From positions 1 through 63,752 of the forward strand of contig JAWXAN010000025.1 in NCBI GenBank assembly GCA_034439475.1: DNA of 63,752 bases, given 5' to 3'. A program made the position numbers and the translations under genes. A model generated the notes under the pieces. The model ran no database searches. It worked only from the letters and a program-made list of their open reading frames with translations, and had not been told where the DNA came from. How positions within the stretch are numbered: the first letter of the stretch is position 1; each line of letters starts with the position of its first letter. This DNA comes from Candidatus Zixiibacteriota bacterium (GTDB lineage: Bacteria > Zixibacteria > MSB-5A5 > GN15 > FEB-12). Shown here piece by piece: positions 1-63,752 of the stretch.

Positions 1-63
1 ATTTGGGTAGGGGGGCTTCGAGCAGAGATTCGACCTCATCAAGCTCACATTCTCCTTACCACG

Positions 64-92
64 CAATTGATGTGTTTATCATTCATCAATTG
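64..92 (-). terminator. Inverted repeat just past the Mrr-like gene
   Basis: A perfect 9-bp inverted repeat (CAATTGATG / CATCAATTG, 11-nt loop) lies 3 nt after the stop codon of the gene at 96-1157. It is AT-rich and lacks a following T-run, so it may be a weak terminator, an mRNA 3' end structure or a dyad protein site. Bases 1-63 hold nothing I recognise. Confidence 0.3.
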
Positions 93-95
93 ACG

Positions 96-1157
96 TCAAA
101 TATCCAATAACATTGGCGCATCAGCAATGCCTAGTTTTAATTTTGTGTCGGAGCTAATTTTGTCCAGCAAGCTATAAATCCACTCAACTAATTTTTGGCC
201 ATCCCAAAGTTCTATGCTGTTTCGCTCACACAACACTTTCAACTTTGTGTCAGGCTTAGCAGATGTAACGACTCGAAGGGTACACGGGGAGTATTGCTTT
301 CTTGCGTTGATTAATTGTTCAGCCGCGTAGGCGGATGTAGACCCATGATGATGTTTGATCTGTATACATAAATTTTCGGCTGGCTGGTGACTATTCTTAG
401 TAGCCAGAATGTCGACATCACCTGGTCCATGAGATGCCGATGTTGATTGAATTCTGGCCTTGTAACCATCTAGAAATAAGAGCTCCAGAACTAATTTCTC
501 AAGCCCTCGTCCCCCCGCTTCCAGGTATAACTTGCGGCCTTGGATTCGGTCGAGCAGCGCACTTTGGAACTCGGCAGTACAGTTCAGGTTCTTTATTTCC
601 ATTCTCTTGAGCGGATCAAGTTCTAATGATTGAGTAGCTCTATCCCAAAATTCACCAAGTTCGATCTTAAAGTCTTTCAGATCTCTCACAATTGAGCCTC
701 GAACTTTCAGTCGGGACTGCAATTTACTTGTGAAGGCGCTTCGGGGGACTTCTAAAAACTCACCATTTGCCATTAGGTATTTGACTTCTCTTTGATTAGC
801 CAGATCAAGGTCATTACCGGATTGTTCGTCATACTGAACCTTTGCAGTTGCTTCAGCAAACCTGAAGGACGTCAAATGCGGAATAATTAGTCTATCACCC
901 TCTTTGATGGCTTTGAAGCGTTTTATGGCGGCTAATCGCCTACCTTTTACGCTTTGAGAAGCCTTATCATTCTTAAAATACTGGACTTTGACCTTTATAA
1001 AAATATCTTCCAATGTGTTTTGGGAGAAATCAATTTCGCTCCATCCTACCGCGACAAGGCTACTCTCAAAGAATAGTTTAAAAACTTCCGGTGTCTGCTT
1101 TAATGCCCTGATCATTAAATAATTCGGTGTGACTACGAGTTTCTCTGAATTGTCCAT
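96..1157 (-). CDS. Mrr-type restriction endonuclease-like protein
   Basis: 353 aa. The C-terminal third (about residues 215-300) has the layout of the Mrr_cat branch of PD-(D/E)XK nucleases: GGRGLEKLVLELLFLDGY helix, then GDVDILATK carrying the catalytic Asp, then LCIQIKHHH supplying the Q-x-K pair. The N-terminal part (about 10-150; GWSEIDFS, IKRFKAIKEGDRLIIP) resembles the PUA/EVE-like sensor region seen in front of some Mrr nucleases; that part is weaker. Family members cut modified or foreign DNA. The gene stands alone, with no methyltransferase or specificity subunit nearby, which fits a modification-dependent type IV system. ATG at 1157 has only a weak ribosome site. Cell role as phage defence is inference. 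Confidence 0.72.
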   Translation of the reverse strand: MDNSEKLVVTPNYLMIRALKQTPEVFKLFFESSLVAVGWSEIDFSQNTLEDIFIKVKVQYFKNDKASQSVKGRRLAAIKRFKAIKEGDRLIIPHLTSFRFAEATAKVQYDEQSGNDLDLANQREVKYLMANGEFLEVPRSAFTSKLQSRLKVRGSIVRDLKDFKIELGEFWDRATQSLELDPLKRMEIKNLNCTAEFQSALLDRIQGRKLYLEAGGRGLEKLVLELLFLDGYKARIQSTSASHGPGDVDILATKNSHQPAENLCIQIKHHHGSTSAYAAEQLINARKQYSPCTLRVVTSAKPDTKLKVLCERNSIELWDGQKLVEWIYSLLDKISSDTKLKLGIADAPMLLDI

Positions 1158-1411
1158 TTATCGCTCTTCGTTTAAATAGTTGTTCGACCAGCTTTGCCGC
1201 TTGTTTTGAACAGCAGGAACGATACCTAACCATGCACATGTTATCAAGGTATTTTCTTATGGGTTTTGCGGGGCACACTCAAGAGAACATGAGATTGCCG
1301 CGTCACTTCGCCCCTCGCAACGACAGGGTGCAGGAGTTGGTGCACGGGGCTTTCGAGTCCGCCCCACCACAGCGGGCAGGCGTGGCGGGACGTACACTAA
1401 CCACGGAAATG

Positions 1412-1451
1412 AATATCGGACGTCAGGATCGCTGACCTACAAAATATCGGA
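1412..1451. repeat. Dispersed repeat family A, short copy
   Basis: Matches the copy at 3791-3840 over AATATCGGACGTCAGGATC and CTGACCTAC, but lacks the internal CACAAGGATCA segment, so it is a shorter version of the same element. Both ends carry AATATCGG-like sequence. Confidence 0.65.
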
Positions 1452-1482
1452 GGGTGTCGGGCAGAGACGCCCGACAGCACGG
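1452..1482. repeat. Dispersed repeat family B (GTGTCGGGC palindrome)
   Basis: GTGTCGGGC is followed after 6 nt by GCCCGACA and CACGG, giving a GC-rich hairpin. The same outer frame with other central bases recurs at 54976-55002, 55013-55040 and 55097-55123. Confidence 0.65.
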
Positions 1483-1485
1483 AAA

Positions 1486-1529
1486 GGATGTCAGGATCGC
1501 AAGGATCACTGACCTACCAAAGATCAGAG
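1486..1529. repeat. Dispersed repeat family A, long copy
   Basis: TGTCAGGATC, then GCAAGGATCACTGACC, then TACCAA and ATCAGAG. Nearly identical to 3791-3840. The unit is itself a broken palindrome, GTCAG-GATC...GATC-a-CTGAC. Confidence 0.7.
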
Positions 1530-1699
1530 CCGCTGGATTCCAGCTTTCCCACCACAGGCGGATCCGCCATGGCGGACTGGAATGACAAAAAGGGAGAGAA
1601 CTGAGATTGCTACCAGCGTCTTGGAAGCCGCTCCCCGCAACGACAGGCGCAAAGTTATCGCTCGAGTAGATCTCTTTCTATCGCTATTCGCTCTCCCCT

Positions 1700-3484
1700 C
1701 TAACTTGTGCGTTTGCCGGCGATCCAGTTATTAATCTTTTCCTCAAGAACTTCCAAAGGCACACTGCCGCTGTTTAATATCTGGTCGTGGAATTCGGTTA
1801 TTTTGAATGCGGCGCCGAGTTCTTTTTCCGCACGGGCACGAAGTTCACGAATTTTTAACTGGCCGATCTTGTAGCCCAGCGCCTGCCCCGGGTCGGCAAT
1901 GTAGCGGTCGACTTCGTTGACGATATTGTGCTCCGTCCCGCCAAAATTCTCTTTCATGAAATCAATCGCCCTCTGTCTGTCCCATTTGTGGTAATGCAAA
2001 CCGACATCGACAACCAAACGGGCCGCGCGCCAGGCATCATAGATTAGCCGTCCGAAATCGGAATATGGATCGGTGTACAAACCCATCTCTTTGGGAAGCT
2101 GCTCGCTATAGAGCGCCCATCCTTCGCCGTATGCGGTAAACCATTCATTTTTACGAAACTCGGGTATGCCTTCAAGCTCCTGCGCGATTGAACCCTGCAG
2201 GTGGTGCCCGGGGATTGCCTCATGGTAGGTAAGGGCTTCCATCTCATATTTGGGGCGGGTTTCAAGCATGTATGTGTTGGCGTAAAAATATCCCGGGCGC
2301 GAGCCATCTTCGGCGGCTCCACTGTAATAGGCCGTCGGGGCATCGGCCGCACGATAGGCTTCGATCTCTTTGACTTCGCATTTGGCGTTAGGCAAAATAC
2401 CAAAAAGCTGTGCTGTTCTCTTTTCTACATCGCGAAGAATTTTGTCGTAGCCTGCAATCAATGAATCCGCCGTTGTGTAATAAAATTTAGGTTCTTTGTG
2501 GAGATAATCCATGAACTCCGTGCGACTCCCCTTGAAACCAACTTTGGCAATAATGGCGTCCATATCGGCATGAATCTTCTCAAGTTCCGCCAGTCCGGTT
2601 TTTGCAATATCGTCGGGGTTGAGCGCAAGAGTTGTGTGGCGTTTGATGAGCCAATTGTAGCGCTCTTTTCCATCGGCGAATGACCAGACCCCGAACTCGG
2701 CTCGGCATTTTGGGAGGTATTCATTTACAATGAAGTCTTTGAGTTTCACATAGGCCGGGACGACTGATTCCATGATCGCCTTGTCATAACTGTCGGCCCA
2801 CATTTCGATTTCATCAAAGTCGAGCTTTCCTTCGTTTTTTTGGATGGGCTCGAAGAAGACGGATTTTGGAGCGTTGGATACGATGAAGGATTCAATCTGC
2901 GCGACAACCGGTTCGATATTTACTTTCGAGGAAACCAATCCAAGCGACATCCCTTCGCGCATATTGGCGATGGTCTGGTCGATCTGATTCGGGAAGGCTT
3001 GCATGCGTCTGAAGAAATTTTGATAATCGAGAGTTGTTTGAAAGGTAATTATGCTCAGCAAACCAGGAAAATCGATATGCGGGCCGCCTTGCTGGCTGAT
3101 GGGCATTGTGTAGGTTTTAAATTTGTCGGTGTCAAACGACTCGTTGATTTTAAGTTCAAGAATTCCAACACTCACCCGGTCTTCAGCGCTAAGTGAATTC
3201 TTGTCGAATTTTTTTAGTCGGTCAAGGTAGCCGCGATAGGCTGTCTCGATTTGTAAGCGCGCTTCCGAGGAAACGTCATCGAGCAGACTGTCGTAGCGTT
3301 TGTCGCCGAGGTACGTTCCCCATGTAGGGTAAAATCGAAGCTGGTCCTGCCAATACTCGTCAAAGAGAGTATGAAGTGCTGTGTTTGCGGTGTCGGCAGC
3401 ATTTGCCTTGGGCTGAGCCGATACCACTGAGGCGGCCAAAAACAACATGGTGGCCATGAGGAGAGAGTTTTTACCTGTGCGCAT
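1700..3484 (-). CDS. DUF885 family secreted metallopeptidase-like protein
   Basis: 594 aa from the chosen start. The signature is TYHEAIPGHHLQG at about residue 440, an HExxxGHH zinc-binding arrangement typical of DUF885 proteins, followed by the family block EGWALYSEQLPKEMGLY. DUF885 proteins are mostly uncharacterised gluzincin-like enzymes, probably dipeptidases or carboxypeptidases. I start at ATG 3484 rather than the upstream ATG at 3574 because AAAGGAA sits 7 nt before it and the residues after it form a clean signal peptide (MRTGKNSLLMATMLFLAASVVSAQ, split here only for reading), so the mature protein should be periplasmic or exported. It has no operon partner: repeat-rich DNA lies on both sides. 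Substrate unknown. Confidence 0.85.
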   Translation of the reverse strand: MRTGKNSLLMATMLFLAASVVSAQPKANAADTANTALHTLFDEYWQDQLRFYPTWGTYLGDKRYDSLLDDVSSEARLQIETAYRGYLDRLKKFDKNSLSAEDRVSVGILELKINESFDTDKFKTYTMPISQQGGPHIDFPGLLSIITFQTTLDYQNFFRRMQAFPNQIDQTIANMREGMSLGLVSSKVNIEPVVAQIESFIVSNAPKSVFFEPIQKNEGKLDFDEIEMWADSYDKAIMESVVPAYVKLKDFIVNEYLPKCRAEFGVWSFADGKERYNWLIKRHTTLALNPDDIAKTGLAELEKIHADMDAIIAKVGFKGSRTEFMDYLHKEPKFYYTTADSLIAGYDKILRDVEKRTAQLFGILPNAKCEVKEIEAYRAADAPTAYYSGAAEDGSRPGYFYANTYMLETRPKYEMEALTYHEAIPGHHLQGSIAQELEGIPEFRKNEWFTAYGEGWALYSEQLPKEMGLYTDPYSDFGRLIYDAWRAARLVVDVGLHYHKWDRQRAIDFMKENFGGTEHNIVNEVDRYIADPGQALGYKIGQLKIRELRARAEKELGAAFKITEFHDQILNSGSVPLEVLEEKINNWIAGKRTS

Positions 3485-3610
3485 GCTTGAGTTCCTTTCA
3501 CATTGTGTGGGGAAATTATGAGAAGATTGAGGATGTTTGTCAAGTCCAAGGTTGGTGGAAGAAGGGGGAGTCAATGAAGAGGGAATGTTGAGGCGGGCAA
3601 AGAAGCCCTC

Positions 3611-3633
3611 ACCCTCCCCCAGAGGGAGAGGGT
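3611..3633 (-). terminator. GC-rich hairpin downstream of rny
   Basis: ACCCTCCCCC-AGA-GGGAGAGGGT forms a 10-bp stem with one mismatch. It lies about 290 nt after the rny stop and has no clear T-run. The wording CCCTCNCCC..AGAGGGAGAGGG is a common dispersed intergenic motif in many bacteria, so a repeat element is as likely as a terminator. Confidence 0.35.
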
Positions 3634-3644
3634 AAAGAAAAGAT

Positions 3645-3774
3645 CACACCGTAAGCGGTATGGTACACGAATAGAGAGAAGATGTATCCCAGCTTTCCCG
3701 CAGCGGCGGACAGGCGCTGGGGTGACATTTTGAAAATGCCTGCTTTGATTCTTGTACCACACTGCTTGCGGTGT
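3645..3774. repeat. Imperfect inverted repeat pair (family C)
   Basis: CACACCGTAAGCGGTATGGTACACG at the left pairs imperfectly with GTACCACACTGCTTGCGGTGTA at the right, separated by about 85 bp (quoted arms are shown in part: key words are CACACCG and GTAC). The same CACACCGT...GTGTGGTAC frame closes up into a compact hairpin at 54916-54945. The layout resembles a tiny non-coding MITE. Confidence 0.5.
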
Positions 3775-3790
3775 ATCCTTTACCTTGGTG

Positions 3791-3840
3791 AATATCGGAC
3801 GTCAGGATCACAAGGATCACTGACCTACCAAATATCAGAG
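3791..3840. repeat. Dispersed repeat family A, long copy
   Basis: Begins AATATCGGACGTCAGGATC, continues ACAAGGATCACTGACC and ends TACCAAATATCAGAG. It is the most complete of three copies and has AATATC at both ends, which may mark the element's borders. Confidence 0.7.
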
Positions 3841-3919
3841 AAGATGGATACTCCACTGCGGCGACCTGCACCAGTATGACATTAAGGCGAGTCGTTTACG
3901 CGGCAGCGAGTTCTTGCCC

Positions 3920-5485
3920 TTACTTCGCGTATTCGGTGGCGCGGGTCTCGCGGATAACCGTCACTTTAATCTGTCCCGGATACTGCATCTCGGCTTCGAT
4001 TTTTGCCGCTATATCCGAAGCCAAAACTTGTGAGGCTAAATCATCGATTTTATCATTTTCTACAATAACACGAATCTCGCGACCGGCCTGAATTGCGTAT
4101 GCTTTGCTCACCCCTTTGAAGCTGTCGGCAAGCTCTTCGAGCTGTTGCAGACGCTTGATGTATGCTTCGAGCGGTTCGCGGCGAGCGCCGGGACGCGAGC
4201 CGGAGATGGCATCGGCGGTCTGGACAAGAATCACATAAGGGCTGTTAATAGGGACATCATTATGATGAGCTTCGATTGCGTTTATAACAATGTCGCTCTC
4301 TTTGTATCGCCGCATGAAATCGGCGCCGATCTGAGTATGTGTGCCTTCAGTCTCGCGGTCAATAGCTTTCCCTATGTCATGCAGGAGTCCGCAGCGTTTG
4401 GCAAGGACGTCGTCAAGCTCGAGTTCAGCGGCCATGAGTCCGCAGAGCATTGATACTTCCTTACTGTGGCCGAGGACATTTTGGCCGTACGATGTACGGT
4501 AGTTCAGCTTTCCGAGAAGGCGTATGACATCGGCATGCAGGCCATGGATGCCCAGTTCAAAGCAGGCCTGCTCGCCTGCCTGACGGACAATCACTTCCAT
4601 TTCCTTTTTGGCCTTGTCCACAACCTCTTCGATACGGGTTGGATGGATACGGCCGTCGACTATGAGTTTCTCAAGAGCCATTCGCGCGATCTCGCGCCGA
4701 ACGGGGTCATAGCCGGAGAGAATAACGGCTTCGGGGGTGTCATCGACAATAACATCGACACCGGTGGCCGTCTCAAAGGCGCGGATGTTTCGGCCTTCAC
4801 GTCCAATGATGCGCCCTTTCATATCATCGCCTGGCAAGGAAACAACCGAAACGGTCGTTTCCATGGTGTGGTCGGCGGCACAGCGATAGATTGAACGGAG
4901 AATAATTTCTTTGGATTCTTTATCGGCATCCTGCTCGGCTTTGTCTTTGATTTCCTTGATATGGGCGGCGGCCTCCATTTTGGCTTCACCAAGCATATTT
5001 TCCATCAATTGACGTTTGGCTTCTTCGGGAGTCATCTGCGCGATGCGCTGGAGTTTGTCATTTTGCGAGGATATAACTTGGCTGAGTTCGGTTTCGCGTA
5101 TAGTTATCCCCTTTTCACGGGTCTGAAGGCCCTTGTCACGGCCAGCGACATCCCGTTCTTTATTTTCAAGAATTTCGAGTCTTTTCTGGGTGCCTGTCTC
5201 TTTTTCGTCGACTTTCTTTTCAAATCGTTCAAGCTCTCGCCGTCTTTCTTCGGCTTCGCGTTCAAAGGCAGTCTTTACCTTTAAGAAGTCCTCACGGGCC
5301 TCGAGAATGGCTTCTTTTTTGCGCATTTCAGCCTGTTTATCGGCCTCGGACAAAATACGTTTTGCGTCGACATGAGCCTTACCGACGCTCTTTTCGCCGA
5401 CTTTGTGCGCAAGAATCCATGCCAGCACAAAGCCGACAATGCCGACAGCAAGGGCTACGAGAATGAGCAGTACTGTGTTAGTCAT
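3920..5485 (-). CDS. rny: Ribonuclease Y
   Basis: 521 aa, the usual RNase Y size. Residues 4-26 form one membrane helix, 30-200 a charged coiled coil, about 210-275 the KH domain ([10 protein letters not shown] at 224-233) and about 330-430 the HD domain with LLHDIGK (His369-Asp370). RNase Y is a membrane-anchored endonuclease that starts decay of mRNAs. The ATG at 5485 has GGGAGG a few bases upstream, just after a 7-bp hairpin (5498-5518). It is the last gene of the tRNA-Val/thrS/pheT/zapA run, about 100 nt after zapA. Nothing is missing from the domain set. The order zapA-rny is common in several phyla. Confidence 0.97.
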
Positions 5486-5497
5486 CGCTGCCTCCCA

Positions 5498-5518
5498 TCC
5501 CGCACAGTCATTGCGGGA
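5498..5518 (-). promoter_or_regulatory. Hairpin abutting the rny ribosome site
   Basis: TCCCGCA and TGCGGGA pair across a 7-nt loop and end directly before the GGGAGG ribosome site (5491-5496). Such a placement could tune rny translation or mark a processing point. No experimental support; a family-wide comparison would be needed to show conservation. Confidence 0.35.
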
Positions 5519-5585
5519 CGTGTTTTATATATTCACAATTTGAGAGGATAAAGAGAATACAGACGGTTTTAAAAAAATCCGAAGC

Positions 5586-5924
5586 TCAGCTTTGAGTCGA
5601 CGGACCATCGGTGAGAGCAGCGTCGAGGCGGTTCAGGAGAACCCCGAGACGTGAATCGACCCCTTGGCGCGATTCGGATAGACGATCCGAATTTTCCAAA
5701 AGCTCAGAGGCAATCGACAAAGCGGTCAAAATAGCTACCTTATCACGAGCTTTATTTCGTGAGTTAAGCGCAACAAGGCGCATTTTTTCATCGACATATT
5801 CGGCTACTTTGGAGATATAAGCGGGGTCACTGTATCCGGTTATAGGATACTCTTCTCCGCATATTTTGACGACAACTGTGTTTTCGATCGCGTGTTTAGA
5901 CTGCTGTTCCGACATATCAAGCAT
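5586..5924 (-). CDS. zapA: Cell division protein ZapA
   Basis: 112 aa, normal length for ZapA. The N-terminal part reads VVKICGEEYPITGYSDPAYI and then VAEYVDEKMR, the typical ZapA beta-hairpin and helix, followed by a long helix with VAILTALSIASELL. ZapA binds FtsZ and bundles protofilaments at the division ring. A second ATG four codons in (MSEQQ, 5912) is an equally good start; no strong ribosome site decides between them. It follows the ZapB-like gene by 72 nt and precedes rny, forming a small division/RNA-decay tail on the translation operon. Confidence 0.88.
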   Translation of the reverse strand: MLDMSEQQSKHAIENTVVVKICGEEYPITGYSDPAYISKVAEYVDEKMRLVALNSRNKARDKVAILTALSIASELLENSDRLSESRQGVDSRLGVLLNRLDAALTDGPSTQS

Positions 5925-5996
5925 GACTGTATTCTCTTATCCTGCTATCTTGCCGGCATTTATAACACTTGGAGGGGGATAAGTCAAGAAAAAAAA

Positions 5997-6239
5997 CTAA
6001 ATGATTAGCCGTTCAAGCTCATCAATATGGCTCATAACGGTCTCCAACTTCAATTTCATCGAGTCTTGGCGGTCACCGGACATAAGCCGGACCTTTTCAG
6101 ATCGATCGCGAAGATTGCCAAGTTCGGTTTTGAGGGCACGATTTTCACGCCTCAAAACAGTGTTTTCTTTTTTGAGCGTTTCAAGCGCAGTCAGGAGATT
6201 GTCGAGTTTCGATTCGACCAAATGTAAAGCGTCAGACAT
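5997..6239 (-). CDS. Short coiled-coil protein, ZapB-like
   Basis: 80 aa and almost entirely heptad coiled coil: LVESKLDNLLTALETLKKE, then NTVLRRENRALKTELGNL. No membrane segment or signal peptide. ZapB of enterobacteria has the same size and build and works with ZapA at the Z ring. Naming rests on its architecture and on sitting between pheT (21 nt away) and zapA. Sequence identity in coiled coils is a poor guide, so a different small scaffold remains possible. Confidence 0.7.
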   Translation of the reverse strand: MSDALHLVESKLDNLLTALETLKKENTVLRRENRALKTELGNLRDRSEKVRLMSGDRQDSMKLKLETVMSHIDELERLII

Positions 6240-6260
6240 GGTATCCGCTTTTCTCGTTAT

Positions 6261-8642
6261 CTATTTTTCTCTAATCTCAGCCGTGAACTTTGCTTTCAGA
6301 GCGGCGATAACACTTGCCTGGGCAGTATCGACTTCCTCGCCTGAAAGACTTCGTTCATGTGAACGATATTCAATAGTCACACCGACTGATTTCTTCCCTT
6401 GCTGTATTTGGTTTCCAACGTATAGGTCAAAGATTGAGACGGACTGTGCGATTGTGCCTCCGGCTTCTTTGACCGTGGATACAATATCGGCTGCCTTGAC
6501 GCTTGTGTCAACTATTAAAGCAAGATCGCGGGGCGCCGAAGGATAAATTGGAAGCTGGGCGAATTCGGTCAGGGGTCTGCCTGCGCGCATGAGGGGGGCA
6601 ATAGACAATTCCGCTGCAAAAACAACTCCCTTGATTGAATACCGCTTAGTCAGTTCGGCTTTTATCTGGCCGATGAAGCCGATGGCTTTGGAGTCAAGCG
6701 TGACGGAAAAAGAGCAGGAAGGATCAAGGGAGTCTATTTTCGACGGTTCAAATGTTATTAACGGAAAGTAAAAATGACCAAACAGTGATTCGAGAGCTCC
6801 GGTGATATCATGAAAATCGAGCGGACGCGGCTTCTCGCGCCAGTTACCGGATTTTTCTCCTGAGACGGCGAGGCAAAGTTTGTCTTCCTCTGTCCAAGTA
6901 CCATTGATGGGCGGAGAATAGGTCTTCCCTATCTCGAAGAGGCGAAGGTCTAAATTGCGGTGGGCATAGTTGTGGGCGACAGCTTCCAAAGTCGTGGTCA
7001 ACAGGCTGTTGCGAACAATATTCAATTCCTCGGATACCGGGTTCAGGATTTTGACTTGAGGAAGCGCTGGGCAGACAGCCTTTGCCGAAGCGGCGTTAGC
7101 AAGACCGTGACCGACTATTTCATCGAATCCCGCCGCTGTGAGAATATGTCTAATTTCATCCTGAAATCTGTCATCACGATGAGTCGGTGTGTATAGTGGG
7201 CCGATGTTTGACTTCGCATCCGGAATCTGAGCATACCCTTCGATCCGGGCAATTTCTTCGATGAGGTCAATCTCGCGGATTATGTCTGGTCGGAATGTCG
7301 GTACTGTGACATTCAATAGCTCGTTTCCCTCCACCTGCATCTCAAGCAAAGAGAGAATCTCGGCCATGCGCTCGTTTGAAAGTTGGGTGCCAAGAATCGC
7401 ATTGCAGCGTTTTGGACGCAGGGATATTTTCAGTGGAAAAATCGCGGCGGGATAGGTGTCGACTCCCCCATCGCAGACTTCGCCGCCGCACAGCTCCTGA
7501 AAAAGATACGATGCCCATTCGGATGCATAGGTCACGCCGTTTGGATCAACTCCTTTTTCAAAGCGAGCCGAGGCTTCGGAGACAAGTTCAAGCTGTTTGC
7601 GGCTTTTTCTGATGACACTCGGATTGAAATAGGCAACTTCGAGGAGAAGATTTGTTGTCGTAGCAGAGACTTCCGAATCAAAGCCGCCCATAACCCCCGC
7701 CGCGGCAACTGACTTTTTTCCGTTTGTGATGAGAAGAACCTCGGGTGTCAGCTTGCGGACTTTTCCATCGAGCGTCAGCAACTCCTCGCCGTCCTTGGCG
7801 CGTCGAACAACGACTTCGTTTGAGCCAAACTTATCAAGGTCAAAGGCATGGAGGGGATTTCCGGTTTCGAGCATGACCAGATTGGTGACATCGACTATAT
7901 TTGAAATCGGACGAATGCCGGCTGTGAGCAATTTCTTTTTAACCCACCACGGTGATTGGCCAATTTTGAGATTTCGAATGACCCGTGCCGTGAAGCGCGG
8001 ACAAGCCGCGCTATCTTCGATTGAGACTTTTATGTAATCTGAGGATTTTTTTGCAGAAGGACGCAGGGCTATTTCGGGGCGTTTGACTTTAACTTTTGAC
8101 AGGGCCGCCAAGTCTCGGGCGATGCCAAGCGCGGACATGGAGTCTCCGCGGTTAGGTGTCAATTCAAAATGAAGAATATAATCATCATAGTCCAGATAAT
8201 CTGCAACAGGTGTCCCGAGCGGAGCCAAGGCATCAAAGACCATAATACCGGCATGATCCTGTGAAATGCCGAGTTCTGACTCAGAACAGATCATGCCGCT
8301 TGATTCAACGCCTCGGATTGTTACTTTTTTTATCTCAAGACCGCCAGATACTTTGGCGCCGATTTGCGCGAATGGGATTTTTTGTCCGACTGCGACATTG
8401 GGCGCTCCGCAGACAACCTCAACGTGGGCTATGCCAGTGTTGACTACAGCTTTCTGTATCGATTTTGCGCCTTCGATAGGAGAGAGTGAAATAACTTCGC
8501 CGACAATTATATTGTCGAGATATTTAGCAGTCGACTCTACTTCCTCTACGGCCGTTCCGCACAGAGTCAGTCGGTCGGCCATTTCCTGCGCGGACCACTG
8601 GACACCAGTGAGTTCTTTGAGCCATTTATACGAAAGCTTCAT
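6261..8642 (-). CDS. pheT: Phenylalanyl-tRNA synthetase beta subunit
   Basis: 793 aa, full length for the bacterial beta chain. The N-terminus (MKLSYKWLKELTGV) leads into the EMAP-type tRNA-binding domain (about 40-150), then the B3/B4 editing domain, the B5 region with RPKRCNAILG, the catalytic-like core, and a C-terminal FDX-ACB domain (FAQLPIYPSAPRDLALIVD). With PheS it forms the alpha2-beta2 enzyme that charges tRNA-Phe; the beta chain also clears mischarged tyrosine. It begins 2 nt after pheS ends, a classic coupled pair. Confidence 0.97.
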   Translation of the reverse strand: MKLSYKWLKELTGVQWSAQEMADRLTLCGTAVEEVESTAKYLDNIIVGEVISLSPIEGAKSIQKAVVNTGIAHVEVVCGAPNVAVGQKIPFAQIGAKVSGGLEIKKVTIRGVESSGMICSESELGISQDHAGIMVFDALAPLGTPVADYLDYDDYILHFELTPNRGDSMSALGIARDLAALSKVKVKRPEIALRPSAKKSSDYIKVSIEDSAACPRFTARVIRNLKIGQSPWWVKKKLLTAGIRPISNIVDVTNLVMLETGNPLHAFDLDKFGSNEVVVRRAKDGEELLTLDGKVRKLTPEVLLITNGKKSVAAAGVMGGFDSEVSATTTNLLLEVAYFNPSVIRKSRKQLELVSEASARFEKGVDPNGVTYASEWASYLFQELCGGEVCDGGVDTYPAAIFPLKISLRPKRCNAILGTQLSNERMAEILSLLEMQVEGNELLNVTVPTFRPDIIREIDLIEEIARIEGYAQIPDAKSNIGPLYTPTHRDDRFQDEIRHILTAAGFDEIVGHGLANAASAKAVCPALPQVKILNPVSEELNIVRNSLLTTTLEAVAHNYAHRNLDLRLFEIGKTYSPPINGTWTEEDKLCLAVSGEKSGNWREKPRPLDFHDITGALESLFGHFYFPLITFEPSKIDSLDPSCSFSVTLDSKAIGFIGQIKAELTKRYSIKGVVFAAELSIAPLMRAGRPLTEFAQLPIYPSAPRDLALIVDTSVKAADIVSTVKEAGGTIAQSVSIFDLYVGNQIQQGKKSVGVTIEYRSHERSLSGEEVDTAQASVIAALKAKFTAEIREK

Positions 8643-8644
8643 AT

Positions 8645-9667
8645 TTACTTGAACTGCTGGAGGAAGCGGACATTGTTATTGAAAAAGAGGCGGATGTCAT
8701 TGATTTTGTATTTGAGCATCGCCACCCGTTCCACACCCATTCCGAAGGCATAGCCGGTGTATTTTTCTGAATCATATCCCGCCCGCTCAAGCACATTCGG
8801 ATGGATCATGCCGCATCCGAGAATTTCCAGCCACCCTGAATATTTGCACAATTGGCAGCCTTTGCCGCTACATAGAAAACACGATATGTCGACTTCGGCT
8901 GACGGTTCTGTAAAAGGAAAGTATGACGGACGAAATTTGAGTTTGAGTTTTTCGCCGAAAAAGGAATGGCAGAACGCAACCAGCGCGCCTTTGAGGTCGG
9001 CCATTGAGACTCCTTCATCGACAAGAAAGCCGTCGACCTGATGAAATGAAACATGGGCGCGGGTGGAAACGGCTTCGTTGCGAAAGGTCTTGCCTGGAGT
9101 AATAATCTTAATGGGCGGCTTGAGATCTTTGCGTCGTTCAAGTTCACGAGCCTGCACCGGAGTTGTGTGCGTTCGCAATAGCCGTCCCCCATCGACAAAG
9201 AATGTATCCTGCATATCGCGCGCGGGATGGTCGGGCGGAAAGTTCAGCGCCTCGAAATTATAATAATCGGTTTCTATATGCGGGCCATGAGCAATCTCGA
9301 ATCCCATACCATAAAATGTCCGGCAGATTTCGCCCATAACCTGATTGACCACATGAATCGCGCCAATCTTCTGGCCTGTTCCGGGCAAAGTCGGATCAAA
9401 GGACGAATCAGATGTTTTGGTTTCAAACTGCGCAGAAGCTTCGGCTATTTTTTCAGCCAAAAGCAATCGGACGGCATTTGCTTTGGCCCCGGTTGTCTTC
9501 TTCTCTTCGACAGAGAGGTCTTTGAGGCTTTTGAGGATTTCGGTGAGTTCGCCTTTACGGCCAAGATAGCGGATCTCAAGTTCTTTAAGCGATTCGAGCG
9601 AACCGGCAGTACCGATTCGCTCGAGAGCTTGAGCTTCTAATGTATTCACCTCGTCAGAGAGCGACAT
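8645..9667 (-). CDS. pheS: Phenylalanyl-tRNA synthetase alpha subunit
   Basis: 340 aa. It has the N-terminal coiled coil and then the class II core: HPARDMQDTFFVDG, LLRTHTTPVQAR (motif 2 area), FFPFTEPSAE-like segment (SYFPFTEPSAEVDIS) and the motif 3 sequence GYAFGMGVERVAMLKY. It catalyses phenylalanine activation and transfer. The FLCSGKGCQLCKYSGW insertion carries four cysteines, a zinc-like knuckle found in many PheS proteins. It lies 32 nt after rplT. No attenuator or T-box fits in that gap, so expression probably follows the upstream ribosomal genes. Confidence 0.97.
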   Translation of the reverse strand: MSLSDEVNTLEAQALERIGTAGSLESLKELEIRYLGRKGELTEILKSLKDLSVEEKKTTGAKANAVRLLLAEKIAEASAQFETKTSDSSFDPTLPGTGQKIGAIHVVNQVMGEICRTFYGMGFEIAHGPHIETDYYNFEALNFPPDHPARDMQDTFFVDGGRLLRTHTTPVQARELERRKDLKPPIKIITPGKTFRNEAVSTRAHVSFHQVDGFLVDEGVSMADLKGALVAFCHSFFGEKLKLKFRPSYFPFTEPSAEVDISCFLCSGKGCQLCKYSGWLEILGCGMIHPNVLERAGYDSEKYTGYAFGMGVERVAMLKYKINDIRLFFNNNVRFLQQFK

Positions 9668-9699
9668 AGGTATCAGAAATTATTTAACGGCTCGCCGCC

Positions 9700-10053
9700 T
9701 TAATGGCTGGCCGCCGCCATTTGAGCCAGCGACGAGAATGTAGCCATATCGCGCGCGGCTATATCGGCAAGCGCCTTACGATCGAGTGTGACGCCAGCTT
9801 TTTTAAGGCCGTTCATCAGGGTCGAATAATTTGTGCCGTTCATTTTAGCGGCGGCGGAGATACGAGCAATCCACAACTGGCGGAACTCGCGTTTGCGCAC
9901 GCGGCGGTCGCGGTAGGCATAACGGAGACCGCGATGGACGGTTTCGAGGGCAGTGCGATAAAGATTCGCACGACCGTTCATATTTCCTTTGGCTCTTTCG
10001 AGAATTTTTTTGTGTCTCTGATGGGCAGCGACATTATTTTTTGCGCGTGGCAT
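9700..10053 (-). CDS. rplT: Ribosomal protein L20
   Basis: 117 aa, standard length. Starts [18 protein letters not shown] and has the basic linker [21 protein letters not shown] and globular tail of L20 (motif split: key residues are RDRR and QLWI). L20 binds 23S rRNA early in 50S assembly and in several bacteria represses its own operon by binding a leader mRNA. It follows rpmI by 38 nt in the conserved infC-rpmI-rplT order. Confidence 0.98.
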
Positions 10054-10091
10054 TGCTCAACTTCTCCTTCGTGACTATAACGATGCCGTGC

Positions 10092-10286
10092 CTAATACGG
10101 CAACATGTGGGAAACTGTGTTCCAATCGGCGCTTGAAATCAAGGCCTGTTTGCGAAGATTCCGTTTCCGTTTGGAGGTCATCTTCGTCAGGATATGCGTG
10201 GCAAACGCTTTGCGGCGCTTGATTTTGCCGCTTCCGGTTTTTTTGAACCGCTTAGCCGCCGCGCGTTTGGTTTTCAGTTTCGGCAT
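10092..10286 (-). CDS. rpmI: Ribosomal protein L35
   Basis: 64 aa, exactly the family size, when started at ATG 10286 ([14 protein letters not shown]). The start is set by AGAGGA 6 nt upstream; the open frame extends 15 codons further to 10331 but those residues do not belong to L35. Very basic, with [14 protein letters not shown] typical of the family. Sits in the large ribosomal subunit. A 115-nt gap with AT-rich hairpins separates it from infC. Confidence 0.97.
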
Positions 10287-10383
10287 CGTAAATCCTCTAT
10301 TTCTCAGACCAAATAATTCTACTCTATTCAAGCTGTCATTTTATGACAGATTTTTAATATACAAGCTTCCATAAAACCGCGCA

Positions 10384-10410
10384 AAAGAATAATGATGATT
10401 ATTATTCTTT
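10384..10410 (-). promoter_or_regulatory. AT-rich hairpin between infC and rpmI
   Basis: AAAGAATAAT and ATTATTCTTT form a 10-bp stem with a 7-nt loop overlapping the infC stop codon. A second small hairpin (CTGTCA-TTTTA-TGACAG) follows about 40 nt on. In relatives of this operon the L20 control element sits here, so an attenuator or pause site is possible. No GC core, so a full terminator is unlikely. Confidence 0.35.
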
Positions 10411-11031
10411 TTTCGCACCAATTTCAGCCCCAACCTCGTTGTCGTCAGCATTGTGAGCCTCGCCACCAACCAGCTCATCTTTGCTGTCCGCCTTGGGTTT
10501 ATGCGCTTTTTTCATTATGTCCGGCTTGGGATTCATAACTGTCGCCATGGTCTGCCCTTCCATTTTGGGTTCCATTTCGACATTGGCAATATCTGATAGC
10601 TCTTTGATTATCCTATCCATAATCGCGCGCCCGAATTCCACATGGGCCATTTCGCGGCCCCGGAACATGACCATCGCCCGGATTTTACAGCCGGAAAGCA
10701 AAAATTCCCGCAGATGTTTGGTCTTGAAATCAAAATCATGGTCGTCTATTTTGGGGCGGTAACGCATTTCCTTCATCTGGAAGGTGTGCTGTTTCTTTTT
10801 GGCGGTCTTGTCCTTTTTGGAAAGCTCGTATTTATACTTCCCAAAATCCATTATCCGGCAAACAGGCGGACGGCTGTCAGGAGAGACCTCGACAAGATCA
10901 AGTCCAAGGTCATGCGCCCGCTGTAGGGCTTCGGCGGTCGGCAGTATGCCGACTTGTTCGCCGTCAGATCCGATTAGACGAACGGGTGTCACTTTGATGC
11001 GATTATTGATACGAATTTCTTTAGTTGCTAT
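10402..11031 (-). CDS. infC: Translation initiation factor IF-3
   Basis: 209 aa from an ATA start at 11031. Family sequence begins upstream of the first ATG/GTG: codons read (M)ATKEIRINNRIKVTPVRLIG, exactly the IF-3 N-terminus, and GGAGG lies 5 nt before the ATA (11037-11041). An in-frame stop at 11050-11052 rules out a distant ATG. The rest has both domains (N: LIGSDGEQVGI..DLVEVSP; C: EMRYRPKIDDHDF). IF-3 ejects initiator complexes on non-AUG codons; E. coli infC uses AUU and is thereby autoregulated. The same logic fits here. An acidic, low-complexity tail after about residue 180 is longer than usual. It starts 18 nt after thrS. Confidence 0.95.
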   Translation of the reverse strand: MATKEIRINNRIKVTPVRLIGSDGEQVGILPTAEALQRAHDLGLDLVEVSPDSRPPVCRIMDFGKYKYELSKKDKTAKKKQHTFQMKEMRYRPKIDDHDFDFKTKHLREFLLSGCKIRAMVMFRGREMAHVEFGRAIMDRIIKELSDIANVEMEPKMEGQTMATVMNPKPDIMKKAHKPKADSKDELVGGEAHNADDNEVGAEIGAKKE

Positions 11032-11049
11032 GCGTTCCTCCGATATTTC

Positions 11050-12984
11050 TTAGTTGCCTTTTGTGGCGGTTCCCTTGCTCAGAATTTCTTCCTTAATCAT
11101 GTTAACAGCCGCTTCGGCCGGCTGAATCCCAATGTCGCCTGTGCCGTGCTTTCGTACAGCGACCGAGTTGGCTGAGGCTTCGCGCCCACCAACGATAAAC
11201 ATATACGGCGTCTTTTGCAATTCGGCATCGCGGATTTTTGCGCCAATTTTTTCGGAACGAGTGTCAATTTCGGCCCGAATCCGGTCCTTCCGCATCATTT
11301 CAACCAGTTCTTTGCCATACGGGATTTGATCGTCAGTAATCGGCAAAACCTTGACTTGGGTCGGAGCAAGCCACAACGGGAAATCACCGGCATAATGTTC
11401 AATTAGGACGCCAAAAAACCTTTCTATCGACCCAAGCAATGCCCGATGAATCATATATGGCCGCTTGGGTTGACCATCGCGATTGACATATGTCAGATCG
11501 AAGCGCTCAGGCAGACTGAAATCAAACTGAATCGTCGAGCACTGCCAACTTCGTCCAATGGCGTCCTTGATCAGAATATCAATCTTAGGACCATAGAATG
11601 CCCCGTCTCCGGCATTTATACCAAAAGGAAGGCCAGATTTTTCCAATGCACCGCGAAGACCATTCTCTGCCCTCGTCCAATCGGCATCTTCACCAATAGC
11701 TTTGGCCGGTTTGGTCGAGATGTTTATCTGGTAGTCTGTAAACCCGAAGGACTTGAGAATGTGGACGCAGAATTGCAAGAGCCATACAAGTTCGTCTTCC
11801 ATTCCCTCCTGCGTTACAAAGTGATGGGCGTCGTCCTGAGTAAACCCGCGAACCCTCATGAGTCCATGCAGTACCCCGGCTCTCTCGTAACGGTAGACTG
11901 TTCCCAGTTCCGCCCATCGGAGCGGCAGATCCCGATACGACCAGTGCCGGGCTTTATACATTTGAATATGGAAAGGGCAGTTCATCGGTTTAAGCTGATA
12001 TTTGCGCTCATCGACATCCATTGGAGCGAACATACTGTCGGTGTAGAAGTTGGTATGCCCGCTTTTTTTCCACAAAATCCTGTTTGCGATATGCGGTGAA
12101 TAAACCAATTCATAGCCATTACGCTGATGTTCTTCCCGCCAGAAATTTTCAATTTCGTTTCGGATGCGCGAGCCACGGGGCAGCCAGAGAATTAGTCCGG
12201 CGCCGACTTCTTCGGTAACGGTGTACAATTCAAGTTGTTTGCCGAGCATGCGATGGTCGCGCTTTTTGGCCTCTTCCTGGCGATGGACATATTCATCGAG
12301 CATTGCTTTTTTGGGAAATGAAACACCGTATATGCGCTGGAGCATCGCCCGCTTTTCATCGCCGCGCCAGTACGCGCCCGAGGTGGCTATCAATTTGACC
12401 GCTTTGATTATTCCAGTTTTGGGGATATGCGGTCCCCGGCATAAATCTTCAAAGCGCGACTGATAATAGAATGTGACGGTTTCGCCTTCGATCCCTTCTA
12501 GGAGTTCGGCTTTATACGGTGCGTTCCTTTTGCGAAAATAGTCTACTGATTCGAGACGGTTTTTTACTTCGCAGCGGAATGGGGCATTTTCTTCGACAAT
12601 CTCAGCCATGCGCTTTTCGATTTTGAGAAGGTCTTCGGGTGAGAAGGGCTTTTCGACATCGAAGTCATAATACCAGCCCTCGTCGATGGGAGGGCCGATT
12701 GCAAGTTTCACCCCCGGAAAAAGTTCCTGTACGGCTTGTGCCATTATATGCGAACTGGAATGCCAGAAGACTTCTTTTCCTTCGGCAGAATCAAAAGTCA
12801 AAATCTGGACCGGGGCATTTTGTGGAATAGGATAGGAGAGATCACGGATTATGCCGTCGACCTTGACAGCCACAGCATCTTTAGCCAACCGGGGTGAAAT
12901 AGACTCAGCGATTTGATAGCCGGTCGTGCCGGCCTGATAGTCCCGCACTGAACCGTCGGGCAACTGGATTTGAACTTGCGACAT
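11050..12984 (-). CDS. thrS: Threonyl-tRNA synthetase
   Basis: 644 aa, full length. Domain order: TGS (1-60, VQIQLPDGSVRDYQAG), the editing domain with HSSSHIMAQA near residue 75 and the conserved zinc/editing Cys region (ATSGAYWRGDE), the class II catalytic core (KPMNCPFHIQMYK; GLMRVRGFTQDDAH; GSIERFFGVLIEHYAG motif 3), and the anticodon-binding C-terminus. It charges tRNA-Thr and edits Ser-tRNA-Thr. The gene lies 76 nt after tRNA-Val and probably shares its promoter. I see no T-box or operator mimic in that gap. Confidence 0.97.
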   Translation of the reverse strand: MSQVQIQLPDGSVRDYQAGTTGYQIAESISPRLAKDAVAVKVDGIIRDLSYPIPQNAPVQILTFDSAEGKEVFWHSSSHIMAQAVQELFPGVKLAIGPPIDEGWYYDFDVEKPFSPEDLLKIEKRMAEIVEENAPFRCEVKNRLESVDYFRKRNAPYKAELLEGIEGETVTFYYQSRFEDLCRGPHIPKTGIIKAVKLIATSGAYWRGDEKRAMLQRIYGVSFPKKAMLDEYVHRQEEAKKRDHRMLGKQLELYTVTEEVGAGLILWLPRGSRIRNEIENFWREEHQRNGYELVYSPHIANRILWKKSGHTNFYTDSMFAPMDVDERKYQLKPMNCPFHIQMYKARHWSYRDLPLRWAELGTVYRYERAGVLHGLMRVRGFTQDDAHHFVTQEGMEDELVWLLQFCVHILKSFGFTDYQINISTKPAKAIGEDADWTRAENGLRGALEKSGLPFGINAGDGAFYGPKIDILIKDAIGRSWQCSTIQFDFSLPERFDLTYVNRDGQPKRPYMIHRALLGSIERFFGVLIEHYAGDFPLWLAPTQVKVLPITDDQIPYGKELVEMMRKDRIRAEIDTRSEKIGAKIRDAELQKTPYMFIVGGREASANSVAVRKHGTGDIGIQPAEAAVNMIKEEILSKGTATKGN

Positions 12985-13060
12985 TCTTCCTTATCATATC
13001 GAGTAACTCTCGCAGAAAGCCGCAACCTGTAGACTTCGGCCTTCTGTCTGTCATGTCAAA

Positions 13061-13137
13061 TGGTGGGCGATACTGGAATCGAACCAGTGACCCCTTGCAT
13101 GTCAAGCAAGTACTCTAACCATCTGAGCTAATCGCCC
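13061..13137 (-). tRNA. tRNA-Val(GAC)
   Basis: Full cloverleaf: acceptor GGGCGAT/ATCGCCC, D arm GCTC...GAGT, anticodon stem CTTGC/GCAAG around loop TTGACAT (anticodon GAC), T arm ACTGG-TTCGAAT-CCAGT, discriminator A, and an encoded CCA (13061-13063). 77 nt with CCA. It heads the thrS operon and has its own strong promoter. Confidence 0.97.
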
Positions 13138-13187
13138 ATTAACTTTCAACTATCTGCCGCAACTTTTCTTTGGTTGGCAGGACGAAA

Positions 13188-13216
13188 AGTATAAATCGAC
13201 CGACGATGAATGTCAA
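13188..13216 (-). promoter_or_regulatory. Sigma70 promoter of tRNA-Val/thrS operon
   Basis: On the minus strand TTGACA (13211-13216) and TATACT (13188-13193) are separated by exactly 17 nt. Start of transcription would be near 13181, leaving a leader of about 44 nt before the tRNA. It is the best housekeeping promoter in the window. Confidence 0.88.
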
Positions 13217-13317
13217 TCGCTATTTTAGACCATTGTTAGGATGAAACCGTTGGTATTTAGCAGCTTAGGAAATTCATGGGGTGAATAGAAGGGGTGAAGA
13301 CGAAACTCATACGAATC

Positions 13318-14202
13318 TCAATTGAGACCGGCCAGTGTTATGAACGTCTCTGCCTTCAAGTATTCATCATGAAGCATTTGCCCATAGGCTTCCATTTCAT
13401 GGGCTGAAATATCAAGATATTCCATCACGGCCTTATCTGGCGAGCCAACCAGAAAGGCATCCTCATCTTTATAGAATGTTTTCTTTGCGATCGAGTTGGC
13501 AAGGTTGACGAGATAGGGCATGGAGTCAGCGGCTGTGCTCTGTTGAGGATGATGATGAAAAGTAATTGCCTCAATGAGCTTGGCAGGAAGCTTCCACTGG
13601 CTTGTCAGCAATGTGCCTATCTGACAGTGGTTGTATCCCAGTATACGCTCCTCGATTTCATAATTGGGCGCCACCCGGTCCTTCATACGTTCTTCGTTAA
13701 ATTTCAGATAGGCATCAGGGAGAAATCCGCAGACGACAATTTTCCCGATGTCATGGAGCAATCCGCTTGAGAATGCCGCATCGGGATCGACAATCCCTCG
13801 GGTTTTGATTGCTCGAGCAAGGATACGGCTGCAAAAAGCGGTCGCAAGCGAATGTCTCCAAAATTTTTCCTGATATTCTTCGTCGACATTTTTCCCTTTG
13901 AACATCTCAAGCACCGATGCTGAGAGAACGAGATTTCGGATGGCCTCCATGCCCACAATCACAACGGCCTGTTTGACTGAATCAATCTCGCGCGAGAGTC
14001 CATAAAATGCAGAGTTGGTCAGTTTGAGAACTTTGACCGACATAGCCGGGTCCTCGGCTAAAATCGATGCCACCTGTGTGGCCGAAGCGTTTGGCGAGCT
14101 GATGACTTTCTGGATTTGATGAAAGACTATCGGTGGGGTCGGGAGATTTCTAATATTGGAAACAACTTGCTTGACCCGGCTATCGATTGTAACTGTTATC
14201 AT
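13318..14202 (-). CDS. HDOD domain signalling protein
   Basis: 294 aa. Residues about 15-215 form an HDOD domain (LPTPPIVFHQIQKVISSP; AEDPAMSVKVLKLTNSAFYG; VVIVGMEAIRNLVL). Unlike many HDOD proteins it retains HD-like metal positions, WRHSLATAF and GLLHDIGK, so residual phosphohydrolase activity cannot be excluded. HDOD proteins serve as signalling hubs, often for motility or c-di-GMP. It lies 15 nt after the FlgM-like gene, at the end of the fliD-fliS run, which suggests a flagellar link. Precise role unknown. Confidence 0.85.
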   Translation of the reverse strand: MITVTIDSRVKQVVSNIRNLPTPPIVFHQIQKVISSPNASATQVASILAEDPAMSVKVLKLTNSAFYGLSREIDSVKQAVVIVGMEAIRNLVLSASVLEMFKGKNVDEEYQEKFWRHSLATAFCSRILARAIKTRGIVDPDAAFSSGLLHDIGKIVVCGFLPDAYLKFNEERMKDRVAPNYEIEERILGYNHCQIGTLLTSQWKLPAKLIEAITFHHHPQQSTAADSMPYLVNLANSIAKKTFYKDEDAFLVGSPDKAVMEYLDISAHEMEAYGQMLHDEYLKAETFITLAGLN

Positions 14203-14217
14203 GTGCGGTTCTCTTAG

Positions 14218-14535
14218 TTAACGTTCATAGTCAATTGTGTCAGCTATTGATCCAGCGATCTTTGACAGTAATTTCTTATCAGCATAAAATCCGTTTTCTA
14301 CCCGGCGTTTTACTATCTCAATAGCTGTTTGTCGAATCTCACGAATCGACTTTTCCTTAATGGCGCGCTGTCCCTGGAGTACAAAGCGAGCCGGTTCGTA
14401 GTCATTTTCGCCGCCGTCAACTTCTCGTGTAGCTTTATCACCCGCGGTTGCCTTTTTTGTAAGTTCTGACAAGCTCTCGCGCATATTGGCCAGTTTATCT
14501 GTTTTTCCTTTGGCCGAATGTTTACTGTTTGCCAT
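14218..14535 (-). CDS. FlgM-like anti-sigma28 candidate
   Basis: 105 aa from ATG 14535, which overlaps the end of the preceding chaperone frame by 14 nt. The N-terminal half is polar and disorder-prone; the C-terminal half (IREIRQTAIEIVKRRVENG, then FYADKKLLSKIAGSIAD) has the two helices by which FlgM grips sigma28. FlgM keeps FliA silent until it is exported through the finished hook. Size, composition and its place beside fliS/fliD fit. Similarity to known FlgM is faint, so treat the name as a working guess. A start at 14565 is also open but has no ribosome site. Confidence 0.5.
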   Translation of the reverse strand: MANSKHSAKGKTDKLANMRESLSELTKKATAGDKATREVDGGENDYEPARFVLQGQRAIKEKSIREIRQTAIEIVKRRVENGFYADKKLLSKIAGSIADTIDYER

Positions 14536-14973
14536 CGACGAACTGCGCGGTGGTGACGGAGTCATTGAGATACTGCATTATTTTATCGCTGGTGCGGAGG
14601 TCATCGAGTTCATGCTTTATCCGTTGGTGGCGATCAAGGACATAGGCTTCATTCTCGCTCACCAATGTGATATTTTTCTTTACCAATGTCACGATACAAT
14701 TGATTGTCTTTTTGATTTCAGGGTGGGCCGATGCCACTCGGAACATCTGTTTGTTTTGATCGCAAAGGACATTGAGCTTTTCTTCGGAATCCTTTATACG
14801 CCGCTGACACCTTTCAATCTCGGCATACAGTCGAGAAGGTGATCGTCCTTGTCAAATCGGATCAGATCTCGCTGTTTATCCAACAGAATGTAAAGCGACT
14901 GGTAAAAGGAATACTCGTCTTTGAGGAGCGTCAGCAAATCGCGTTCAAGCTGGGTGATGGCATTTGTTGTCAT
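14522..14973 (-). pseudogene. FliT/FlgN-like chaperone gene with a frameshift
   Basis: Two frames together make one all-helical flagellar chaperone. Frame 1 starts at ATG 14973 (TAAGGAA ribosome site) and reads MTTNAITQLERDLLTLLK, then EYSFYQSLYILLDKQRDL, ending sensibly at HLLD (codon 48, 14830-14832). Frame 2 continues from TAT at 14827: YAEIERCQRRIKDSEEKL to the stop at 14522. Only two bases (14828-14829) lie between, so one base is missing relative to an intact gene. Without a shift translation stops at 14794 after 59 aa. Third position in fliD-fliS-X points to FliT; the fold is shared with FlgN. There is no homopolymer at the site. Assembly error, real mutation and recoding are all possible. 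Confidence 0.75.
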
Positions 14974-14982
14974 AATCTTTCC

Positions 14983-15420
14983 TTACGCTGATGTGCTGAA
15001 TGGCCCGACAGCTTCAATAACAGCGGCGCGCGGTGATGGCTTAGCTGTTACGGTTTGTTGGATATTCAATTCCGACCAACCGGCTCTCATGGTGCGGAGA
15101 ATCTTTACGTTGTCATTTATACACACTATATCTTTTGTTGCCTGAGCAAGATCGGTTTGGGTAATGATAAAAGTATAGAGTTTGCCGAGATTGTCCGCAA
15201 CTTCCCCCCCGTGTTCGAAATCGAGCGTGGTGTAGAGATGGGTCACACACCGTCGCGCCTGCTCCATGCATTTAGCAGCGGCTTCCGTTTCTTCCCGCTC
15301 ACAACAATTCCCGGCCTCGGTAAAAGCATGTATCGCGCCGTCGTATACTTGGAGGATAAGCTCCAGCTGGGACTTTCCGACCACTTCGCTTTGTCTGTAG
15401 TTTTTCAATTTACCTTCCAC
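14983..15420 (-). CDS. fliS: Flagellar export chaperone FliS
   Basis: 145 aa. Typical FliS helices: LKNYRQSEVVGKSQLELILQ (the -Y-x-x-x-x-V..P/Q-x-E-L-I/L pattern), VYDGAIHAF, then LYTTLDFEHGGEVADNLGKL. FliS binds the disordered flagellin C-terminus and carries it to the FlhA export gate. It lies 8 nt after fliD, and fliS then leads into the frameshifted chaperone gene. The C-terminal tail after about residue 120 extends slightly beyond typical FliS. Confidence 0.93.
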   Translation of the reverse strand: MEGKLKNYRQSEVVGKSQLELILQVYDGAIHAFTEAGNCCEREETEAAAKCMEQARRCVTHLYTTLDFEHGGEVADNLGKLYTFIITQTDLAQATKDIVCINDNVKILRTMRAGWSELNIQQTVTAKPSPRAAVIEAVGPFSTSA

Positions 15421-15428
15421 GAACGCTC

Positions 15429-17762
15429 CTATCGCTGACGACTAAACATGGTGCTGAGATTGTTTATTTGACCTGACAAGAATGTGCCTTCGCTGTTAAG
15501 CTGGCCCAGTGTCTCTTCCATATCATAAAACCTTTTCAATAAATCCTGTCTGCGGGATGCGAGTCGCTTATCAATTTCAATCACTCGCTCCTTGAGGTGG
15601 GTGACCTGGGATTCATATCCCTTTATTTTGCGGTCAAGCAGCCCGCCGCCGCTCTGGCTGATACTGCCGAGCAGGTCTCCCATGCGGGAACCGACGCCCC
15701 TTGAGAATGTAATCGACGCCTCAGCGCCGTCGATTAGCTGAAGGCTGGTTAGGGTCACACGAACTTTAAGACCTGCGGTCGTCTTATTTTTTTCCTTGCC
15801 TGTGAGTATCTGACCGCTTCCGTCGGCAAGTTCACCGTTAATGGTACCTGCAACGTCCTGCCCTCCAATGCTTGACCCTGTGGCCAAGGCGAGATTGGCC
15901 AGAGCTGAACTCGAAACAGATGAAATAGTGTTGACGCGTGAATTGCTTCCAAAGGTGGAGCTTTCTAGTTTGATGTATCCGGTACCGGATCCGTTATCCA
16001 CCCACGACACACTCATTCCCAATTTGCCTATCTTTTCATCGGCGTCGATTTTCTGCTGTAGTTCAGTGATGAGTTGAGTCGAAGAATTATATGTGTTGGC
16101 GGTCAAAACGATATCATTGGAGTCTATGCCGTTTACAGAAAGTTTTATACGATTGTTAGAACTTGTTAAAGTTATGGGAGTCAACGACGGATCGGCAAAA
16201 CCGGAACTAAGATATTGGCCTTTGGCCGCTGCGCTCGTGACATTGACATCATATTCTTCGCCTGCTTTGGACTGCGCAGTAGAAGCGACATACTCAACCC
16301 CGCTACCGATTGAGGTCCCTGAATCGGCGAATAGATTGATAACTTCATCGAGATTATTTCTGAGGGCTTCATCGAGGCGCGCGCTGTCTTTAAGCGACAG
16401 TTTGCCATCGAGGCCGGTGCGAATACCGACGGAAAATAACTGGGTATACTTTCCGGTCAAGCCCTTGACCTTGTTTCCAAGTGAGTTTCGGATGGAGGTT
16501 TGCACCGACTGAAGGGTGGAGTCGCCGAAAAGAACGCCCGAAGATTTTTCTTTTTTGTTGTACGTGTTCTGCTCATCGACAAATTTGACTACATCGTTGT
16601 AGCGGGCGATGAAATTATTGATCTTGCTTTTGATGCCGTCGATGTCAACATCGGTGGTGATGTTAATAAACTCGCCGGTGGGTGTTTCTTTTTTGACGGT
16701 CAATGAGAGTCCGCCGATCGCCTCGGCAAATGTATTTGTGGCCGATGTAACAGTAATTGGAGAGCCCGAGCCTCCGGTTGAACCTACCGAGATTTTTGCA
16801 TCGGACGCTTTCTGCAAAACCGGGGCAAATGTTTGAACTTGGAACTGATCGCTGGAGTTCAGCTTACCCGACCCAAATGATAGTTTCAGTCCGTCTGAGC
16901 CAGCGCCAACCAGTTCGACTTCGGTATCGGCTTGAGTTGCCACAATTGAACCGCTGTTGGTTCCATCGCTCCAATTGATCGTTATGGTGTCACTGCCGAT
17001 TGTCTGCAATCCTGCTCCGGCAATTGTAAATGTATACGTTTTGTTTGTTGAGCCGGTGAACGATGCGGCCGAGGCCAAGGTTATAGCGCTTGTTGAAGTC
17101 ACGGCTTTGGTTAACCTTTCAGGGACGTCAAAAGATGCCGTGTTGAAATTTGGGTTTGTGCCGCCTGATAAGGCTGAGGTAACACTTATGGAATTGGCTA
17201 GACCTGTTTTTTCTGCGGTGAGTATGAGACGGTAAGGGCGGGATGATGAGCCATCGTTGATGATGCTCGCTGTGACACCAGCCTTGGCGTCATTAATTGC
17301 CTTTTTGATACCCACGAGCGAATTGTTTGTCGTGTCAATGATGATTGTTTTGAGCGATGCCGCCCCCACACCCAGCGTAATTGAGCCGGTTCCAAACGAT
17401 GACAGCGACTGATCGGAATAACCTTGCGATGCAAGCTGGTGATTTCGAGCAAGCGAGAGCACTTTTAGGTCGTACGAACCAGCGGCTACGCGCCCTGCCG
17501 CAGTTGCGGAAAGCGCTTTATCATCTGAGAGTTTTATCGATGCGGCCTCCCATGTTCCCTTTCGGCCAAGCTGCGCGGCTTCGGCATTTAGAGCAACAAT
17601 TTTGGCCTGGAGGGCATTGAGCGAGGTGACAATATTTGTTTTTGACGCCTGCTCTTGCTCAAGCAGAACCGCGTTTCTTCGTTGTAGTTGGATGAGGGTA
17701 TCGACGATTTGAGTTGTGTTGAGGCCCGAGGAAAGGCCGTCAAATGAAGTTATTCCCTGCAT
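15429..17762 (-). CDS. fliD: Flagellar filament cap protein FliD
   Basis: 777 aa from ATG 17762, chosen because GGGAG lies a few bases upstream and the residues match FliD (MQGITSFDGLSSGLNTTQIV). The N-terminal FliD_N coiled segment (VDTLIQLQRRN) and the C-terminal FliD_C part (INNFIARYNDVVKFVDEQN; QVTHLKERVIEIDKRL) are intact. At 777 aa it is much longer than the common 450-550; the excess lies in Ser/Thr/Gly-rich middle domains with Flagellin_IN-like motifs, as in FlgL and flagellin here. FliD caps the growing filament and folds incoming flagellin. A strong terminator separates it from the flagellin gene upstream. Confidence 0.95.
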   Translation of the reverse strand: MQGITSFDGLSSGLNTTQIVDTLIQLQRRNAVLLEQEQASKTNIVTSLNALQAKIVALNAEAAQLGRKGTWEAASIKLSDDKALSATAAGRVAAGSYDLKVLSLARNHQLASQGYSDQSLSSFGTGSITLGVGAASLKTIIIDTTNNSLVGIKKAINDAKAGVTASIINDGSSSRPYRLILTAEKTGLANSISVTSALSGGTNPNFNTASFDVPERLTKAVTSTSAITLASAASFTGSTNKTYTFTIAGAGLQTIGSDTITINWSDGTNSGSIVATQADTEVELVGAGSDGLKLSFGSGKLNSSDQFQVQTFAPVLQKASDAKISVGSTGGSGSPITVTSATNTFAEAIGGLSLTVKKETPTGEFINITTDVDIDGIKSKINNFIARYNDVVKFVDEQNTYNKKEKSSGVLFGDSTLQSVQTSIRNSLGNKVKGLTGKYTQLFSVGIRTGLDGKLSLKDSARLDEALRNNLDEVINLFADSGTSIGSGVEYVASTAQSKAGEEYDVNVTSAAAKGQYLSSGFADPSLTPITLTSSNNRIKLSVNGIDSNDIVLTANTYNSSTQLITELQQKIDADEKIGKLGMSVSWVDNGSGTGYIKLESSTFGSNSRVNTISSVSSSALANLALATGSSIGGQDVAGTINGELADGSGQILTGKEKNKTTAGLKVRVTLTSLQLIDGAEASITFSRGVGSRMGDLLGSISQSGGGLLDRKIKGYESQVTHLKERVIEIDKRLASRRQDLLKRFYDMEETLGQLNSEGTFLSGQINNLSTMFSRQR

Positions 17763-17829
17763 GGTTCTCCCATAAACCACTGTGAGCTGTTCCGCGCTTC
17801 ACAGGATTATCCTATTACTCGTTTAAAGC

Positions 17830-17861
17830 GAACTCCGGAGAGAATTACCTCTCCGGAGTTC
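17830..17861 (-). terminator. Terminator after the flagellin gene
   Basis: A perfect 13-bp stem (GAACTCCGGAGAG / CTCTCCGGAGTTC) with a 6-nt loop starts 18 nt after the flagellin stop and is followed on the minus strand by GCTTTAAA. It should stop most flagellin transcripts while allowing some read-through to fliD. Confidence 0.85.
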
Positions 17862-17879
17862 TGACCCGTTGCGTTGCAT

Positions 17880-20063
17880 TTACTGGAAGAGCGAGAGAAC
17901 CACCTGCGGCATCTGATTGGCCTGGGCAAGCATCGCTACGCCGGCCTGAACCAGAATCTGATTCTTGGTGAATTCTGACATCTCTTCAGCCATATCGGTA
18001 TCACGAATCTGCGACTCAGTAGCGGTCAAATTCTGAGAGGCAATTCGGAGGTTTCTCAAGTTGGATTCCAGGGTGTTTTTCTGGAATGAACCGAGTGTTC
18101 CACGTGTCACGGTGACTTCATTGATGGCGCTGTCGATAATCGACTGGGCGTCCTGGGCGCCAACTACAGTCGTGACATCAATCTTGGCAAGCGAGCCGAA
18201 TGAGTTTCCGGCCAGGTTCTTACCGAGCGAAGAGGCTGACATATTGCGGATGCCGATGGCAGCGGTCTGACCAACATTGCCGCCGATCTGGAAGACGAGC
18301 GATTGATCAGTGTTGTTGATAGTTTCGCTTCCGCCCTGTGAGGTCAGGGCATAATTGACGTTCAACGACTGGGTGCGGTCGGCGTTGAAAATAGTCGAGG
18401 TTATTCCGGCGCTGACTGAAGCCGCAGGGCCACCGTCGAGACGGACATCGAACTTGGCGGCCTTCACATTGAGAAGAAGGTTACCCACGTTGACACCAGT
18501 CTGCGCGCTGGACACCATCAAGGAGACTGAACCACGATTAGCGGCTCCGTCGACTTTGTTATAGACAGTCACGTTGGTGGTTGCGCCGTATTTCACTGAT
18601 GTAATTGTGCTTGTGTAGTTATCAAAACTGACCAATGCATCGGTGCCAGCGTTGGCAAGTGAATCATCTGTCAGTTTCAATACGTTCTTCAGGTTGCCTG
18701 TGCTGGCGACGCCTGTGTTCATCTTGATTGAATAGGTCGAGCCTTCGTCACGGCTGGCAAACTGGACCTGGTTGCTGTTGACAAGGTTTGCGCTCACATC
18801 ACCCAGGGTATCGCTGCCCGAGACGGTACCGAAACCACCCGTGCCGCCTGTCGTTTTCAAGGCGTTGTCTATCGCGGTTGTCAAGGAGCTCAATGTCGAA
18901 TAGGTCGCAGCGGCGACGGTGATGTTGGCGGTGCGATTGGAGTTCTTCACAGAATTAACGGTGAAGTTCAACAAGTTTGCGGAAGATCCGCGAACATTTG
19001 AAGCCGCAACTGAGAACAGGGAGGTCGTGGCGGTTGTGGTGCTGGCAACCGTCTGGATTGAATACTGGGCGCCAAGGTTTGCGGATTTGATACGCAAGCT
19101 GCCAGCGGCAGTACCGGTGACAGTAATTTTGCCAGCAAGGGCGGTGTTCAAATTGATTGCCGATTGCAGTTTGGTGGCAATCGTAGCCGTCGTGTCGCCG
19201 GTCACAACAGCAATGTTCAGAGCCTGGTTTCCACTGGGGGATTCGCCATTCTCTTGGTAGTTGACGTTTATTGTGTAGGTACCTTCATTGGCAAGAACTG
19301 CAGTGCCAACGACGGCGGCTGAGGAAGCCATCGCAACAGTGGCGGCTGCGGCAATTGTCAGGTTGGTTCCGAAGGCATCGGCAAGTGTAACAGCGCCGGA
19401 AGTCTTCTTCGCGGCATCGGAAGCTTGGACAACATCGAGGGTGTGGATCTTCTCGCTCAAGTTGTTCGGATCGCCATCGGTATTGTTCAGAGCAAGACCG
19501 AGCGAGGTGGTATTGAGTGAAGCGCTGGCATCGGCAGTCTTGGTGGCGCTGATCGAGTGCGGGCCGGTGGACAGCGTGGACTGCTTGATCGTCAAGCCGG
19601 AAGTGTTGCTCGATGTGATTGTGGCAATGTTGTCTTTGGAACCATCGAGGATTTTCTTTGTGCCAAACTGGGTGTTGGCGGCGATACGATCGATTGTCTT
19701 GATAGCGTTGGCTAATTCAGCCTGGTCAGCAGCAAGCTGATCGACATCATTGAAGCCTTCGTTGGCGGCATGGATGGCCAGTTCGCGCATAGAAACCAAG
19801 AGGTTGTTGATTTCAGTGAGAGCGCCTTCAGCGGTCTGAATCATGTTGATTGAACCTTCGGAGTTCTGGATGGCGCGGTTAAGACCGGCGATCTGGGAAC
19901 GAAACTGTTCGGAAATCACCAAACCGGCGGGATCGTCGGCGGCGGCATTGATACGAAATCCTGACGAAAGCTTCTGCATGCTTTTGCTGACCGCATTGGT
20001 AGTCATTTTCAGATTACGGTTGGCGTTCATCGCAGCCAGGTTGTGGTTAATACGGAGTGACAT
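17880..20063 (-). CDS. fliC: Flagellin
   Basis: 727 aa. The conserved D0/D1 ends are unmistakable: N-terminus MSLRINHNLAAMNANRNL, KLSSGFRINAAADDPAGL; C-terminus NLRIASQNLTATESQIRD, TDMAEEMSEFTKNQIL, ending VVLSLFQ. The centre (about 170-620) is a long Ser/Thr/Ala-rich variable region with Flagellin_IN-like repeats, making this flagellin much larger than the 270-500 aa norm and offering many possible O-glycosylation sites. It is the only flagellin in the window. Transcription likely from the sigma28 site at 20262-20288 with a 190-nt leader holding CsrA-like sites. Glycosyltransferase genes lie directly upstream. Confidence 0.97.
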   Translation of the reverse strand: MSLRINHNLAAMNANRNLKMTTNAVSKSMQKLSSGFRINAAADDPAGLVISEQFRSQIAGLNRAIQNSEGSINMIQTAEGALTEINNLLVSMRELAIHAANEGFNDVDQLAADQAELANAIKTIDRIAANTQFGTKKILDGSKDNIATITSSNTSGLTIKQSTLSTGPHSISATKTADASASLNTTSLGLALNNTDGDPNNLSEKIHTLDVVQASDAAKKTSGAVTLADAFGTNLTIAAAATVAMASSAAVVGTAVLANEGTYTINVNYQENGESPSGNQALNIAVVTGDTTATIATKLQSAINLNTALAGKITVTGTAAGSLRIKSANLGAQYSIQTVASTTTATTSLFSVAASNVRGSSANLLNFTVNSVKNSNRTANITVAAATYSTLSSLTTAIDNALKTTGGTGGFGTVSGSDTLGDVSANLVNSNQVQFASRDEGSTYSIKMNTGVASTGNLKNVLKLTDDSLANAGTDALVSFDNYTSTITSVKYGATTNVTVYNKVDGAANRGSVSLMVSSAQTGVNVGNLLLNVKAAKFDVRLDGGPAASVSAGITSTIFNADRTQSLNVNYALTSQGGSETINNTDQSLVFQIGGNVGQTAAIGIRNMSASSLGKNLAGNSFGSLAKIDVTTVVGAQDAQSIIDSAINEVTVTRGTLGSFQKNTLESNLRNLRIASQNLTATESQIRDTDMAEEMSEFTKNQILVQAGVAMLAQANQMPQVVLSLFQ

Positions 20064-20066
20064 TTG

Positions 20067-20146
20067 AACTCCTCCTTGAAGAAGTTTGAGGTTTCCTTAC
20101 CTATTGTTGTTCTAAGCTATTGCTCACGTAGTGTCACGTCCTATGT
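20067..20146 (-). promoter_or_regulatory. Flagellin leader with CsrA-like GGA sites
   Basis: Three candidate sites in the transcript. (1) ACATAGGACGT at 20136-20146 is close to the CsrA SELEX consensus. (2) AGGT-AAGGAA-ACCT at 20089-20102 is a 4-bp hairpin presenting GGA in its loop. (3) The ribosome site AAGGAGGAG sits in a 7-bp hairpin at 20067-20086. This mirrors the Bacillus hag leader, where CsrA blocks the ribosome site and FliW relieves it. csrA and fliW are in the same cluster. Binding itself is inferred. Confidence 0.6.
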
Positions 20147-20261
20147 TTTCAAATCAGTCACATGATATAATTCCGATAACATCATGCTTCGTCTCTTCGT
20201 TGCGGCCCTCCCTTTCTTATTGGCACAGGTTTGTTTAGCATATCAGTTTATTCTTTTTAAA

Positions 20262-20288
20262 TCATCGGCAGGTTTTTTTGATTCTTTA
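20262..20288 (-). promoter_or_regulatory. Sigma28 (FliA) promoter of flagellin
   Basis: Minus strand TAAA (20285-20288), exactly 15 nt, then GCCGATGA (20262-20269). The sigma28 consensus is TAAA-N15-GCCGATAA, so only one base of the core differs. It leaves a leader of about 190 nt before the flagellin ATG. Confidence 0.85.
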
Positions 20289-20337
20289 GATGTGAATACA
20301 TGCAATTTGTCTTCTCTTTAATAAGCACACTATTGAC

Positions 20338-22989
20338 TTAGGCGGTTTCAACTGAAGTTGCAAGTTCTTGCAGACGCTGTCGTGCCCTTTCACAGTTGCA
20401 ATCAAGCAGCAAAACTCGCTGATATCCCATTCGCGCTGAATCTGGATGACCTAAATTAAGGTAGCAATCGGAGAGGCTGAGAAGGGCGTGGATATCGCTT
20501 GGTTGTCGACCAAGTAAATATTCGAGGTGTTTAATAGCCGATTGGTAATGACCCAAAGAGCAGTATAGGTCAGCCACGAGAGCTTGAATGGTTAGGTCAT
20601 CATACTGGAGTTTCAAATATTGATTGAACCTAACAATGGCTTCTTCATTCTTATCGAGTCGGGCTAAAGTAAGGCCAAGATTTCGATACGTTGCAGGGAC
20701 TACTGGAGCGGTCTGTAAAGCTTTCTCAAAGAACCATTGTGCTTGGTCATACCTGGAAAGCTTGAAGTAGCAATTGCCGAGATCGGTAAGATTTCCGCCG
20801 GTCGGGTCTAATGCTATGAGTGTTTCGTAATGCTTGATTGCCTCAAGATACCGCCCGGAGGTAAATAGTTGCTGGGCTATTTTGAGCTCGATTGTTTTGG
20901 CATGTATCCCTAACGAAACGGCCTCTTTGAAGAATTGCTCTGATTCTTCTTGACGATTTAGTAAAAGAGAGACCACTCCAAGCGAAAGATAGGCGTCACC
21001 GTTGACGGGTTGGGCTTTGACTGCCCGCTCAAAGTAATTGTGGGACTGTTGATACATTTGACGGCTCAGATTTATCTCGCCAAGGATAATGAGCGAATCG
21101 GCCGCCTGATTATCATAAGATATTTGTTTGAGACAAAGCTTTTCCGCTTGATCAATTTGCCCTGTAGAGAATAAGATCGCGCCGAGACGGCCATTGGCAT
21201 CAAGAAAGTCCGGCACGATACGCAGAGTATGCTGGTAATAATTAATGGCGCTTTCTGGCTGGCCCGTCAGCTCAGCGATGACCGCAAGTCCGTAATAGGC
21301 ATTTACCCGGGAGTCGACTTGTGCGACAATAATGTCGTCGGTTTCAAGAGCCGGCTGATAGGATGATTGAACCTCAAGATAGTGCAAATAGTGGCCGCTT
21401 GCTTCGGCGTAACGGGCTTCATGGCTGGCGGCATGACCGAGCAAGAGCAGTGGATCAAGATAATTCGGTTTGAGCGCCAAAGCCCGTCGGCAGTAATCAA
21501 TTGATTTCGAGTAATCTTTAAGAGTAAAGTATGTCCAAGCAAGTTGGTTGAGCGCCATCAAATGGATATGCCTGTGCTCGGTGAGAGTTTTTGCGGTAAG
21601 CTGGACCGCGCAAGAGGCAGATTCAATAATTCTTGGCGCGTTGGATTCGAGGTACTCTTCCCCTTCTCCGCGAAGAAGCTGGGCGTAATTGAAATGAGCG
21701 AAAGCGTTGTTCGGGTTTTCTTTCAGTTGCTGCTCAAGCAAAGCCCGTGAACGAAGCGCTTTTTTGCACATCTTCTCACTTGAAAGATCGTAACCGAGAT
21801 GTCTTATTGTGATATCAGCACGCAATACTATCTCCGACTTGGGGATCTGAAGCATATTGTGCACGATACCTTCGTAGCGAAGATTCAATTTTCTTCTGAA
21901 GAGTCGAATTGAGGGAAGAAAATTAACGGTTTCTTCGTTCTTGCCATAGACGTTATAGACATTGATGGAGATTACCGAATGCTGTGTCTCTTGAAGCAGG
22001 CTGACCAGCTTTGGAACATCATCCTGGACAACGCGCTCATCGGCATCGATAATGAATACCCATTCATTGGTTGCCTGCTCGAGCGAATAGTTGCGGTGTT
22101 TGGAGAAGTTCCCTTCCCACTCTTGATGAAATACTTTCGCCCCAAAACTTTCGGAGATACTAACGGTCTCATCTGTAGAACCAGTATCAACGACTATTAT
22201 TTCATCCACCCACTCGCGAATGGAGTTGAGGCAATCGGCCAATAGTTCAGCCTCATCTTTGACGATCATACAAGCCGAAATAGTTACTCGTTTGTTTAGG
22301 TTCTCGGCAAGCATTTGTAGTTCCTGCGACCGAGGGCAGTTTTTTAGGCCATCGGTGATGACGCTCTTTGAAGCATCATGCTTCTTTTGACGCGATAACA
22401 TAGCAGTCAGATTCAGATATGGCAGATGATTGGCCTTGTCCGCCTCGATGGCCAGACGGAGAAATTCTTCAGCCTTTTCTGGTTTTGCCGTATCTATATA
22501 CATAGATCCAACCATATTTAAGAGCTGGGAGAGGTGGGCGTTAGATTGGGTGAGATCCGAGATCGGTGATGGATCTCGTTTCACATTCTTGCGAATTGCA
22601 AGAAATTGATTGGCATGCTCAAGACTTATCTCGTACTCTCGCATCGAGAGCTTTATAAACGTCATCACAAAATGAAGGTCGAGGGAATCAGGATTGGTTT
22701 TCAATCCTCTCTCGGTGTAATCTTCGGCATCGATAAGTTTGCCGGTATGAGCATAACCAAAGGCGCAAAGACGGCACAGTCGCATTTGCTGTACAGGAGT
22801 CAGAGCGTTTATTTCGCCAAGCAGTGGGGCAAGTTCTGCAATTACTTTCTCTTCCTTATTGGTAAACAAAAGCTGTTCGGCTCGTTTGAGACGAGCTTCA
22901 GTTGTGTCTGATCGTTTTGGAATAGATTGTGAGGTAGGGACTCTCGCTTTTGGGGAGATGGACTTCGCTTTCTCTTTCTTCTTTTTCAT
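20338..22989 (-). CDS. TPR protein with embedded family 2 glycosyltransferase
   Basis: 883 aa. About residues 30-230 are TPR-like helices, 235-330 a GT2 core (VTISACMIVKDEAELL; EIIVVDTGSTDETV; WVFIIDADERV with the DAD-type metal motif at 315-317), and from about 420 to the end a run of at least ten TPRs. No signal peptide or membrane helix, so cytoplasmic. Its start overlaps the GT4 stop (ATGA), showing coupling. The downstream neighbour is flagellin, so modification of flagellin before export is the natural reading, with TPRs gripping the protein substrate as in OGT-like enzymes. N-terminus is a Lys-rich tail. Substrate sugar unknown. Confidence 0.82.
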   Translation of the reverse strand: MKKKKEKAKSISPKARVPTSQSIPKRSDTTEARLKRAEQLLFTNKEEKVIAELAPLLGEINALTPVQQMRLCRLCAFGYAHTGKLIDAEDYTERGLKTNPDSLDLHFVMTFIKLSMREYEISLEHANQFLAIRKNVKRDPSPISDLTQSNAHLSQLLNMVGSMYIDTAKPEKAEEFLRLAIEADKANHLPYLNLTAMLSRQKKHDASKSVITDGLKNCPRSQELQMLAENLNKRVTISACMIVKDEAELLADCLNSIREWVDEIIVVDTGSTDETVSISESFGAKVFHQEWEGNFSKHRNYSLEQATNEWVFIIDADERVVQDDVPKLVSLLQETQHSVISINVYNVYGKNEETVNFLPSIRLFRRKLNLRYEGIVHNMLQIPKSEIVLRADITIRHLGYDLSSEKMCKKALRSRALLEQQLKENPNNAFAHFNYAQLLRGEGEEYLESNAPRIIESASCAVQLTAKTLTEHRHIHLMALNQLAWTYFTLKDYSKSIDYCRRALALKPNYLDPLLLLGHAASHEARYAEASGHYLHYLEVQSSYQPALETDDIIVAQVDSRVNAYYGLAVIAELTGQPESAINYYQHTLRIVPDFLDANGRLGAILFSTGQIDQAEKLCLKQISYDNQAADSLIILGEINLSRQMYQQSHNYFERAVKAQPVNGDAYLSLGVVSLLLNRQEESEQFFKEAVSLGIHAKTIELKIAQQLFTSGRYLEAIKHYETLIALDPTGGNLTDLGNCYFKLSRYDQAQWFFEKALQTAPVVPATYRNLGLTLARLDKNEEAIVRFNQYLKLQYDDLTIQALVADLYCSLGHYQSAIKHLEYLLGRQPSDIHALLSLSDCYLNLGHPDSARMGYQRVLLLDCNCERARQRLQELATSVETA

Positions 22990-23987
22990 GCGGTCTGCAA
23001 CTCTCTAATGTGTGATTCTCGTCCTGGGGTAATGAGTTGTGATAATAGCTGTTCAATTTCGCGCACTTTGTCGTTCTGGCTATATCTTTGTTGAATAAAT
23101 TTTCGATTATCGCAGGCAGTTTGAGCTGTATCTGATTTTTCGATTGTTTGCAGGAGCCGCAGGCAGTCATCGGGATCGGAATACAGAAATTCGTTGGGAT
23201 AGAGAAGATCAGCGCCATACCAATCATGGATGAGGGGAATCAGACCACATGACATTCCTTCGGCAATTGAATAATGGAATGACTCAAATAGCGAAGTTGA
23301 AATTACAAATGATTTGTCGCGGTACCATTGCGGCATATCGTCTATCCAGCCGTCAAAATAGATAGGAAGCGGGTTTCTTTGCAGGAAGTGCTGAAAATAG
23401 AGTTCGATACGCGGGTCCTGGTGTGAGCCAGCTATATAAAGCGAATATCCCGGGTCGTACTCATGAATTTTCTTAAAGCAGTACAGAAGAAGGGTGGGGT
23501 TCTTCTTGTAATTTATGTATCCTACAGAGGCAATCTTCTTAGTTAACACTTTTGAGTGCGGTATCACAAATTTTGCAGTGTCGACGCCATTGTGGATAAC
23601 GGCCAACGGCAGCGAAGCCCGTGTTTCATGTGAAACTTGTTGCTCAAACAGCTGCCGGACAGAGTCATTTACAAATATAAGCGAATCTACTTTTGACCAA
23701 TCGACGTGAGAAGGCATATCTGTGAAAGCTTCGTAGGAGTGGAGCCGACAAACGATTTTGCATTTTTGGGGCAAATGTGTCGCCTGAATCAGAAGGGCAT
23801 CGCACCATTCGAACCATGCTATATCTGCCCAATCAAGCAGGGCCGCCATGCGCTCGACAGTTGTGCCCTCGAAAAGACGCACCTGATTATTGATAGAGAG
23901 GGCGGAGATAATCTCGGCCAGAAACATCTGATGGGTAGCGAAAAAGGCAATTTTCTGGTTCCTGAGCGATGGTGTTATGGTTTGCAT
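22986..23987 (-). CDS. Family 4-type glycosyltransferase
   Basis: 333 aa with a two-lobed GT-B plan. The C-terminal lobe shows the GT4 pattern: IASVGYINYKKNP, YSLYIAGSHQDPRI, ISTSLFESFHYSIAEGMSCG with the conserved E-x7-E (SLFESFHYSIAEG). The first lobe is short. It retains a nucleotide-sugar donor transferase role. It follows fliW by 24 nt and overlaps the TPR-GT2 gene by 4 nt, so these two enzymes are made together. By position they likely build or transfer the flagellin glycan. By eye both are more AT-rich than the flanking flagellar genes, as often seen for glycan genes. Confidence 0.82.
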   Translation of the reverse strand: MQTITPSLRNQKIAFFATHQMFLAEIISALSINNQVRLFEGTTVERMAALLDWADIAWFEWCDALLIQATHLPQKCKIVCRLHSYEAFTDMPSHVDWSKVDSLIFVNDSVRQLFEQQVSHETRASLPLAVIHNGVDTAKFVIPHSKVLTKKIASVGYINYKKNPTLLLYCFKKIHEYDPGYSLYIAGSHQDPRIELYFQHFLQRNPLPIYFDGWIDDMPQWYRDKSFVISTSLFESFHYSIAEGMSCGLIPLIHDWYGADLLYPNEFLYSDPDDCLRLLQTIEKSDTAQTACDNRKFIQQRYSQNDKVREIEQLLSQLITPGRESHIRELQTA

Positions 23988-24011
23988 CTTGTGTGCCAGA
24001 ATGTAAAGAAG

Positions 24012-24488
24012 TTAGGCGCCGACAAGTTCTTCGCGACGATATAAGTTGGCGGAATCTTTCTCAAGGGTATCGAATAGGGAGTGGCGGACTTGGTATTTTG
24101 AGTTTACGAGTACAAGCTGCTTGGCAAGATTATTTTCTGTGTTAATTAAAATTGGGCCCTGCAGGTTGACCGAAATCTGGCGAGGGTCGTCGGAAACCGT
24201 CACAATTGTATATGTCTCGATAGAGGATGCTTTGATGACGCCGAGTTCCGCAATTTCCCTTGAGTTGACTTCGACACGATAATCGGGAAAAAAGACCGAT
24301 GGATTGACCACAAGAAATGCGACGGCAGAATTCTCAGTCGATTGGAGCCAGAGAAAGGGAGCGAGTTCATTGACTTCGATAAGACAAAACTCTGTCAGTG
24401 CTTCAAAGCCGAGGATTGAGCGCTCCATAATAATGAGCTTTTCGTCTGGTACTTGTAGCGATCCGAAGCGGAGACTGTCGACAATCAT
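24012..24488 (-). CDS. fliW: Flagellar assembly factor FliW
   Basis: 158 aa, typical size. FliW features: FGSLQVPDEKLIIMERSILGFE at the start (shown in part: VPDEKLIIMERSILGFE), PFLWLQSTENSAVAFLVVNP, and NLQGPILINTENNLAKQLVL near the end. FliW binds either flagellin or CsrA; free FliW removes CsrA from flagellin mRNA. It starts 22 nt after flgL and lies one gene from csrA, so both partners come from the same transcript. The tail after about 140 is longer than in Bacillus FliW. Confidence 0.95.
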   Translation of the reverse strand: MIVDSLRFGSLQVPDEKLIIMERSILGFEALTEFCLIEVNELAPFLWLQSTENSAVAFLVVNPSVFFPDYRVEVNSREIAELGVIKASSIETYTIVTVSDDPRQISVNLQGPILINTENNLAKQLVLVNSKYQVRHSLFDTLEKDSANLYRREELVGA

Positions 24489-24510
24489 GGCATGTTCCTT
24501 TGAAGAGCGG

Positions 24511-26433
24511 TTATCGGCTTAGAAAATCCATCAGGGTGGGCTGTATTATTTTCGCGCTGGCCAATAATGCCGCGCGGTAGTTGCTTTCGTAGGTCGCAAG
24601 TCTTGTGACCAGCTCAGGCAGATCGGCATCTTCGACTTCAGATAACAAGCGAGTGAAACTCAGCTTTTTGTCTTCGTGCCGCGATCTAGTTGTGTCAAAG
24701 CGGATAGTTCGCGCGCCGACCATGGCGCGTTCGTTGAGCAGGTGCAAGATACTGTCATCGAGATTTTTTAGTAAGATACCGGCGCCTTCCTGATCATCAT
24801 TTCGGAGGGCATTATTGAGAACAAGAAGCGATCCCATCATGTCGCTTGAGCCAAATATACCCATATCTTTAGCGGTTCTTGATCCGGTACCGTCTTCCAC
24901 AGTAAGCGAACGAGTTGGGTCATTGTTAGCAATCTGAATGCCTCTGCTTTGGGCATTAATGGAGGCCGTGATCGCAAGTCCTGAGCTATTCAATTTATCG
25001 AGAACATCCTGGACTGTCACCAATGCGGGATCACCAAGGTCTACGGTCAGTCTCTTCTCCCCCTGCCATATAGTTATCTCATTGCGAGGGATGCCGATTC
25101 TGTTCTTGAGATTTGCAATGAGTGACGTCGCGCGAAGGACTGGGTCGAGGTCGCTTCCTGCAAAGTCAGAGGTTATATTTCCTTTTATCCCTAAACCAGC
25201 CGCGGTTGTACCCGTTGTTTCAGTAATTTCGAATGATATGCTTGGGTTGAGCGCGACTCCAGCCAGAGCCGGGTTGATCAAACCGATTAGGCCAAGATTT
25301 CCGGCTGTTGTTTCAAATTCGTTTGTCTCTGAAATGGACAGGCCAAGCGAAATTGGATTGGAATCGACAATATCAAAACCAGTGCCTCCAGCGTTAAGCG
25401 ACATTGTCACATTGCTAATTCCGGCAGCAGCAACCTGAGTATTAAAGGCGGTGACAGCATCCCCGATAGTTTGCGCGCCACTCATATCAATCTGAATGTC
25501 GGTCGTGCCACCATCTGAAAGACGAAATTTGCCGGGTGTGAGATCGACGCCGTTTCCGTTATTGAGGACGCCAAGCGCTGTGGTCGAGGCGACGATTCCG
25601 GTTTGAGTGGTGTCGAGTCTTATATTGTTACCTTCGCTGCCGAGAGAAGCAGTAATCGAGGTGATGCCGTCTGCTGCGAGTTGGGCATTGATAGCGGCTA
25701 TTGCGTCATTTAGAGTGACGGCGGCAGAAACATCAATTGTCGAGGTGATATTTAGGTTTTTATCGGTTATCGTAAATGTTCCCGGCGCGAGGTTTATTCC
25801 GTTGCCGTTATTCAAGTCTGACAGCGTTGTGGTCCCCGTGACGCCCAAGTTCAAATCAGCTGTTTCACCGAGAGTCGAAAGTTTTTTCAGGAAAACGTCT
25901 GAGCCGTTACTGTTGACGGTTACTTTCAGGGCAGAATCGATTTCAAAATCAATTTTTCCGCTATCACCTCGATAGATAACGCCGTTGGCTGAAAACTCGA
26001 GCGGTTTTGTAGTTGTTTTGAATCCTCCAAAAATCCGCCGTCCTTCAAGTTCGGTGTTTCCCAGTTGGATCATCTGGTTGAAAATGGATTGAATTTCATT
26101 GGCCGATGCTTCGCGGGCGTTTTCGTCGTATGTCCCGTTACTCATAGCAACTGCAATTTCTTTGGCCGATGAGATGATATCGTTCATATCCGCGAGCGAT
26201 GTTTCATAGGTGGCAACCCAATGCAATCCGGTACTAATGTTTTTTTGGTGCTGTTCTATTTTGGTGAGTTCGTTGCGATAACCCAGATCCCGCACCGTGC
26301 CCACCGGGTCATCAGACGGCTTATTTATGCGTCGTCCCGAGGACATCCCTGTCTGGAGGTCCATAAAACGGCGAATTGAGCGCTGGGTATTGAAGGCAAC
26401 CCGCTCGGACATCATATTGTTAGTTACGCGCAT
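24511..26433 (-). CDS. flgL: Hook-filament junction protein FlgL, enlarged
   Basis: 640 aa, about twice the usual 300-400. The flagellin-like ends are normal: MRVTNNMMSERVAFNTQRSI, MSSGRRINKPSDDPVGTV, and C-terminal ATYESNYRAALLASAKIIQP. The middle carries Flagellin_IN-type repeats: about residues 205-285 (LNNGNGINLAPGTFTITD), 287-365 (LNNGNGVDLTPGKFRLSD) and a diverged third at about 420-530 (VQDVLDKLNSSGLAITASI). FlgL joins hook and filament together with FlgK. The extra domains would stick out from the junction. Gene order csrA-flgL-fliW. The ATG at 26433 matches the family N-terminus. Confidence 0.94.
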   Translation of the reverse strand: MRVTNNMMSERVAFNTQRSIRRFMDLQTGMSSGRRINKPSDDPVGTVRDLGYRNELTKIEQHQKNISTGLHWVATYETSLADMNDIISSAKEIAVAMSNGTYDENAREASANEIQSIFNQMIQLGNTELEGRRIFGGFKTTTKPLEFSANGVIYRGDSGKIDFEIDSALKVTVNSNGSDVFLKKLSTLGETADLNLGVTGTTTLSDLNNGNGINLAPGTFTITDKNLNITSTIDVSAAVTLNDAIAAINAQLAADGITSITASLGSEGNNIRLDTTQTGIVASTTALGVLNNGNGVDLTPGKFRLSDGGTTDIQIDMSGAQTIGDAVTAFNTQVAAAGISNVTMSLNAGGTGFDIVDSNPISLGLSISETNEFETTAGNLGLIGLINPALAGVALNPSISFEITETTGTTAAGLGIKGNITSDFAGSDLDPVLRATSLIANLKNRIGIPRNEITIWQGEKRLTVDLGDPALVTVQDVLDKLNSSGLAITASINAQSRGIQIANNDPTRSLTVEDGTGSRTAKDMGIFGSSDMMGSLLVLNNALRNDDQEGAGILLKNLDDSILHLLNERAMVGARTIRFDTTRSRHEDKKLSFTRLLSEVEDADLPELVTRLATYESNYRAALLASAKIIQPTLMDFLSR

Positions 26434-26477
26434 ACTGTTTAACTCTTCTTTAGTGCACTATTTTGAAGTAGTGATTT

Positions 26478-26813
26478 CTACGCCTGTTGACTTCCGGGTT
26501 TCCCATGCGAGTCATCTTCAATTTTTCTTTTCGGCTTATCGGAAAAATCGACAACCGATCCCGGTTTGTGTTCGCCGCTTGATAGTTTGTCTTTAATCAT
26601 TTTGACCATGCCAAACAAATCGCCCTTGACTGGTTCGGATGCTTTGCGATTTTCCGACTGGATTTTGACATAAATCTCTTCCCTATGCACAACTACCGTA
26701 TCAGGGGCGTCGATTCCCAACCGAACCTGACGTCCGCGAATTCCAAGCACCGACACTCGTATGTCATCGCCGATATTAATCGATTCGCCCAACTTCCGTG
26801 TGAGAATTAGCAC
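26478..26813 (-). CDS. csrA: Carbon storage regulator CsrA with long C-terminal tail
   Basis: 111 aa against 60-75 in most bacteria. Residues 1-52 are a full CsrA core ([36 protein letters not shown], including the RNA-binding Arg of VHREE). The tail begins [20 protein letters not shown], comparable to the Bacillus extension that binds FliW, and then runs on about 35 further charged residues with no known domain. GTG start at 26813 with GGAGG 5 nt upstream. That ribosome site lies in a CACC-ACGGAG-GGTG hairpin, so self-repression is likely. Lies between flgK and flgL. Confidence 0.95.
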
Positions 26814-26815
26814 AG

Positions 26816-26829
26816 CACCCTCCGTGGTG
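26816..26829 (-). promoter_or_regulatory. Candidate CsrA autoregulatory hairpin at csrA start
   Basis: On the transcript CACC and GGTG pair around the 6-nt loop ACGGAG. The loop holds the GGA that CsrA recognises and overlaps the csrA ribosome site. This is the standard geometry of CsrA targets; binding not shown. Confidence 0.5.
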
Positions 26830-26854
26830 TCAGTTTCGCCTTACGGGGCGGTTA

Positions 26855-28249
26855 TTATTGTCGTCCGACAATCCCCATGCCGTTGATCACGGTATCGAGA
26901 GCCTGATCAAAAGATGTGATGACTCTCGCGGCTGCGTCATAGGCATGTTGAGAGCGAATCATATTTGACATCTCCTCGTCAAGCGATACGCCTTGGACTG
27001 ATTGTCGTGAGTTTTCTATCTGATGAAGGAGTAGCTCGTAATTATCCTTGAACGAGACCGCTTTGTTTGTTTCTACTCCAAGATTCCCGACAATACTGCT
27101 GTAAAAGTCGTTGATAGTCTGCGTTCCACCAGACATTGTTCTTGCATTTCTGAGGTCAGATATCGAGAGAGCAAGAATGTTATCCCCATCGACTGTCGAT
27201 GAGGCGGCGATATTATTTATGTCTGTCACAATTTCCTGATTGAGCCGCATCAGTCCGGCGGTTTTAAATGCTGGATCAAAGAAGTTCACACCGGTCGTTC
27301 CATTGGGACCGTAACCGGAGCGATGCAGCTCATTGACCTTGTCGATGATATTGCTTGCAAGCTCGTTCAGTTGCGTCAGATAACCCGGGATAATCTCATC
27401 GCGAGACTTGGTCAATCCGGCAAGCTGGCCTGAGAGATTGCGGAGCGAGACGGATGTCCCTTTCCAAACTAATTTATTACTGAACACGCCGTTATTATTG
27501 ACGCTATCGGTGCCGATTTCAAGCGAGTCAGATCCGTCGACCAATACCATCGATCCCATAGTGACCACACTACCGCCATTACTTTTCTCAAGCACCCGCA
27601 CATCAATGATATTTGAGAGTTCGTCTGTTATCTGGTCGCGGGTGTCGCGGAGGTCGTTGGCGGTTTGGTTTCCGAGTTCAGTAGAAGCTATTTGCTGATT
27701 GAGGCGGGCTATCTCCGAAGTCATCCGGTTGACGTCCTCAGTCATCCCTTTTATGTCTCGGTCGGTTGACTCTCTCAATTCGGTTAGTTGGTGGGCAAGC
27801 TGTTGAAAACCGTTTACAAGCTGGTTGGCCTGTGTCACTACCAAGCGGCGGTTATTCGCAGAATCGGAATTGGTCGAAAGGTCTGACCACGAATCCCAGA
27901 ACTTATTTATGAGTGATCCGAGGGCGTTGTCCTGCGGTTCGTTGAAAAGTGATTCAATCTGAGTGAGGCTTTTTTCCTGATACGACCAATCTCCAAGCGA
28001 TTTATTTGCTTCGCGAAACTGTCGGCCGAGAAACAGGTCGCGTACATGTTTGATATCGTCTACTTGAATTCCTGTGCCGTATGCCCCTTTTGGGGTGCTT
28101 TCTGGAAACGATGATGATACCCGTACACGCTGGCGGCTGAAACCGGGGGTGTTCACATTCGAGATATTGTGGCCGATAGTTTGGAGCGTGACCTGATGGG
28201 TCAAAAGCGCCCGTTTTCCGATTTCCAATCCTTGAAATAAGCCTGGCAT
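26855..28249 (-). CDS. flgK: Hook-filament junction protein FlgK
   Basis: 464 aa, normal size. N-terminus LEIGKRALLTHQVTLQTIGH, NISNVNTPGFSRQRV; then SLINKFWDSWSDLSTNSDSA; C-terminus VSLDEEMSNMIRSQHAYDAA and ARVITSFDQALDTVINGMG, all standard FlgK. FlgK is the first hook-associated protein, placed between hook and FlgL. Its ATG overlaps the flgN stop (TGATG), so it is translated with its own chaperone. Unlike FlgL and FliD here it has no enlarged middle. Confidence 0.96.
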   Translation of the reverse strand: MPGLFQGLEIGKRALLTHQVTLQTIGHNISNVNTPGFSRQRVRVSSSFPESTPKGAYGTGIQVDDIKHVRDLFLGRQFREANKSLGDWSYQEKSLTQIESLFNEPQDNALGSLINKFWDSWSDLSTNSDSANNRRLVVTQANQLVNGFQQLAHQLTELRESTDRDIKGMTEDVNRMTSEIARLNQQIASTELGNQTANDLRDTRDQITDELSNIIDVRVLEKSNGGSVVTMGSMVLVDGSDSLEIGTDSVNNNGVFSNKLVWKGTSVSLRNLSGQLAGLTKSRDEIIPGYLTQLNELASNIIDKVNELHRSGYGPNGTTGVNFFDPAFKTAGLMRLNQEIVTDINNIAASSTVDGDNILALSISDLRNARTMSGGTQTINDFYSSIVGNLGVETNKAVSFKDNYELLLHQIENSRQSVQGVSLDEEMSNMIRSQHAYDAAARVITSFDQALDTVINGMGIVGRQ

Positions 28250-28740
28250 CAGATTGTCCTATCCAGAAGCAGGGTTGATTTTTGGTCACGTTCGCAGCCG
28301 GCGCGGTCGTAAGCGCTTTCGCTCCGTCCGATCTGGGCAAGCATTGTCATGGTGCGAGAGATAAATTCTCTCGATTGATTTATGAGCATAGCGTTACTGT
28401 CGCGAACTTTGGCGATCTTTTGGTTGAGGGCAATGATAGTCTCTTTCAATTGATGAAGCGTCTCGGCGTGCTCACTATCGACAAGCTCAATGAGACGTGA
28501 TACTGTTAAGTCCCCATCAAGGGCGTTGACAATTTTTATCTGCTCGACAAACCGTTCACGCTCACGAGCCAGCAATTGGCTTTCAACAAGCTTTTCGCGT
28601 TGAAGCTCGGTGGTCGCATTGAGTCCGTCGATATTATTGGAGACCAGCATCGTTTTCTGCTGGTTTAACAGGGCCAGAAAAGCCTCGAATACTTGAGCCT
28701 CGCGGCTAATGATGTCTATAAGTCCGGTTATCATATCCAA
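28249..28740 (-). CDS. flgN: Flagellar chaperone FlgN
   Basis: 163 aa, all helical with long heptads (LIDIISREAQVFEAFLALLN; QREKLVESQLLARERERFV). FlgN escorts FlgK and FlgL to the export gate. The name rests on this helical pattern plus overlap with flgK, the usual partner. ATG at 28740 or two codons later. A separate FliT/FlgN-fold gene (14522-14973) serves the fliD end of the region. Confidence 0.85.
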   Translation of the reverse strand: MDMITGLIDIISREAQVFEAFLALLNQQKTMLVSNNIDGLNATTELQREKLVESQLLARERERFVEQIKIVNALDGDLTVSRLIELVDSEHAETLHQLKETIIALNQKIAKVRDSNAMLINQSREFISRTMTMLAQIGRSESAYDRAGCERDQKSTLLLDRTI

Positions 28741-28775
28741 TTCCGTTTAGAGCGTCCTATGTAATCTGCTATCGG

Positions 28776-29750
28776 TCATTTAGTTTTGACCTTTAGTTCC
28801 AGGTGTGAATAAAGCGTTTGATTCGCATGGTAGAGTTTGGTTACTTTGTCCACATACGAGACTGTTTCCGGATAGGGCGGAATGCCGCCATGTTTTTCCA
28901 CTGCGCCGGGACCGGCGTTGTATGCGGCAAGGGCCAGTTTGAGGTCGCCAAATCGGTCGAGCATCTTTCTGAGGTAGCGGCTGCCACCATTGATATTCTC
29001 ACGCGGATTGAGCCGGTCTTTTACATCGAGTTCCTTGGCGGTACTTTCAATAAGTTGCATAAGACCCGCAGCGCCGCGAGGTGACATGGCATTTGGATTC
29101 CCTCCGGATTCTACATTGATAACTGCGGCTATTAACGCGGAATCGAGTTTGGTGGCATCCGAGGCTTCGTCAATAATATCTTTGTATCGGCTGGTGATAG
29201 CATCACCGCTGGGCTGCGATGTTATGGTTTGTATCGGTTGTGGTTCAGTTATGTGGCGTGACATAGGGAACGCCTCCTGTTTGTTTTCAATTGGGATTGG
29301 ACTTCCACCATTCTGAGGCAGGCAAATTGGCTGGCCTCTCAATGGAGAAAGGGTTGTTTCATGGGGTTCATGGAGTGTCTTTATTGTGGGCGACTCAGGA
29401 TTGTTGAATCGCGCTTCGACTACTTTCTCCATTGATTTATAGAGCATATTCGAAATTGAGCTATTGCCGGATGAGATAGAGAGTGATTTCGAGATTTCAC
29501 TATCAAACATGTCGGTGAAGGTCTCTTTGCCTAAGCCATCGGCAAAGGGGGTGTCTTTGGTCAATGGGTCTTTGGGGATAGAACTTCGCATTGTTTTAAG
29601 CATGTAGTACAGGAAAAATGACTCGAATTCTTTGGTAGCCTTTTTCAGTCTGGTCTTCTCTTGGTCAAGAGTGTTCGCTTTTCCAGTTGTAAGTTGATTA
29701 AGCTTTGTGGGATGGATGGCCGGTTGGGCAAAAATGGGTGAAGCAGACAT
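28776..29750 (-). CDS. flgJ: FlgJ: rod-binding domain fused to lytic transglycosylase
   Basis: 324 aa. The N-terminal 110 residues are the FlgJ rod-cap domain (LKKATKEFESFFLYYMLKTM, GLGKETFTDMFDSEISKSL). After a Pro-rich linker the C-terminus (about 190-320) is an SLT/GH23 lytic transglycosylase (LIAAVINVESGGNPNAMSPR with the catalytic Glu, GAAGLMQL, LALAAYNAGPGAV). Enterobacterial FlgJ instead has a GH73 glucosaminidase; an SLT fusion is known in other groups. It opens peptidoglycan so that the rod can pass. Starts 1 nt after flgI ends. Confidence 0.93.
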   Translation of the reverse strand: MSASPIFAQPAIHPTKLNQLTTGKANTLDQEKTRLKKATKEFESFFLYYMLKTMRSSIPKDPLTKDTPFADGLGKETFTDMFDSEISKSLSISSGNSSISNMLYKSMEKVVEARFNNPESPTIKTLHEPHETTLSPLRGQPICLPQNGGSPIPIENKQEAFPMSRHITEPQPIQTITSQPSGDAITSRYKDIIDEASDATKLDSALIAAVINVESGGNPNAMSPRGAAGLMQLIESTAKELDVKDRLNPRENINGGSRYLRKMLDRFGDLKLALAAYNAGPGAVEKHGGIPPYPETVSYVDKVTKLYHANQTLYSHLELKVKTK

Positions 29751-29751
29751 T

Positions 29752-30888
29752 TTAGATTATGACCAATTCTGCGCGGAGGGCGCCGGCCTGTTTTAATGCC
29801 TGGAAGATTGCGACTATATCACGGGGCGTCGCGCCAATCTTGTTGAGAGCGGCGGCGACATCTGAGAGATAGACTGACTCTTTCAGTTCAACCACCCGCG
29901 CCATCTCCTGATCGACAGCGATAGTCGGCTCCCGGGTTACGACGGTCTGCCCTTGGCTGAAGGCATCGGGTTGCGAGATAATGGGCCGGGACTGGATACT
30001 TACGGTAATCGTGCCATGGGCGATGGCAACCGGATCGATTGTCACAAATTGTCCGGCAACAATTGTTCCGGTACGTTCATTGATGACAATTTTTGCGCTG
30101 TTATCCGGTGTGACCTGCATTCGGCTGATATCAGAAATAAATCGAGGCTTTGAAGTTGGATCGGCCAATGAGTCCGGAACGACAAGTTTGATGGTACTGG
30201 CATCAAGGGCGTAAGCAGTGGTTCCGTATTTAATATTGATTCGTTCGGCTATTCGGTTCGAGGTCGTCTGGTCTGCCGAGCGGAGCGAAAGATATATCTC
30301 TTTGCCGCTGCCAGCAGCGACGGGGACAGGAATTGTAACTTTTCCACCGCCGGGAACACGTCCGACCAGCGTATAATTATTGACGATTTTATTCCCTTCG
30401 TCGACCTGGACATTGAATCCGCCGATGGAAACTGGACCTTGCGCTGTGGCGTAAGAATTCCCGTCAGCTCCCGAGAGCGGGGTGAGAAGCAGAGTTCCTC
30501 CCTGCAAAGACGAGGCATCGCCGATTGATGACACGGTAATATCAAAATATGAACCGGCTGTCTGCTGACTTGAGACGCGAGCGGTGACCATGACGGCCGC
30601 AATATTTTTGACTTTAATTTTTGAGGCATCGACGGTCACACCCATTCTCTGCATCATATTCACCAGCGAGCGTGTGGTGAATTGAGTGCCGTTACCATCG
30701 CCGGTTCCATCAAGACCGATGACCAGACCGTAGCCAAGAATATCTACTTCCTGTTTGTCCTGAAAGTCACAGATATCTTTAATGCGAACCATTGAGGCAT
30801 CGGCAGGCGAGAAAAAGGCCTGCATGAAGAGTAGCACGAGTACAAGTCCGAAAGGACAAACGAGTTTTGTATAGAGTGAAGTTATCAT
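29752..30888 (-). CDS. flgI: Flagellar P-ring protein FlgI
   Basis: 378 aa from ATG 30888. AGGAG precedes this ATG by 6-7 nt and a signal peptide follows (KLVCPFGLVLVLLFMQAFF..ADA), so the upstream ATG at 30909, inside flgH, is not used. The body is classic: VRIKDICDFQDKQEVDILGYG, GLVIGLDGTGDG, NMMQRMGVTVDASKIKVKN (all shown in pieces), ending LKQAGALRAELVII. It forms the periplasmic ring around the rod in peptidoglycan. Its presence with FlgH shows a diderm envelope. Confidence 0.96.
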   Translation of the reverse strand: MITSLYTKLVCPFGLVLVLLFMQAFFSPADASMVRIKDICDFQDKQEVDILGYGLVIGLDGTGDGNGTQFTTRSLVNMMQRMGVTVDASKIKVKNIAAVMVTARVSSQQTAGSYFDITVSSIGDASSLQGGTLLLTPLSGADGNSYATAQGPVSIGGFNVQVDEGNKIVNNYTLVGRVPGGGKVTIPVPVAAGSGKEIYLSLRSADQTTSNRIAERINIKYGTTAYALDASTIKLVVPDSLADPTSKPRFISDISRMQVTPDNSAKIVINERTGTIVAGQFVTIDPVAIAHGTITVSIQSRPIISQPDAFSQGQTVVTREPTIAVDQEMARVVELKESVYLSDVAAALNKIGATPRDIVAIFQALKQAGALRAELVII

Positions 30889-30896
30889 AATTTCTC

Positions 30897-31484
30897 CTAA
30901 AACAACCAATTGGCGAGGCGGACAAAAAACCCAGCGCGGCTTCCGGTGTTGGTCGCGCCTTTGCCATCGTAGTGGATTTCGGCATCGGCAATGAAATAAG
31001 ACTCGACAGTATTCTCCGCGCTGATGTCTTCTGGGCGCACTATCCCTGAAAGGGTCAACGTCTCTTTGTCGCTCGAGATGCCCATTACACGAGTGCCTTC
31101 TATGACGAGGTCGCCGTTATTTTTGACGGCTGAAACAGTGACTGACATTCGCGCTCTGATATTTCCGGTGCGGAGGTTTTCCCCTTTTCCGTCATGCTTA
31201 TTGTCAGCTTTCAAATCGGCTCCAAAGAGAGGTATGAAGTCAAGCGGGCCGATACCCGGACCGCCGGAGATCGAGGAACTGCTGCTCTTTTCAGATTTTG
31301 TTTCCACCTGATTCGAGGCTCGGTTCTGCTCGACTATGAGCACGGTGAGAATATCTCCCACCCGATGGGCCTTGATATCGGTAAAAAGTGATTGGCTTTT
31401 GCCAAAATCCTGACTTCGCAGTTTTAATGAAAATGGAAGCAGGAGCAGCAGCGCCAATATAATGAGTAGTCTTCGGAAGCTCAT
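30897..31484 (-). CDS. flgH: Flagellar L-ring protein FlgH without lipobox
   Basis: 195 aa. The core is plain FlgH: SLFTDIKAHRVGDILTVLIVE, NGDLVIEGTRVMGISSDKE, LTLSGIVRPEDISAENTVES (pieces). FlgH builds the outer-membrane ring and is usually a lipoprotein. Here the N-terminus MSFRRLLIILALLLLLPFS is a hydrophobic signal but no cysteine follows; the whole protein has none, so lipidation is impossible as read. The C-terminal SRAGFFVRLANWLF is normal. Lies between flgA and flgI. Confidence 0.95.
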   Translation of the reverse strand: MSFRRLLIILALLLLLPFSLKLRSQDFGKSQSLFTDIKAHRVGDILTVLIVEQNRASNQVETKSEKSSSSSISGGPGIGPLDFIPLFGADLKADNKHDGKGENLRTGNIRARMSVTVSAVKNNGDLVIEGTRVMGISSDKETLTLSGIVRPEDISAENTVESYFIADAEIHYDGKGATNTGSRAGFFVRLANWLF

Positions 31485-31512
31485 GGATAAAACCTCAATG
31501 TTTATTATTCTT

Positions 31513-32199
31513 TCAGGGAGTCACCACAACCGAGTGACTGTCTACAATTTTTGCGATTACAATTTTCCCTGAAGATGTATTCCGTACTTTTACTAAATCT
31601 CCTTTGAGACCTGACTGAAGAAGCTTCCCTTCTGTAGAGACACTGAATCCGGCGTTCTCAAAGACAATCGTCACTGCATCGCCGGTCTTAGCGGTTGGAA
31701 TAGTTTCAAAGGCCTCGGCGGTAAGAATTTGTCCTCGATTGAGATTGCGCTTGCTTCGCATTCCAATAAACACATTGCCATTGGTCAGCGCGTTTTCCTG
31801 TAGTGTTGTCGTCTCGACTCGTTTCAGTTCATAGGCCGAGCTGTCAAGAATATCATTCTGGCGGATATGCCCGGTTGCAACCAGAGCCTTTGCGTAACGG
31901 CGAATGCGAATTTGGATTTGCGCCTGCTTTATTTTCCCCCCGGCCTCGGATAGAACGGCTTTGATCGACAAGAGTCCCAACGGTTCTTTTTGACTCATGG
32001 GTCTAATTGTCAGAGCTTCGGGTATTACTTCGCCTTCGTTTAGAGAATTGGTCAGGATTTCTATTTCGTAGCTGATCGGATCAAGCTGATAATAATCCAT
32101 AATTCGCGCCTTGATTGCGTCCTCGACAGGCATAGCAAATCCGGGCTGAAGCATTAACAGCGCAAGACCAATACATCCTATATATGTTCTTGTTTTCAT
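31513..32199 (-). CDS. flgA: P-ring chaperone FlgA
   Basis: 228 aa. Signal peptide (YIGCIGLALLMLQPGFAMP), then a variable domain and a C-terminal SAF domain: VATGHIRQNDILDSSAYELK, RSKRNLNRGQILTAEAFE, GDAVTIVFENAGFSVSTEGK, SSGKIVIAKIVDSHSVVV. FlgA is periplasmic and helps FlgI assemble. Located directly after flgG and before flgH, the common order for flgF-G-A-H-I-J. Confidence 0.93.
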   Translation of the reverse strand: MKTRTYIGCIGLALLMLQPGFAMPVEDAIKARIMDYYQLDPISYEIEILTNSLNEGEVIPEALTIRPMSQKEPLGLLSIKAVLSEAGGKIKQAQIQIRIRRYAKALVATGHIRQNDILDSSAYELKRVETTTLQENALTNGNVFIGMRSKRNLNRGQILTAEAFETIPTAKTGDAVTIVFENAGFSVSTEGKLLQSGLKGDLVKVRNTSSGKIVIAKIVDSHSVVVTP

Positions 32200-32207
32200 C
32201 GGCTTCC

Positions 32208-32996
32208 CTATCGCTTGAGATTGTTTGCTATCGATGACATATCGTCGGCCGTCTGAATTGCTTTTGAGTTCATCTCATACGCGCGCTGGGCGATAATCAT
32301 ATTGACCATTTCATCAACGACGCTCACATTTGAAATTTCGAGATAGCCTTGGTTGACCTCGCCTATCCCCCCTTGACCCGGGGTATTGGTAACCGGCGCG
32401 CCGGAAGCTCCGGTCTGTGTCATCAAGTTGCGGCCAATTGACGTCAAACCTGCGGGGTTAATGAAACGCGCAAGTTCGATGGAGCCGACTTGGGTGGTCT
32501 CGTCCTGTCCGAACTGCTGTACTTCGACAGTGCCATCGCGGCCAATCGAAACCGAAAGCGCGTCTTCAGGAAGCGATATTTCCGGAAGCAAGTAATAGCC
32601 ATCCGAGGTGACAACCCGTCCATCGGCTGACATTTTGAAAGCGCCATCGCGGGTGTAGGCAGTCGAACCATCGGGCTGACGAACCTGAAAGAATCCGTCC
32701 CCTTCTATAGAGATATCGAGCGGGTTGCCGGTCAACTGCAAATCGCCAGTTGTGAATTGGCGCGTTGTAGCCGAGGGCTTGGTTCCGTACCCGATGGCGA
32801 GTCCGGCTGGAGCCTGGCTTCCCACTGCGGTGGCAGAACCGGCTCTCCGAAAATTTTGATAGAGAATGTCCTGAAACTCTATTTTACTTTTCTTGAAGCC
32901 GGTGGTGTTGACGTTGGCAAGGTTGTTGGCGATGTTATCAACATTCATTTGTTGGGCCGACATACCTGAGGCCGCTGTTCGCATTGCTTTAATCAT
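32208..32996 (-). CDS. flgG: Distal rod protein FlgG
   Basis: 262 aa, exactly the family length. MIKAMRTAASGMSAQQMNVD, NIANNLANVNTTGFKKSKIE, DILYQNFRRAGSATAVGSQA and the C-terminal VVDEMVNMIIAQRAYEMNSK are diagnostic. FlgG forms the distal rod that crosses the P and L rings. It follows flgF after 49 nt. Confidence 0.97.
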   Translation of the reverse strand: MIKAMRTAASGMSAQQMNVDNIANNLANVNTTGFKKSKIEFQDILYQNFRRAGSATAVGSQAPAGLAIGYGTKPSATTRQFTTGDLQLTGNPLDISIEGDGFFQVRQPDGSTAYTRDGAFKMSADGRVVTSDGYYLLPEISLPEDALSVSIGRDGTVEVQQFGQDETTQVGSIELARFINPAGLTSIGRNLMTQTGASGAPVTNTPGQGGIGEVNQGYLEISNVSVVDEMVNMIIAQRAYEMNSKAIQTADDMSSIANNLKR

Positions 32997-33045
32997 TTTC
33001 TTATTCTCCTATATCCTTTTCATTCTGATTAGCAGGCGTGAAAAT

Positions 33046-33771
33046 TTATCGAGCCACCTTTTGGAAGAGGTGGTCAAGCGAGGCATCCTGTTGTTGCAGG
33101 GCTTTCGCGTTTGCTTCGTATGTGCGGTAAGTGATAATCATATCGACCATCTCGCGGACGACATCGACATTGGCGGTTTCGAGATATCCCTGTTGGATAA
33201 CCGTATTAGTGACTGGGGTTACTTCCACCCCCTTGGGCACTCCGAATAGCGCTCCGCCCAAACGTTCAAGTTTGTCGTGGTCTGTAACCGAAACCGGAAC
33301 AATACGTGATACCGATGAACCATCGACTTCTATTTCTCCGGTTTGGCTGATGACAACTTTACCATCGCCGACCTGAATGGGACCACTTTCACTGGACAAT
33401 CGAAATCCGCCGGGGTATGCCAAAAATCCGGCGCTGTCGACTTGGAATGTGCCTGATCGGGTTAGCGCAACTGAGCCATCGCTTGCTTCGAGTTTGAAAA
33501 AACCGTCTCCTTCTATAGCAAGGTCGAGCGGATTATCGGTCTTATCAAAAATACCTGGAGAATAATCGACATGAACTTTGTCGACCATCGGCTGTTCCCA
33601 GTCAGTTTTCTTTGGGATTACTTTCTGCTCGGCTTTAGAAAGTTCACGTGTGAACATGGTATCTTTCTTAAAACCGGCAGTGCCAACATTGGCAATGTTG
33701 TTTGCGATAATCTGCTGCTTGTTGACCCTCGGGATCATGCCCGAAGCTGAACGGTACATTCCTTTAATCAT
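33046..33771 (-). CDS. flgF: Proximal rod protein FlgF
   Basis: 241 aa from ATG 33771; GGAGG lies 5 nt upstream (inside the four-codon extension that opens at 33783) and the product then begins MIKGMYRSASGM like its paralogue FlgG. Rod/hook family marks: NNIANVGTAGFKKDTMF, DLAIEGDGFFKLE, VVREMVDMIITYRTYEANAK. It heads the flgF-G-A-H-I-J-N-K-csrA-flgL-fliW-GT operon. A sigma54-like site lies about 20 nt before it. Confidence 0.95.
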   Translation of the reverse strand: MIKGMYRSASGMIPRVNKQQIIANNIANVGTAGFKKDTMFTRELSKAEQKVIPKKTDWEQPMVDKVHVDYSPGIFDKTDNPLDLAIEGDGFFKLEASDGSVALTRSGTFQVDSAGFLAYPGGFRLSSESGPIQVGDGKVVISQTGEIEVDGSSVSRIVPVSVTDHDKLERLGGALFGVPKGVEVTPVTNTVIQQGYLETANVDVVREMVDMIITYRTYEANAKALQQQDASLDHLFQKVAR

Positions 33772-33792
33772 AGTATCCTCCATGGGACTATA

Positions 33793-33809
33793 TTCAAGGC
33801 CTGTGCCAA
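33793..33809 (-). promoter_or_regulatory. Possible sigma54 promoter of the flgF operon
   Basis: Minus strand TTGGCAC-AGGCC-TTGAA has a perfect -24 box and the right spacing, but the invariant GC of the -12 box reads GA. Same 17-nt frame as the consensus site before flgB. Distance to the flgF ATG is only about 22 nt, giving a very short leader. Confidence 0.5.
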
Positions 33810-34176
33810 GACTTCGAGCAGGTTTGTAAGCTATTCTTACATTGTTGGTTAGGTAAACCGGCCGGTCAGTGGCATCACTCTTGACCTCGAAATAATCGGA
33901 AAGGAATACTTAGCTGGCCGGAGAAATTTTCTGAAAACGGGATATGAAAAGAGATTTGGGAGATTTCAGGCAGTAAGATGCATAGCTATGAGTTCAAGAC
34001 AAGTTTCCTCTTGCAAATATCGCCTTAATTTGTTACTTTCATAGAGACACTAAAACAGCAATGCCACAGCAAGTTAGATTATACTTTCAGAGTTCTGCCG
34101 TAAGACTGCCCGATTTTTTAACATCGATCCTTTCAAAGCACGCTTTTTGCTCAAGGAGAGCTTCAAGGAATAGACC
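33810..34176. other. Intergenic region between divergent flgF and secreted-protein gene
   Basis: About 370 bp without a credible ORF. It should hold upstream activator sites for the flgF promoter and the promoter of the plus-strand gene at 34177. TATACT at about 34079-34084 could be a -10 box, but no good -35 lies 16-18 nt before it. I saw no repeats or RNA structure that stand out. Confidence 0.4.
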
Positions 34177-35484
34177 ATGACAAACCGCCAGCACCATTTT
34201 TCAGCCTTTACAATCTTGATCCTAACCTTTCTCCTCATATTGGGGACAAGTGATCAAATATTGTCCGCTGATCCGGGTATTCCGGATACACTTTCGATCG
34301 ATTCGATTTCAACATATGTGGGCGGAAGCAGAGTTGTGCCGGTTCGGTTCTATAATGATCAACCATTGACAGCAATTGAGATGACTCTTCATGAGAACTC
34401 GCCGGATATACAGATCGATTCATTCTCCTTTACAGGAGGTCGTGTCGAGTCTGCCACTTTTCGATTATCAAAAGTCGACACTGTTACGGGCATCCTGAGG
34501 GTCACAGTTCTGCCCACAGTATCTCTAATTCCAGCTGGAAGCGGACTTCTGGGCAAAATCTACCTCTCATATCCTCCAACTATTTCGGGACAGTTTGTTA
34601 CGTTTGATACTATACGGTTTGTTGATAATTTTCTCGTGCGAACAACCTCGTTCTCTGCCACCGGGGCAGTAGAATATAAACCGAAAGTCAAAAAGGGGTA
34701 TTTGGACATCAACACGACTCCTGAGTCGTTGGATTCAGTTTGGATCACTCATGTCGAATCTGAGCAAGGAACTGAGACGGCTGTGGATGTTATGCTTTTC
34801 AACCAAAGAAATATTGCGAATGTCGCCTTTGCTCTAAAATTTGGCTCCGATGACCTTCAACTCGACAGCGTGTCATTCGATGGCGCGCGAACGGCAACCG
34901 CATTCCCAAAAACAGTTCAGCCTCGCGGCGCGGATAATTCGGTGCTTATCTATCTTGAGTTCGACGAAACAACCCCGTTACTGCCGGGTAGCGGACTTGC
35001 CGCACGGCTTCATTTGAGCATTTCACCATCCGCAACGCCCGGACCTGTATTAATTGATTCTCTCACCTATGCGCCGACCTGGAGTACATTTATTACCCTT
35101 TCGGCTGATGACGGGGGCGGAAGATTCACCCCGATGTTTTCAGGAGGAAGTGTGGAAGTGCGTGTATCCACAGGTATTGACGATGAAACCGATCAAACAT
35201 TGCCGGGCAGCTACTCATTGTCTCAGAACTATCCAAATCCTTTTAATCCGACGACAACTATTGAATTTGCGCTGCCCGAAGCCTCGCAGGTTCAGATCGA
35301 AGTTTTCAATTTACTTGGAGAGTCTGTTCGAGAACTTGTGAATAAACAGTTTGGAGCCGGTGTCCACCACATCGAATTCGACAGCCGCAACAACGCCAGT
35401 CAATCGTTGGCCTCTGGAATGTATTTTTACCGTATAATCGCGGGCTCATTTAGTTCGAGCAAGAAGATGATTTTGTTGAAATAG
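34177..35484 (+). CDS. Secreted two-domain protein with type IX-style sorting tail
   Basis: 435 aa. Signal peptide at 1-30 (FTILILTFLLILGTSDQIL). Two similar beta-rich domains follow, about 40-160 and 180-325; both read D(S)-(I/V)..-(V/N)..-F.L.F....L..DSVSF, resembling cohesin-type folds. Residues about 350-435 form the C-terminal sorting/adhesion module of FCB bacteria: YSLSQNYPNPFNPTTTIEF, VFNLLGESVRELV, LASGMYFYRIIAG, ending in KKMILLK. The protein is probably exported through the outer membrane and anchored or released. AAGGA lies 7 nt before the ATG. It sits alone, splitting the flagellar cluster and oriented opposite to it. Role in motility is not shown. Confidence 0.85.
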   Translation: MTNRQHHFSAFTILILTFLLILGTSDQILSADPGIPDTLSIDSISTYVGGSRVVPVRFYNDQPLTAIEMTLHENSPDIQIDSFSFTGGRVESATFRLSKVDTVTGILRVTVLPTVSLIPAGSGLLGKIYLSYPPTISGQFVTFDTIRFVDNFLVRTTSFSATGAVEYKPKVKKGYLDINTTPESLDSVWITHVESEQGTETAVDVMLFNQRNIANVAFALKFGSDDLQLDSVSFDGARTATAFPKTVQPRGADNSVLIYLEFDETTPLLPGSGLAARLHLSISPSATPGPVLIDSLTYAPTWSTFITLSADDGGGRFTPMFSGGSVEVRVSTGIDDETDQTLPGSYSLSQNYPNPFNPTTTIEFALPEASQVQIEVFNLLGESVRELVNKQFGAGVHHIEFDSRNNASQSLASGMYFYRIIAGSFSSSKKMILLK

Positions 35485-35501
35485 GATTCGGAACGACGAG
35501 A

Positions 35502-35969
35502 CTATTCTACTTTTCGTTTTCCCAGACGAAAAGTATTTATTCCGATCTCATCGGCTTCTTTCCGTTCATAGTCCTGAATTGTATCCTGATATTTTTTCTG
35601 TGCCCGCTCTTTGAGCTTTTCATGAACTTTCTTCTCTTTGACAGCAATCAACAGTTTCTCTCTTTTTTTATCGGCCTGTCGTTCCAATCCTCTTAACAGT
35701 TCAAAGCCTGCAAACTTTTCCCCTTTTAACTTGAGTAAGAAGCGCGAAGCGTTTAGTAGCTGACCGACGGGTAATTGACCAACCTGCAAAGTTCGCTGCT
35801 GATCTAAAGTCTCCTGCCTTTGACGTTCTACATCACCAAGCCGCTCTTGTTGTTTGTGTACATGGGTCACGGCCACTGCCAGTTCCAACTGGCGCTCTTT
35901 TTCGAGATGTTCTTTGAGTTTCAGAAGCGTCTCAAGGCGATACGAGAACTTTTTCATCTTGCGGGTCAT
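35502..35969 (-). CDS. fliJ: Flagellar export protein FliJ
   Basis: 155 aa, almost wholly coiled coil: FSYRLETLLKLKEHLEKERQ at the start is the FliJ signature, followed by charged heptads. FliJ links the FliI ATPase ring to FlhA and aids chaperone cycling. ATG 35969 overlaps the fliI stop (ATGA). Last gene of the flgB operon here; fliK, flgD and flgE, which often follow, are absent because the cluster is broken by the plus-strand gene. Confidence 0.9.
   Translation of the reverse strand: MTRKMKKFSYRLETLLKLKEHLEKERQLELAVAVTHVHKQQERLGDVERQRQETLDQQRTLQVGQLPVGQLLNASRFLLKLKGEKFAGFELLRGLERQADKKREKLLIAVKEKKVHEKLKERAQKKYQDTIQDYERKEADEIGINTFRLGKRKVE
35508..35535 (+). terminator. Terminator inside the convergent fliJ 3' end
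   Basis: TACTTTTCGT and ACGAAAAGTA pair over 10 bp with an 8-nt loop and are followed on plus by TTTATT. The hairpin starts 23 nt after the stop of the plus-strand gene and lies within the last codons of fliJ, so it may end transcripts from both sides. Confidence 0.6.
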
Positions 35970-37282
35970 GAAGCGATGATGCGGGACAATTCAGCGACGG
36001 CGTCAGAATGCTCGACCCGTTCATCGATACCTTGCCGGAAGAACTGATTGAGTGCATCAATTTTAGATACTGCCCTATCAATTCGAGGATTTGTTCCCTT
36101 TGCATAAGCGCCGATAGAAATCAAATCTTCGGATTCGCGGTAGGTGGCTGCGATTTCTCTGACCTGTGTGGCGAGTTGCTGTTCCTCCTTAGTCGACACG
36201 GCTGTCATGAGGCGGCTGATTGAATCCAGAAAGTCGACAGCCGGATACTGATTCATGGCGGCATATTTTCGAGAGAGCATTATATGACCGTCGAGAATCG
36301 ACCGCACGGCGTCTGAGATCGGCTCATTGAAATCGTCGCCTTCGACCAGAACGGTGTAGAGTCCTGTTATCGAGCCGGTTTCGGCACTGCCAGCACGTTC
36401 GAGAATTGATGGAAGCAGGGCAAAAACTGAAGGTGTGTATCCCTTTGTCGCTGGCGGCTCGCCTACAGCAAGACCAATTTCCCGTTGGGCCATGGCGACA
36501 CGAGTAATGGAATCAAGCAATAGCATCACATTCAGACCTTGGTCGCGAAAATACTCGGCAATAGTTGTTGCCACCATCGCCCCTTTTATTCTCACCAAGG
36601 CTGGTTCATCTGAGGAGACTGCTACTACAACCGAGCGTTTCAGTCCTTCAGGTCCGAGGTCACGTTCGATGAACTCTCGCACTTCCCTTCCGCGTTCTCC
36701 TATAAGGGCGATGACATTGACATCGGCTGAGGAACCCCTTGCAATCATTCCCAGCATGACGGATTTTCCGACACCGGATCCCGCAAATATCCCCATGCGC
36801 TGACCTTGACCGATAACTGTCATCGTGTCCACAACTTTTATCCCAGTTCTAATTGGCTGAGTGATTCTTCGGCGGCTCATAACGGGAATTGGCTGAGCAT
36901 TAATCGGTCGAGTCTGCGCACAAGTAACAGCGCCTTTGTGGTCGATAGGCTGACCGAGCCCGCCCAATACACGGCCAAGCAATTCTTTGCCGACAGTTAT
37001 GCGGAGTTGATCAGAGATTGAAGTTACAATCGCCCCGGGTGTGATTCCGTTAATCGTCCCATAGGGCATAAGCAGAATGCGGTCATCACGAAACCCAACA
37101 ACTTCAGCGCTTATTTTTGTATCGTTCGTGCGGTTTTCGATGGTGCAGAGTCGCCCGATTGAAACTGCGGGGCCCGCGGCTTCGATCACCAAACCGACTA
37201 CTTGGGTCACTTTGCCAAAATGGCGGACCGTGCTCACTCGATTAATTCTATCGGCGTACATGGAATAGGCAATGGAATTCAT
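35966..37282 (-). CDS. fliI: Flagellar export ATPase FliI
   Basis: 438 aa. P-loop GIFAGSGVGKSVMLGMIARG, Walker B region VMLLLDSITRVAMAQREIGL and the family phrase GEPPATKGYTPSVFALLPSI. Related to F1-beta; hydrolyses ATP to unload chaperones and help export. It begins 3 nt after fliH. The N-terminal 20 residues are the amphipathic FliH-binding helix region. All catalytic motifs intact. Confidence 0.97.
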   Translation of the reverse strand: MNSIAYSMYADRINRVSTVRHFGKVTQVVGLVIEAAGPAVSIGRLCTIENRTNDTKISAEVVGFRDDRILLMPYGTINGITPGAIVTSISDQLRITVGKELLGRVLGGLGQPIDHKGAVTCAQTRPINAQPIPVMSRRRITQPIRTGIKVVDTMTVIGQGQRMGIFAGSGVGKSVMLGMIARGSSADVNVIALIGERGREVREFIERDLGPEGLKRSVVVAVSSDEPALVRIKGAMVATTIAEYFRDQGLNVMLLLDSITRVAMAQREIGLAVGEPPATKGYTPSVFALLPSILERAGSAETGSITGLYTVLVEGDDFNEPISDAVRSILDGHIMLSRKYAAMNQYPAVDFLDSISRLMTAVSTKEEQQLATQVREIAATYRESEDLISIGAYAKGTNPRIDRAVSKIDALNQFFRQGIDERVEHSDAVAELSRIIAS

Positions 37283-37285
37283 TGG

Positions 37286-37978
37286 TTACTCGCCCGCCAG
37301 TACCGTGGCCGTGATGACCTCGAATTGCGACTCAAGCCGGGCATCGATATCACCAGTTGGAGTTTCAATAAAGCACCCTCCGAATTTTACCCGGGGGTCG
37401 GCTTCGACTCGCAGGTCTTTGATAGTAGTCGAATCGCCAAGGAACCGGTCGATATGTTGTTCGACTATCGGTAGAAAATTGGGATTTACTTTAATGACGA
37501 TTTTTGATTTGTCGATAAGGCTGTCTATAATTTTGGTAATCATCTGGACAGTGGCTTGCTGATCGATCTGGACAGCATCAAATGTCACTTTGCGACTAAT
37601 CTGAAGGACCAATTCCAAAATCTTTGTTTTCGCATCTTCGAAATGCGCGGCGCGAAGAGAGACTGTGTCGTTAATGGCCTGATCGAAAGTGTGCATTACT
37701 TTCTGAGCTTCTTCGAGCCCCTTGGCAAGTCCCGCCTGATAGCCGCTTTCATATCCCGTCACACGGCTTTCTTCGCGTCTCGCGGCCACGACACTTTCAA
37801 TTTTGACGACTTCCTGGATAGGTATGAGTTTCGCTCCATCGGGCGCGGTGATATACGACACGGCAGGAAAAAGGGCGCCCAGTGTCTTTTCGGCGCGAAG
37901 TTCAGTTTCTTTATCACGCTGTTGTTCTCCGATGAGGATGCTCGGTATAGAATTCGAGTAGCGTATAATCTTAGACAA
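37286..37978 (-). CDS. fliH: Flagellar assembly protein FliH, TTG start
   Basis: 230 aa from TTG 37976-37978. The open frame extends to 38077 inside fliG, but AGAGGAA sits 6 nt before this TTG and the product then reads LSKIIRYSNSIPSILIGEQQ, like normal FliH N-termini, overlapping fliG by only 8 nt. Features: GYESGYQAGLAKGLEEAQK (the GxxxG-rich helix of FliH) and a C-terminal domain with KIVIKVNPNFLPIVEQHID, RVKFGGCFIETPTGDIDARL. FliH regulates FliI at the C-ring. Confidence 0.88.
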   Translation of the reverse strand: MSKIIRYSNSIPSILIGEQQRDKETELRAEKTLGALFPAVSYITAPDGAKLIPIQEVVKIESVVAARREESRVTGYESGYQAGLAKGLEEAQKVMHTFDQAINDTVSLRAAHFEDAKTKILELVLQISRKVTFDAVQIDQQATVQMITKIIDSLIDKSKIVIKVNPNFLPIVEQHIDRFLGDSTTIKDLRVEADPRVKFGGCFIETPTGDIDARLESQFEVITATVLAGE

Positions 37979-38987
37979 TGATTTCCTCTTTACCGCCGCG
38001 ACCGGAGATAATGACCTGGCCTTCTTCTTCGAGACGCCGAACGGCCTCGACAATTCTCCCCTGCGCGGCTTCGACATCGGACAGCCGTGTCGGGCCCATA
38101 AACTCCATCTCCTCTTTAATCATGACGGATACGCGTTCGGAGACATTGGCGAAAAGTTTTGTTTTGACTTCCTCGCTGGTTGCTTTGAGGGCAATCGAAA
38201 GGTCTTTTGTTTCGACTTCTTTGAGTAGCCGCTGGATCGAACGGTCATCGAGAAGAATGAGGTCGTCAAAGACAAACATCATATTTTTCACTTCGGCGGC
38301 AAGTTCGGCATCTTCGGCTTCGAGTGACTGAAGAATATTTTTTTCGGCAGTCGAGTCAATGAGATTAAGAATCTCGGCAATGGCTTTGGCTCCACCTGAA
38401 ACGGACAGCTCCCGTCCCGCCGATTGCCCAAACTGACCTTCGAGGGTGACTTCGATTTCTTTAAGAATCTCGGGGGATATCTTTTCCATTGTGGCAATGC
38501 GAAGCGCGACCTCGGCCTGCATTTCTGGCGCAAGCTCGGAGAGAACCGATGCAGCTTTCTGGGGTTTGAGCTGTGTAAGAATAAGAGAAATAGTCTGGGG
38601 ATGCTCGCTCTGAAGAAAACCGCCCAATTGTTTGGGGTCGATGTCTTTCAAAAGGGAAAAGCCTCGAGTGGAGAAGGCTGACTCGAGCCTATTCATTATC
38701 TCGGTTGCCCGTTGCACCCCGACTGCTTTCTTGAGCAGTTCGGTTGCGAAATCGATGCCGCCTTCGGAAACATACTGCCGCGCCATGAATATTGTGTGAC
38801 ATTCATTCATGACCTGCTCTTCTACTTCAGGAGGGACCGAGCGGAGATTGGCAATTTCAAGCGTGATATTTTCAAGGTCTGTGTCTGTCAGTCCTTTCAA
38901 TACAAGAGCTGAAACCTCCGGACCAAGCGAGACAAGCGCCACTGCGGCTTTTTGAGTTGGGGTCATTGTTTCGTATTCCAAAGCCAT
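37971..38987 (-). CDS. fliG: Flagellar motor switch protein FliG
   Basis: 338 aa, usual length. N-terminal PTQKAAVALVSLGPEVSALV binds FliF; the middle has EHPQTISLILTQLKP (the conserved EHPQ motif); the C-terminal torque domain has MFVFDDLILLDDRSIQRLLK and the charged helix TSEEVKTKLFANVSERVS. FliG transmits torque from MotA. One base separates it from fliF. Confidence 0.97.
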   Translation of the reverse strand: MALEYETMTPTQKAAVALVSLGPEVSALVLKGLTDTDLENITLEIANLRSVPPEVEEQVMNECHTIFMARQYVSEGGIDFATELLKKAVGVQRATEIMNRLESAFSTRGFSLLKDIDPKQLGGFLQSEHPQTISLILTQLKPQKAASVLSELAPEMQAEVALRIATMEKISPEILKEIEVTLEGQFGQSAGRELSVSGGAKAIAEILNLIDSTAEKNILQSLEAEDAELAAEVKNMMFVFDDLILLDDRSIQRLLKEVETKDLSIALKATSEEVKTKLFANVSERVSVMIKEEMEFMGPTRLSDVEAAQGRIVEAVRRLEEEGQVIISGRGGKEEIIV

Positions 38988-38988
38988 T

Positions 38989-40527
38989 TTATTCCGCCAT
39001 CATCGTTCTGATAACTTTGGCTATCTCGTCGGGATGCTGTTTGGCTGCCGTCTGAAGATTGTCAGTCATGCGAGGGCGTCTGTGCTCCAAGGCGGCTTCG
39101 GCTGCGGCCTGTTGTTGTATTTGCATAGCGGCAACCGGCGCGGGTGGCGGCATAATTCTACCAAGCGCAGCGAAGAGATTTTTGGACTTTCGTTTTAGGT
39201 AGAGGAAGGCGAGCAACGCGAGAAGTATAAGCCCGACAACCTTGCCGATCTCCATATAATATTCCCGCTGGTACATTGAATCGAGCATTTGCTGGTCATT
39301 TTCAAGAGTTTGCCTATCGAAGGGTATGTTTACCATTTCGAGCTGGTCATTTCTCTGGGGATCAAAGCCGACTGCATTTTTGACAATCGACGAGAGCCTG
39401 TCGAGGTCTTCCTGTGAACGGGGCTGGTATGTGGGAGCGGTGTTTTCCTCAGCTCCTTCAGGCAGGCTGTACATACCATCGACCATCACTGCGATAGAGA
39501 GCCGCTCGATGCTTCCCACAGCGCTGACAATATGCTCGACGGTTTTGCTTATTTCATAATTTGTGACATTTGTTTCGGTTGAGCCTTGCTCGTTGCTTTC
39601 GCTCGTCTCGGGCGTCTTGTCAGTGACAGCATTAGAAGTCTTGGTGCGTTCTTCGCTACGTATAACCGGAGCGTTCGGATCAAATGTCTCTGAGGTTTTT
39701 TCAGCCTGCTGAAAATTGAGATCGGCGGTCACACGAACAATTGCCTTATCGAGCCCCAAAACGCCATCGAGCAAGGATTGGGCTTTCTCCTGAAGATATG
39801 TTTCCACTTTTCTGCGGGCATCAAGCTGGGTATCAGAAAGCCCAGCGACGGCGTCTGTCTCGCGTCCTCCGGATAGCAAATTACCTTCATAATCGACAAT
39901 TGCGATATTATTCGGTTTGAGACCTTCGACCGATGCCGCAACAAGGTGAGTTATGCCATCGAGCTGAGAGGCGGACAGTCCGTCCCGGCGACGGAGTTTC
40001 AGCACAACTGAGGCGGTGGCTTCTTTTTTGTCCTCTTTGAAGAGTCTATCTTTGGGCATGACAATATGCACTCGTGCGGCCTGCACCTCACTCAACTGCA
40101 TAATGGTGCGTGTCAGTTCACCTTCAAGAGCGCGCCGGAAATTGAGATTTTGCAGAAAATCGGTCATGCCGAGATTATTTTTATCAAAGAGAGAATAGCC
40201 GATTGTACCTTCGCGGGGAAGTCCCTGCGAAGCCAAAGATATCCGTGTGCTGTAAACGTCATCGGATGGGACTTCGATGCTCGAACCGTTGTCAGCGAGC
40301 TTATAAGGAATTTTATTATCGTTGAGATAAGCAACAACTTCACCGGCTTCGGCGGGTTCGAGATTCGAATAGAGCCGGGCGTAATTGACGCTGTTAATCC
40401 AGCCGACAAGCACGATCGTTCCGACTATAGCACCGGCAATGAGGCCGAATAACATCATAACCTGGCTGGCGGTCATGCGGCCGACAAAGCCTGATGCGTT
40501 TGAAAAGACTGATTTTACGTTATCCAT
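38989..40527 (-). CDS. fliF: Flagellar MS-ring protein FliF
   Basis: 512 aa. Two membrane helices, about 22-44 (MLFGLIAGAIVGTIVLVGWI) and 435-455 (IGKVVGLILLALLAFLYLK), flank the periplasmic ring-building domains (RLYSNLEPAEAGEVVAYLND, LPREGTIGYSLFDKNNLGMT, ARVHIVMPKDRLF). The cytoplasmic tail carries the FliG-binding helix near the end (HPDEIAKVIRTMMAE). First structure of the basal body and housing of the export gate. 65 nt separate it from fliE. Confidence 0.97.
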   Translation of the reverse strand: MDNVKSVFSNASGFVGRMTASQVMMLFGLIAGAIVGTIVLVGWINSVNYARLYSNLEPAEAGEVVAYLNDNKIPYKLADNGSSIEVPSDDVYSTRISLASQGLPREGTIGYSLFDKNNLGMTDFLQNLNFRRALEGELTRTIMQLSEVQAARVHIVMPKDRLFKEDKKEATASVVLKLRRRDGLSASQLDGITHLVAASVEGLKPNNIAIVDYEGNLLSGGRETDAVAGLSDTQLDARRKVETYLQEKAQSLLDGVLGLDKAIVRVTADLNFQQAEKTSETFDPNAPVIRSEERTKTSNAVTDKTPETSESNEQGSTETNVTNYEISKTVEHIVSAVGSIERLSIAVMVDGMYSLPEGAEENTAPTYQPRSQEDLDRLSSIVKNAVGFDPQRNDQLEMVNIPFDRQTLENDQQMLDSMYQREYYMEIGKVVGLILLALLAFLYLKRKSKNLFAALGRIMPPPAPVAAMQIQQQAAAEAALEHRRPRMTDNLQTAAKQHPDEIAKVIRTMMAE

Positions 40528-40592
40528 TCCCGTTCCTATGTTGGTCTTCGTTCATGCCGTCCTTGGCCTGATACATCGACGTAATTCACCGA

Positions 40593-40913
40593 TTACATCG
40601 GCATGTGTATTATTTCTGTGTATGCGTTCAATAATTTATTGCGTATCTCCAAAAGTAAATCCATTGTTAGTCCGGCTTCCTCGGCCTTGATCATCACCTG
40701 GTGCAACTCAACCGGTTCTCCGGCCATCATGGCTTTTTGGATATCGGCTGACTCGTGCTGAAGGTCATTCACCGAGTTGAGCATATTGGCAAAGAGATCA
40801 GAGAATTTGTCATCGCCGACAATTTCTGAAGGATTAGTAATTCCAATCTTTCCGCCAATCGGTTCAACGAGACCAGGCGCAAGTCGGACAATATTTGAAA
40901 TAGGCTCTGGCAT
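40593..40913 (-). CDS. fliE: Hook-basal body junction protein FliE
   Basis: 106 aa. The FliE C-terminal helix pair is clear: FSDLFANMLNSVNDLQHESA, DIQKAMMAGEPVELHQVMIK, AEEAGLTMDLLLEIRNKLLN, AYTEIIHMPM. FliE joins the MS ring to the rod. It follows the unknown 110-aa gene by 2 nt. Confidence 0.94.
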   Translation of the reverse strand: MPEPISNIVRLAPGLVEPIGGKIGITNPSEIVGDDKFSDLFANMLNSVNDLQHESADIQKAMMAGEPVELHQVMIKAEEAGLTMDLLLEIRNKLLNAYTEIIHMPM

Positions 40914-40915
40914 GT

Positions 40916-41248
40916 TCAGACCTTTACGTCAACAAGCCGCCCGATGGGCTGTTTGGAGTCAGCGGGCACGCTATCGGTTGATCCATTGGCATTTCCCAAA
41001 CGAGCTTCGGGTTTGAATTTACTGAAGAGCATTTCAAGAGCCGCACGCTCGGCAACGCTCAGCATATTCGCATAGGAGCCGGCTGGGGCTTTATGCGCGA
41101 TTTGGGATGCCTGGCCTTTGGCTTGGGGAGTCAAAACCTCCGTTTTACCTACGAAATTGGCAGCGCGTTGTTCTAATAAGACGGCGGTCTGTTGTTCTCG
41201 CTGGCGGACTGACTGGTAGCTTTGAATGCCGATTGGATTGATTTTCAT
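40916..41248 (-). CDS. Unknown small protein between flgC and fliE
   Basis: 110 aa, not recognised. It starts MKINPIGIQSYQSVRQREQQ and has a basic/polar first half, then ANMLSVAERAALEMLFSKFK, an amphipathic helix, and a Gly/Ser/Asp-rich tail ending GRLVDVKV. No signal peptide or membrane helix; rich in Gln and Ala, without cysteine. Spacing (19 nt after flgC, 2 nt before fliE) makes it a genuine operon member. Its disordered ends are like those of small axial or export-regulating flagellar proteins, so an exported rod accessory or a FlgM-like regulator is conceivable. No function assigned. Confidence 0.8.
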   Translation of the reverse strand: MKINPIGIQSYQSVRQREQQTAVLLEQRAANFVGKTEVLTPQAKGQASQIAHKAPAGSYANMLSVAERAALEMLFSKFKPEARLGNANGSTDSVPADSKQPIGRLVDVKV

Positions 41249-41267
41249 AGTTTCACCTTATCCTTAT

Positions 41268-41762
41268 CTAAATATCGAGAGTATCCATTATCATTTTTTT
41301 GGAGGCCGCAATAGCCGAGGTATTGGCCTCATAGGCGCGCGATGCGATCATCATGTCGACCATTTCAGTAATGATTTCGACATCGGGCATTTTGACATAC
41401 CCTTCGGCGTCAGCATCGGGATGCGAGGGGTCATAGACCAATTTGAATGTGGATTCAGGGTCCTGCACTTCCTTCATGTCGGCGGTCGACAGATTCGAGG
41501 CTGTCCCAATTTTATAGGATTTGCCAAGTCGATGAGATTCGTTTGTGCGAAGCAGCTCGGTGTTTGCTTTTCTGAGTTCCGAGTCAAAGCCGCCGGAGAG
41601 TTTATCTTCACTGACTATTATCCGTTTGCGGCGATACGGTCCGCCTTCGGCCGTTTCAGTCGTCTCAGCATTTGCCATATTCTGCGCGACAACATCCATC
41701 TTTGCGCGCTGGACCGAAAGGCCTCGGGCTGAGATTTCGATTGAATTGAGTATTCCTGCCAT
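41268..41762 (-). CDS. flgC: Proximal rod protein FlgC
   Basis: 164 aa, slightly long for FlgC (about 135-150). N-terminus SIEISARGLSVQRAKMDVVA, QNMANAETTE; C-terminus EGYVKMPDVEIITEMVDMMI, ASRAYEANTSAIAASKKMI. Part of the proximal rod with FlgB. Begins 11 nt after flgB. Confidence 0.95.
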   Translation of the reverse strand: MAGILNSIEISARGLSVQRAKMDVVAQNMANAETTETAEGGPYRRKRIIVSEDKLSGGFDSELRKANTELLRTNESHRLGKSYKIGTASNLSTADMKEVQDPESTFKLVYDPSHPDADAEGYVKMPDVEIITEMVDMMIASRAYEANTSAIAASKKMIMDTLDI

Positions 41763-41773
41763 GATAATATTCC

Positions 41774-42187
41774 CTACTTGCTGGTGATAGCCGTTCGGAG
41801 ACCTTCAAATTTTCGCTGGAGCAATTTTGCTCCCACAGTAAAGAGGATTTCATTTTGGGTCATTTGTGTGATCTCGCGATCTATGTCCACCGAATTCATC
41901 TCACCATCGACGATGCCCTCGCGGTTTACCTTCGGAGGTTTACTTGGGTGATTGCCGATAGGAATATGATTTTGATGTGTGGTGACTCGAGTCAGCTGGG
42001 TTGTGGCCCCATTCGCTTTATTAAATTCATCGGTAAAGTTTATATCTTTGGCTTTGTAACCGGGAGTGGAGATATTGGAGAGATTGCCGCTGAGCAGTTT
42101 ATGGCGGAAGGCGGCCATATCGAGATACTTCTTATATGAAGGCACTCCGATCTTGTCGAAGATGTACTGCGACAGTTTGATCGGCAT
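41774..42187 (-). CDS. flgB: Proximal rod protein FlgB
   Basis: 137 aa. HKLLSGNLSNISTPGYKAKD and NSVDIDREITQMTQNEILFT, GAKLLQRKFEGLRTAI are FlgB hallmarks. First gene of flgB-flgC-X-fliE-fliF-fliG-fliH-fliI-fliJ. A consensus sigma54 promoter lies about 40 nt upstream. Confidence 0.95.
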   Translation of the reverse strand: MPIKLSQYIFDKIGVPSYKKYLDMAAFRHKLLSGNLSNISTPGYKAKDINFTDEFNKANGATTQLTRVTTHQNHIPIGNHPSKPPKVNREGIVDGEMNSVDIDREITQMTQNEILFTVGAKLLQRKFEGLRTAITSK

Positions 42188-42226
42188 TATTTCGTTCTCC
42201 TTGCAAAGTTCATCGTGGAGACCTAA

Positions 42227-42243
42227 TGCAAGGAGAGTGCCAA
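42227..42243 (-). promoter_or_regulatory. Consensus sigma54 promoter of the flgB operon
   Basis: Minus strand TTGGCAC-TCTCC-TTGCA has both invariant elements (GG at -24, GC at -12) with exact spacing. Transcription would start near 42215 and run into flgB. Needs an NtrC-type activator, which is encoded at 44048-45400. Confidence 0.88.
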
Positions 42244-42362
42244 CTTTTCAGGACAGAATCTAACTTGTTGAGTGTGAATTGATTATATGAAGCCGGGGTG
42301 TCGCTGGCCGTTCTTGCAAGTGTGCGATTGTGGAAAGAAGTTCCGCACTCAATGGAAAAGAG

Positions 42363-43115
42363 TTACTGGCTGTCGCTTGAACCGTAGAGTTGCGACGACG
42401 GCTCTTTGAGGGTGAGTTCCATGGTGAGGATAACGATATCGACGCGGCGGTTTGTGGCTCGGTTTTCGATTGAATTATTTGGAACCAGCGGACGGTATTC
42501 GCCGTAACCGAGCGCGGAGATGCGGCTGGGGGCTAAGGCATGGTCATTTGTGTAATATCTGACGACTTCGGTAGCGCGAGCCGATGAAAGCTCCCAGTTG
42601 GAGGGATATAGCGAAGTGGCGATTGGCCGATCATCGGTATGTCCTTCGATTCGTACATGGTTTGGCAGTGGTTTGATTTCGCGGGAAATCAGATCAAGTA
42701 TCTCCAAGGCCTTCGGCTCTAAAGTGGCGGAACCATCTTTGAACAATGCTGATTCGAGAATGTGAATCACAAGACCGCGCTCGGTTATTTCAGATTGTAT
42801 CTCGTCTTCGCGCTGGAGCTTTTTGAATCTTTCCTGTACTCTATTCTTTATTGTCTTCAAACTTCCGGCGCGCAGTAGACTTTGGTTCACTTTAGGGGCA
42901 TCAAGCTCTTTAGCCTCACTGGGAACGACACTCTCCCCGCCTTTGAGAACGCCGTTGAGCGCCTCGGCAATTTTACCGAACTTTTTGGCATCGACCTGAG
43001 ACATGGAATACATGACGACAAAAAAGGCGAGTAACAATGTTATGAGATCGGCATAAGTCAGGAGCCAGCGTTCGTGGTTCTCCTCATTGCCGATCTCTCC
43101 CCGTTTTCGCGCCAC
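42363..43115 (-). CDS. motB: Flagellar stator protein MotB
   Basis: 250 aa. Single membrane helix at 18-40 with the proton-binding Asp (LLTYADLITLLLAFFVVMYS, D23), a plug/linker, then an OmpA-like peptidoglycan-binding domain (VRIEGHTDDRPIATSLYPSN, NWELSSARATEVVRYY). Anchors the stator to the cell wall. Sequence around D23 looks proton- rather than sodium-type, but this call is weak. Begins 3 nt after motA. Confidence 0.95.
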   Translation of the reverse strand: MARKRGEIGNEENHERWLLTYADLITLLLAFFVVMYSMSQVDAKKFGKIAEALNGVLKGGESVVPSEAKELDAPKVNQSLLRAGSLKTIKNRVQERFKKLQREDEIQSEITERGLVIHILESALFKDGSATLEPKALEILDLISREIKPLPNHVRIEGHTDDRPIATSLYPSNWELSSARATEVVRYYTNDHALAPSRISALGYGEYRPLVPNNSIENRATNRRVDIVILTMELTLKEPSSQLYGSSDSQ

Positions 43116-43118
43116 AGT

Positions 43119-43883
43119 TTAACGCTCTTCCCGGCGGCTTGACGGGGCAACAAACGAGAGAAGACGGGTGCGGATATTACGCGGGTTTTCCCCGGATTGA
43201 ATAGCCACGACACCCTCCATAATTAGTTCGAGGTTCGCCATTTCTTCTTCATGGCGAAGCTTGAGCTTATCTGACACAGGCAGGAAAAAGAGATTTGCCA
43301 GTCCTACTCCCCACAATGTGGCAATAAAGGCGCCAGCAATCGAAGATGCCATTTTTGAGGCATCGGTAGCGTTGCCAAGGGTGTGAACCAAACCTAAAAC
43401 TGTACCGAGTATTCCCAGAGTCGGGGCAAAACCGCCCGCTTTTTGAAAAAATACTATTCCGCGTTTGTGCCGTTGTTCGAGACATGACATTTCAGTTTCG
43501 AGTATCTCTCGAAGCACGGTAACCTCGGTTCCATCGATAAGAAGCTGTACAGCTTTATAGAAGAACGGATCAGTTATCTTTCGGAGGTCGTTCTCAAGTC
43601 CCAAAATTCCTTCGCGCCTCGCCTTTTCAGCCAGCTTGACCAACGAATCGATAGCATCAGGCAGACGGAGATTGTTGCGTTGGAAAGCAAGACGCAGATA
43701 GTTTGGTACTTGGAGGACTGTCTGGGTAGAGGTCGTGACCATCGTTGCGCCAAGTGTTCCGCCAACCACAAGCAATATTGGTGCGCCGAGGAAAATCGCA
43801 TCGAGATTGCCGCCTTCCAGAAGAAAGGCACCGCCTGTAGCGCTGACGGCAAGAATCAATCCAAAAAGAGTCGCAAAATCCAT
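43119..43883 (-). CDS. motA: Flagellar stator protein MotA
   Basis: 254 aa with four membrane helices. Conserved stretches: MDFATLFGLILAVSATGGAF, ILLVVGGTLGATMVTTSTQT, GFAPTLGILGTVLGLVHTLG (torque/proton prolines), SIAGAFIATLWGVGLANLFF. The cytoplasmic loop binds FliG. Has its own likely sigma28 promoter, as motility genes often do. Confidence 0.96.
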   Translation of the reverse strand: MDFATLFGLILAVSATGGAFLLEGGNLDAIFLGAPILLVVGGTLGATMVTTSTQTVLQVPNYLRLAFQRNNLRLPDAIDSLVKLAEKARREGILGLENDLRKITDPFFYKAVQLLIDGTEVTVLREILETEMSCLEQRHKRGIVFFQKAGGFAPTLGILGTVLGLVHTLGNATDASKMASSIAGAFIATLWGVGLANLFFLPVSDKLKLRHEEEMANLELIMEGVVAIQSGENPRNIRTRLLSFVAPSSRREER

Positions 43884-43956
43884 AGGACAACAGCACGCAT
43901 TCGTTTAGATCGTTAGCATGTCGGCCAAACCAGATATGGCTCGTCCAACACAGGAA

Positions 43957-43983
43957 ATATCGGCAGGATTGTATAAAAATTAA
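43957..43983 (-). promoter_or_regulatory. Sigma28-like promoter of motA-motB
   Basis: Minus strand TTAA (43980-43983), 15 nt, GCCGATAT (43957-43964). Two mismatches to TAAA-N15-GCCGATAA and the same spacing as the flagellin promoter. About 70 nt before the motA start. Confidence 0.65.
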
Positions 43984-44047
43984 TCAGAGAGGAATGCGCT
44001 GCATTCAATAAAGGCTGAAATACTATAGAAGTTATGGGCTAAGACGC

Positions 44048-45400
44048 TTATGACGAGGGCTCCAGATCATATTCTGCAAGTTTATTACGGATGGTGCGCG
44101 CGGTCACACCGAGGACCTCTGCGGCCTTTGTTTTGTTGCCATTGAACTTCTCAAGCGTCTTGAGAATGAGGTATTTGCTACCCTCCTCGATTGTCATCGG
44201 AAGCTTAAGAGCGGAATTGGCATCGGCCATTTTCCCCAAAGACAGTTCGACCGGGAAGTCATCCTCGTTAAGATATTCCGCGCGGGTGGTCACGACCGCG
44301 CGTTCGATTAGATTTTCGAGTTCTCGCACATTGCCCGGCCAGTGGTATTTCATGAATAGGCGGAGCGCCTCGGGAGTCATGCCAAGGATATTCTTATTGT
44401 TTTCCTTGTTGTACTTTTGAATGAAATGATCTATCAGAAGCGGTAGATCCTCTTTTCTGTCATCAAGAGGCGGCAGATAAATTGGAATGACATTAAGTCG
44501 GTAGAATAGATCTTCGCGGAACTGCCCGGCGCTGATGAATTCTTTGAGGTTTCGATTTGACGTCGCAATAAGACGTACATCGACCTGAATTGTTTGGCTT
44601 GAACCAATGCGTTCGAATTCGCGCTCTTGAATCACGCGCAACAACTTTGATTGCAAATTGAGGGGCATTTCTGAAATTTCATCGAGAAGCAGAGTGCCGC
44701 CGTTAGCAAGTTCGAAGCGTCCTCTATTGGTTTTCTTGGCGTCGGTAAAGGCGCCTTTCTCATAACCGAATAATTCAGCCTCGACCAGATTTTCGGGCAA
44801 TGCGGCGCAATTGAGTTTTATGAAGGGGCCATTTCGCCGACTTGAGGCGTAGTGAATGGCTCTGGCAACCATTTCTTTGCCAGTCCCGGAAGCGCCCGTG
44901 AGCATAACTGTAGAACGGGCATCGGCTACCAATTGAATGAGCGAGAAAATCTCCGACATGATTTTTGATTTGCCAATAACGTTTTGAAAACGATGGGCAA
45001 GATCGTTGCGCAGAGATTCATTCTCTTTTCGGAGGTGGAGAATCTCAGACACACGGGTCAGGATCATCTCAAGCGTCTCGGGCAGGACGGGTTTGAGCAG
45101 AAAATCGTATGCCCCTTTTTTTACGGCCTTCACCGCAGTTTCTACAGAACCGTAGGCTGTCATGATGATTACTACCGTGTCTGGGCTAAGCCGTTTGACA
45201 TGATCGAGCAGGGCGATACCATCGACCTCTCGCATTTTCAGGTCGGAAAGCACTATGTCATACGACTTGGCTTTGATAGCAAGAATCGCTTCCTCGCCGT
45301 TGAAAACCGAATTGGTCGAGTATCCGGCCCGTTGGAGGGTTTCGGTCACGAACTCATTGACCAGATTGTCGTCATCGACGATTAGGACCGAATATTTCAT
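44048..45400 (-). CDS. NtrC-family sigma54 response regulator (FlgR/FlrC type)
   Basis: 450 aa. Receiver (1-120) with phospho-acceptor D53; AAA+ domain (about 140-370) with Walker A GASGTGKE, the sigma54 loop GAFTDA (natural variant of GAFTGA), GGTLLLDEISEMPL Walker B and the sensor regions; Fis-type HTH at the end (KTKAAEVLGVTARTIRNKL). It activates sigma54 RNA polymerase by ATP hydrolysis. One base separates it from the kinase gene upstream and motA lies about 160 nt downstream, so control of the sigma54 sites before flgB and flgF is the likely job. Confidence 0.93.
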   Translation of the reverse strand: MKYSVLIVDDDNLVNEFVTETLQRAGYSTNSVFNGEEAILAIKAKSYDIVLSDLKMREVDGIALLDHVKRLSPDTVVIIMTAYGSVETAVKAVKKGAYDFLLKPVLPETLEMILTRVSEILHLRKENESLRNDLAHRFQNVIGKSKIMSEIFSLIQLVADARSTVMLTGASGTGKEMVARAIHYASSRRNGPFIKLNCAALPENLVEAELFGYEKGAFTDAKKTNRGRFELANGGTLLLDEISEMPLNLQSKLLRVIQEREFERIGSSQTIQVDVRLIATSNRNLKEFISAGQFREDLFYRLNVIPIYLPPLDDRKEDLPLLIDHFIQKYNKENNKNILGMTPEALRLFMKYHWPGNVRELENLIERAVVTTRAEYLNEDDFPVELSLGKMADANSALKLPMTIEEGSKYLILKTLEKFNGNKTKAAEVLGVTARTIRNKLAEYDLEPSS

Positions 45401-45401
45401 T

Positions 45402-46736
45402 TCAGCTCTCCACTTTTATTTCAGTTTCGTCATTCAGGGCTCTCAATGATGTATCAAGCAAGGTGGGCAAGAGCACTACAAACTCCGCCCCTCCGTTCTT
45501 TCCATTTCGCGCGAGGATATCTCCTCCATGCGCTTTGATAACTTTGGCAGCCACAGCAAGTCCAAGTCCGTTGCCATCTACTTTTGTGGTGAAAAACGGC
45601 GCAAAAAGATTTTTCTCGGCCTCACGTGAGAGACCGGGGCCGGAGTCGCTAAAAATTGTTTCAACAAGTGTCTCGTCCAAACCCAGGATTATTCTATCTC
45701 CGTATCGTTGGGCGGCAAGCTGACGAGGCAGGCAGCGGTAGGATACAACAATTTCTCCGACTCCACGGCATGCCTCGGCCGCATTCAAGAGAAGATTGGA
45801 AAAGACCTGACGGCAGAGGATAGCATCGCACCAGAGCACAACCGGCAAGGCATTGTGAGGAGCACTATGATCGAGGCGGATTAAGAGACTGACAACCGCC
45901 GCTGGATTGTCGGCTTTGAAATGATCCACCGCTGACTGCAGAAATCCGTTATAGTCGACACGCTCACGGCGGAGGCTTTCGTTTCGAGTATAGTTGAGTA
46001 AGGTTGTGACAGTTTGATTCAGGGAATCAACACCGCGTATTATTTTGGTGACCAGAAGATGCCGGGGGTCATCCGGAGAAATATCTCTTTTAAGGAGCGA
46101 AGCAAAGCCCCCTATTCCGGCGAGCGGATTGCGAACCTCATGGGCGATTGTGGCGGCCATTTCGCCCAAAGCCGCCAAGGCCGCCAATCGGCCTATCTCC
46201 TGCTCCATTTTCTTGACTTTGGTCAAATCATGGAACATCTCCACCGCTCCGGAGGGCATACCGTCCTTATCATGCAAGAGAGCAGTGGATACCGATAGAT
46301 AGAGACGACTGCCATCAGAGAGATCGACCCTCTTCTCCACACCTTCAACAGTCTGTCCGCTTTCCGAGGCCCGGAGTGCATTGGCTTCGATCGGCTCACC
46401 CACCGGAATAGTATCACGATACAGTTTTCCAGTAGGATCTTTCAGAGGGATCCCGAGCAAACGGGAAGCGGCCGGATTGAAATGAGTAATGCATCCCGCC
46501 TTATCGACAGCGATCACTCCGGCAGAGATGGATTTAAGGATACCATTTAGAAATTCGGTTGCGGCCAATGTCTCTGAGGTTGCGGCGACAAGAAGCTTAT
46601 TGACCTGGACAAGCCGCTCGTTCTGGACAGTAAATTCATCATTTAATTCGATGTATTGCCGCTGGAGGCTGTTTACTAATCTATTGAACGAAGCGTAAGA
46701 TTCGGTAAAATTGGCGACACTTGTGGTTTCAGACAT
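45402..46736 (-). CDS. PAS sensor histidine kinase, soluble (FlgS/FlrB-like)
   Basis: 444 aa from ATG 46736 (GGTGG 6 nt upstream); ATG 46742 is the alternative. Coiled N-terminus with ESYASFNRLVNSLQRQYIEL, PAS domain about 65-180 (ILKSISAGVIAVDKAGCITH), HisKA with AATIAHEVRNPLAGIGGFAS and HATPase with FSDSGPGLSREAEKNLF, NGLGLAVAAKVIKAHGG. No membrane helices. This build matches the cytosolic kinases FlrB/FlgS that pair with flagellar NtrC regulators and read flagellar export-apparatus status. Partner gene follows immediately. Confidence 0.92.
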   Translation of the reverse strand: MSETTSVANFTESYASFNRLVNSLQRQYIELNDEFTVQNERLVQVNKLLVAATSETLAATEFLNGILKSISAGVIAVDKAGCITHFNPAASRLLGIPLKDPTGKLYRDTIPVGEPIEANALRASESGQTVEGVEKRVDLSDGSRLYLSVSTALLHDKDGMPSGAVEMFHDLTKVKKMEQEIGRLAALAALGEMAATIAHEVRNPLAGIGGFASLLKRDISPDDPRHLLVTKIIRGVDSLNQTVTTLLNYTRNESLRRERVDYNGFLQSAVDHFKADNPAAVVSLLIRLDHSAPHNALPVVLWCDAILCRQVFSNLLLNAAEACRGVGEIVVSYRCLPRQLAAQRYGDRIILGLDETLVETIFSDSGPGLSREAEKNLFAPFFTTKVDGNGLGLAVAAKVIKAHGGDILARNGKNGGAEFVVLLPTLLDTSLRALNDETEIKVES

Positions 46737-46778
46737 GCCCATCCACCTTCAGATGGGGACTTCCTGATATAGAATTAT

Positions 46779-46811
46779 ATGTGGCCATGCGACGCAAGCG
46801 TATCGCCACAT
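46779..46811 (-). promoter_or_regulatory. Palindrome containing a sigma54-like site before the kinase gene
   Basis: ATGTGGC at one end and GCCACAT at the other frame a strong hairpin. Inside it, minus strand 46793-46808 reads TGGCGAT-ACGC-TTGCG, with GG and GC at sigma54 spacing. It could be a promoter for kinase/regulator, a terminator-like structure after the CheA-like gene, or both; the 33-nt symmetry favours structure. Confidence 0.4.
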
Positions 46812-46869
46812 GGAAAAGTTTTCAACAAAAACTTTCATAAAAAACAAAATGACTTAAATAGAGCTTATT

Positions 46870-47799
46870 CTACTCAGGGATTGTAATCCTGAAGGTCGTA
46901 CCGATTCCTTTTGGGGAGGAAACCTCAATTGTGCCATTGAGTTCCTCGATCTGAGTCTTGACGCTGGTCAGACCAACTCCACGCCCCGACAATTCTGTAA
47001 GCGAAGAGGCAGTCGAAATGCCCGACTCGAAAATAAGTTGTGATGAGTGTTGCTCAGACATATGCTTTGATGCGGATCCGTACCGAACTGATAGCGCAAT
47101 TGCTTGTGATTTTATTGCCTCGACATTCAATCCGGTTCCGTCATCGCTTATCTCGATTATTAGCCACTGACCATCCTTGGAGGCTGAGATACTAATAGTT
47201 CCCATAGGGGTCTTTCCGACGGCTTGCCTCACCGAGGGCAGTTCAATCCCGTGGTCACAGGCGTTGCGAAGCAGGTGAATGAGCGGCGTTCGGAGCTTTT
47301 TGGCTGTTTGAAAGCTGAGCTCAAGCCCGTTTATCGGGCACTCAACCCGGATAGTTTTGCCGAGTTTCTTAGCAAGTTCAGCAATATGACCGCGAAACGA
47401 ATCTATAAACTCTGCAAACGGCATATTCATTCTTGGCTTCTTAGCTACGGCAGTTGTTTGCCGCACATTGTCAATGTGACATTTTAGCTCATTGATCGAA
47501 TTCTCAAGATTAACATCGCTTTTGGACAGAATCGAGGGGGTTCGCGATCTAATTTGAGACAGTACGGTTTCGAGTTTGTGCGCCGTTTTGACGATGTCCT
47601 CCAACTCAAGAAATGCCGCCGCTCCTTTTATGGAGTGGACAGCGTAGAAGAGGGCGTTGATTGCGTCTGTATTTTTAGGATTTTTTTCAAGAATTGAGCA
47701 ATTGTGGTGAATTGTCTGAAAAAGTAAATCCGCTTCAGTGAGGAATTCGCGGGTAATGTCGTTTATGTCTGAATCGGGCAAAAAGTGTGAATCGGCCAT
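46870..47799 (-). CDS. Truncated CheA-like kinase (Hpt + ATPase only)
   Basis: 309 aa. An Hpt domain at 10-110 has the phospho-His in AVHSIKGAAAFLEL (H55). From about 130 the CheA P4 ATPase follows: FRGHIAELAKKLGKTIRVEC, PLIHLLRNACDHGIELPSVR (N box), EISDDGTGLNVEAI (G1), ELSGRGVGLTSVKTQIEELN (G2), ending GTTFRITIPE. P2 is absent, no clear P3 dimerisation helices are seen, and the protein stops exactly where the CheW-like P5 would begin. It therefore cannot join a normal receptor array. A cheY lies 7 nt upstream as probable partner. Dedicated non-chemotactic phosphorelay is my inference. Confidence 0.88.
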   Translation of the reverse strand: MADSHFLPDSDINDITREFLTEADLLFQTIHHNCSILEKNPKNTDAINALFYAVHSIKGAAAFLELEDIVKTAHKLETVLSQIRSRTPSILSKSDVNLENSINELKCHIDNVRQTTAVAKKPRMNMPFAEFIDSFRGHIAELAKKLGKTIRVECPINGLELSFQTAKKLRTPLIHLLRNACDHGIELPSVRQAVGKTPMGTISISASKDGQWLIIEISDDGTGLNVEAIKSQAIALSVRYGSASKHMSEQHSSQLIFESGISTASSLTELSGRGVGLTSVKTQIEELNGTIEVSSPKGIGTTFRITIPE

Positions 47800-47806
47800 A
47801 ACCAGC

Positions 47807-48178
47807 TTACATGGATAAAACTTGGTCGATTTTCTGTTTCAACGTTTCCGGCGTGAAGGGTTTGACAACATAATTGTTTACCCCGATTCGCATCGCTTCC
47901 ATTATATCTTCCTTAATCGAGCGGGTAGTGACCATCAACACTGGAATATCTTTGAACTCATCCATTGACCGAATAACCTTCACAAATTCAAATCCATCCA
48001 TCTCCGGCATATTCCAGTCGGCAATGATAAAATTAAAGCGTTCGACTTTCATCTTAGCCAAGGCATCTTTACCGTCGACGGCTTCCACAACATCATCATA
48101 GCCGAAGCGCTTGAGGGTGTTGATAATAATCCGTCGCATAGTCGGGCTGTCATCAATTGCAAGAATTTTCAACTTCAC
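47807..48178 (-). CDS. cheY: CheY-like response regulator
   Basis: 123 aa, receiver only. IDDSPTMRRIIINTLKRFGY has the acidic pair; phospho-acceptor D54 in FIIADWNMPEMDGFEFVKVI; Thr85-type switch in VLMVTTRSIKED; Lys in YVVKPFTPE. The ADWNMP wording is classic motor-binding CheY. It likely carries phosphate from the CheA-like protein to FliM or to another target. Confidence 0.92.
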   Translation of the reverse strand: MKLKILAIDDSPTMRRIIINTLKRFGYDDVVEAVDGKDALAKMKVERFNFIIADWNMPEMDGFEFVKVIRSMDEFKDIPVLMVTTRSIKEDIMEAMRIGVNNYVVKPFTPETLKQKIDQVLSM

Positions 48179-48227
48179 TGTTGTAATTCCTTACTCACAA
48201 AAGTAGGATACACCGTTGAGCCATACA

Positions 48228-48602
48228 CTACTTCTTGTCGGCAGGTAGCTTTGATTCGACCAATTTGTAGAGCTGATTTATGTTGAATGGTTTGACAATA
48301 TAATCATCAGCTTTCATTCTCAGCGCGCTGACGGCTGTGTCAACCGATGGAAAACCGGTCATGAGAACAACTGGCAGTTCCGGATGGAGGGCTTTTGCCT
48401 TTTGAGCCAAAGTCAAACCATCCATTTCAGGCATTTTTATGTCTGTCAGAACCAAATCAACATGACGCAAGCGAAGCTGTTCAATCGCCTTTTCACCGTT
48501 CTCGGCGACTGCTATCTGCCAGCCTTGAGCGCTAAAAAAATCATAAAGCAGATCACGAATCAAGAGTTCGTCATCGACAACTAAAATCGAGGGTTTTGGC
48601 AT
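48228..48602 (-). CDS. Stand-alone receiver-domain protein
   Basis: 124 aa. SILVVDDELLIRDLLYDFFS, D54 in LVLTDIKMPEMDGLTLAQKA, PVVLMTGFPSVDTA, DDYIVKPFNINQL. Its sequence is nearer to NtrC/CpdR-type receivers than to CheY and it has no output domain. Lies between cheY and the STAS gene. Perhaps a relay or scaffold in the module; exact partner unknown. Separated from the STAS gene by 100 nt with its own promoter-like site. Confidence 0.88.
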   Translation of the reverse strand: MPKPSILVVDDELLIRDLLYDFFSAQGWQIAVAENGEKAIEQLRLRHVDLVLTDIKMPEMDGLTLAQKAKALHPELPVVLMTGFPSVDTAVSALRMKADDYIVKPFNINQLYKLVESKLPADKK

Positions 48603-48631
48603 CGATATATTCCTTCCTCGTTGAGTGGCAA

Positions 48632-48677
48632 GGCATTGTGCGCGCCAGGCGCAGACCTCAGCGCTTGCCAGCTGAGG
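48632..48677 (-). promoter_or_regulatory. Hairpin and sigma54-like site before the receiver gene
   Basis: CCTCAGC/GCTGAGG (48656-48662, 48671-48677) forms a 7-bp hairpin after the STAS gene without a T-run. Just beyond, minus strand 48632-48647 reads TGGCGCG-CACA-ATGCC, which keeps the GG/GC spacing of sigma54 promoters. Both are suggestive only. Confidence 0.35.
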
Positions 48678-48703
48678 CTTGCTTGCTCATCTGTCAGACC
48701 CGC

Positions 48704-49054
48704 TTAGCGTACAGCCAGAGCTTGGAAAGAAGACATCGCATCCTGTTCGGTCGGGAAAATCTCAAAAATATGCGACAGCTGGGTGATATCAAAGATTTCC
48801 TGAACATAGGTTGCAAGATTGGAAAGGGTCAATCTCCCCTTTTTCAAGCGAGTCTCTTTCATGACCGACACCATTGCGCCGAGGCCCGAACTGTTGATGA
48901 ATTCTACCTCGCTCAGGTTCATGTGAACCGATGAGATATTTTTGGCGAGCAGCTTACGTACCTGCTCCTTTAAAGCTGTTCCGCTGGCCAAATCAAGTCG
49001 CCCTTTGAGTTTCAAAATGGCAACCGCTCCTTCTTCTCGTACTGTGATTTCCAT
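48704..49054 (-). CDS. STAS-domain anti-anti-sigma factor (RsbV/SpoIIAA-like)
   Basis: 116 aa from ATG 49054, chosen because GGAGG lies 5 nt upstream within the longer frame. STAS fold: MEITVREEGAVAILKLKGRL, DLASGTALKEQVRKLL, and VEFINSSGLGAMVSVMKET with the serine pair (55-56) that an RsbW kinase phosphorylates. In partner switching the unphosphorylated form sequesters the kinase and frees the target. Next to an RsbW-like and a PP2C gene, it completes the set. Confidence 0.92.
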   Translation of the reverse strand: MEITVREEGAVAILKLKGRLDLASGTALKEQVRKLLAKNISSVHMNLSEVEFINSSGLGAMVSVMKETRLKKGRLTLSNLATYVQEIFDITQLSHIFEIFPTEQDAMSSFQALAVR

Positions 49055-49073
49055 GACTTCCTCCATCTAAGTT

Positions 49074-49499
49074 TTATGAACTAATATTTTGTTTTACTTG
49101 CCGCGCCAAACTAAGTGTGACCTTTAATCCGCCCGAGGGAGTCTGGGTGAATTGGGATGTTGTCGCATAATGACGGATAAGGTCTATCCCCCGGCCGCTT
49201 TCAGAGAGCGGCGGAGGTTCGATACGAGACCAAATCTGTTTCAAGCCTTCTTTCCCTTCGTCAATAATTTCAGCAGAGAGAGTTTCTTCGTCGAGATCAA
49301 GTTTCACTTCTATCTTTTTTTGGGAATTCTGTTTGTTGCCATGAACAAGCGCATTGATGAATGCTTCGGATACTGCCAGTGTAAACTTATTTGTATCCTC
49401 TTCACTGAGATCGTGCTCTTTCAATACCCGAAAGAGATCATCGAGCATCTGTTCCTCGGCTTCGGGGGCGGATGAATAGAAATATTTATATGTGGCCAT
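49074..49499 (-). CDS. RsbW/SpoIIAB-like serine kinase
   Basis: 141 aa GHKL ATPase: N box VSEAFINALVHGNKQN, G1 EIIDEGKEGLKQIW, G2 SESGRGIDLIRHYA. The family phosphorylates STAS proteins and may hold a sigma factor or other partner. No sigma factor lies nearby. Placed 1-2 nt after the phosphatase gene and 19 nt before the STAS start. Confidence 0.9.
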   Translation of the reverse strand: MATYKYFYSSAPEAEEQMLDDLFRVLKEHDLSEEDTNKFTLAVSEAFINALVHGNKQNSQKKIEVKLDLDEETLSAEIIDEGKEGLKQIWSRIEPPPLSESGRGIDLIRHYATTSQFTQTPSGGLKVTLSLARQVKQNISS

Positions 49500-49501
49500 G
49501 T

Positions 49502-50797
49502 CTATTCTATCCTAATCTGTACAAGGGTAAAGTCGTCATGGTTTTCTTCTGACGACCCCTCGGAGAACTGGTCTATATGCTTTTTGAGTCGGTCGCAGAA
49601 GACGGCCGGAGGATGGATAATTTCATCACGAAAGAAATTAACAACCCGCTCGCGCCCAAAGAGATTGTCGTAACGGTCGGTGGCTTCGGTAAGGCCGTCG
49701 GTAAAGAGAAAGAGCCCGTCGCCTGATTTGATGACATGTGTACCCTCCTCAAAGGGAATGCCTTCAAATTGGCCAACAATCGGGCCGCCGACAGATAACT
49801 CATCGACTCGCTTATTCTGCGAATCCCAAAGTAGTCCCGGGATATGTCCGGCATTGCAATAGGTAAGGCGTTCGCTTTGTAAATCTATCATGCAAAAGAA
49901 GAGCGTCACAAACATTTGGTGTTCTTTGATTATTTCGCGTGCCAAGAGATTATTTAGCCGTTCGGCGAGTTTGCCGACCTGGATATTAGGCTCGCTTGAC
50001 AATATGGACTTAATTATTCCCGATGATGCCGACATGACAAGCGCTGCCGGGACGCCTTTGTTCGAGACGTCGCCTACAATAACATAGAATTTCTTGTCGC
50101 TAATTTTGATGATATCATAAAAGTCGCCGCCGACTTCCCGGGCGGGGTAATAAACCGTAGCAATTTCGGCTCCGCTGATGCTGGTAATGTCACGCGGAAG
50201 AATAGTTGATTGCACTTGGCCGGCGATAACCATCTCCTGCTCCATGTGCTGTTGGCGAAGTTTATCTTTTACAAGTTGCGAGTTGTCAATCGCGACCGCG
50301 ACAAAATTGAGAAGCATTTCGAGTCGCTCAGAGTCGTCTGCGCTAAAATTATCACCGTCAATCTTATTGATGATGACAAGCACGCCATAGCATTTATCTC
50401 GCGTCTTGATCGGCATGACGATCACAGAATCTATTTTGATACCGGTGTCAGCTGATTTGGTTTTGAGGTCATGAAGTATGACGGCTTCCTTGTAGGTATG
50501 GCAATACGTTGCCAAGTCCGCACCACGAGGGTGCTTCAGTGTTGTAATAAACTCCTCGTTCACGCCCCAGCATGTTTTGAGTTTGAGCCTTTCGTCTTCT
50601 TCGAGCATGATAAAGCCGACCTCGCCATCAAGTAGGCGGAGGGTCATATCCATCACAACCGACAGTACGGCATCGATTTCATGAATCGAGGCAATGACTG
50701 CGCCCATCGTGGCGATATCACGAAGCTCGGCCTTCTGAGAAGCGAGTTTGGCTTCCAGGACCTCGACATCGTTCTGGTAATCAAGTGAGGTAAGCAT
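49502..50797 (-). CDS. GAF-PP2C (SpoIIE/RsbU-type) phosphatase
   Basis: 431 aa from ATG 50797; the longer frame to 50905 adds residues with no family match. Short coiled coil (VEVLEAKLASQKAELRDIAT), GAF domain about 20-165 (LSVVMDMTLRLLDGEVGFIM; IDSVIVMPIKTRDKCYGVLV), then PPM/PP2C core with metal sites in AREVGGDFYDIIKI, VGDVSNKGVPAALVMSASSG, FLFTDGLTEATDRY and ENHDDFTLVQI. It removes phosphate from the STAS protein when the GAF senses its cue. Head gene of the module. No strong ribosome site for either start. Confidence 0.9.
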   Translation of the reverse strand: MLTSLDYQNDVEVLEAKLASQKAELRDIATMGAVIASIHEIDAVLSVVMDMTLRLLDGEVGFIMLEEDERLKLKTCWGVNEEFITTLKHPRGADLATYCHTYKEAVILHDLKTKSADTGIKIDSVIVMPIKTRDKCYGVLVIINKIDGDNFSADDSERLEMLLNFVAVAIDNSQLVKDKLRQQHMEQEMVIAGQVQSTILPRDITSISGAEIATVYYPAREVGGDFYDIIKISDKKFYVIVGDVSNKGVPAALVMSASSGIIKSILSSEPNIQVGKLAERLNNLLAREIIKEHQMFVTLFFCMIDLQSERLTYCNAGHIPGLLWDSQNKRVDELSVGGPIVGQFEGIPFEEGTHVIKSGDGLFLFTDGLTEATDRYDNLFGRERVVNFFRDEIIHPPAVFCDRLKKHIDQFSEGSSEENHDDFTLVQIRIE

Positions 50798-50950
50798 ACG
50801 TTTGATATATCGACAGGATAGGGAATAAATGAAGTCGGGATGGGGAGGAAAGTCTGAGGGGGTTGGGGTGTAGACAAGCCGCAAGAGGAAATATGAGATT
50901 GCCACGTTTTACTTAAGAAAGAGAAACTCGCAATGACGGGGCGGGGAAAA

Positions 50951-51021
50951 GATGTCAGTCCGCCGCGGCGGACCGACATCACGGAAAAGAACCACCGTCC
51001 GCCCGTGGCGGAGTGGGGTAC
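50951..51021. repeat. Two GC-rich palindromic repeats before der
   Basis: 50951-50980 is a 30-bp near-perfect palindrome (GATGTC-a-GTCCGCCG centre, mirrored). 50991-51021 reads ACCACCGTCCGCC..TGGCGGAGTGGGGTAC and is the sister of 54916-54945. Both sit in the der/phosphatase gap, which is otherwise empty. Confidence 0.65.
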
Positions 51022-51041
51022 CCGAAAAAAGAGTCGAGCGT

Positions 51042-52352
51042 TTACTTAAGCTTGAATTTCAGACGAATCGGTACGCCTTCAAATCCGAAATGTTCGCGGA
51101 GTTGGTTTATCAAAAATTGAATGTAACTCTTATCGATCAGCTTGGCATGACTCGTGAAAAAGACAAATGTCGGCGGGGCGGTCTCGGTTTGCGTCAAGTA
51201 CTTGAAACGGATAAATTTCCCCTGCTTTGACGGAGGACGGCGAATTTCCAGAACCTTCTCAAGAAAATCATTGAGCTCCGGGGTCGGTATTCGCCGCGTA
51301 TGCTCATGATGGACTCTTTTGACAAGCTCAAGAACTTTCGCGACTCGCTGACCTGTAAGCGCGGAAATGTAAATAATCGGAAGATAGGAATACATCGCGA
51401 TTATCTCTTTGATGGCGACCGTAAACTCATCGGCGGTCTTGTGATCCTTCTCTATCAAATCCCACTTATTGACCGCAAGAACCGCAGCGCGTCGGGTTTC
51501 CAACACTTGGCTGAGAATCCGCTGGTCTTGCGAGGTTATTCCCGCGGTGGCATCGATAAGTACAATCGCGACATGAGACCCGTCAATGGCACGGGTCGTG
51601 CGAAGACTCGTGTAAAATTCGATATTCTCTTCTATTTTGTACTTTCGCCTCAGTCCGGCGGTATCGATGAGATTATAGCGCTGACCGTCAAGCTCAAGCA
51701 GTGAATCTACAGAATCTCGTGTCGTTCCGGCGATATTGGACACAATGAGTCGTTCCTCACCGAGCAATTTATTTATAAATGATGATTTCCCGACATTGGG
51801 CCGCCCCACAACGGCGACCTGAATAGTTGTCTCATCTTCAGTTTCTTCTAATTCAGGTGGAAGCTTCCGTATGACCTCGTCGAGCAATTCACCAATTCCA
51901 AGCCCCACTGTTGCCGAGACCGCAAACGGCTCACCCAGTCCAAGTTTCATAAACTCAAAGGTCTCATTGGTCAAATTTTGGTTGTCGGCTTTGTTTGCGA
52001 CGAGGATGGTTTCTTTTTTGGCCTTGTTGAGTTTTCGCGAGAGGGTGAGATCGGTTGTGTCAGTTCCAACCTGGGTATCGACTACAAAGAGCACAAGATC
52101 GGCCTCGTTGATCGCAAAATCGGCTTGATCTGTTATCAGCCGCTCCATCATATCGACCGATTCGGGAACCATGCCGCCGGTGTCGACGAGTCGGAAATTC
52201 CGTCCGTTCCAATCGCAGATGGAATAATTTCTGTCGCGCGTCACGCCGGGTGTGGGGTCGACAATGGCAAGCCGTTTATGCAGGAATCGGTTAAAAAGAG
52301 ATGACTTCCCGACATTTGGCCGCCCGACAATGGCAACGGTGGGCATGTTCAT
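51042..52352 (-). CDS. der: Ribosome assembly GTPase Der (EngA)
   Basis: 436 aa. Two GTPase domains in tandem, each with GRPNVGKSS (about residues 9 and 183), DTGGMVPE / DTAGLRRK switch motifs and NKAD / NKWD specificity motifs, then a KH-like C-terminal domain. Essential for 50S assembly. Overlaps the radical-SAM gene by 4 nt (ATGA), a common pairing. Confidence 0.97.
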   Translation of the reverse strand: MNMPTVAIVGRPNVGKSSLFNRFLHKRLAIVDPTPGVTRDRNYSICDWNGRNFRLVDTGGMVPESVDMMERLITDQADFAINEADLVLFVVDTQVGTDTTDLTLSRKLNKAKKETILVANKADNQNLTNETFEFMKLGLGEPFAVSATVGLGIGELLDEVIRKLPPELEETEDETTIQVAVVGRPNVGKSSFINKLLGEERLIVSNIAGTTRDSVDSLLELDGQRYNLIDTAGLRRKYKIEENIEFYTSLRTTRAIDGSHVAIVLIDATAGITSQDQRILSQVLETRRAAVLAVNKWDLIEKDHKTADEFTVAIKEIIAMYSYLPIIYISALTGQRVAKVLELVKRVHHEHTRRIPTPELNDFLEKVLEIRRPPSKQGKFIRFKYLTQTETAPPTFVFFTSHAKLIDKSYIQFLINQLREHFGFEGVPIRLKFKLK

Positions 52353-53632
52353 GCGAACGCTTCTTTTATCGTCTCAGCGAGGTTGTACTGGCCGATAAGC
52401 ACCGGCTTGACGAGGGCTGTCTCAAATTGTTTGAGAGAAAGGTTGTCGAGAAATAGATCATCGTTGTTAATGCAGTTAGGCGGCAGCACAAGCAGATCGA
52501 AACTATCAAGATGGGTTCGGGCGTGTCTGAGCAGATCCTGTCCGGTGAGCAGACCTGAGATAGTTACTCCGTCCCCCCAGAAACGATTTTTTACACAATG
52601 CAGTTCGACATTTAAGCCGAGCGTATTCTGAATATATGGCATTATCTCCTCGCTCATAAAAGGATAAGCCGAGACACCGGTTAAAAAAAGGACGCGCTTT
52701 GATGATTTAATGGATTTTAAGCGCGCGCGTCGTCGATTGAAACCGTTGATGAACTCCCGACACATCCCAATTCCGTTCTCGTACTGGGGCATATGTTCAT
52801 AGGCTTTGATCGATGGGAAAGCGCGGCCTGCGATAGTATAGAATTCGTCGCCGGGCCATACGAAACGGCTGCCTTCGGCTTCAAAGAATTCGCCTTGCCG
52901 CTTTTCAAGATAGTCGATTACAGTATTGGCTTCATCTTTAGTATAGGTTCGCAAGTTGGGCAGATTCTGGCGATATTTGGTTAACCCGACTGGAACGACA
53001 GCCAGCGATTCTATCGATGGATAAAGATTGATAAGGTCATTAACCGTCTGCTCAAGCTGCGGGCCATCGTTGATATTCGGGCAAAGCACAACCTGCGTGT
53101 GAATGGTGATACCATTTTCGGCGAGATACTTCAGACGCGGTACTATCGGAGCAAGCTTTTCATTGCGAAGCATACAGCGCCGTAATGTGTCATCGGTGGC
53201 ATGCACTGAAACATAAAGAGGCGAAAGGCGCTGGGTGATAATTCGCTCGATATCGGCATCGGTCGTATTCGACAAGGTGATAAAATTGCCGTGAGTAAAA
53301 GAGAGCCGGTAATCTTCGTCCTTGAGATAGAGCATACGCCGCATGCCTTGGGGCTGTTGAAGGATGAAGCAGAAGATACAGTCGTTTTTGCAGAGCTTGA
53401 TTTTGCGGTCATCGAGGGTGAGTCCCAAATCTCCGCCACTTATGTCATCGAATTGAAAATCGACCTCGCGCCCATCCGGATCGGCGAATTTCAGCTCTAC
53501 CCGGTCTTCAGCGAGTTTGTAGCGGAAATCGACCACGTCCTGGATTTCGGAGCCATTGACGGAGACGATGGAATAGCCCGGTCGAATATAGCCAAAAAGC
53601 GGCGATTCAGGGTCAACGGTCAGGATTTTCAT
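52349..53632 (-). CDS. DUF512 PDZ/radical-SAM protein
   Basis: 427 aa. PDZ-like N-terminus (SPLFGYIRPGYSIVSVNGSE), radical-SAM cluster site CKNDCIFCFI (C-x3-C-x2-C) at about residue 82, the family phrase LSFTHGNFITLSN and C-terminal DUF512 domain (FLTGVSAYPFMSEE; LLVLPPNCINNDDLF). Found next to der in many bacteria, often named after it. Reaction unknown; a role in ribosome maturation is a guess from context. Confidence 0.92.
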   Translation of the reverse strand: MKILTVDPESPLFGYIRPGYSIVSVNGSEIQDVVDFRYKLAEDRVELKFADPDGREVDFQFDDISGGDLGLTLDDRKIKLCKNDCIFCFILQQPQGMRRMLYLKDEDYRLSFTHGNFITLSNTTDADIERIITQRLSPLYVSVHATDDTLRRCMLRNEKLAPIVPRLKYLAENGITIHTQVVLCPNINDGPQLEQTVNDLINLYPSIESLAVVPVGLTKYRQNLPNLRTYTKDEANTVIDYLEKRQGEFFEAEGSRFVWPGDEFYTIAGRAFPSIKAYEHMPQYENGIGMCREFINGFNRRRARLKSIKSSKRVLFLTGVSAYPFMSEEIMPYIQNTLGLNVELHCVKNRFWGDGVTISGLLTGQDLLRHARTHLDSFDLLVLPPNCINNDDLFLDNLSLKQFETALVKPVLIGQYNLAETIKEAFA

Positions 53633-53680
53633 ACAGTATCAGTTATACTCTCAATCCAAGCGGGTTTTCGGGTCAACTTC

Positions 53681-53711
53681 TAAACAAAAACTGGCCACTG
53701 TAGGCCAGTTT
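53681..53711 (-). terminator. Rho-independent terminator after the AbiJ-like gene
   Basis: AAACTGGCC and GGCCAGTTT pair (9 bp, 6-nt loop; 53688-53711) and the minus strand continues TTTTTGTTT. It ends the accessory gene cleanly, 40 nt past its stop and just before the radical-SAM gene. Confidence 0.85.
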
Positions 53712-53750
53712 GGTAATATAACAAGGAAAAGAGTCCTTTACAAGGCTTTA

Positions 53751-54608
53751 CTAGTTGGGTTTCAGCATCCCAGAACGTTCACCCAATTGGATTAAATAGT
53801 TAGCGAAGGCCGAGCAAGCAACAAGCATGAAGCGTGCATCAGCTGGCGAAAGTTCTTTGTTTTGCATCATAGCGTGACGAATACCGCCTTTTTCGTCATT
53901 TGTCCAGGCATATATTGACAACAAGCCCTGCTCCAATCTATCATTTAAGCCAACATTCTTCTTAACTTTTGATAGTATGCTACTCAAAGTCGCTTTATCA
54001 TTATCACCGATTAACTTGACTACAAACTCTACAGCGGAGATGGATTCTTTAATGCTACCTCTATAATCTGGATTTGTCTTGTCAGAAAGTTTTTTCAGAG
54101 CACAAGAGATTTGGATACCCACTGGCTCATATGGCGAATTTATAGCACTCTCGACTGCGCCGATTTCATGCTCAGTGGTAAGGGGTACAACGATTTTATT
54201 TACAATTCTCCATGTTGAGTTTTCCTTTTCAAGCATTTCGTTGCAAAATAAAGTAAATGACCTCTCATTTCCGCACTCCAGGCAATCAGCACAGGGTAAC
54301 ATGAACTCAACGAAGTCATACATTTTGAACCAATTGTGAGTGGTGAAGTGCTCGCGCATCCTTCGTTCGTTCGTTTCCCATGACCAGTTCATATCAGTCA
54401 ATGGCCATTTAAAAAAATGTACCCAAGCCTTCCTTACAACTTCTTCTAACTCTGAAGTTGCAGCATCACCAGCGAGAGTGGGCTTAACGTGCTTCCAAAA
54501 ATGCAATTGGAATCCGTTCCACAGTCCCGTTAGCAGATCTAGGTCCATTGATTCAAACTGCATTGATTTACTCAATACGAACCTATTTTTTTTCGAAAAA
54601 GAACTCAT
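53751..54608 (-). CDS. Putative abortive-infection protein (AbiJ-NTD/HEPN type)
   Basis: 285 aa from ATG 54608 (a TTG one codon upstream is not needed). The N-terminal half has W-rich, beta/helix sequence (FKWPLTDMNWSWETNERRMR; WFKMYDFVEFML; CADCLECG). The C-terminal half has the phrase NPDYRGSIKESISAVEFVVK, and later SIYAWTNDEKGGIRHAMMQ, DARFMLVACSAFANYLIQL, which I recall from AbiJ-NTD4/HEPN proteins; RxxxxH within GGIRHA fits a HEPN RNase site only partly. Such proteins are RNase-like effectors that stop phage. It lies 44 nt downstream of tRNA-Gly and has a private terminator, so it looks like a one-gene insertion. By eye more AT-rich than its neighbours. Confidence 0.65.
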   Translation of the reverse strand: MSSFSKKNRFVLSKSMQFESMDLDLLTGLWNGFQLHFWKHVKPTLAGDAATSELEEVVRKAWVHFFKWPLTDMNWSWETNERRMREHFTTHNWFKMYDFVEFMLPCADCLECGNERSFTLFCNEMLEKENSTWRIVNKIVVPLTTEHEIGAVESAINSPYEPVGIQISCALKKLSDKTNPDYRGSIKESISAVEFVVKLIGDNDKATLSSILSKVKKNVGLNDRLEQGLLSIYAWTNDEKGGIRHAMMQNKELSPADARFMLVACSAFANYLIQLGERSGMLKPN

Positions 54609-54652
54609 CAATCAAATTTCTCGATCAATCGGCGAACATGATATATTTAACA

Positions 54653-54724
54653 AGCGGGCGATGGGGATCGAACCCACGACGTCAAGCTTGGGAAGCTTGC
54701 ATTCTACCGCTGAATTACGCCCGC
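54653..54724 (-). tRNA. tRNA-Gly(CCC)
   Basis: 72 nt: acceptor GCGGGCG/CGCCCGC, D arm ATTC...GAAT, anticodon stem CAAGC/GCTTG with loop TTCCCAA (anticodon CCC), T arm GTGGG-TTCGATC-CCCAT, discriminator T. CCA is not encoded, unlike tRNA-Val in this window. Its 3' side borders the AbiJ-like gene. Confidence 0.95.
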
Positions 54725-54742
54725 ATCTTTTCTTTGCATATC

Positions 54743-54771
54743 AGCATACGCCCATATAGGGGAATTGTCAA
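54743..54771 (-). promoter_or_regulatory. Sigma70 promoter of tRNA-Gly
   Basis: Minus strand TTGACA (54766-54771), 17 nt, TATGCT (54743-54748), about 12 nt before the presumed start and 19 nt before the tRNA 5' end. Strong match. Read-through could also express the AbiJ-like gene. Confidence 0.82.
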
Positions 54772-54915
54772 CCGCCTTCGAGTTAATCGAGGATAAGCTG
54801 GTGCACGAGGACGTACACCAGCCACTCAGGGCTCTGTAGCGATGAACCCCTGAGGTTCAGCGATTCTTAAATTAATTATTGATCATATCACAAAAGGAGA
54901 GAGGAGAGTAAAGAG

Positions 54916-54945
54916 CACACCGTCCGCCACGGCGGAGTGTGGTAC
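54916..54945. repeat. Family C compact palindrome
   Basis: CACACCGTCCGCC-AC-GGCGGAGTGTG plus GTAC folds on itself almost perfectly. The outer words CACACCGT and GTGTGGTAC match the long inverted repeat at 3645-3774 and the copy at 50991-51021. Confidence 0.65.
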
Positions 54946-54975
54946 GCGACAATAACTCAAACATTGTTGCAGAAC

Positions 54976-55123
54976 GTGGTGTCAGGAGCCCTCGTCTGAC
55001 AGTTTAATTATAGTGTCGGGCGAGGGCGCCCGACACCACGAAATAACAATGAAATCAAATGAGATTCGGTGATAAAAGGTAAAAACATTATCGCCGCGCG
55101 GGCGAGGGCGCCCGACACCTCGG
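54976..55123. repeat. Three family B palindromes in a row
   Basis: Copies at 54976-55002 (GTGGTGTCAGGAGCCC, degenerate), 55013-55040 (GTGTCGGGCGAGGGCGCC, CGACACCACG: perfect 10-bp stem) and 55097-55123 (GGGCGAGGGCGCCCGACACC). The same frame occurs once at 1452-1482. Confidence 0.7.
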
Positions 55124-55193
55124 AATAAATCAATCCGAAGGAAATGAGCGCGGATTACAAAAGGCCAACGGCCCTACCCGTGGGCGCCAACCA

Positions 55194-55931
55194 CTACTTA
55201 TTTTTACCGGTGATGCGGACGATGACAATAGAAAGTTCATAAAGAAGATACATTGGCACTGCGAGCATCATCTGGGTGAAGACGTCAGGTGTGGGGGTAA
55301 AAATGGCCGATGTGATAAGGATGATTACAGCGGCATAGCGTCGGCCTTTGGACAAAGCCTGTGACGAAACAATACCCATCCGTCCCAGAAAGTATGTGAC
55401 GATGGGGAGTTCGAAACCGACACCAAAAGCGAGGATGAGCATTCCCGCAAATGAGATATAGCTGCCGACGGTAATTATAGGACTGAACAGCCCGCCAGAG
55501 AAATCAATGAGAAATTTGAGTGAGAGCGGCAAAATCAGAAAATAGCAAAAGGCCGCGCCGGCAAGAAAGAGAAGAGTGGAAATAGTAACCAACGGCATGA
55601 CCATGCTTTTTTCCTGTCTGTACAGCCCCGGTGATATAAATGTCCATAGTTGATAAAAGATAACCGGAAGCGCGCTGAGCACGCCGGCGATCAGAGCAAT
55701 TTTTAAATAGGCATTAAATGATCCTGTGACCTCTGTGACATGGAGTTTGACTCCGCCGAGCGGAGCGACAACAAAAGCGAGAAGCTGTTCGGAAAAATAG
55801 AGGGCGATGATGGTCATCAGGACTACCGCCAATGCCGATTTCAGCAGGCGTTTGCGAAGTTCTTCGATATGATCCAAAAAAGGCATCGAGCTTTTTTTGG
55901 TGTATCGCTCTTGATCGACTGGGACGCTCAT
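55194..55931 (-). CDS. tatC: Twin-arginine translocase subunit TatC
   Basis: 245 aa, six membrane helices. Starts with cytosolic MPFLDHIEELRKRLLKS (the conserved HLxELRxR variant) and has FNAYLKIALIAGVLSALPVI, YQLWTFISPGLYRQEKSM, and GVGFELPIVTYFLGRMGIVS. TatC recognises RR signal peptides and exports folded proteins. No tatA or tatB lies beside it; they must be elsewhere. Its ATG overlaps the stop of a 34-codon ORF. Confidence 0.96.
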   Translation of the reverse strand: MSVPVDQERYTKKSSMPFLDHIEELRKRLLKSALAVVLMTIIALYFSEQLLAFVVAPLGGVKLHVTEVTGSFNAYLKIALIAGVLSALPVIFYQLWTFISPGLYRQEKSMVMPLVTISTLLFLAGAAFCYFLILPLSLKFLIDFSGGLFSPIITVGSYISFAGMLILAFGVGFELPIVTYFLGRMGIVSSQALSKGRRYAAVIILITSAIFTPTPDVFTQMMLAVPMYLLYELSIVIVRITGKNK

Positions 55932-56032
55932 CGTATTCCCAGAAATGATTTCAGGAGTTCAAAAACTTGCGGAGTTTTCGGCAGTCTCACGTCCTCAAGT
56001 AATTCAAGATAGTTAATCTGCTTCTTTTCCAT
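55928..56032 (-). CDS. 34-residue ORF coupled to tatC
   Basis: ATG 56032 follows GGGGAGGAACAA, one of the strongest ribosome sites in the window, and the stop overlaps the tatC start (ATGA). The product, beginning MEKKQINYLELLEDVRLPKT and ending FELLKSFLGIR, is amphipathic without a membrane helix, so it is not TatA. It could be a leader peptide that couples tatC translation or a real small protein. No homologue recognised. Confidence 0.6.
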   Translation of the reverse strand: MEKKQINYLELLEDVRLPKTPQVFELLKSFLGIR

Positions 56033-56051
56033 TTGTTCCTCCCCTGTTGGT

Positions 56052-56501
56052 TTACTCAAGCAGTTTCTTCATCTCTTCAAGAAACTCAGCTTTATCCTGA
56101 AACTTTCGGTAGACCGATGCAAAGCGCACATAAGCGATTTCGTCAACTCCCCTGAGTTTTCTCATTACCAGCTCGCCCAGGTCCTGCGATGTTATCTCGT
56201 TGCTTCCGGCAGAATGCACCTGGGCCTCTATATCTTCTACCATCACTTGCATTTCCTGGGCCGTTACCGGCCGCTTATTGCATGCGAGCTTTATACCATG
56301 CAGGATTTTGTTTCGGTCAAAAGGTTCGCGACGATTATCCGATTTTAGGACGGTCAATGTGCCTTGCTCGACATATTCGAAGGTGGTAAATCGCTCCGCA
56401 CAGCCAAGACACTCCCGCCTCCGGCGGATAGCGCGACCATCTTGATACGGTCGGCTGTCGACTACTTTGTCTTCCTCATGGCCGCATTTGGGGCATCTCA
56501 C
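56052..56501 (-). CDS. nrdR: Transcriptional repressor NrdR
   Basis: 149 aa. Zinc ribbon MRCPKCGHEEDKVVDSRPYQ, RRRRECLGCAERFTTFE, then an ATP-cone (VLKSDNRREPFDRNKILHGI). NrdR senses dATP/ATP and represses ribonucleotide reductase genes. Starts by overlapping the stop of the upstream TPR gene (ATGA). No nrd gene lies in the window. Confidence 0.97.
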   Translation of the reverse strand: MRCPKCGHEEDKVVDSRPYQDGRAIRRRRECLGCAERFTTFEYVEQGTLTVLKSDNRREPFDRNKILHGIKLACNKRPVTAQEMQVMVEDIEAQVHSAGSNEITSQDLGELVMRKLRGVDEIAYVRFASVYRKFQDKAEFLEEMKKLLE

Positions 56502-57337
56502 AGCTTTGGCGTGTCCTTGCCAGTAGGCATTGACTCGCGCTGGCGTTCACGGATGGATTCGATGGCCGAGGCTATCTTATTGTCGCCGTATTCAATCTGC
56601 TTGGCCGATGCGATCTCCTGGGCGCGTTCAAGATTTTTAAGCGCGGAGGCGAAATCTCCGGCATCGGCAAATACAAGTCCTATATTGTAATAAGCCCTGA
56701 TCTGGTCAATGCTGTTTCCTGTGATGGCGTACAGGTCGAGGGCCAAGCGAAGTTTTTCGATGGCGGCGAGATAATTTTTGTCGGCATAATCAAAATAGGA
56801 AAAATTGATCCAGCATTTGGCTTCGGCGTCCTGAAAGTCGTGCCTTTTCGCAAGTACCAGCGCCTCGGTGAATCGGTCATGGGCACCTTTTAATTTATTC
56901 TGATTTTTGAGGGCAATACCAATGTTGATGAGCGCGGTGGTGTGAAGTATATGATCTTCGTTCGTGCCAAGGGTGCCGAGAGCTTTTTCGAAGCCCTTTT
57001 CTGCCAACACAAATTCACGACGCTGGAGCAGGACAACCCCGAGATTCACTGATGCGACCGCCACAAGTTCATAAGCTTTTTCGACTTCTGCCTGAGTAAC
57101 TGCTTTGGCGAAATATCGTTCGGCTCTCTCCTTCTCGCCCAAACCGAATTCGATATTGCCGAGTTTGATAAGCGGCACGGTTGCAATGGGCTCGCTTGAA
57201 TCGATCATTTCACGCGATTGCTTTATCACCCAAAGCATCGACTCTGGCACCCGCGGAGGGTCGTTTGGAGTAAGCGCGGTACGCACCAATTTGAGAAGTT
57301 TGGTAAGCTGGCTGTTTATTGGCTGGAGATTGATCAT
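56498..57337 (-). CDS. Cytosolic TPR protein
   Basis: 279 aa with six or so TPR units from about residue 50 (PLIKLGNIEFGLGEKERAER; ASVNLGVVLLQRREFVLAEK; INIGIALKNQNKLKGAHDRF; YNIGLVFADAGDFASALKNL). No signal peptide or enzyme domain. TPRs are protein-binding scaffolds. Coupled to nrdR downstream and 8 nt from another TPR gene upstream. Function unknown. Confidence 0.85.
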   Translation of the reverse strand: MINLQPINSQLTKLLKLVRTALTPNDPPRVPESMLWVIKQSREMIDSSEPIATVPLIKLGNIEFGLGEKERAERYFAKAVTQAEVEKAYELVAVASVNLGVVLLQRREFVLAEKGFEKALGTLGTNEDHILHTTALINIGIALKNQNKLKGAHDRFTEALVLAKRHDFQDAEAKCWINFSYFDYADKNYLAAIEKLRLALDLYAITGNSIDQIRAYYNIGLVFADAGDFASALKNLERAQEIASAKQIEYGDNKIASAIESIRERQRESMPTGKDTPKL

Positions 57338-57345
57338 GTGAGACC

Positions 57346-58650
57346 TTACTTCTGAGATGCTATCCTATTTTCAATCTCTGCTAACATTCTGTCTATGGAC
57401 TCTACTTCATCTATAAGATTTAGCGCCGCATACAGGTCACGTGCCATTCTGTAATGATGGGATGACTGTCGGTAGTCTTCCTTAAAAAAGTAAACCAATG
57501 CCAAATTCCTGAGCTGATTTGCTAAGTCTCTCGGAGCATTAAGTTTAGTGAATTTTTCAACTGACTTGTTATAATATACTACGCCTGAGTCAAACATACC
57601 CATCTCCGAATAAATTCCACCGTAATTTGCGTAAACACTCGCAAGGCCAAAGGCAGACCTGATCTCTATGAAGGTAGATTCAGCGAGTTTGAGCTCCCGT
57701 AACGCCAGATATAGTTTCTTTTTGCTTCTATAAATTGATGCCAAATTAACATGAAGTGAAGCGTCAAGCTCCTTATTCTTAGAAATTTTGTTGCCCTCGA
57801 ATGCCAATTCAGTATAATAATAGGCAGAATCAATTCGTCCTGCCATGGCATATAGCTTTCCTAAATTCGAAAGCGATCTAGCTTCATTTAACAAATCGTT
57901 TTCTTCTCGAAAGAGTCCTGCACTCTTTCGAATGAGAGATACAGCACTGTCGAGATTCCCCCTATTTTTTTCTATTGTAGACATATTCCCGAGAGACTTT
58001 CCCATACCGACGTAATCCACACGTATTTCAGCCAATCGATAGGATTTTTTGAGGCTGTCATATGCTTGACTATAATGTCCTCCATCAATTTCCATTACAG
58101 CGAGACTTAAAAGAGCCCCTATTATGTTAAGTGTGTCATAAGTTAAGTAAGAAAGTCTTAATACTTCAGCTTGCTCTTGCACTGCATTATCCACATTCCC
58201 AGTCATGTAATGGATCAGTGCGATATTTCCTAAGGCATTTAGTTGATACAAAGTATCATATTTACGCCTTGCCTCATGCAAGGCAACTTTCGAATAGTCT
58301 AAGGACTTTTCATAGTTATTTTTTCTAAATTCGACATTGCTGACTTTGAGAAGCAATTCGGCTTCAACCGAATACCCAGCCTTGAGACTATCAGAAATAA
58401 CATTTTCCACACTATCAGACTGCGGAGGAATTTCGATTTGCTGTAGAGTATCAATATTCGTAGGTACATTGCCGTAAAAATTATAGACCGTAGTATTCGT
58501 CGGCTTCTCAAAGAGAACTTGGAATACTAAAGCTACCACTGAAACGAGAAGCGCTAGAGTACCGACTACCGCTTTCCACTTTCCCTTTGTGGATCTTCCT
58601 TGATTTCGTTGATCGATTCCCTGCTTCTGTCTTCGGCCCTTCTTTGCCAT
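57346..58650 (-). CDS. Membrane-anchored TPR protein
   Basis: 434 aa. A basic N-terminus and one membrane helix (about 28-48: VVGTLALLVSVVALVFQVLF) are followed by a short linker and at least eight TPRs, of the MalT/SARP-associated type (LGNIALIHYMTGNVDNAVQE; SLSNLGKLYAMAGRIDSAYY; VYANYGGIYSEMGMFDSGVV). By topology the TPR part could face the periplasm. Starts by 1-nt overlap with the cutA stop (TAATG). AT-richer by eye than cutA and glyA. Role unknown. Confidence 0.82.
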   Translation of the reverse strand: MAKKGRRQKQGIDQRNQGRSTKGKWKAVVGTLALLVSVVALVFQVLFEKPTNTTVYNFYGNVPTNIDTLQQIEIPPQSDSVENVISDSLKAGYSVEAELLLKVSNVEFRKNNYEKSLDYSKVALHEARRKYDTLYQLNALGNIALIHYMTGNVDNAVQEQAEVLRLSYLTYDTLNIIGALLSLAVMEIDGGHYSQAYDSLKKSYRLAEIRVDYVGMGKSLGNMSTIEKNRGNLDSAVSLIRKSAGLFREENDLLNEARSLSNLGKLYAMAGRIDSAYYYTELAFEGNKISKNKELDASLHVNLASIYRSKKKLYLALRELKLAESTFIEIRSAFGLASVYANYGGIYSEMGMFDSGVVYYNKSVEKFTKLNAPRDLANQLRNLALVYFFKEDYRQSSHHYRMARDLYAALNLIDEVESIDRMLAEIENRIASQK

Positions 58651-58982
58651 TACGCGGAACCGGCCTCTTTCCCGGTCTCGTCAAGCACCCAGTTAATATA
58701 ATCGGGAAGGCCTTCGGTTACCGGAAGCGCGATAATTTCAGGAAGATCATAGGGATGAGCTTCGACGACATGGTCAATAAGCCGTTCGAGCATCAATTGC
58801 GTCGTCTTAACTATGAGTAGACATTCCTGCGAGGTTTGGACTTCGTCATCCCACCAAAAAATTGATTCGACTTTGGAGACAATGTTGACGCAGGCTGCAA
58901 GGCGTCTCTTGACTATTTCGAGCGCCATCTCTTTTGCCTCGTCAGCGGGGACGGTAATGAGAACAACCCTGATCGTATGCAT
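58650..58982 (-). CDS. cutA: Divalent-cation tolerance protein CutA
   Basis: 110 aa, standard size. RVVLITVPADEAKEMALEIV, KRRLAACVNIVSKVESIFWW, DEVQTSQECLLIVKTTQ and AHPYDLPEIIALPV are all CutA1 signatures. A trimeric PII-like fold of uncertain role, linked to copper tolerance in E. coli. Lies 47 nt after glyA. Confidence 0.95.
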   Translation of the reverse strand: MHTIRVVLITVPADEAKEMALEIVKRRLAACVNIVSKVESIFWWDDEVQTSQECLLIVKTTQLMLERLIDHVVEAHPYDLPEIIALPVTEGLPDYINWVLDETGKEAGSA

Positions 58983-59029
58983 TATTTTTTGCCTTCCAGT
59001 TTATCAACCATTGCTACGCGAGAGCAATT

Positions 59030-60286
59030 TTATACTTCCTGTAACCGTTCTTGATAGAGCGGAAATTTTTCGCAGAAGTCCGCAACCTCGTTCGAGATCG
59101 ACTCCAAAATTGCATCATCAGTGCGGTTTTTGATGGCTCTGTCTATGAACTCGGCGATGACCGACATTTCCGAAATCCCCATTCCACGTGTAGTTATTGC
59201 AGGTGTGCCGATACGAATACCACTCGTGACAAACGGTTTTTCCGGATCAAAGGGTACCGTATTTTTGTTCACCGTTATCCCCGCTTTATCAAGAGCAATC
59301 TCTACTTTTTTGCCAGTCAATTTCTCTACGCCAATGAACGAAACAAGGAGCAGATGGGTGTCTGTTCCGCCGGTGACAATTTTGTAGCCTTTGGCTTTCA
59401 AGGCAGCTGCAAGGGCTTTTGCGTTTTCGATGATTCGCTTTTGATAGGCATTGAAGGCCGGTGTCAGGGCTTCTTTGAAGGCAACCGCTTTGGCGGCGAT
59501 GATATGCATGAGCGGTCCGCCTTGGAGGCCGGGCATAACCGTCCGGTCTAAATCAGCGGCGTATTTTTCTTTGCACATCACCATCCCACCTCGCGGGCCA
59601 CGAAGGGTTTTGTGGGTGGTAGTCGTCACAAAGTCGGCAAGATGAATCGGGGATGGATGGAGTTTTGCGGCAACAAGACCGGCAATGTGGGCAATATCGA
59701 CCATCATATATGCGCCGACTTCGTCGCAGGCCTGGCGGATTCTCTCAAAATCCCATGTTCGTGGATAGGCCGATGCTCCAGCCACAATCATTTTGGGTCT
59801 GACTTCGCGCGCCAGCGCAAGCAGGCGGTCATAGTCAATCGTTTCTGTTTCGCGGTCGACCTGATATCCGGTGAAATTGTAGAGTATCCCTGAAAAATTG
59901 ATAGGATGGCCGTGGGTGAGATGGCCCCCATGAGACAAATCGAGCCCCATCACTTTATCACCGGGTTTGAGTACGGTAAAGTAAGCGGCCATATTGGCGT
60001 TTGAGCCTGAATGAGGCTGAACATTAACGTGCTCACAGCCAAATAATTCTTTGGCGCGGTTTCGGGCGAGGTTTTCGGCAATATCGACGTACTCGCATCC
60101 GCCATAGTATCGCTTGCCGGGGTAACCTTCGGCGTATTTGTTAGTCATGACACCGCCTGCGGCTTCGAGGACAGCCTCAGAGACAAAATTCTCAGATGCA
60201 ATCAGTTCGAGTTTTCGCGATTGGCGGGTCGTCTCCTTGGCAATGGCTGCGAATATCTCAGGGTCGGCTTCTCTCAGGTATGACAT
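59030..60286 (-). CDS. glyA: Serine hydroxymethyltransferase
   Basis: 418 aa. PLP enzyme with the Schiff-base Lys in [19 protein letters not shown] and the N-terminal [39 protein letters not shown]. Interconverts serine and glycine and feeds one-carbon units. Preceded by a good sigma70 promoter; no glycine riboswitch seen in the 125-nt gap. Starts the glyA-cutA-TPR-TPR-nrdR-tatC run. Confidence 0.97.
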
Positions 60287-60329
60287 ATTGTTTAACGCTC
60301 CACCTCATTTACACGTTCTTAACTGCCTC

Positions 60330-60358
60330 AATGTATGGAGAAACGACATAGCGGTCAA
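60330..60358 (-). promoter_or_regulatory. Sigma70 promoter of glyA
   Basis: Minus strand TTGACC (60353-60358), 17 nt, TACATT (60330-60335), about 45 nt before the glyA ATG. On the other strand a weaker TTGTGA-N17-GATATT may serve the SET gene. Confidence 0.6.
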
Positions 60359-60417
60359 TTGGTTCTCGTTACTTGTGAAAAGACGTTTTTCATACGATAT
60401 TGGTGTAGAAAGTGACC

Positions 60418-60927
60418 ATGAACAAGAAGAAATCGCAGACAGATAAAATGTTTTCAATCCGACGCTCTCCGATACAAGGCACGGGTGCATTCGCCAAGCA
60501 GAGAATCCGTAAGGGAACTCAGATTATCGAATACACTGGAAAACGAATTACGCCCGAAGAGCAGGATAGTTTATACGATGACGACAAAATGGAACGTCAC
60601 CATACCTTTCTTTTTTATGTCGACGAAAATACGACTATCGATGGCTCGCGGGGTAACAACCAGTCCCGCTACATCAACCACTCCTGCGATCCGAACTGTG
60701 TTTCGCTTACTGATGATGGCCGCGTATTTATCGAGGCTTTGAGAAATATCCAACCGGGCGTTGAATTAACTTATGATTACGCCTACATCCGGACTGGGCG
60801 GTACAAAAAAGAATGGGATACACTCTATGCCTGCTCATGCGGCTCGGCGAATTGCCGCGGGACAATTATGTGGCGTCCGAAGAAGAAGAAAAAAAAGAAA
60901 GCCAAAACAAAAGCCAAAGCCGTGTAA
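60418..60927 (+). CDS. SET-domain lysine methyltransferase-like protein
   Basis: 169 aa. SET core at about 12-150: FSIRRSPIQGTGAFAKQRIR, RGNNQSRYINHSCDPNC (the NHSCxPN SAM-binding motif), VELTYDYAYI with the catalytic Tyr, and a post-SET zinc cluster YACSCGSANCRGTIMW. The C-terminal tail is nearly all Lys/Ala. This is the eukaryote-like SET form that methylates lysines in histones or ribosomal proteins; bacterial examples are scattered. ATG 60418 is preferred over GTG 60412; ribosome site weak. Alone on plus, divergent from glyA. Substrate unknown. Confidence 0.88.
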   Translation: MNKKKSQTDKMFSIRRSPIQGTGAFAKQRIRKGTQIIEYTGKRITPEEQDSLYDDDKMERHHTFLFYVDENTTIDGSRGNNQSRYINHSCDPNCVSLTDDGRVFIEALRNIQPGVELTYDYAYIRTGRYKKEWDTLYACSCGSANCRGTIMWRPKKKKKKKAKTKAKAV

Positions 60928-60949
60928 ATTCGCTGCTCAACTGAATCGA

Positions 60950-61312
60950 TTATTTTCGGTATTCCCAAAGATACAAATCATTTCCGTCAGGATCACCTAA
61001 AAATGCAAGCCGAACGCCTCCATCCTCAACGATTGGCCCGCTGAAGACAACTCCGCGCGATTTAAGAATTTCAACGACCGTATCTAAGGGTTCAGTGGGT
61101 GTCAGACCGACCGAGATCGAGCCGAGTGTACCTGGTTTTGGTGTGTGTGCTTTGGCCGGATGAAGCCCAAGCGACAGGCCGCTGCCGGCGTCAATCTGCG
61201 CCCACTCATCGCCAGAACGATACTGCAATTTAAAGCCGAGAACATCGGTATAAAACTTGACCGCATTATCCATATTCGAGACAAGGATTGTCGCATTGCC
61301 TCCGCTAATCAT
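60950..61312 (-). CDS. VOC (glyoxalase/dioxygenase-fold) protein
   Basis: 120 aa. Two beta-alpha-beta-beta-beta halves: NATILVSNMDNAVKFYTDVL, GFKLQYRSGDEWAQIDA and ISVGLTPTEPLDTVVEILKS, LAFLGDPDGNDLYLWEY. The VOC fold covers glyoxalase I, dioxygenases and resistance proteins; no substrate can be named. Starts by 4-nt overlap with the rpiB stop. Converges with the SET gene, 22 nt apart. Confidence 0.88.
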   Translation of the reverse strand: MISGGNATILVSNMDNAVKFYTDVLGFKLQYRSGDEWAQIDAGSGLSLGLHPAKAHTPKPGTLGSISVGLTPTEPLDTVVEILKSRGVVFSGPIVEDGGVRLAFLGDPDGNDLYLWEYRK

Positions 61313-61761
61313 GCTTTTTCCTTTCCCGCTTCCGCTTTCATGATTTTCTCGACTCGCGCAGTGTGCCGTCCGCCTTCGAATTTCGTCTCAATAAAAGTCT
61401 TTACTATCTCTTCAAGCTCTTCTTCGGGGGTGTATTTACCGGCGAGTGAGAGGACATTGGCGTCGTTATGTAGTCTTGTGTAATAGGCCATCTCGGTGTT
61501 GAGGGCCATTCCAGAGCGGACGCCTTTCACTTTGTTGGCGGTGATATTCATTCCATTGCCGGTCCAACAGACCGTGATTCCAAAATCGGATTTGTGATCT
61601 GCGACGGCATGTGCCACTTGGAGGCCGTAATCGGGGAAATCAACTGAGTCTTCGCTGTCTGTTCCAAAATCGAGAACTGAGTGACCGAGACGCAGAAGAA
61701 TCTTTTTAATCTCTCCTTTGAACCGAAATCCCTTATGATCAGCACCCAATGCGATCTTCAC
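61309..61761 (-). CDS. rpiB: Ribose-5-phosphate isomerase B
   Basis: 150 aa. MKIALGADHKGFRFKGEIKK, YGLQVAHAVADHKSDFGITV, CWTGNGMNITANKVKGVRSG, NDANVLSLAGKY all match RpiB/LacAB. The usual C(G)TGxG appears as CWTGNGM with the active Cys retained. Interconverts ribose-5-P and ribulose-5-P. Lies 15 nt after the aminotransferase. Confidence 0.95.
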   Translation of the reverse strand: MKIALGADHKGFRFKGEIKKILLRLGHSVLDFGTDSEDSVDFPDYGLQVAHAVADHKSDFGITVCWTGNGMNITANKVKGVRSGMALNTEMAYYTRLHNDANVLSLAGKYTPEEELEEIVKTFIETKFEGGRHTARVEKIMKAEAGKEKA

Positions 61762-61776
61762 GTTTTATCCTACAGC

Positions 61777-62724
61777 TTAAACCGTGACAGCTTTTTTTGC
61801 GACAGGTATCATGGTCAACCAGCCATGACGGTCTTCGGCGCGGCCTTCGATTATGTTAAAGAAATTCTTCTGCAACTGTCTGGTGATTGGGCCGCATGCG
61901 CCATTGCCGATACTGATACCATCTATTTTAGAGATCGGTGTGATTTCAGCCGCTGAGCCGGTAAAGAAAACTTCATCGGCCAGGTATAACGCCTCGCGGG
62001 GCATATTCTGTTCTATAACTTCGACGCCTATATCAGAAGCGAGTTCCATCACACATTTGCGGGTGATACCCGGCAGTATGGATGCGGAAAATGTTGGAGT
62101 GACCAGTTTACCGTCACGAACGATAAATATATTTTCGCCTGACCCTTCGGAAACATTTCCGTAGACATCGAGGGCGATAGCTTCGACATATCCATGACGT
62201 CGGGCTTCAAGCTTCATCAACTGGCTGTTCATGTAATTTGCGCCGGATTTGGCCATAGCGGGAAGCGTGTTCGGCGCCATGCGATTCCAAGATGAGACGC
62301 AAACCGATACTCCATTTTCAAGCGCTTCGGGGCCGAGGTATTTCCCCCAGTTCCAGGTCGCTATTGACACTTCAATTGGCGCGCCCACTGGGTCTACGCC
62401 GACTTTGCCATACCCACGGTAGACAACCGGACGGACGTAGCATTCATCCATTCGGTTCATTCCCACAAGCTCAAGAATGGTGGCATTGATTTCTTCTTGT
62501 GAGAAGGGGATGTCCATGTAATAAATCTTGGCTGAATTAAAAAGCCGCTGGGTGTGGTCTTTGAGACGAAATGCGGCGGAACCGCCAGCTGTCTTATAGA
62601 CGCGCATTCCTTCAAAGACAGAAGAGCCGTAGTGTATAACATGAGAGAGAACGTGAACTTTTGCATCTTCCCATTTGACGAATTTTCCACTCATCCAAAT
62701 GTATTCAGTCGGTGTTAGCGGCAT
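61777..62724 (-). CDS. ilvE: Branched-chain amino acid aminotransferase
   Basis: 315 aa class IV PLP enzyme. [55 protein letters not shown] (with the PLP Lys), [20 protein letters not shown] and [11 protein letters not shown] are IlvE signatures. Last step in Val, Leu and Ile synthesis. First of the ilvE-rpiB-VOC run. A candidate but weak -35/-10 (TTGAAT-N17-TATGTT) lies about 60 nt upstream. Confidence 0.95.
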
Positions 62725-62924
62725 AGCGCCCTCACTTATAGAGTTTTTTCAATTCCAGTAAAATATAACATACACAATCCGCCAAACTTATTCAATGAAA
62801 TTCCAGAAAATGATTGCTCGGGGTTTGAAAGGCATCATCAGAATATTATTCTGCCTTCCTGCCTCTTTGCCACAGCACAACCGTCTGTTATACAAAGGAA
62901 TGGGAGATTAGGTCTGTGGGAGGA

Positions 62925-63509
62925 TTAATCTCGACGGCCTAAGAATTTCCACACAGACGGTAAGATAAAAGATGCCAGACCGATTTTGATAGCTGTCCCG
63001 GGCAGGAACGGGATTAGACCTGCGGCAAACAGTCCTGATACCGGAACAAAGAAGAACAACTGTGTGAGTCCAAATAGAAAGACGACGGCATGGCCGATAA
63101 ACATGGCAATAGCCGAGAGAATATATCCTTTATACCATCCTTGGTCGGCCAGATAACCGGTTAGAAAAGCTGCAGGAACAAAACCCAGAAGGTAGCCGCC
63201 TGTTGGCCCAAAAAGATGGTGGATGCCAGCGCCGCCTCCGGCAAAAACCGGCGCGCCGGCGATTCCTTCCAAAAGATAGGCTGTAACAACCGCTGTTCCT
63301 CGAATTCTCCCTAAGGCCATAGCGATGAGCATGACACCGAACGTCTGGCCAGTGATGGGAACAGGTGAGAAAACAAGGGGAATCGAAATATAAGCCGCGG
63401 CAACCAATAAAAGATTGAAGCCCAGCAGGAGCGGGATTTCTGCCCATAGGGTGGATGGCCTAATTAGGTTGTAAACGGTTGTGGATCGGTTATTCAATAT
63501 TGGCTCCAT
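62925..63509 (-). CDS. bioY: Biotin transporter BioY
   Basis: 194 aa with six hydrophobic helices. Signature ISIPLVFSPVPITGQTFGVM, GIAGAPVFAGGGAGIHHLFG, PTGGYLLGFVPAAFLTGYLA. BioY is the S component of an ECF biotin transporter; no bioM/N nearby. I found no BirA operator: a lone TTGTAAAC-like word lies inside the coding start only. AAGGA about 8 nt upstream supports ATG 63509. Confidence 0.95.
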   Translation of the reverse strand: MEPILNNRSTTVYNLIRPSTLWAEIPLLLGFNLLLVAAAYISIPLVFSPVPITGQTFGVMLIAMALGRIRGTAVVTAYLLEGIAGAPVFAGGGAGIHHLFGPTGGYLLGFVPAAFLTGYLADQGWYKGYILSAIAMFIGHAVVFLFGLTQLFFFVPVSGLFAAGLIPFLPGTAIKIGLASFILPSVWKFLGRRD

Positions 63510-63588
63510 TCATTTTTTCCTTCGCTGAAATAATAAATGAAAGTCTACTGGATGAGACAACAATAATAATACTTATAAGCAGTGACGT

Positions 63589-63752
63589 TCACTCTATCTT
63601 CCAAATCTCAGCTGCGCTTCCATTGATGCCGCCATTTCCGGGCGAATGTTCCTCACCGCCTACCCCTGCTTGACCTTGAGTATACGTCACACCTACAGCC
63701 GAAACAATGTCGGCATCAAAGAGAGCAATGCATACCGACCAGCCGCCTCCCC
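63589..63752 (-). CDS. 3' end of a glycine-rich protein (runs off the window)
   Basis: One minus-strand frame is open from the right edge to a TGA at 63589-63591 and reads GGGWSVCIALFDADIVSAVG, VTYTQGQAGVGGEEHSPGNG, GINGSAAEIWKIE. The Gly-rich composition resembles tails of secreted surface proteins, where Gly loops repeat. About 54 codons are visible, so family assignment is impossible; a chance frame cannot be excluded. Confidence 0.45.
   Translation of the reverse strand, partial: GGGWSVCIALFDADIVSAVGVTYTQGQAGVGGEEHSPGNGGINGSAAEIWKIE

Follow-up and report, generated by a model that had tools for sequence, protein, structure and literature searches.

The window analysed here is a stretch of 63,752 nucleotides from a Candidatus Zixiibacteriota genome, in which a reduced cheA gene (46870..47799) lies among flagellar genes; all the genes of this locus and the gaps between them are on the reverse strand. 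The gene has an ATG start, encodes 309 amino acids, and was characterized by Pfam, PDB sequence matches, alignment, AlphaFold and Foldseek. A cheY gene encoding 123 amino acids (47807..48178) is located 7 bp upstream, in agreement with an earlier sequence-only reading of this DNA that had placed it directly upstream, and it is intact, with its phosphorylation-site aspartate and the other active-site residues retained. Beyond a 49 bp gap (48179..48227), where by synteny the relatives have cheR and a second receiver gene (REC2), follow a single-domain, NtrC/DctD-like receiver (REC, 48228..48602) and a partner-switch set consisting of a STAS protein, an RsbW-like ATPase and a GAF-SpoIIE phosphatase (48704..50905), both assigned by Pfam and synteny. 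In nearly all relatives, chemotactic or not, these partner-switch genes adjoin the flagellar locus, and no sigma factor is seen beside them. Downstream of cheA, a gap of 127 bp (46743..46869), which by spacing and synteny corresponds to the cheB slot of the relatives, leads to a flrB-like PAS kinase and a flrC-like sigma-54 activator (44048..46742; Pfam and synteny), found downstream in the relatives as well, and then to motA and motB (42363..43883; synteny). Elsewhere in the window, a 171-aa open reading frame (60412-60927) looks, by eye, like a SET-domain methyltransferase.

Two domains account for the short CheA. Pfam recovers Hpt (P1) at residues 16-87 (4.8e-11) and HATPase_c (P4) at residues 171-308 (2e-18), and no CheW (P5), P2 or H-kinase_dim (P3) match above its cut-off, so that the earlier description of a protein with Hpt and ATPase domains and no P5 is confirmed. 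The PDB sequence matches are likewise to CheA P4 (1i58, residues 127-308) and to CheA P1 (1tqg and 1i5n). An AlphaFold model built with 28 CheA homologues as input (mean pLDDT 87, pTM 0.62) displays, in line with the alignment, four helices that form the P1 bundle (residues 9-118; 47446..47775), a poorly defined linker of about six residues (119-124; 47428..47445) and the ATPase fold of P4 (125-308; 46876..47427), the last of which matches the crystal structures of Thermotoga maritima CheA P4 in Foldseek with target TM scores of 0.85-0.93. At the linker position the relatives carry a linker of about 70 aa and the P3 dimerisation hairpin. The hairpin is absent from the model and the short CheA matches 2 of 19 near-invariant P3 residues; this loss of P3, seen by Pfam and in the model, had been overlooked in the sequence-only reading. 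The stop codon lies one residue past P4, at the point where P5 starts in the relatives, so the protein indeed ends right before P5, as had been proposed. P2 had been listed as missing too and is in fact not found by Pfam, but this is no peculiarity of the short protein: the full-length CheA of the one relative whose domains were checked by Pfam (L033, 8867-10636) comprises Hpt, H-kinase_dim, HATPase_c and CheW and is also P2-less, hence the absence of P2 is most likely ancestral.

The catalytic apparatus is well preserved in both domains. In P1, the phospho-acceptor His55 (codon 47635-47637) stands in an intact HxxKG motif (HSIKG), and Lys58, His74 and Glu77 are present. P4 has N, G1, F and G2 boxes of the CheA type, with the N-box (HLLRNACDHG), DDGTGL and GRGVG intact and one of the two F-box phenylalanines replaced by Ile261. 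The main catalytic residues are thus all retained on closer alignment, where their loss had been envisaged as an argument against the kinase. With 42-43% identity to the closest full-length relative, the domain is still recognizable as a CheA P4. The protein is therefore CheA-derived and may work like CheA, while it fails two of the defining domains, P3 and P5.

The origin of the gene is indicated by its position. The corresponding locus of about 30 relatives runs der-spoIIE-rsbW-STAS-HEAT-REC-cheR-REC2-cheY-cheZ-cheA-cheB-flrB-flrC-motA-motB; its cheA encodes about 600 aa, and cheZ and cheB are variably present. The HEAT, cheR, REC2, cheZ and cheB genes are missing from the window locus, and the short cheA, flanked by cheY and flrB, sits in the cheA slot. 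Because this is the slot of the full-length cheA in the relatives, the short gene is a reduced orthologue of the flagellar cheA, neither the product of a fission nor an import. The relatives carry P5 inside their full-length CheA and not as the separate adjacent gene that a fission would imply, and the 127 bp to flrB leave no room for P5 downstream of the short cheA. Gene fission with a P5 nearby is ruled out, given that no CheW-domain match exists in the window genome, and a split CheA is rejected as well, as neither another Hpt nor a CheW domain that could form a second chain occurs in the genome. An assembly or frameshift artefact is unlikely in view of the intact flanking genes, the short gap to flrB and a second genome with identical architecture. 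The HEAT gene, which in chemotactic relatives lies between STAS and REC and encodes a 635-aa HEAT-repeat protein (L033, 4100-6007), is also missing in several CheA-less genomes.

The reduction of CheA is accompanied by the loss of the array. In searches of the window genome, a draft of 2.66 Mb in 82 contigs that is 98.7% complete, CheW, the MCP signalling domain, CheR, CheZ and CheC gave zero matches, and a P5/CheW domain was not matched anywhere in it; none of the seven family members tested has CheC. Across the order, the same searches recover CheW in 65 of 79 genomes and MCP in 59 of 79, which indicates that they work, and CheW is usually multi-copy in the relatives. It is unlikely that all the array parts are hidden in the missing 1.3% of the genome. 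The previous remark that no CheW or receptor gene lies nearby thus extends to the whole genome, and the idea of a receptor-independent kinase is well supported by the lack of CheW, chemoreceptor and P5 matches in so complete an assembly. Furthermore, the genome contains exactly one Hpt domain, that of the short CheA, which makes its own P4 the most obvious kinase for P1.

A second short CheA was revealed by a P1-P4 profile search of 132 genomes of the phylum, of which one other, the near-complete G041, encodes such a protein (309 aa; L031, 9227-10156). It is 30% identical to the window protein, with the same architecture and the same slot, and cheY is again the nearest gene; an Hpt-P4 CheA next to cheY, which the sequence-only reading had suggested looking for in other genomes, therefore exists. 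CheW and MCP have no match in G041, while cheR, REC2 and HEAT remain at its locus; the methyltransferase gene cheR (L031, 7304-8425) is retained, yet no chemoreceptor is matched in this near-complete genome. Among 395 genomes of another phylum, no contiguous short P1-P4 occurs among the matches listed (down to about 139 bits), and a search for related loci among genome contigs returned longer CheAs only. The CheA tree groups the two short forms (98/98), on very long branches whose lengths saturate under a mixture model, and in the marker tree the two genomes are neighbouring basal lineages for which a single clade is not rejected (AU p 0.18).

The second case and INTERMEDIATES were compared over G041, G045, G010, G043, G015, G016, G017 and G030, which represent various stages of loss. 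G045, a draft genome that is 93% complete, has a CheZ-CheA fusion with P3 and P5 present and gives no match to a separate CheW or MCP; here a CheZ-like domain and a full-length CheA share a single 792-aa reading frame (L044, 684-3059), possibly a kinase-phosphatase fusion and an intermediate stage of the reduction. G010, rated 100% complete, has cheR, REC2, cheY and cheZ and lacks cheA, with no match to CheA, Hpt, CheW or MCP; its cheY and cheZ are intact, with cheR upstream of them (L191, about 11900-12941). In G043 only cheY was found, without any CheA. At the locus of G015, G016, G017 and G030 both cheY and cheA are missing; these genomes match neither CheW nor MCP, and have FliM retained. 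Chemotaxis has thus been dismantled repeatedly in the family of the window bacterium, with the flagellar genes kept. Moreover, the link between CheA and CheY is not absolute in the family, since G010 and G043 have cheY without cheA.

These later stages raise the possibility that the short cheA is a decaying remnant, being lost after the receptors and with no present function. The very long branches of the short CheAs (1.64 and 2.97 in the CheA tree, where the median is 0.2) would fit such a decay. However, the frame runs uninterrupted for 309 codons, although a random sequence of the same composition would be expected to contain about 15 stops, and the codon-position composition resembles that of the neighbouring genes. 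Selection was assessed on columns with 90% identity or more across 27 full-length CheAs, and, for a functional set of 20 (the phospho-acceptor histidine and its neighbours, and the N, G1, F, G2 and GT boxes) picked from general CheA knowledge after the alignment was seen, the window protein keeps 20/20 functional residues against 54/124 of the others (Fisher p 5e-7), and G041 19/20 against 45/124 (Fisher p 5e-7). In G041, the Asp located three residues past the N-box Asn is replaced by Ala, and there are further changes in the F-box, the GT motif and elsewhere in the lid. The fast change falls mainly on positions other than the catalytic residues, particularly in P1 and the N-terminal part of P4, and the very long branches imply that constraint on the rest of the protein is relaxed or shifted. 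A pseudogene is ruled against by the open frame and the complete functional set, and the selective retention of catalytic residues in both lineages, in a P4 that is still so clearly a CheA domain, argues against decay. This argument is weakened, not removed, by the late choice of the functional set and by the consideration that such residues may change more slowly in any CheA, and decay is regarded as an unlikely explanation.

If the short CheA is active, CheY is most likely its target. The FliM N-terminal CheY-binding peptide is present in the window genome, which might appear to couple CheY to the motor; the peptide is also retained in relatives without CheA, and is uninformative as a test of this coupling. 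The suggestion that the kinase feeds the motor consequently remains plausible on account of the adjacent, intact cheY, while the FliM peptide does not discriminate. The alternative that it feeds the neighbouring partner-switch is unsupported, because the REC, STAS, RsbW and SpoIIE genes persist in relatives from which cheA and cheY are both gone, and are thus not tied to the short CheA. Similarly, REC is unlikely to be a dedicated partner, since it is present in relatives with or without cheA.

A broader version of this alternative is an active kinase with another target, such as REC, FlrC or a distant regulator, and an output in gene regulation instead of the motor. Receivers do lie nearby, and CheA-type kinases with alternative functions are known (PMC10782961); on the other hand, relatives that have no cheA still carry REC and FlrC, FlrC has its own adjacent kinase, FlrB, and in both genomes with a short CheA no gene lies closer to it than cheY, which leaves this proposal as improbable as decay. 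Least probable of all is regulation by a new route through a non-CheW partner, for example via the altered N-terminal P4 or an extended last P1 helix: the fast change outside the catalytic residues would fit old contacts lost and new ones formed, but relaxed constraint accounts for the same pattern and no candidate partner was found.

The reading we favour, and consider probable, is that the short CheA is a still-active kinase driving CheY, a free-standing generator of CheY-P and no sensor of gradients, in a cell with neither an array to couple to nor a recognised phosphatase for CheY-P. The reduced architecture, the missing array, the syntenic orthology, the preferential catalytic retention and the intact adjacent cheY are retained as observations, from which we infer autophosphorylation, in cis or in trans, CheY as the target and the motor as the output. 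The flagellar cheA would have shed P3 and P5 either once CheW, the chemoreceptors, CheB, CheR and CheZ were lost or together with them. P4 would bind ATP and phosphorylate His55 of P1 without array control, and P1 would in turn phosphorylate the CheY whose gene lies 7 bp upstream. Once phosphorylated, CheY would act on the FliM switch and set a basal rate of motor switching, or of stopping; ATP, or a partner of unspecified kind, could serve as an alternative input. CheA without receptors has a low basal activity, which weighs more when CheZ is absent, so the loss of CheZ could allow even a kinase running at a low basal rate to hold CheY-P at a useful level.

Several points count against this favoured reading. 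CheA normally phosphorylates in trans within a dimer formed by P3, and as P3 is missing, the activity of the short CheA could be low. The replacement of the F-box Phe by Ile261, and in G041 the Asp-to-Ala change after the N-box Asn together with the F-box and GT changes, may also speak against catalysis. In addition, the short CheA evolves far faster than other CheAs. Finally, CheY may have a CheA-free role or phosphodonor, because cheY survives without CheA in G010 and G043. A more far-reaching formulation, that a two-domain P1-P4 CheA without dimerisation domain, adaptor, receptors or array is a sensor-less CheA-CheY generator which sets the flagellar motor bias, the pathway pared down by gene loss to its minimum and then maintained by selection, is offered tentatively, at somewhat less than even chances.

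The short CheA departs from the known variants of this kinase. It shares the slot, P1 and P4, the catalytic residues and the adjacent CheY with the canonical flagellar CheA of its own family, which is P1-P3-P4-P5 and P2-less as in L033 (8867-10636), but it has no P3, no P5 and hardly any linker, and its genome is without CheW, receptor, CheR and CheZ, with no cheB at the locus. The split CheA3 and CheA4 of Rhodobacter sphaeroides likewise lack some core domains, CheA3 being without P3 and P4 and CheA4 without P1, and work as a complex (PMC3591291), whereas the short CheA unites P1 and P4 in a single chain, and its genome has neither a second piece nor a CheW domain. Bipartite CheAs, in which Hpt is a separate gene, also deviate from the five-domain plan, but they keep P3, P4 and P5 (PMC10782961), while the short CheA lacks P3 and P5. 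No report of a P5-less CheA was found in literature searches. Berry, Andrianova and Zhulin found P1, P3, P4 and P5 in all 13,673 CheAs, with the CheW domain in 100%, and stated that no system lacks a receptor, CheA, CheW or CheY (PMC10782961), although their collection may by design exclude forms such as this one.

That study treats P1, P3, P4 and P5 and the receptor-CheW-CheA-CheY chain as an indispensable core (PMC10782961). If the short CheA is under selection without P3, P5, CheW and receptors, the kinase and its motor output would be separable from sensing and still useful, and it would provide a natural minimal CheA for biochemistry, for example on whether P1-P4 works in cis. Together with its relatives, the short CheA forms a stepwise record of how chemotaxis is dismantled while the flagellum stays.
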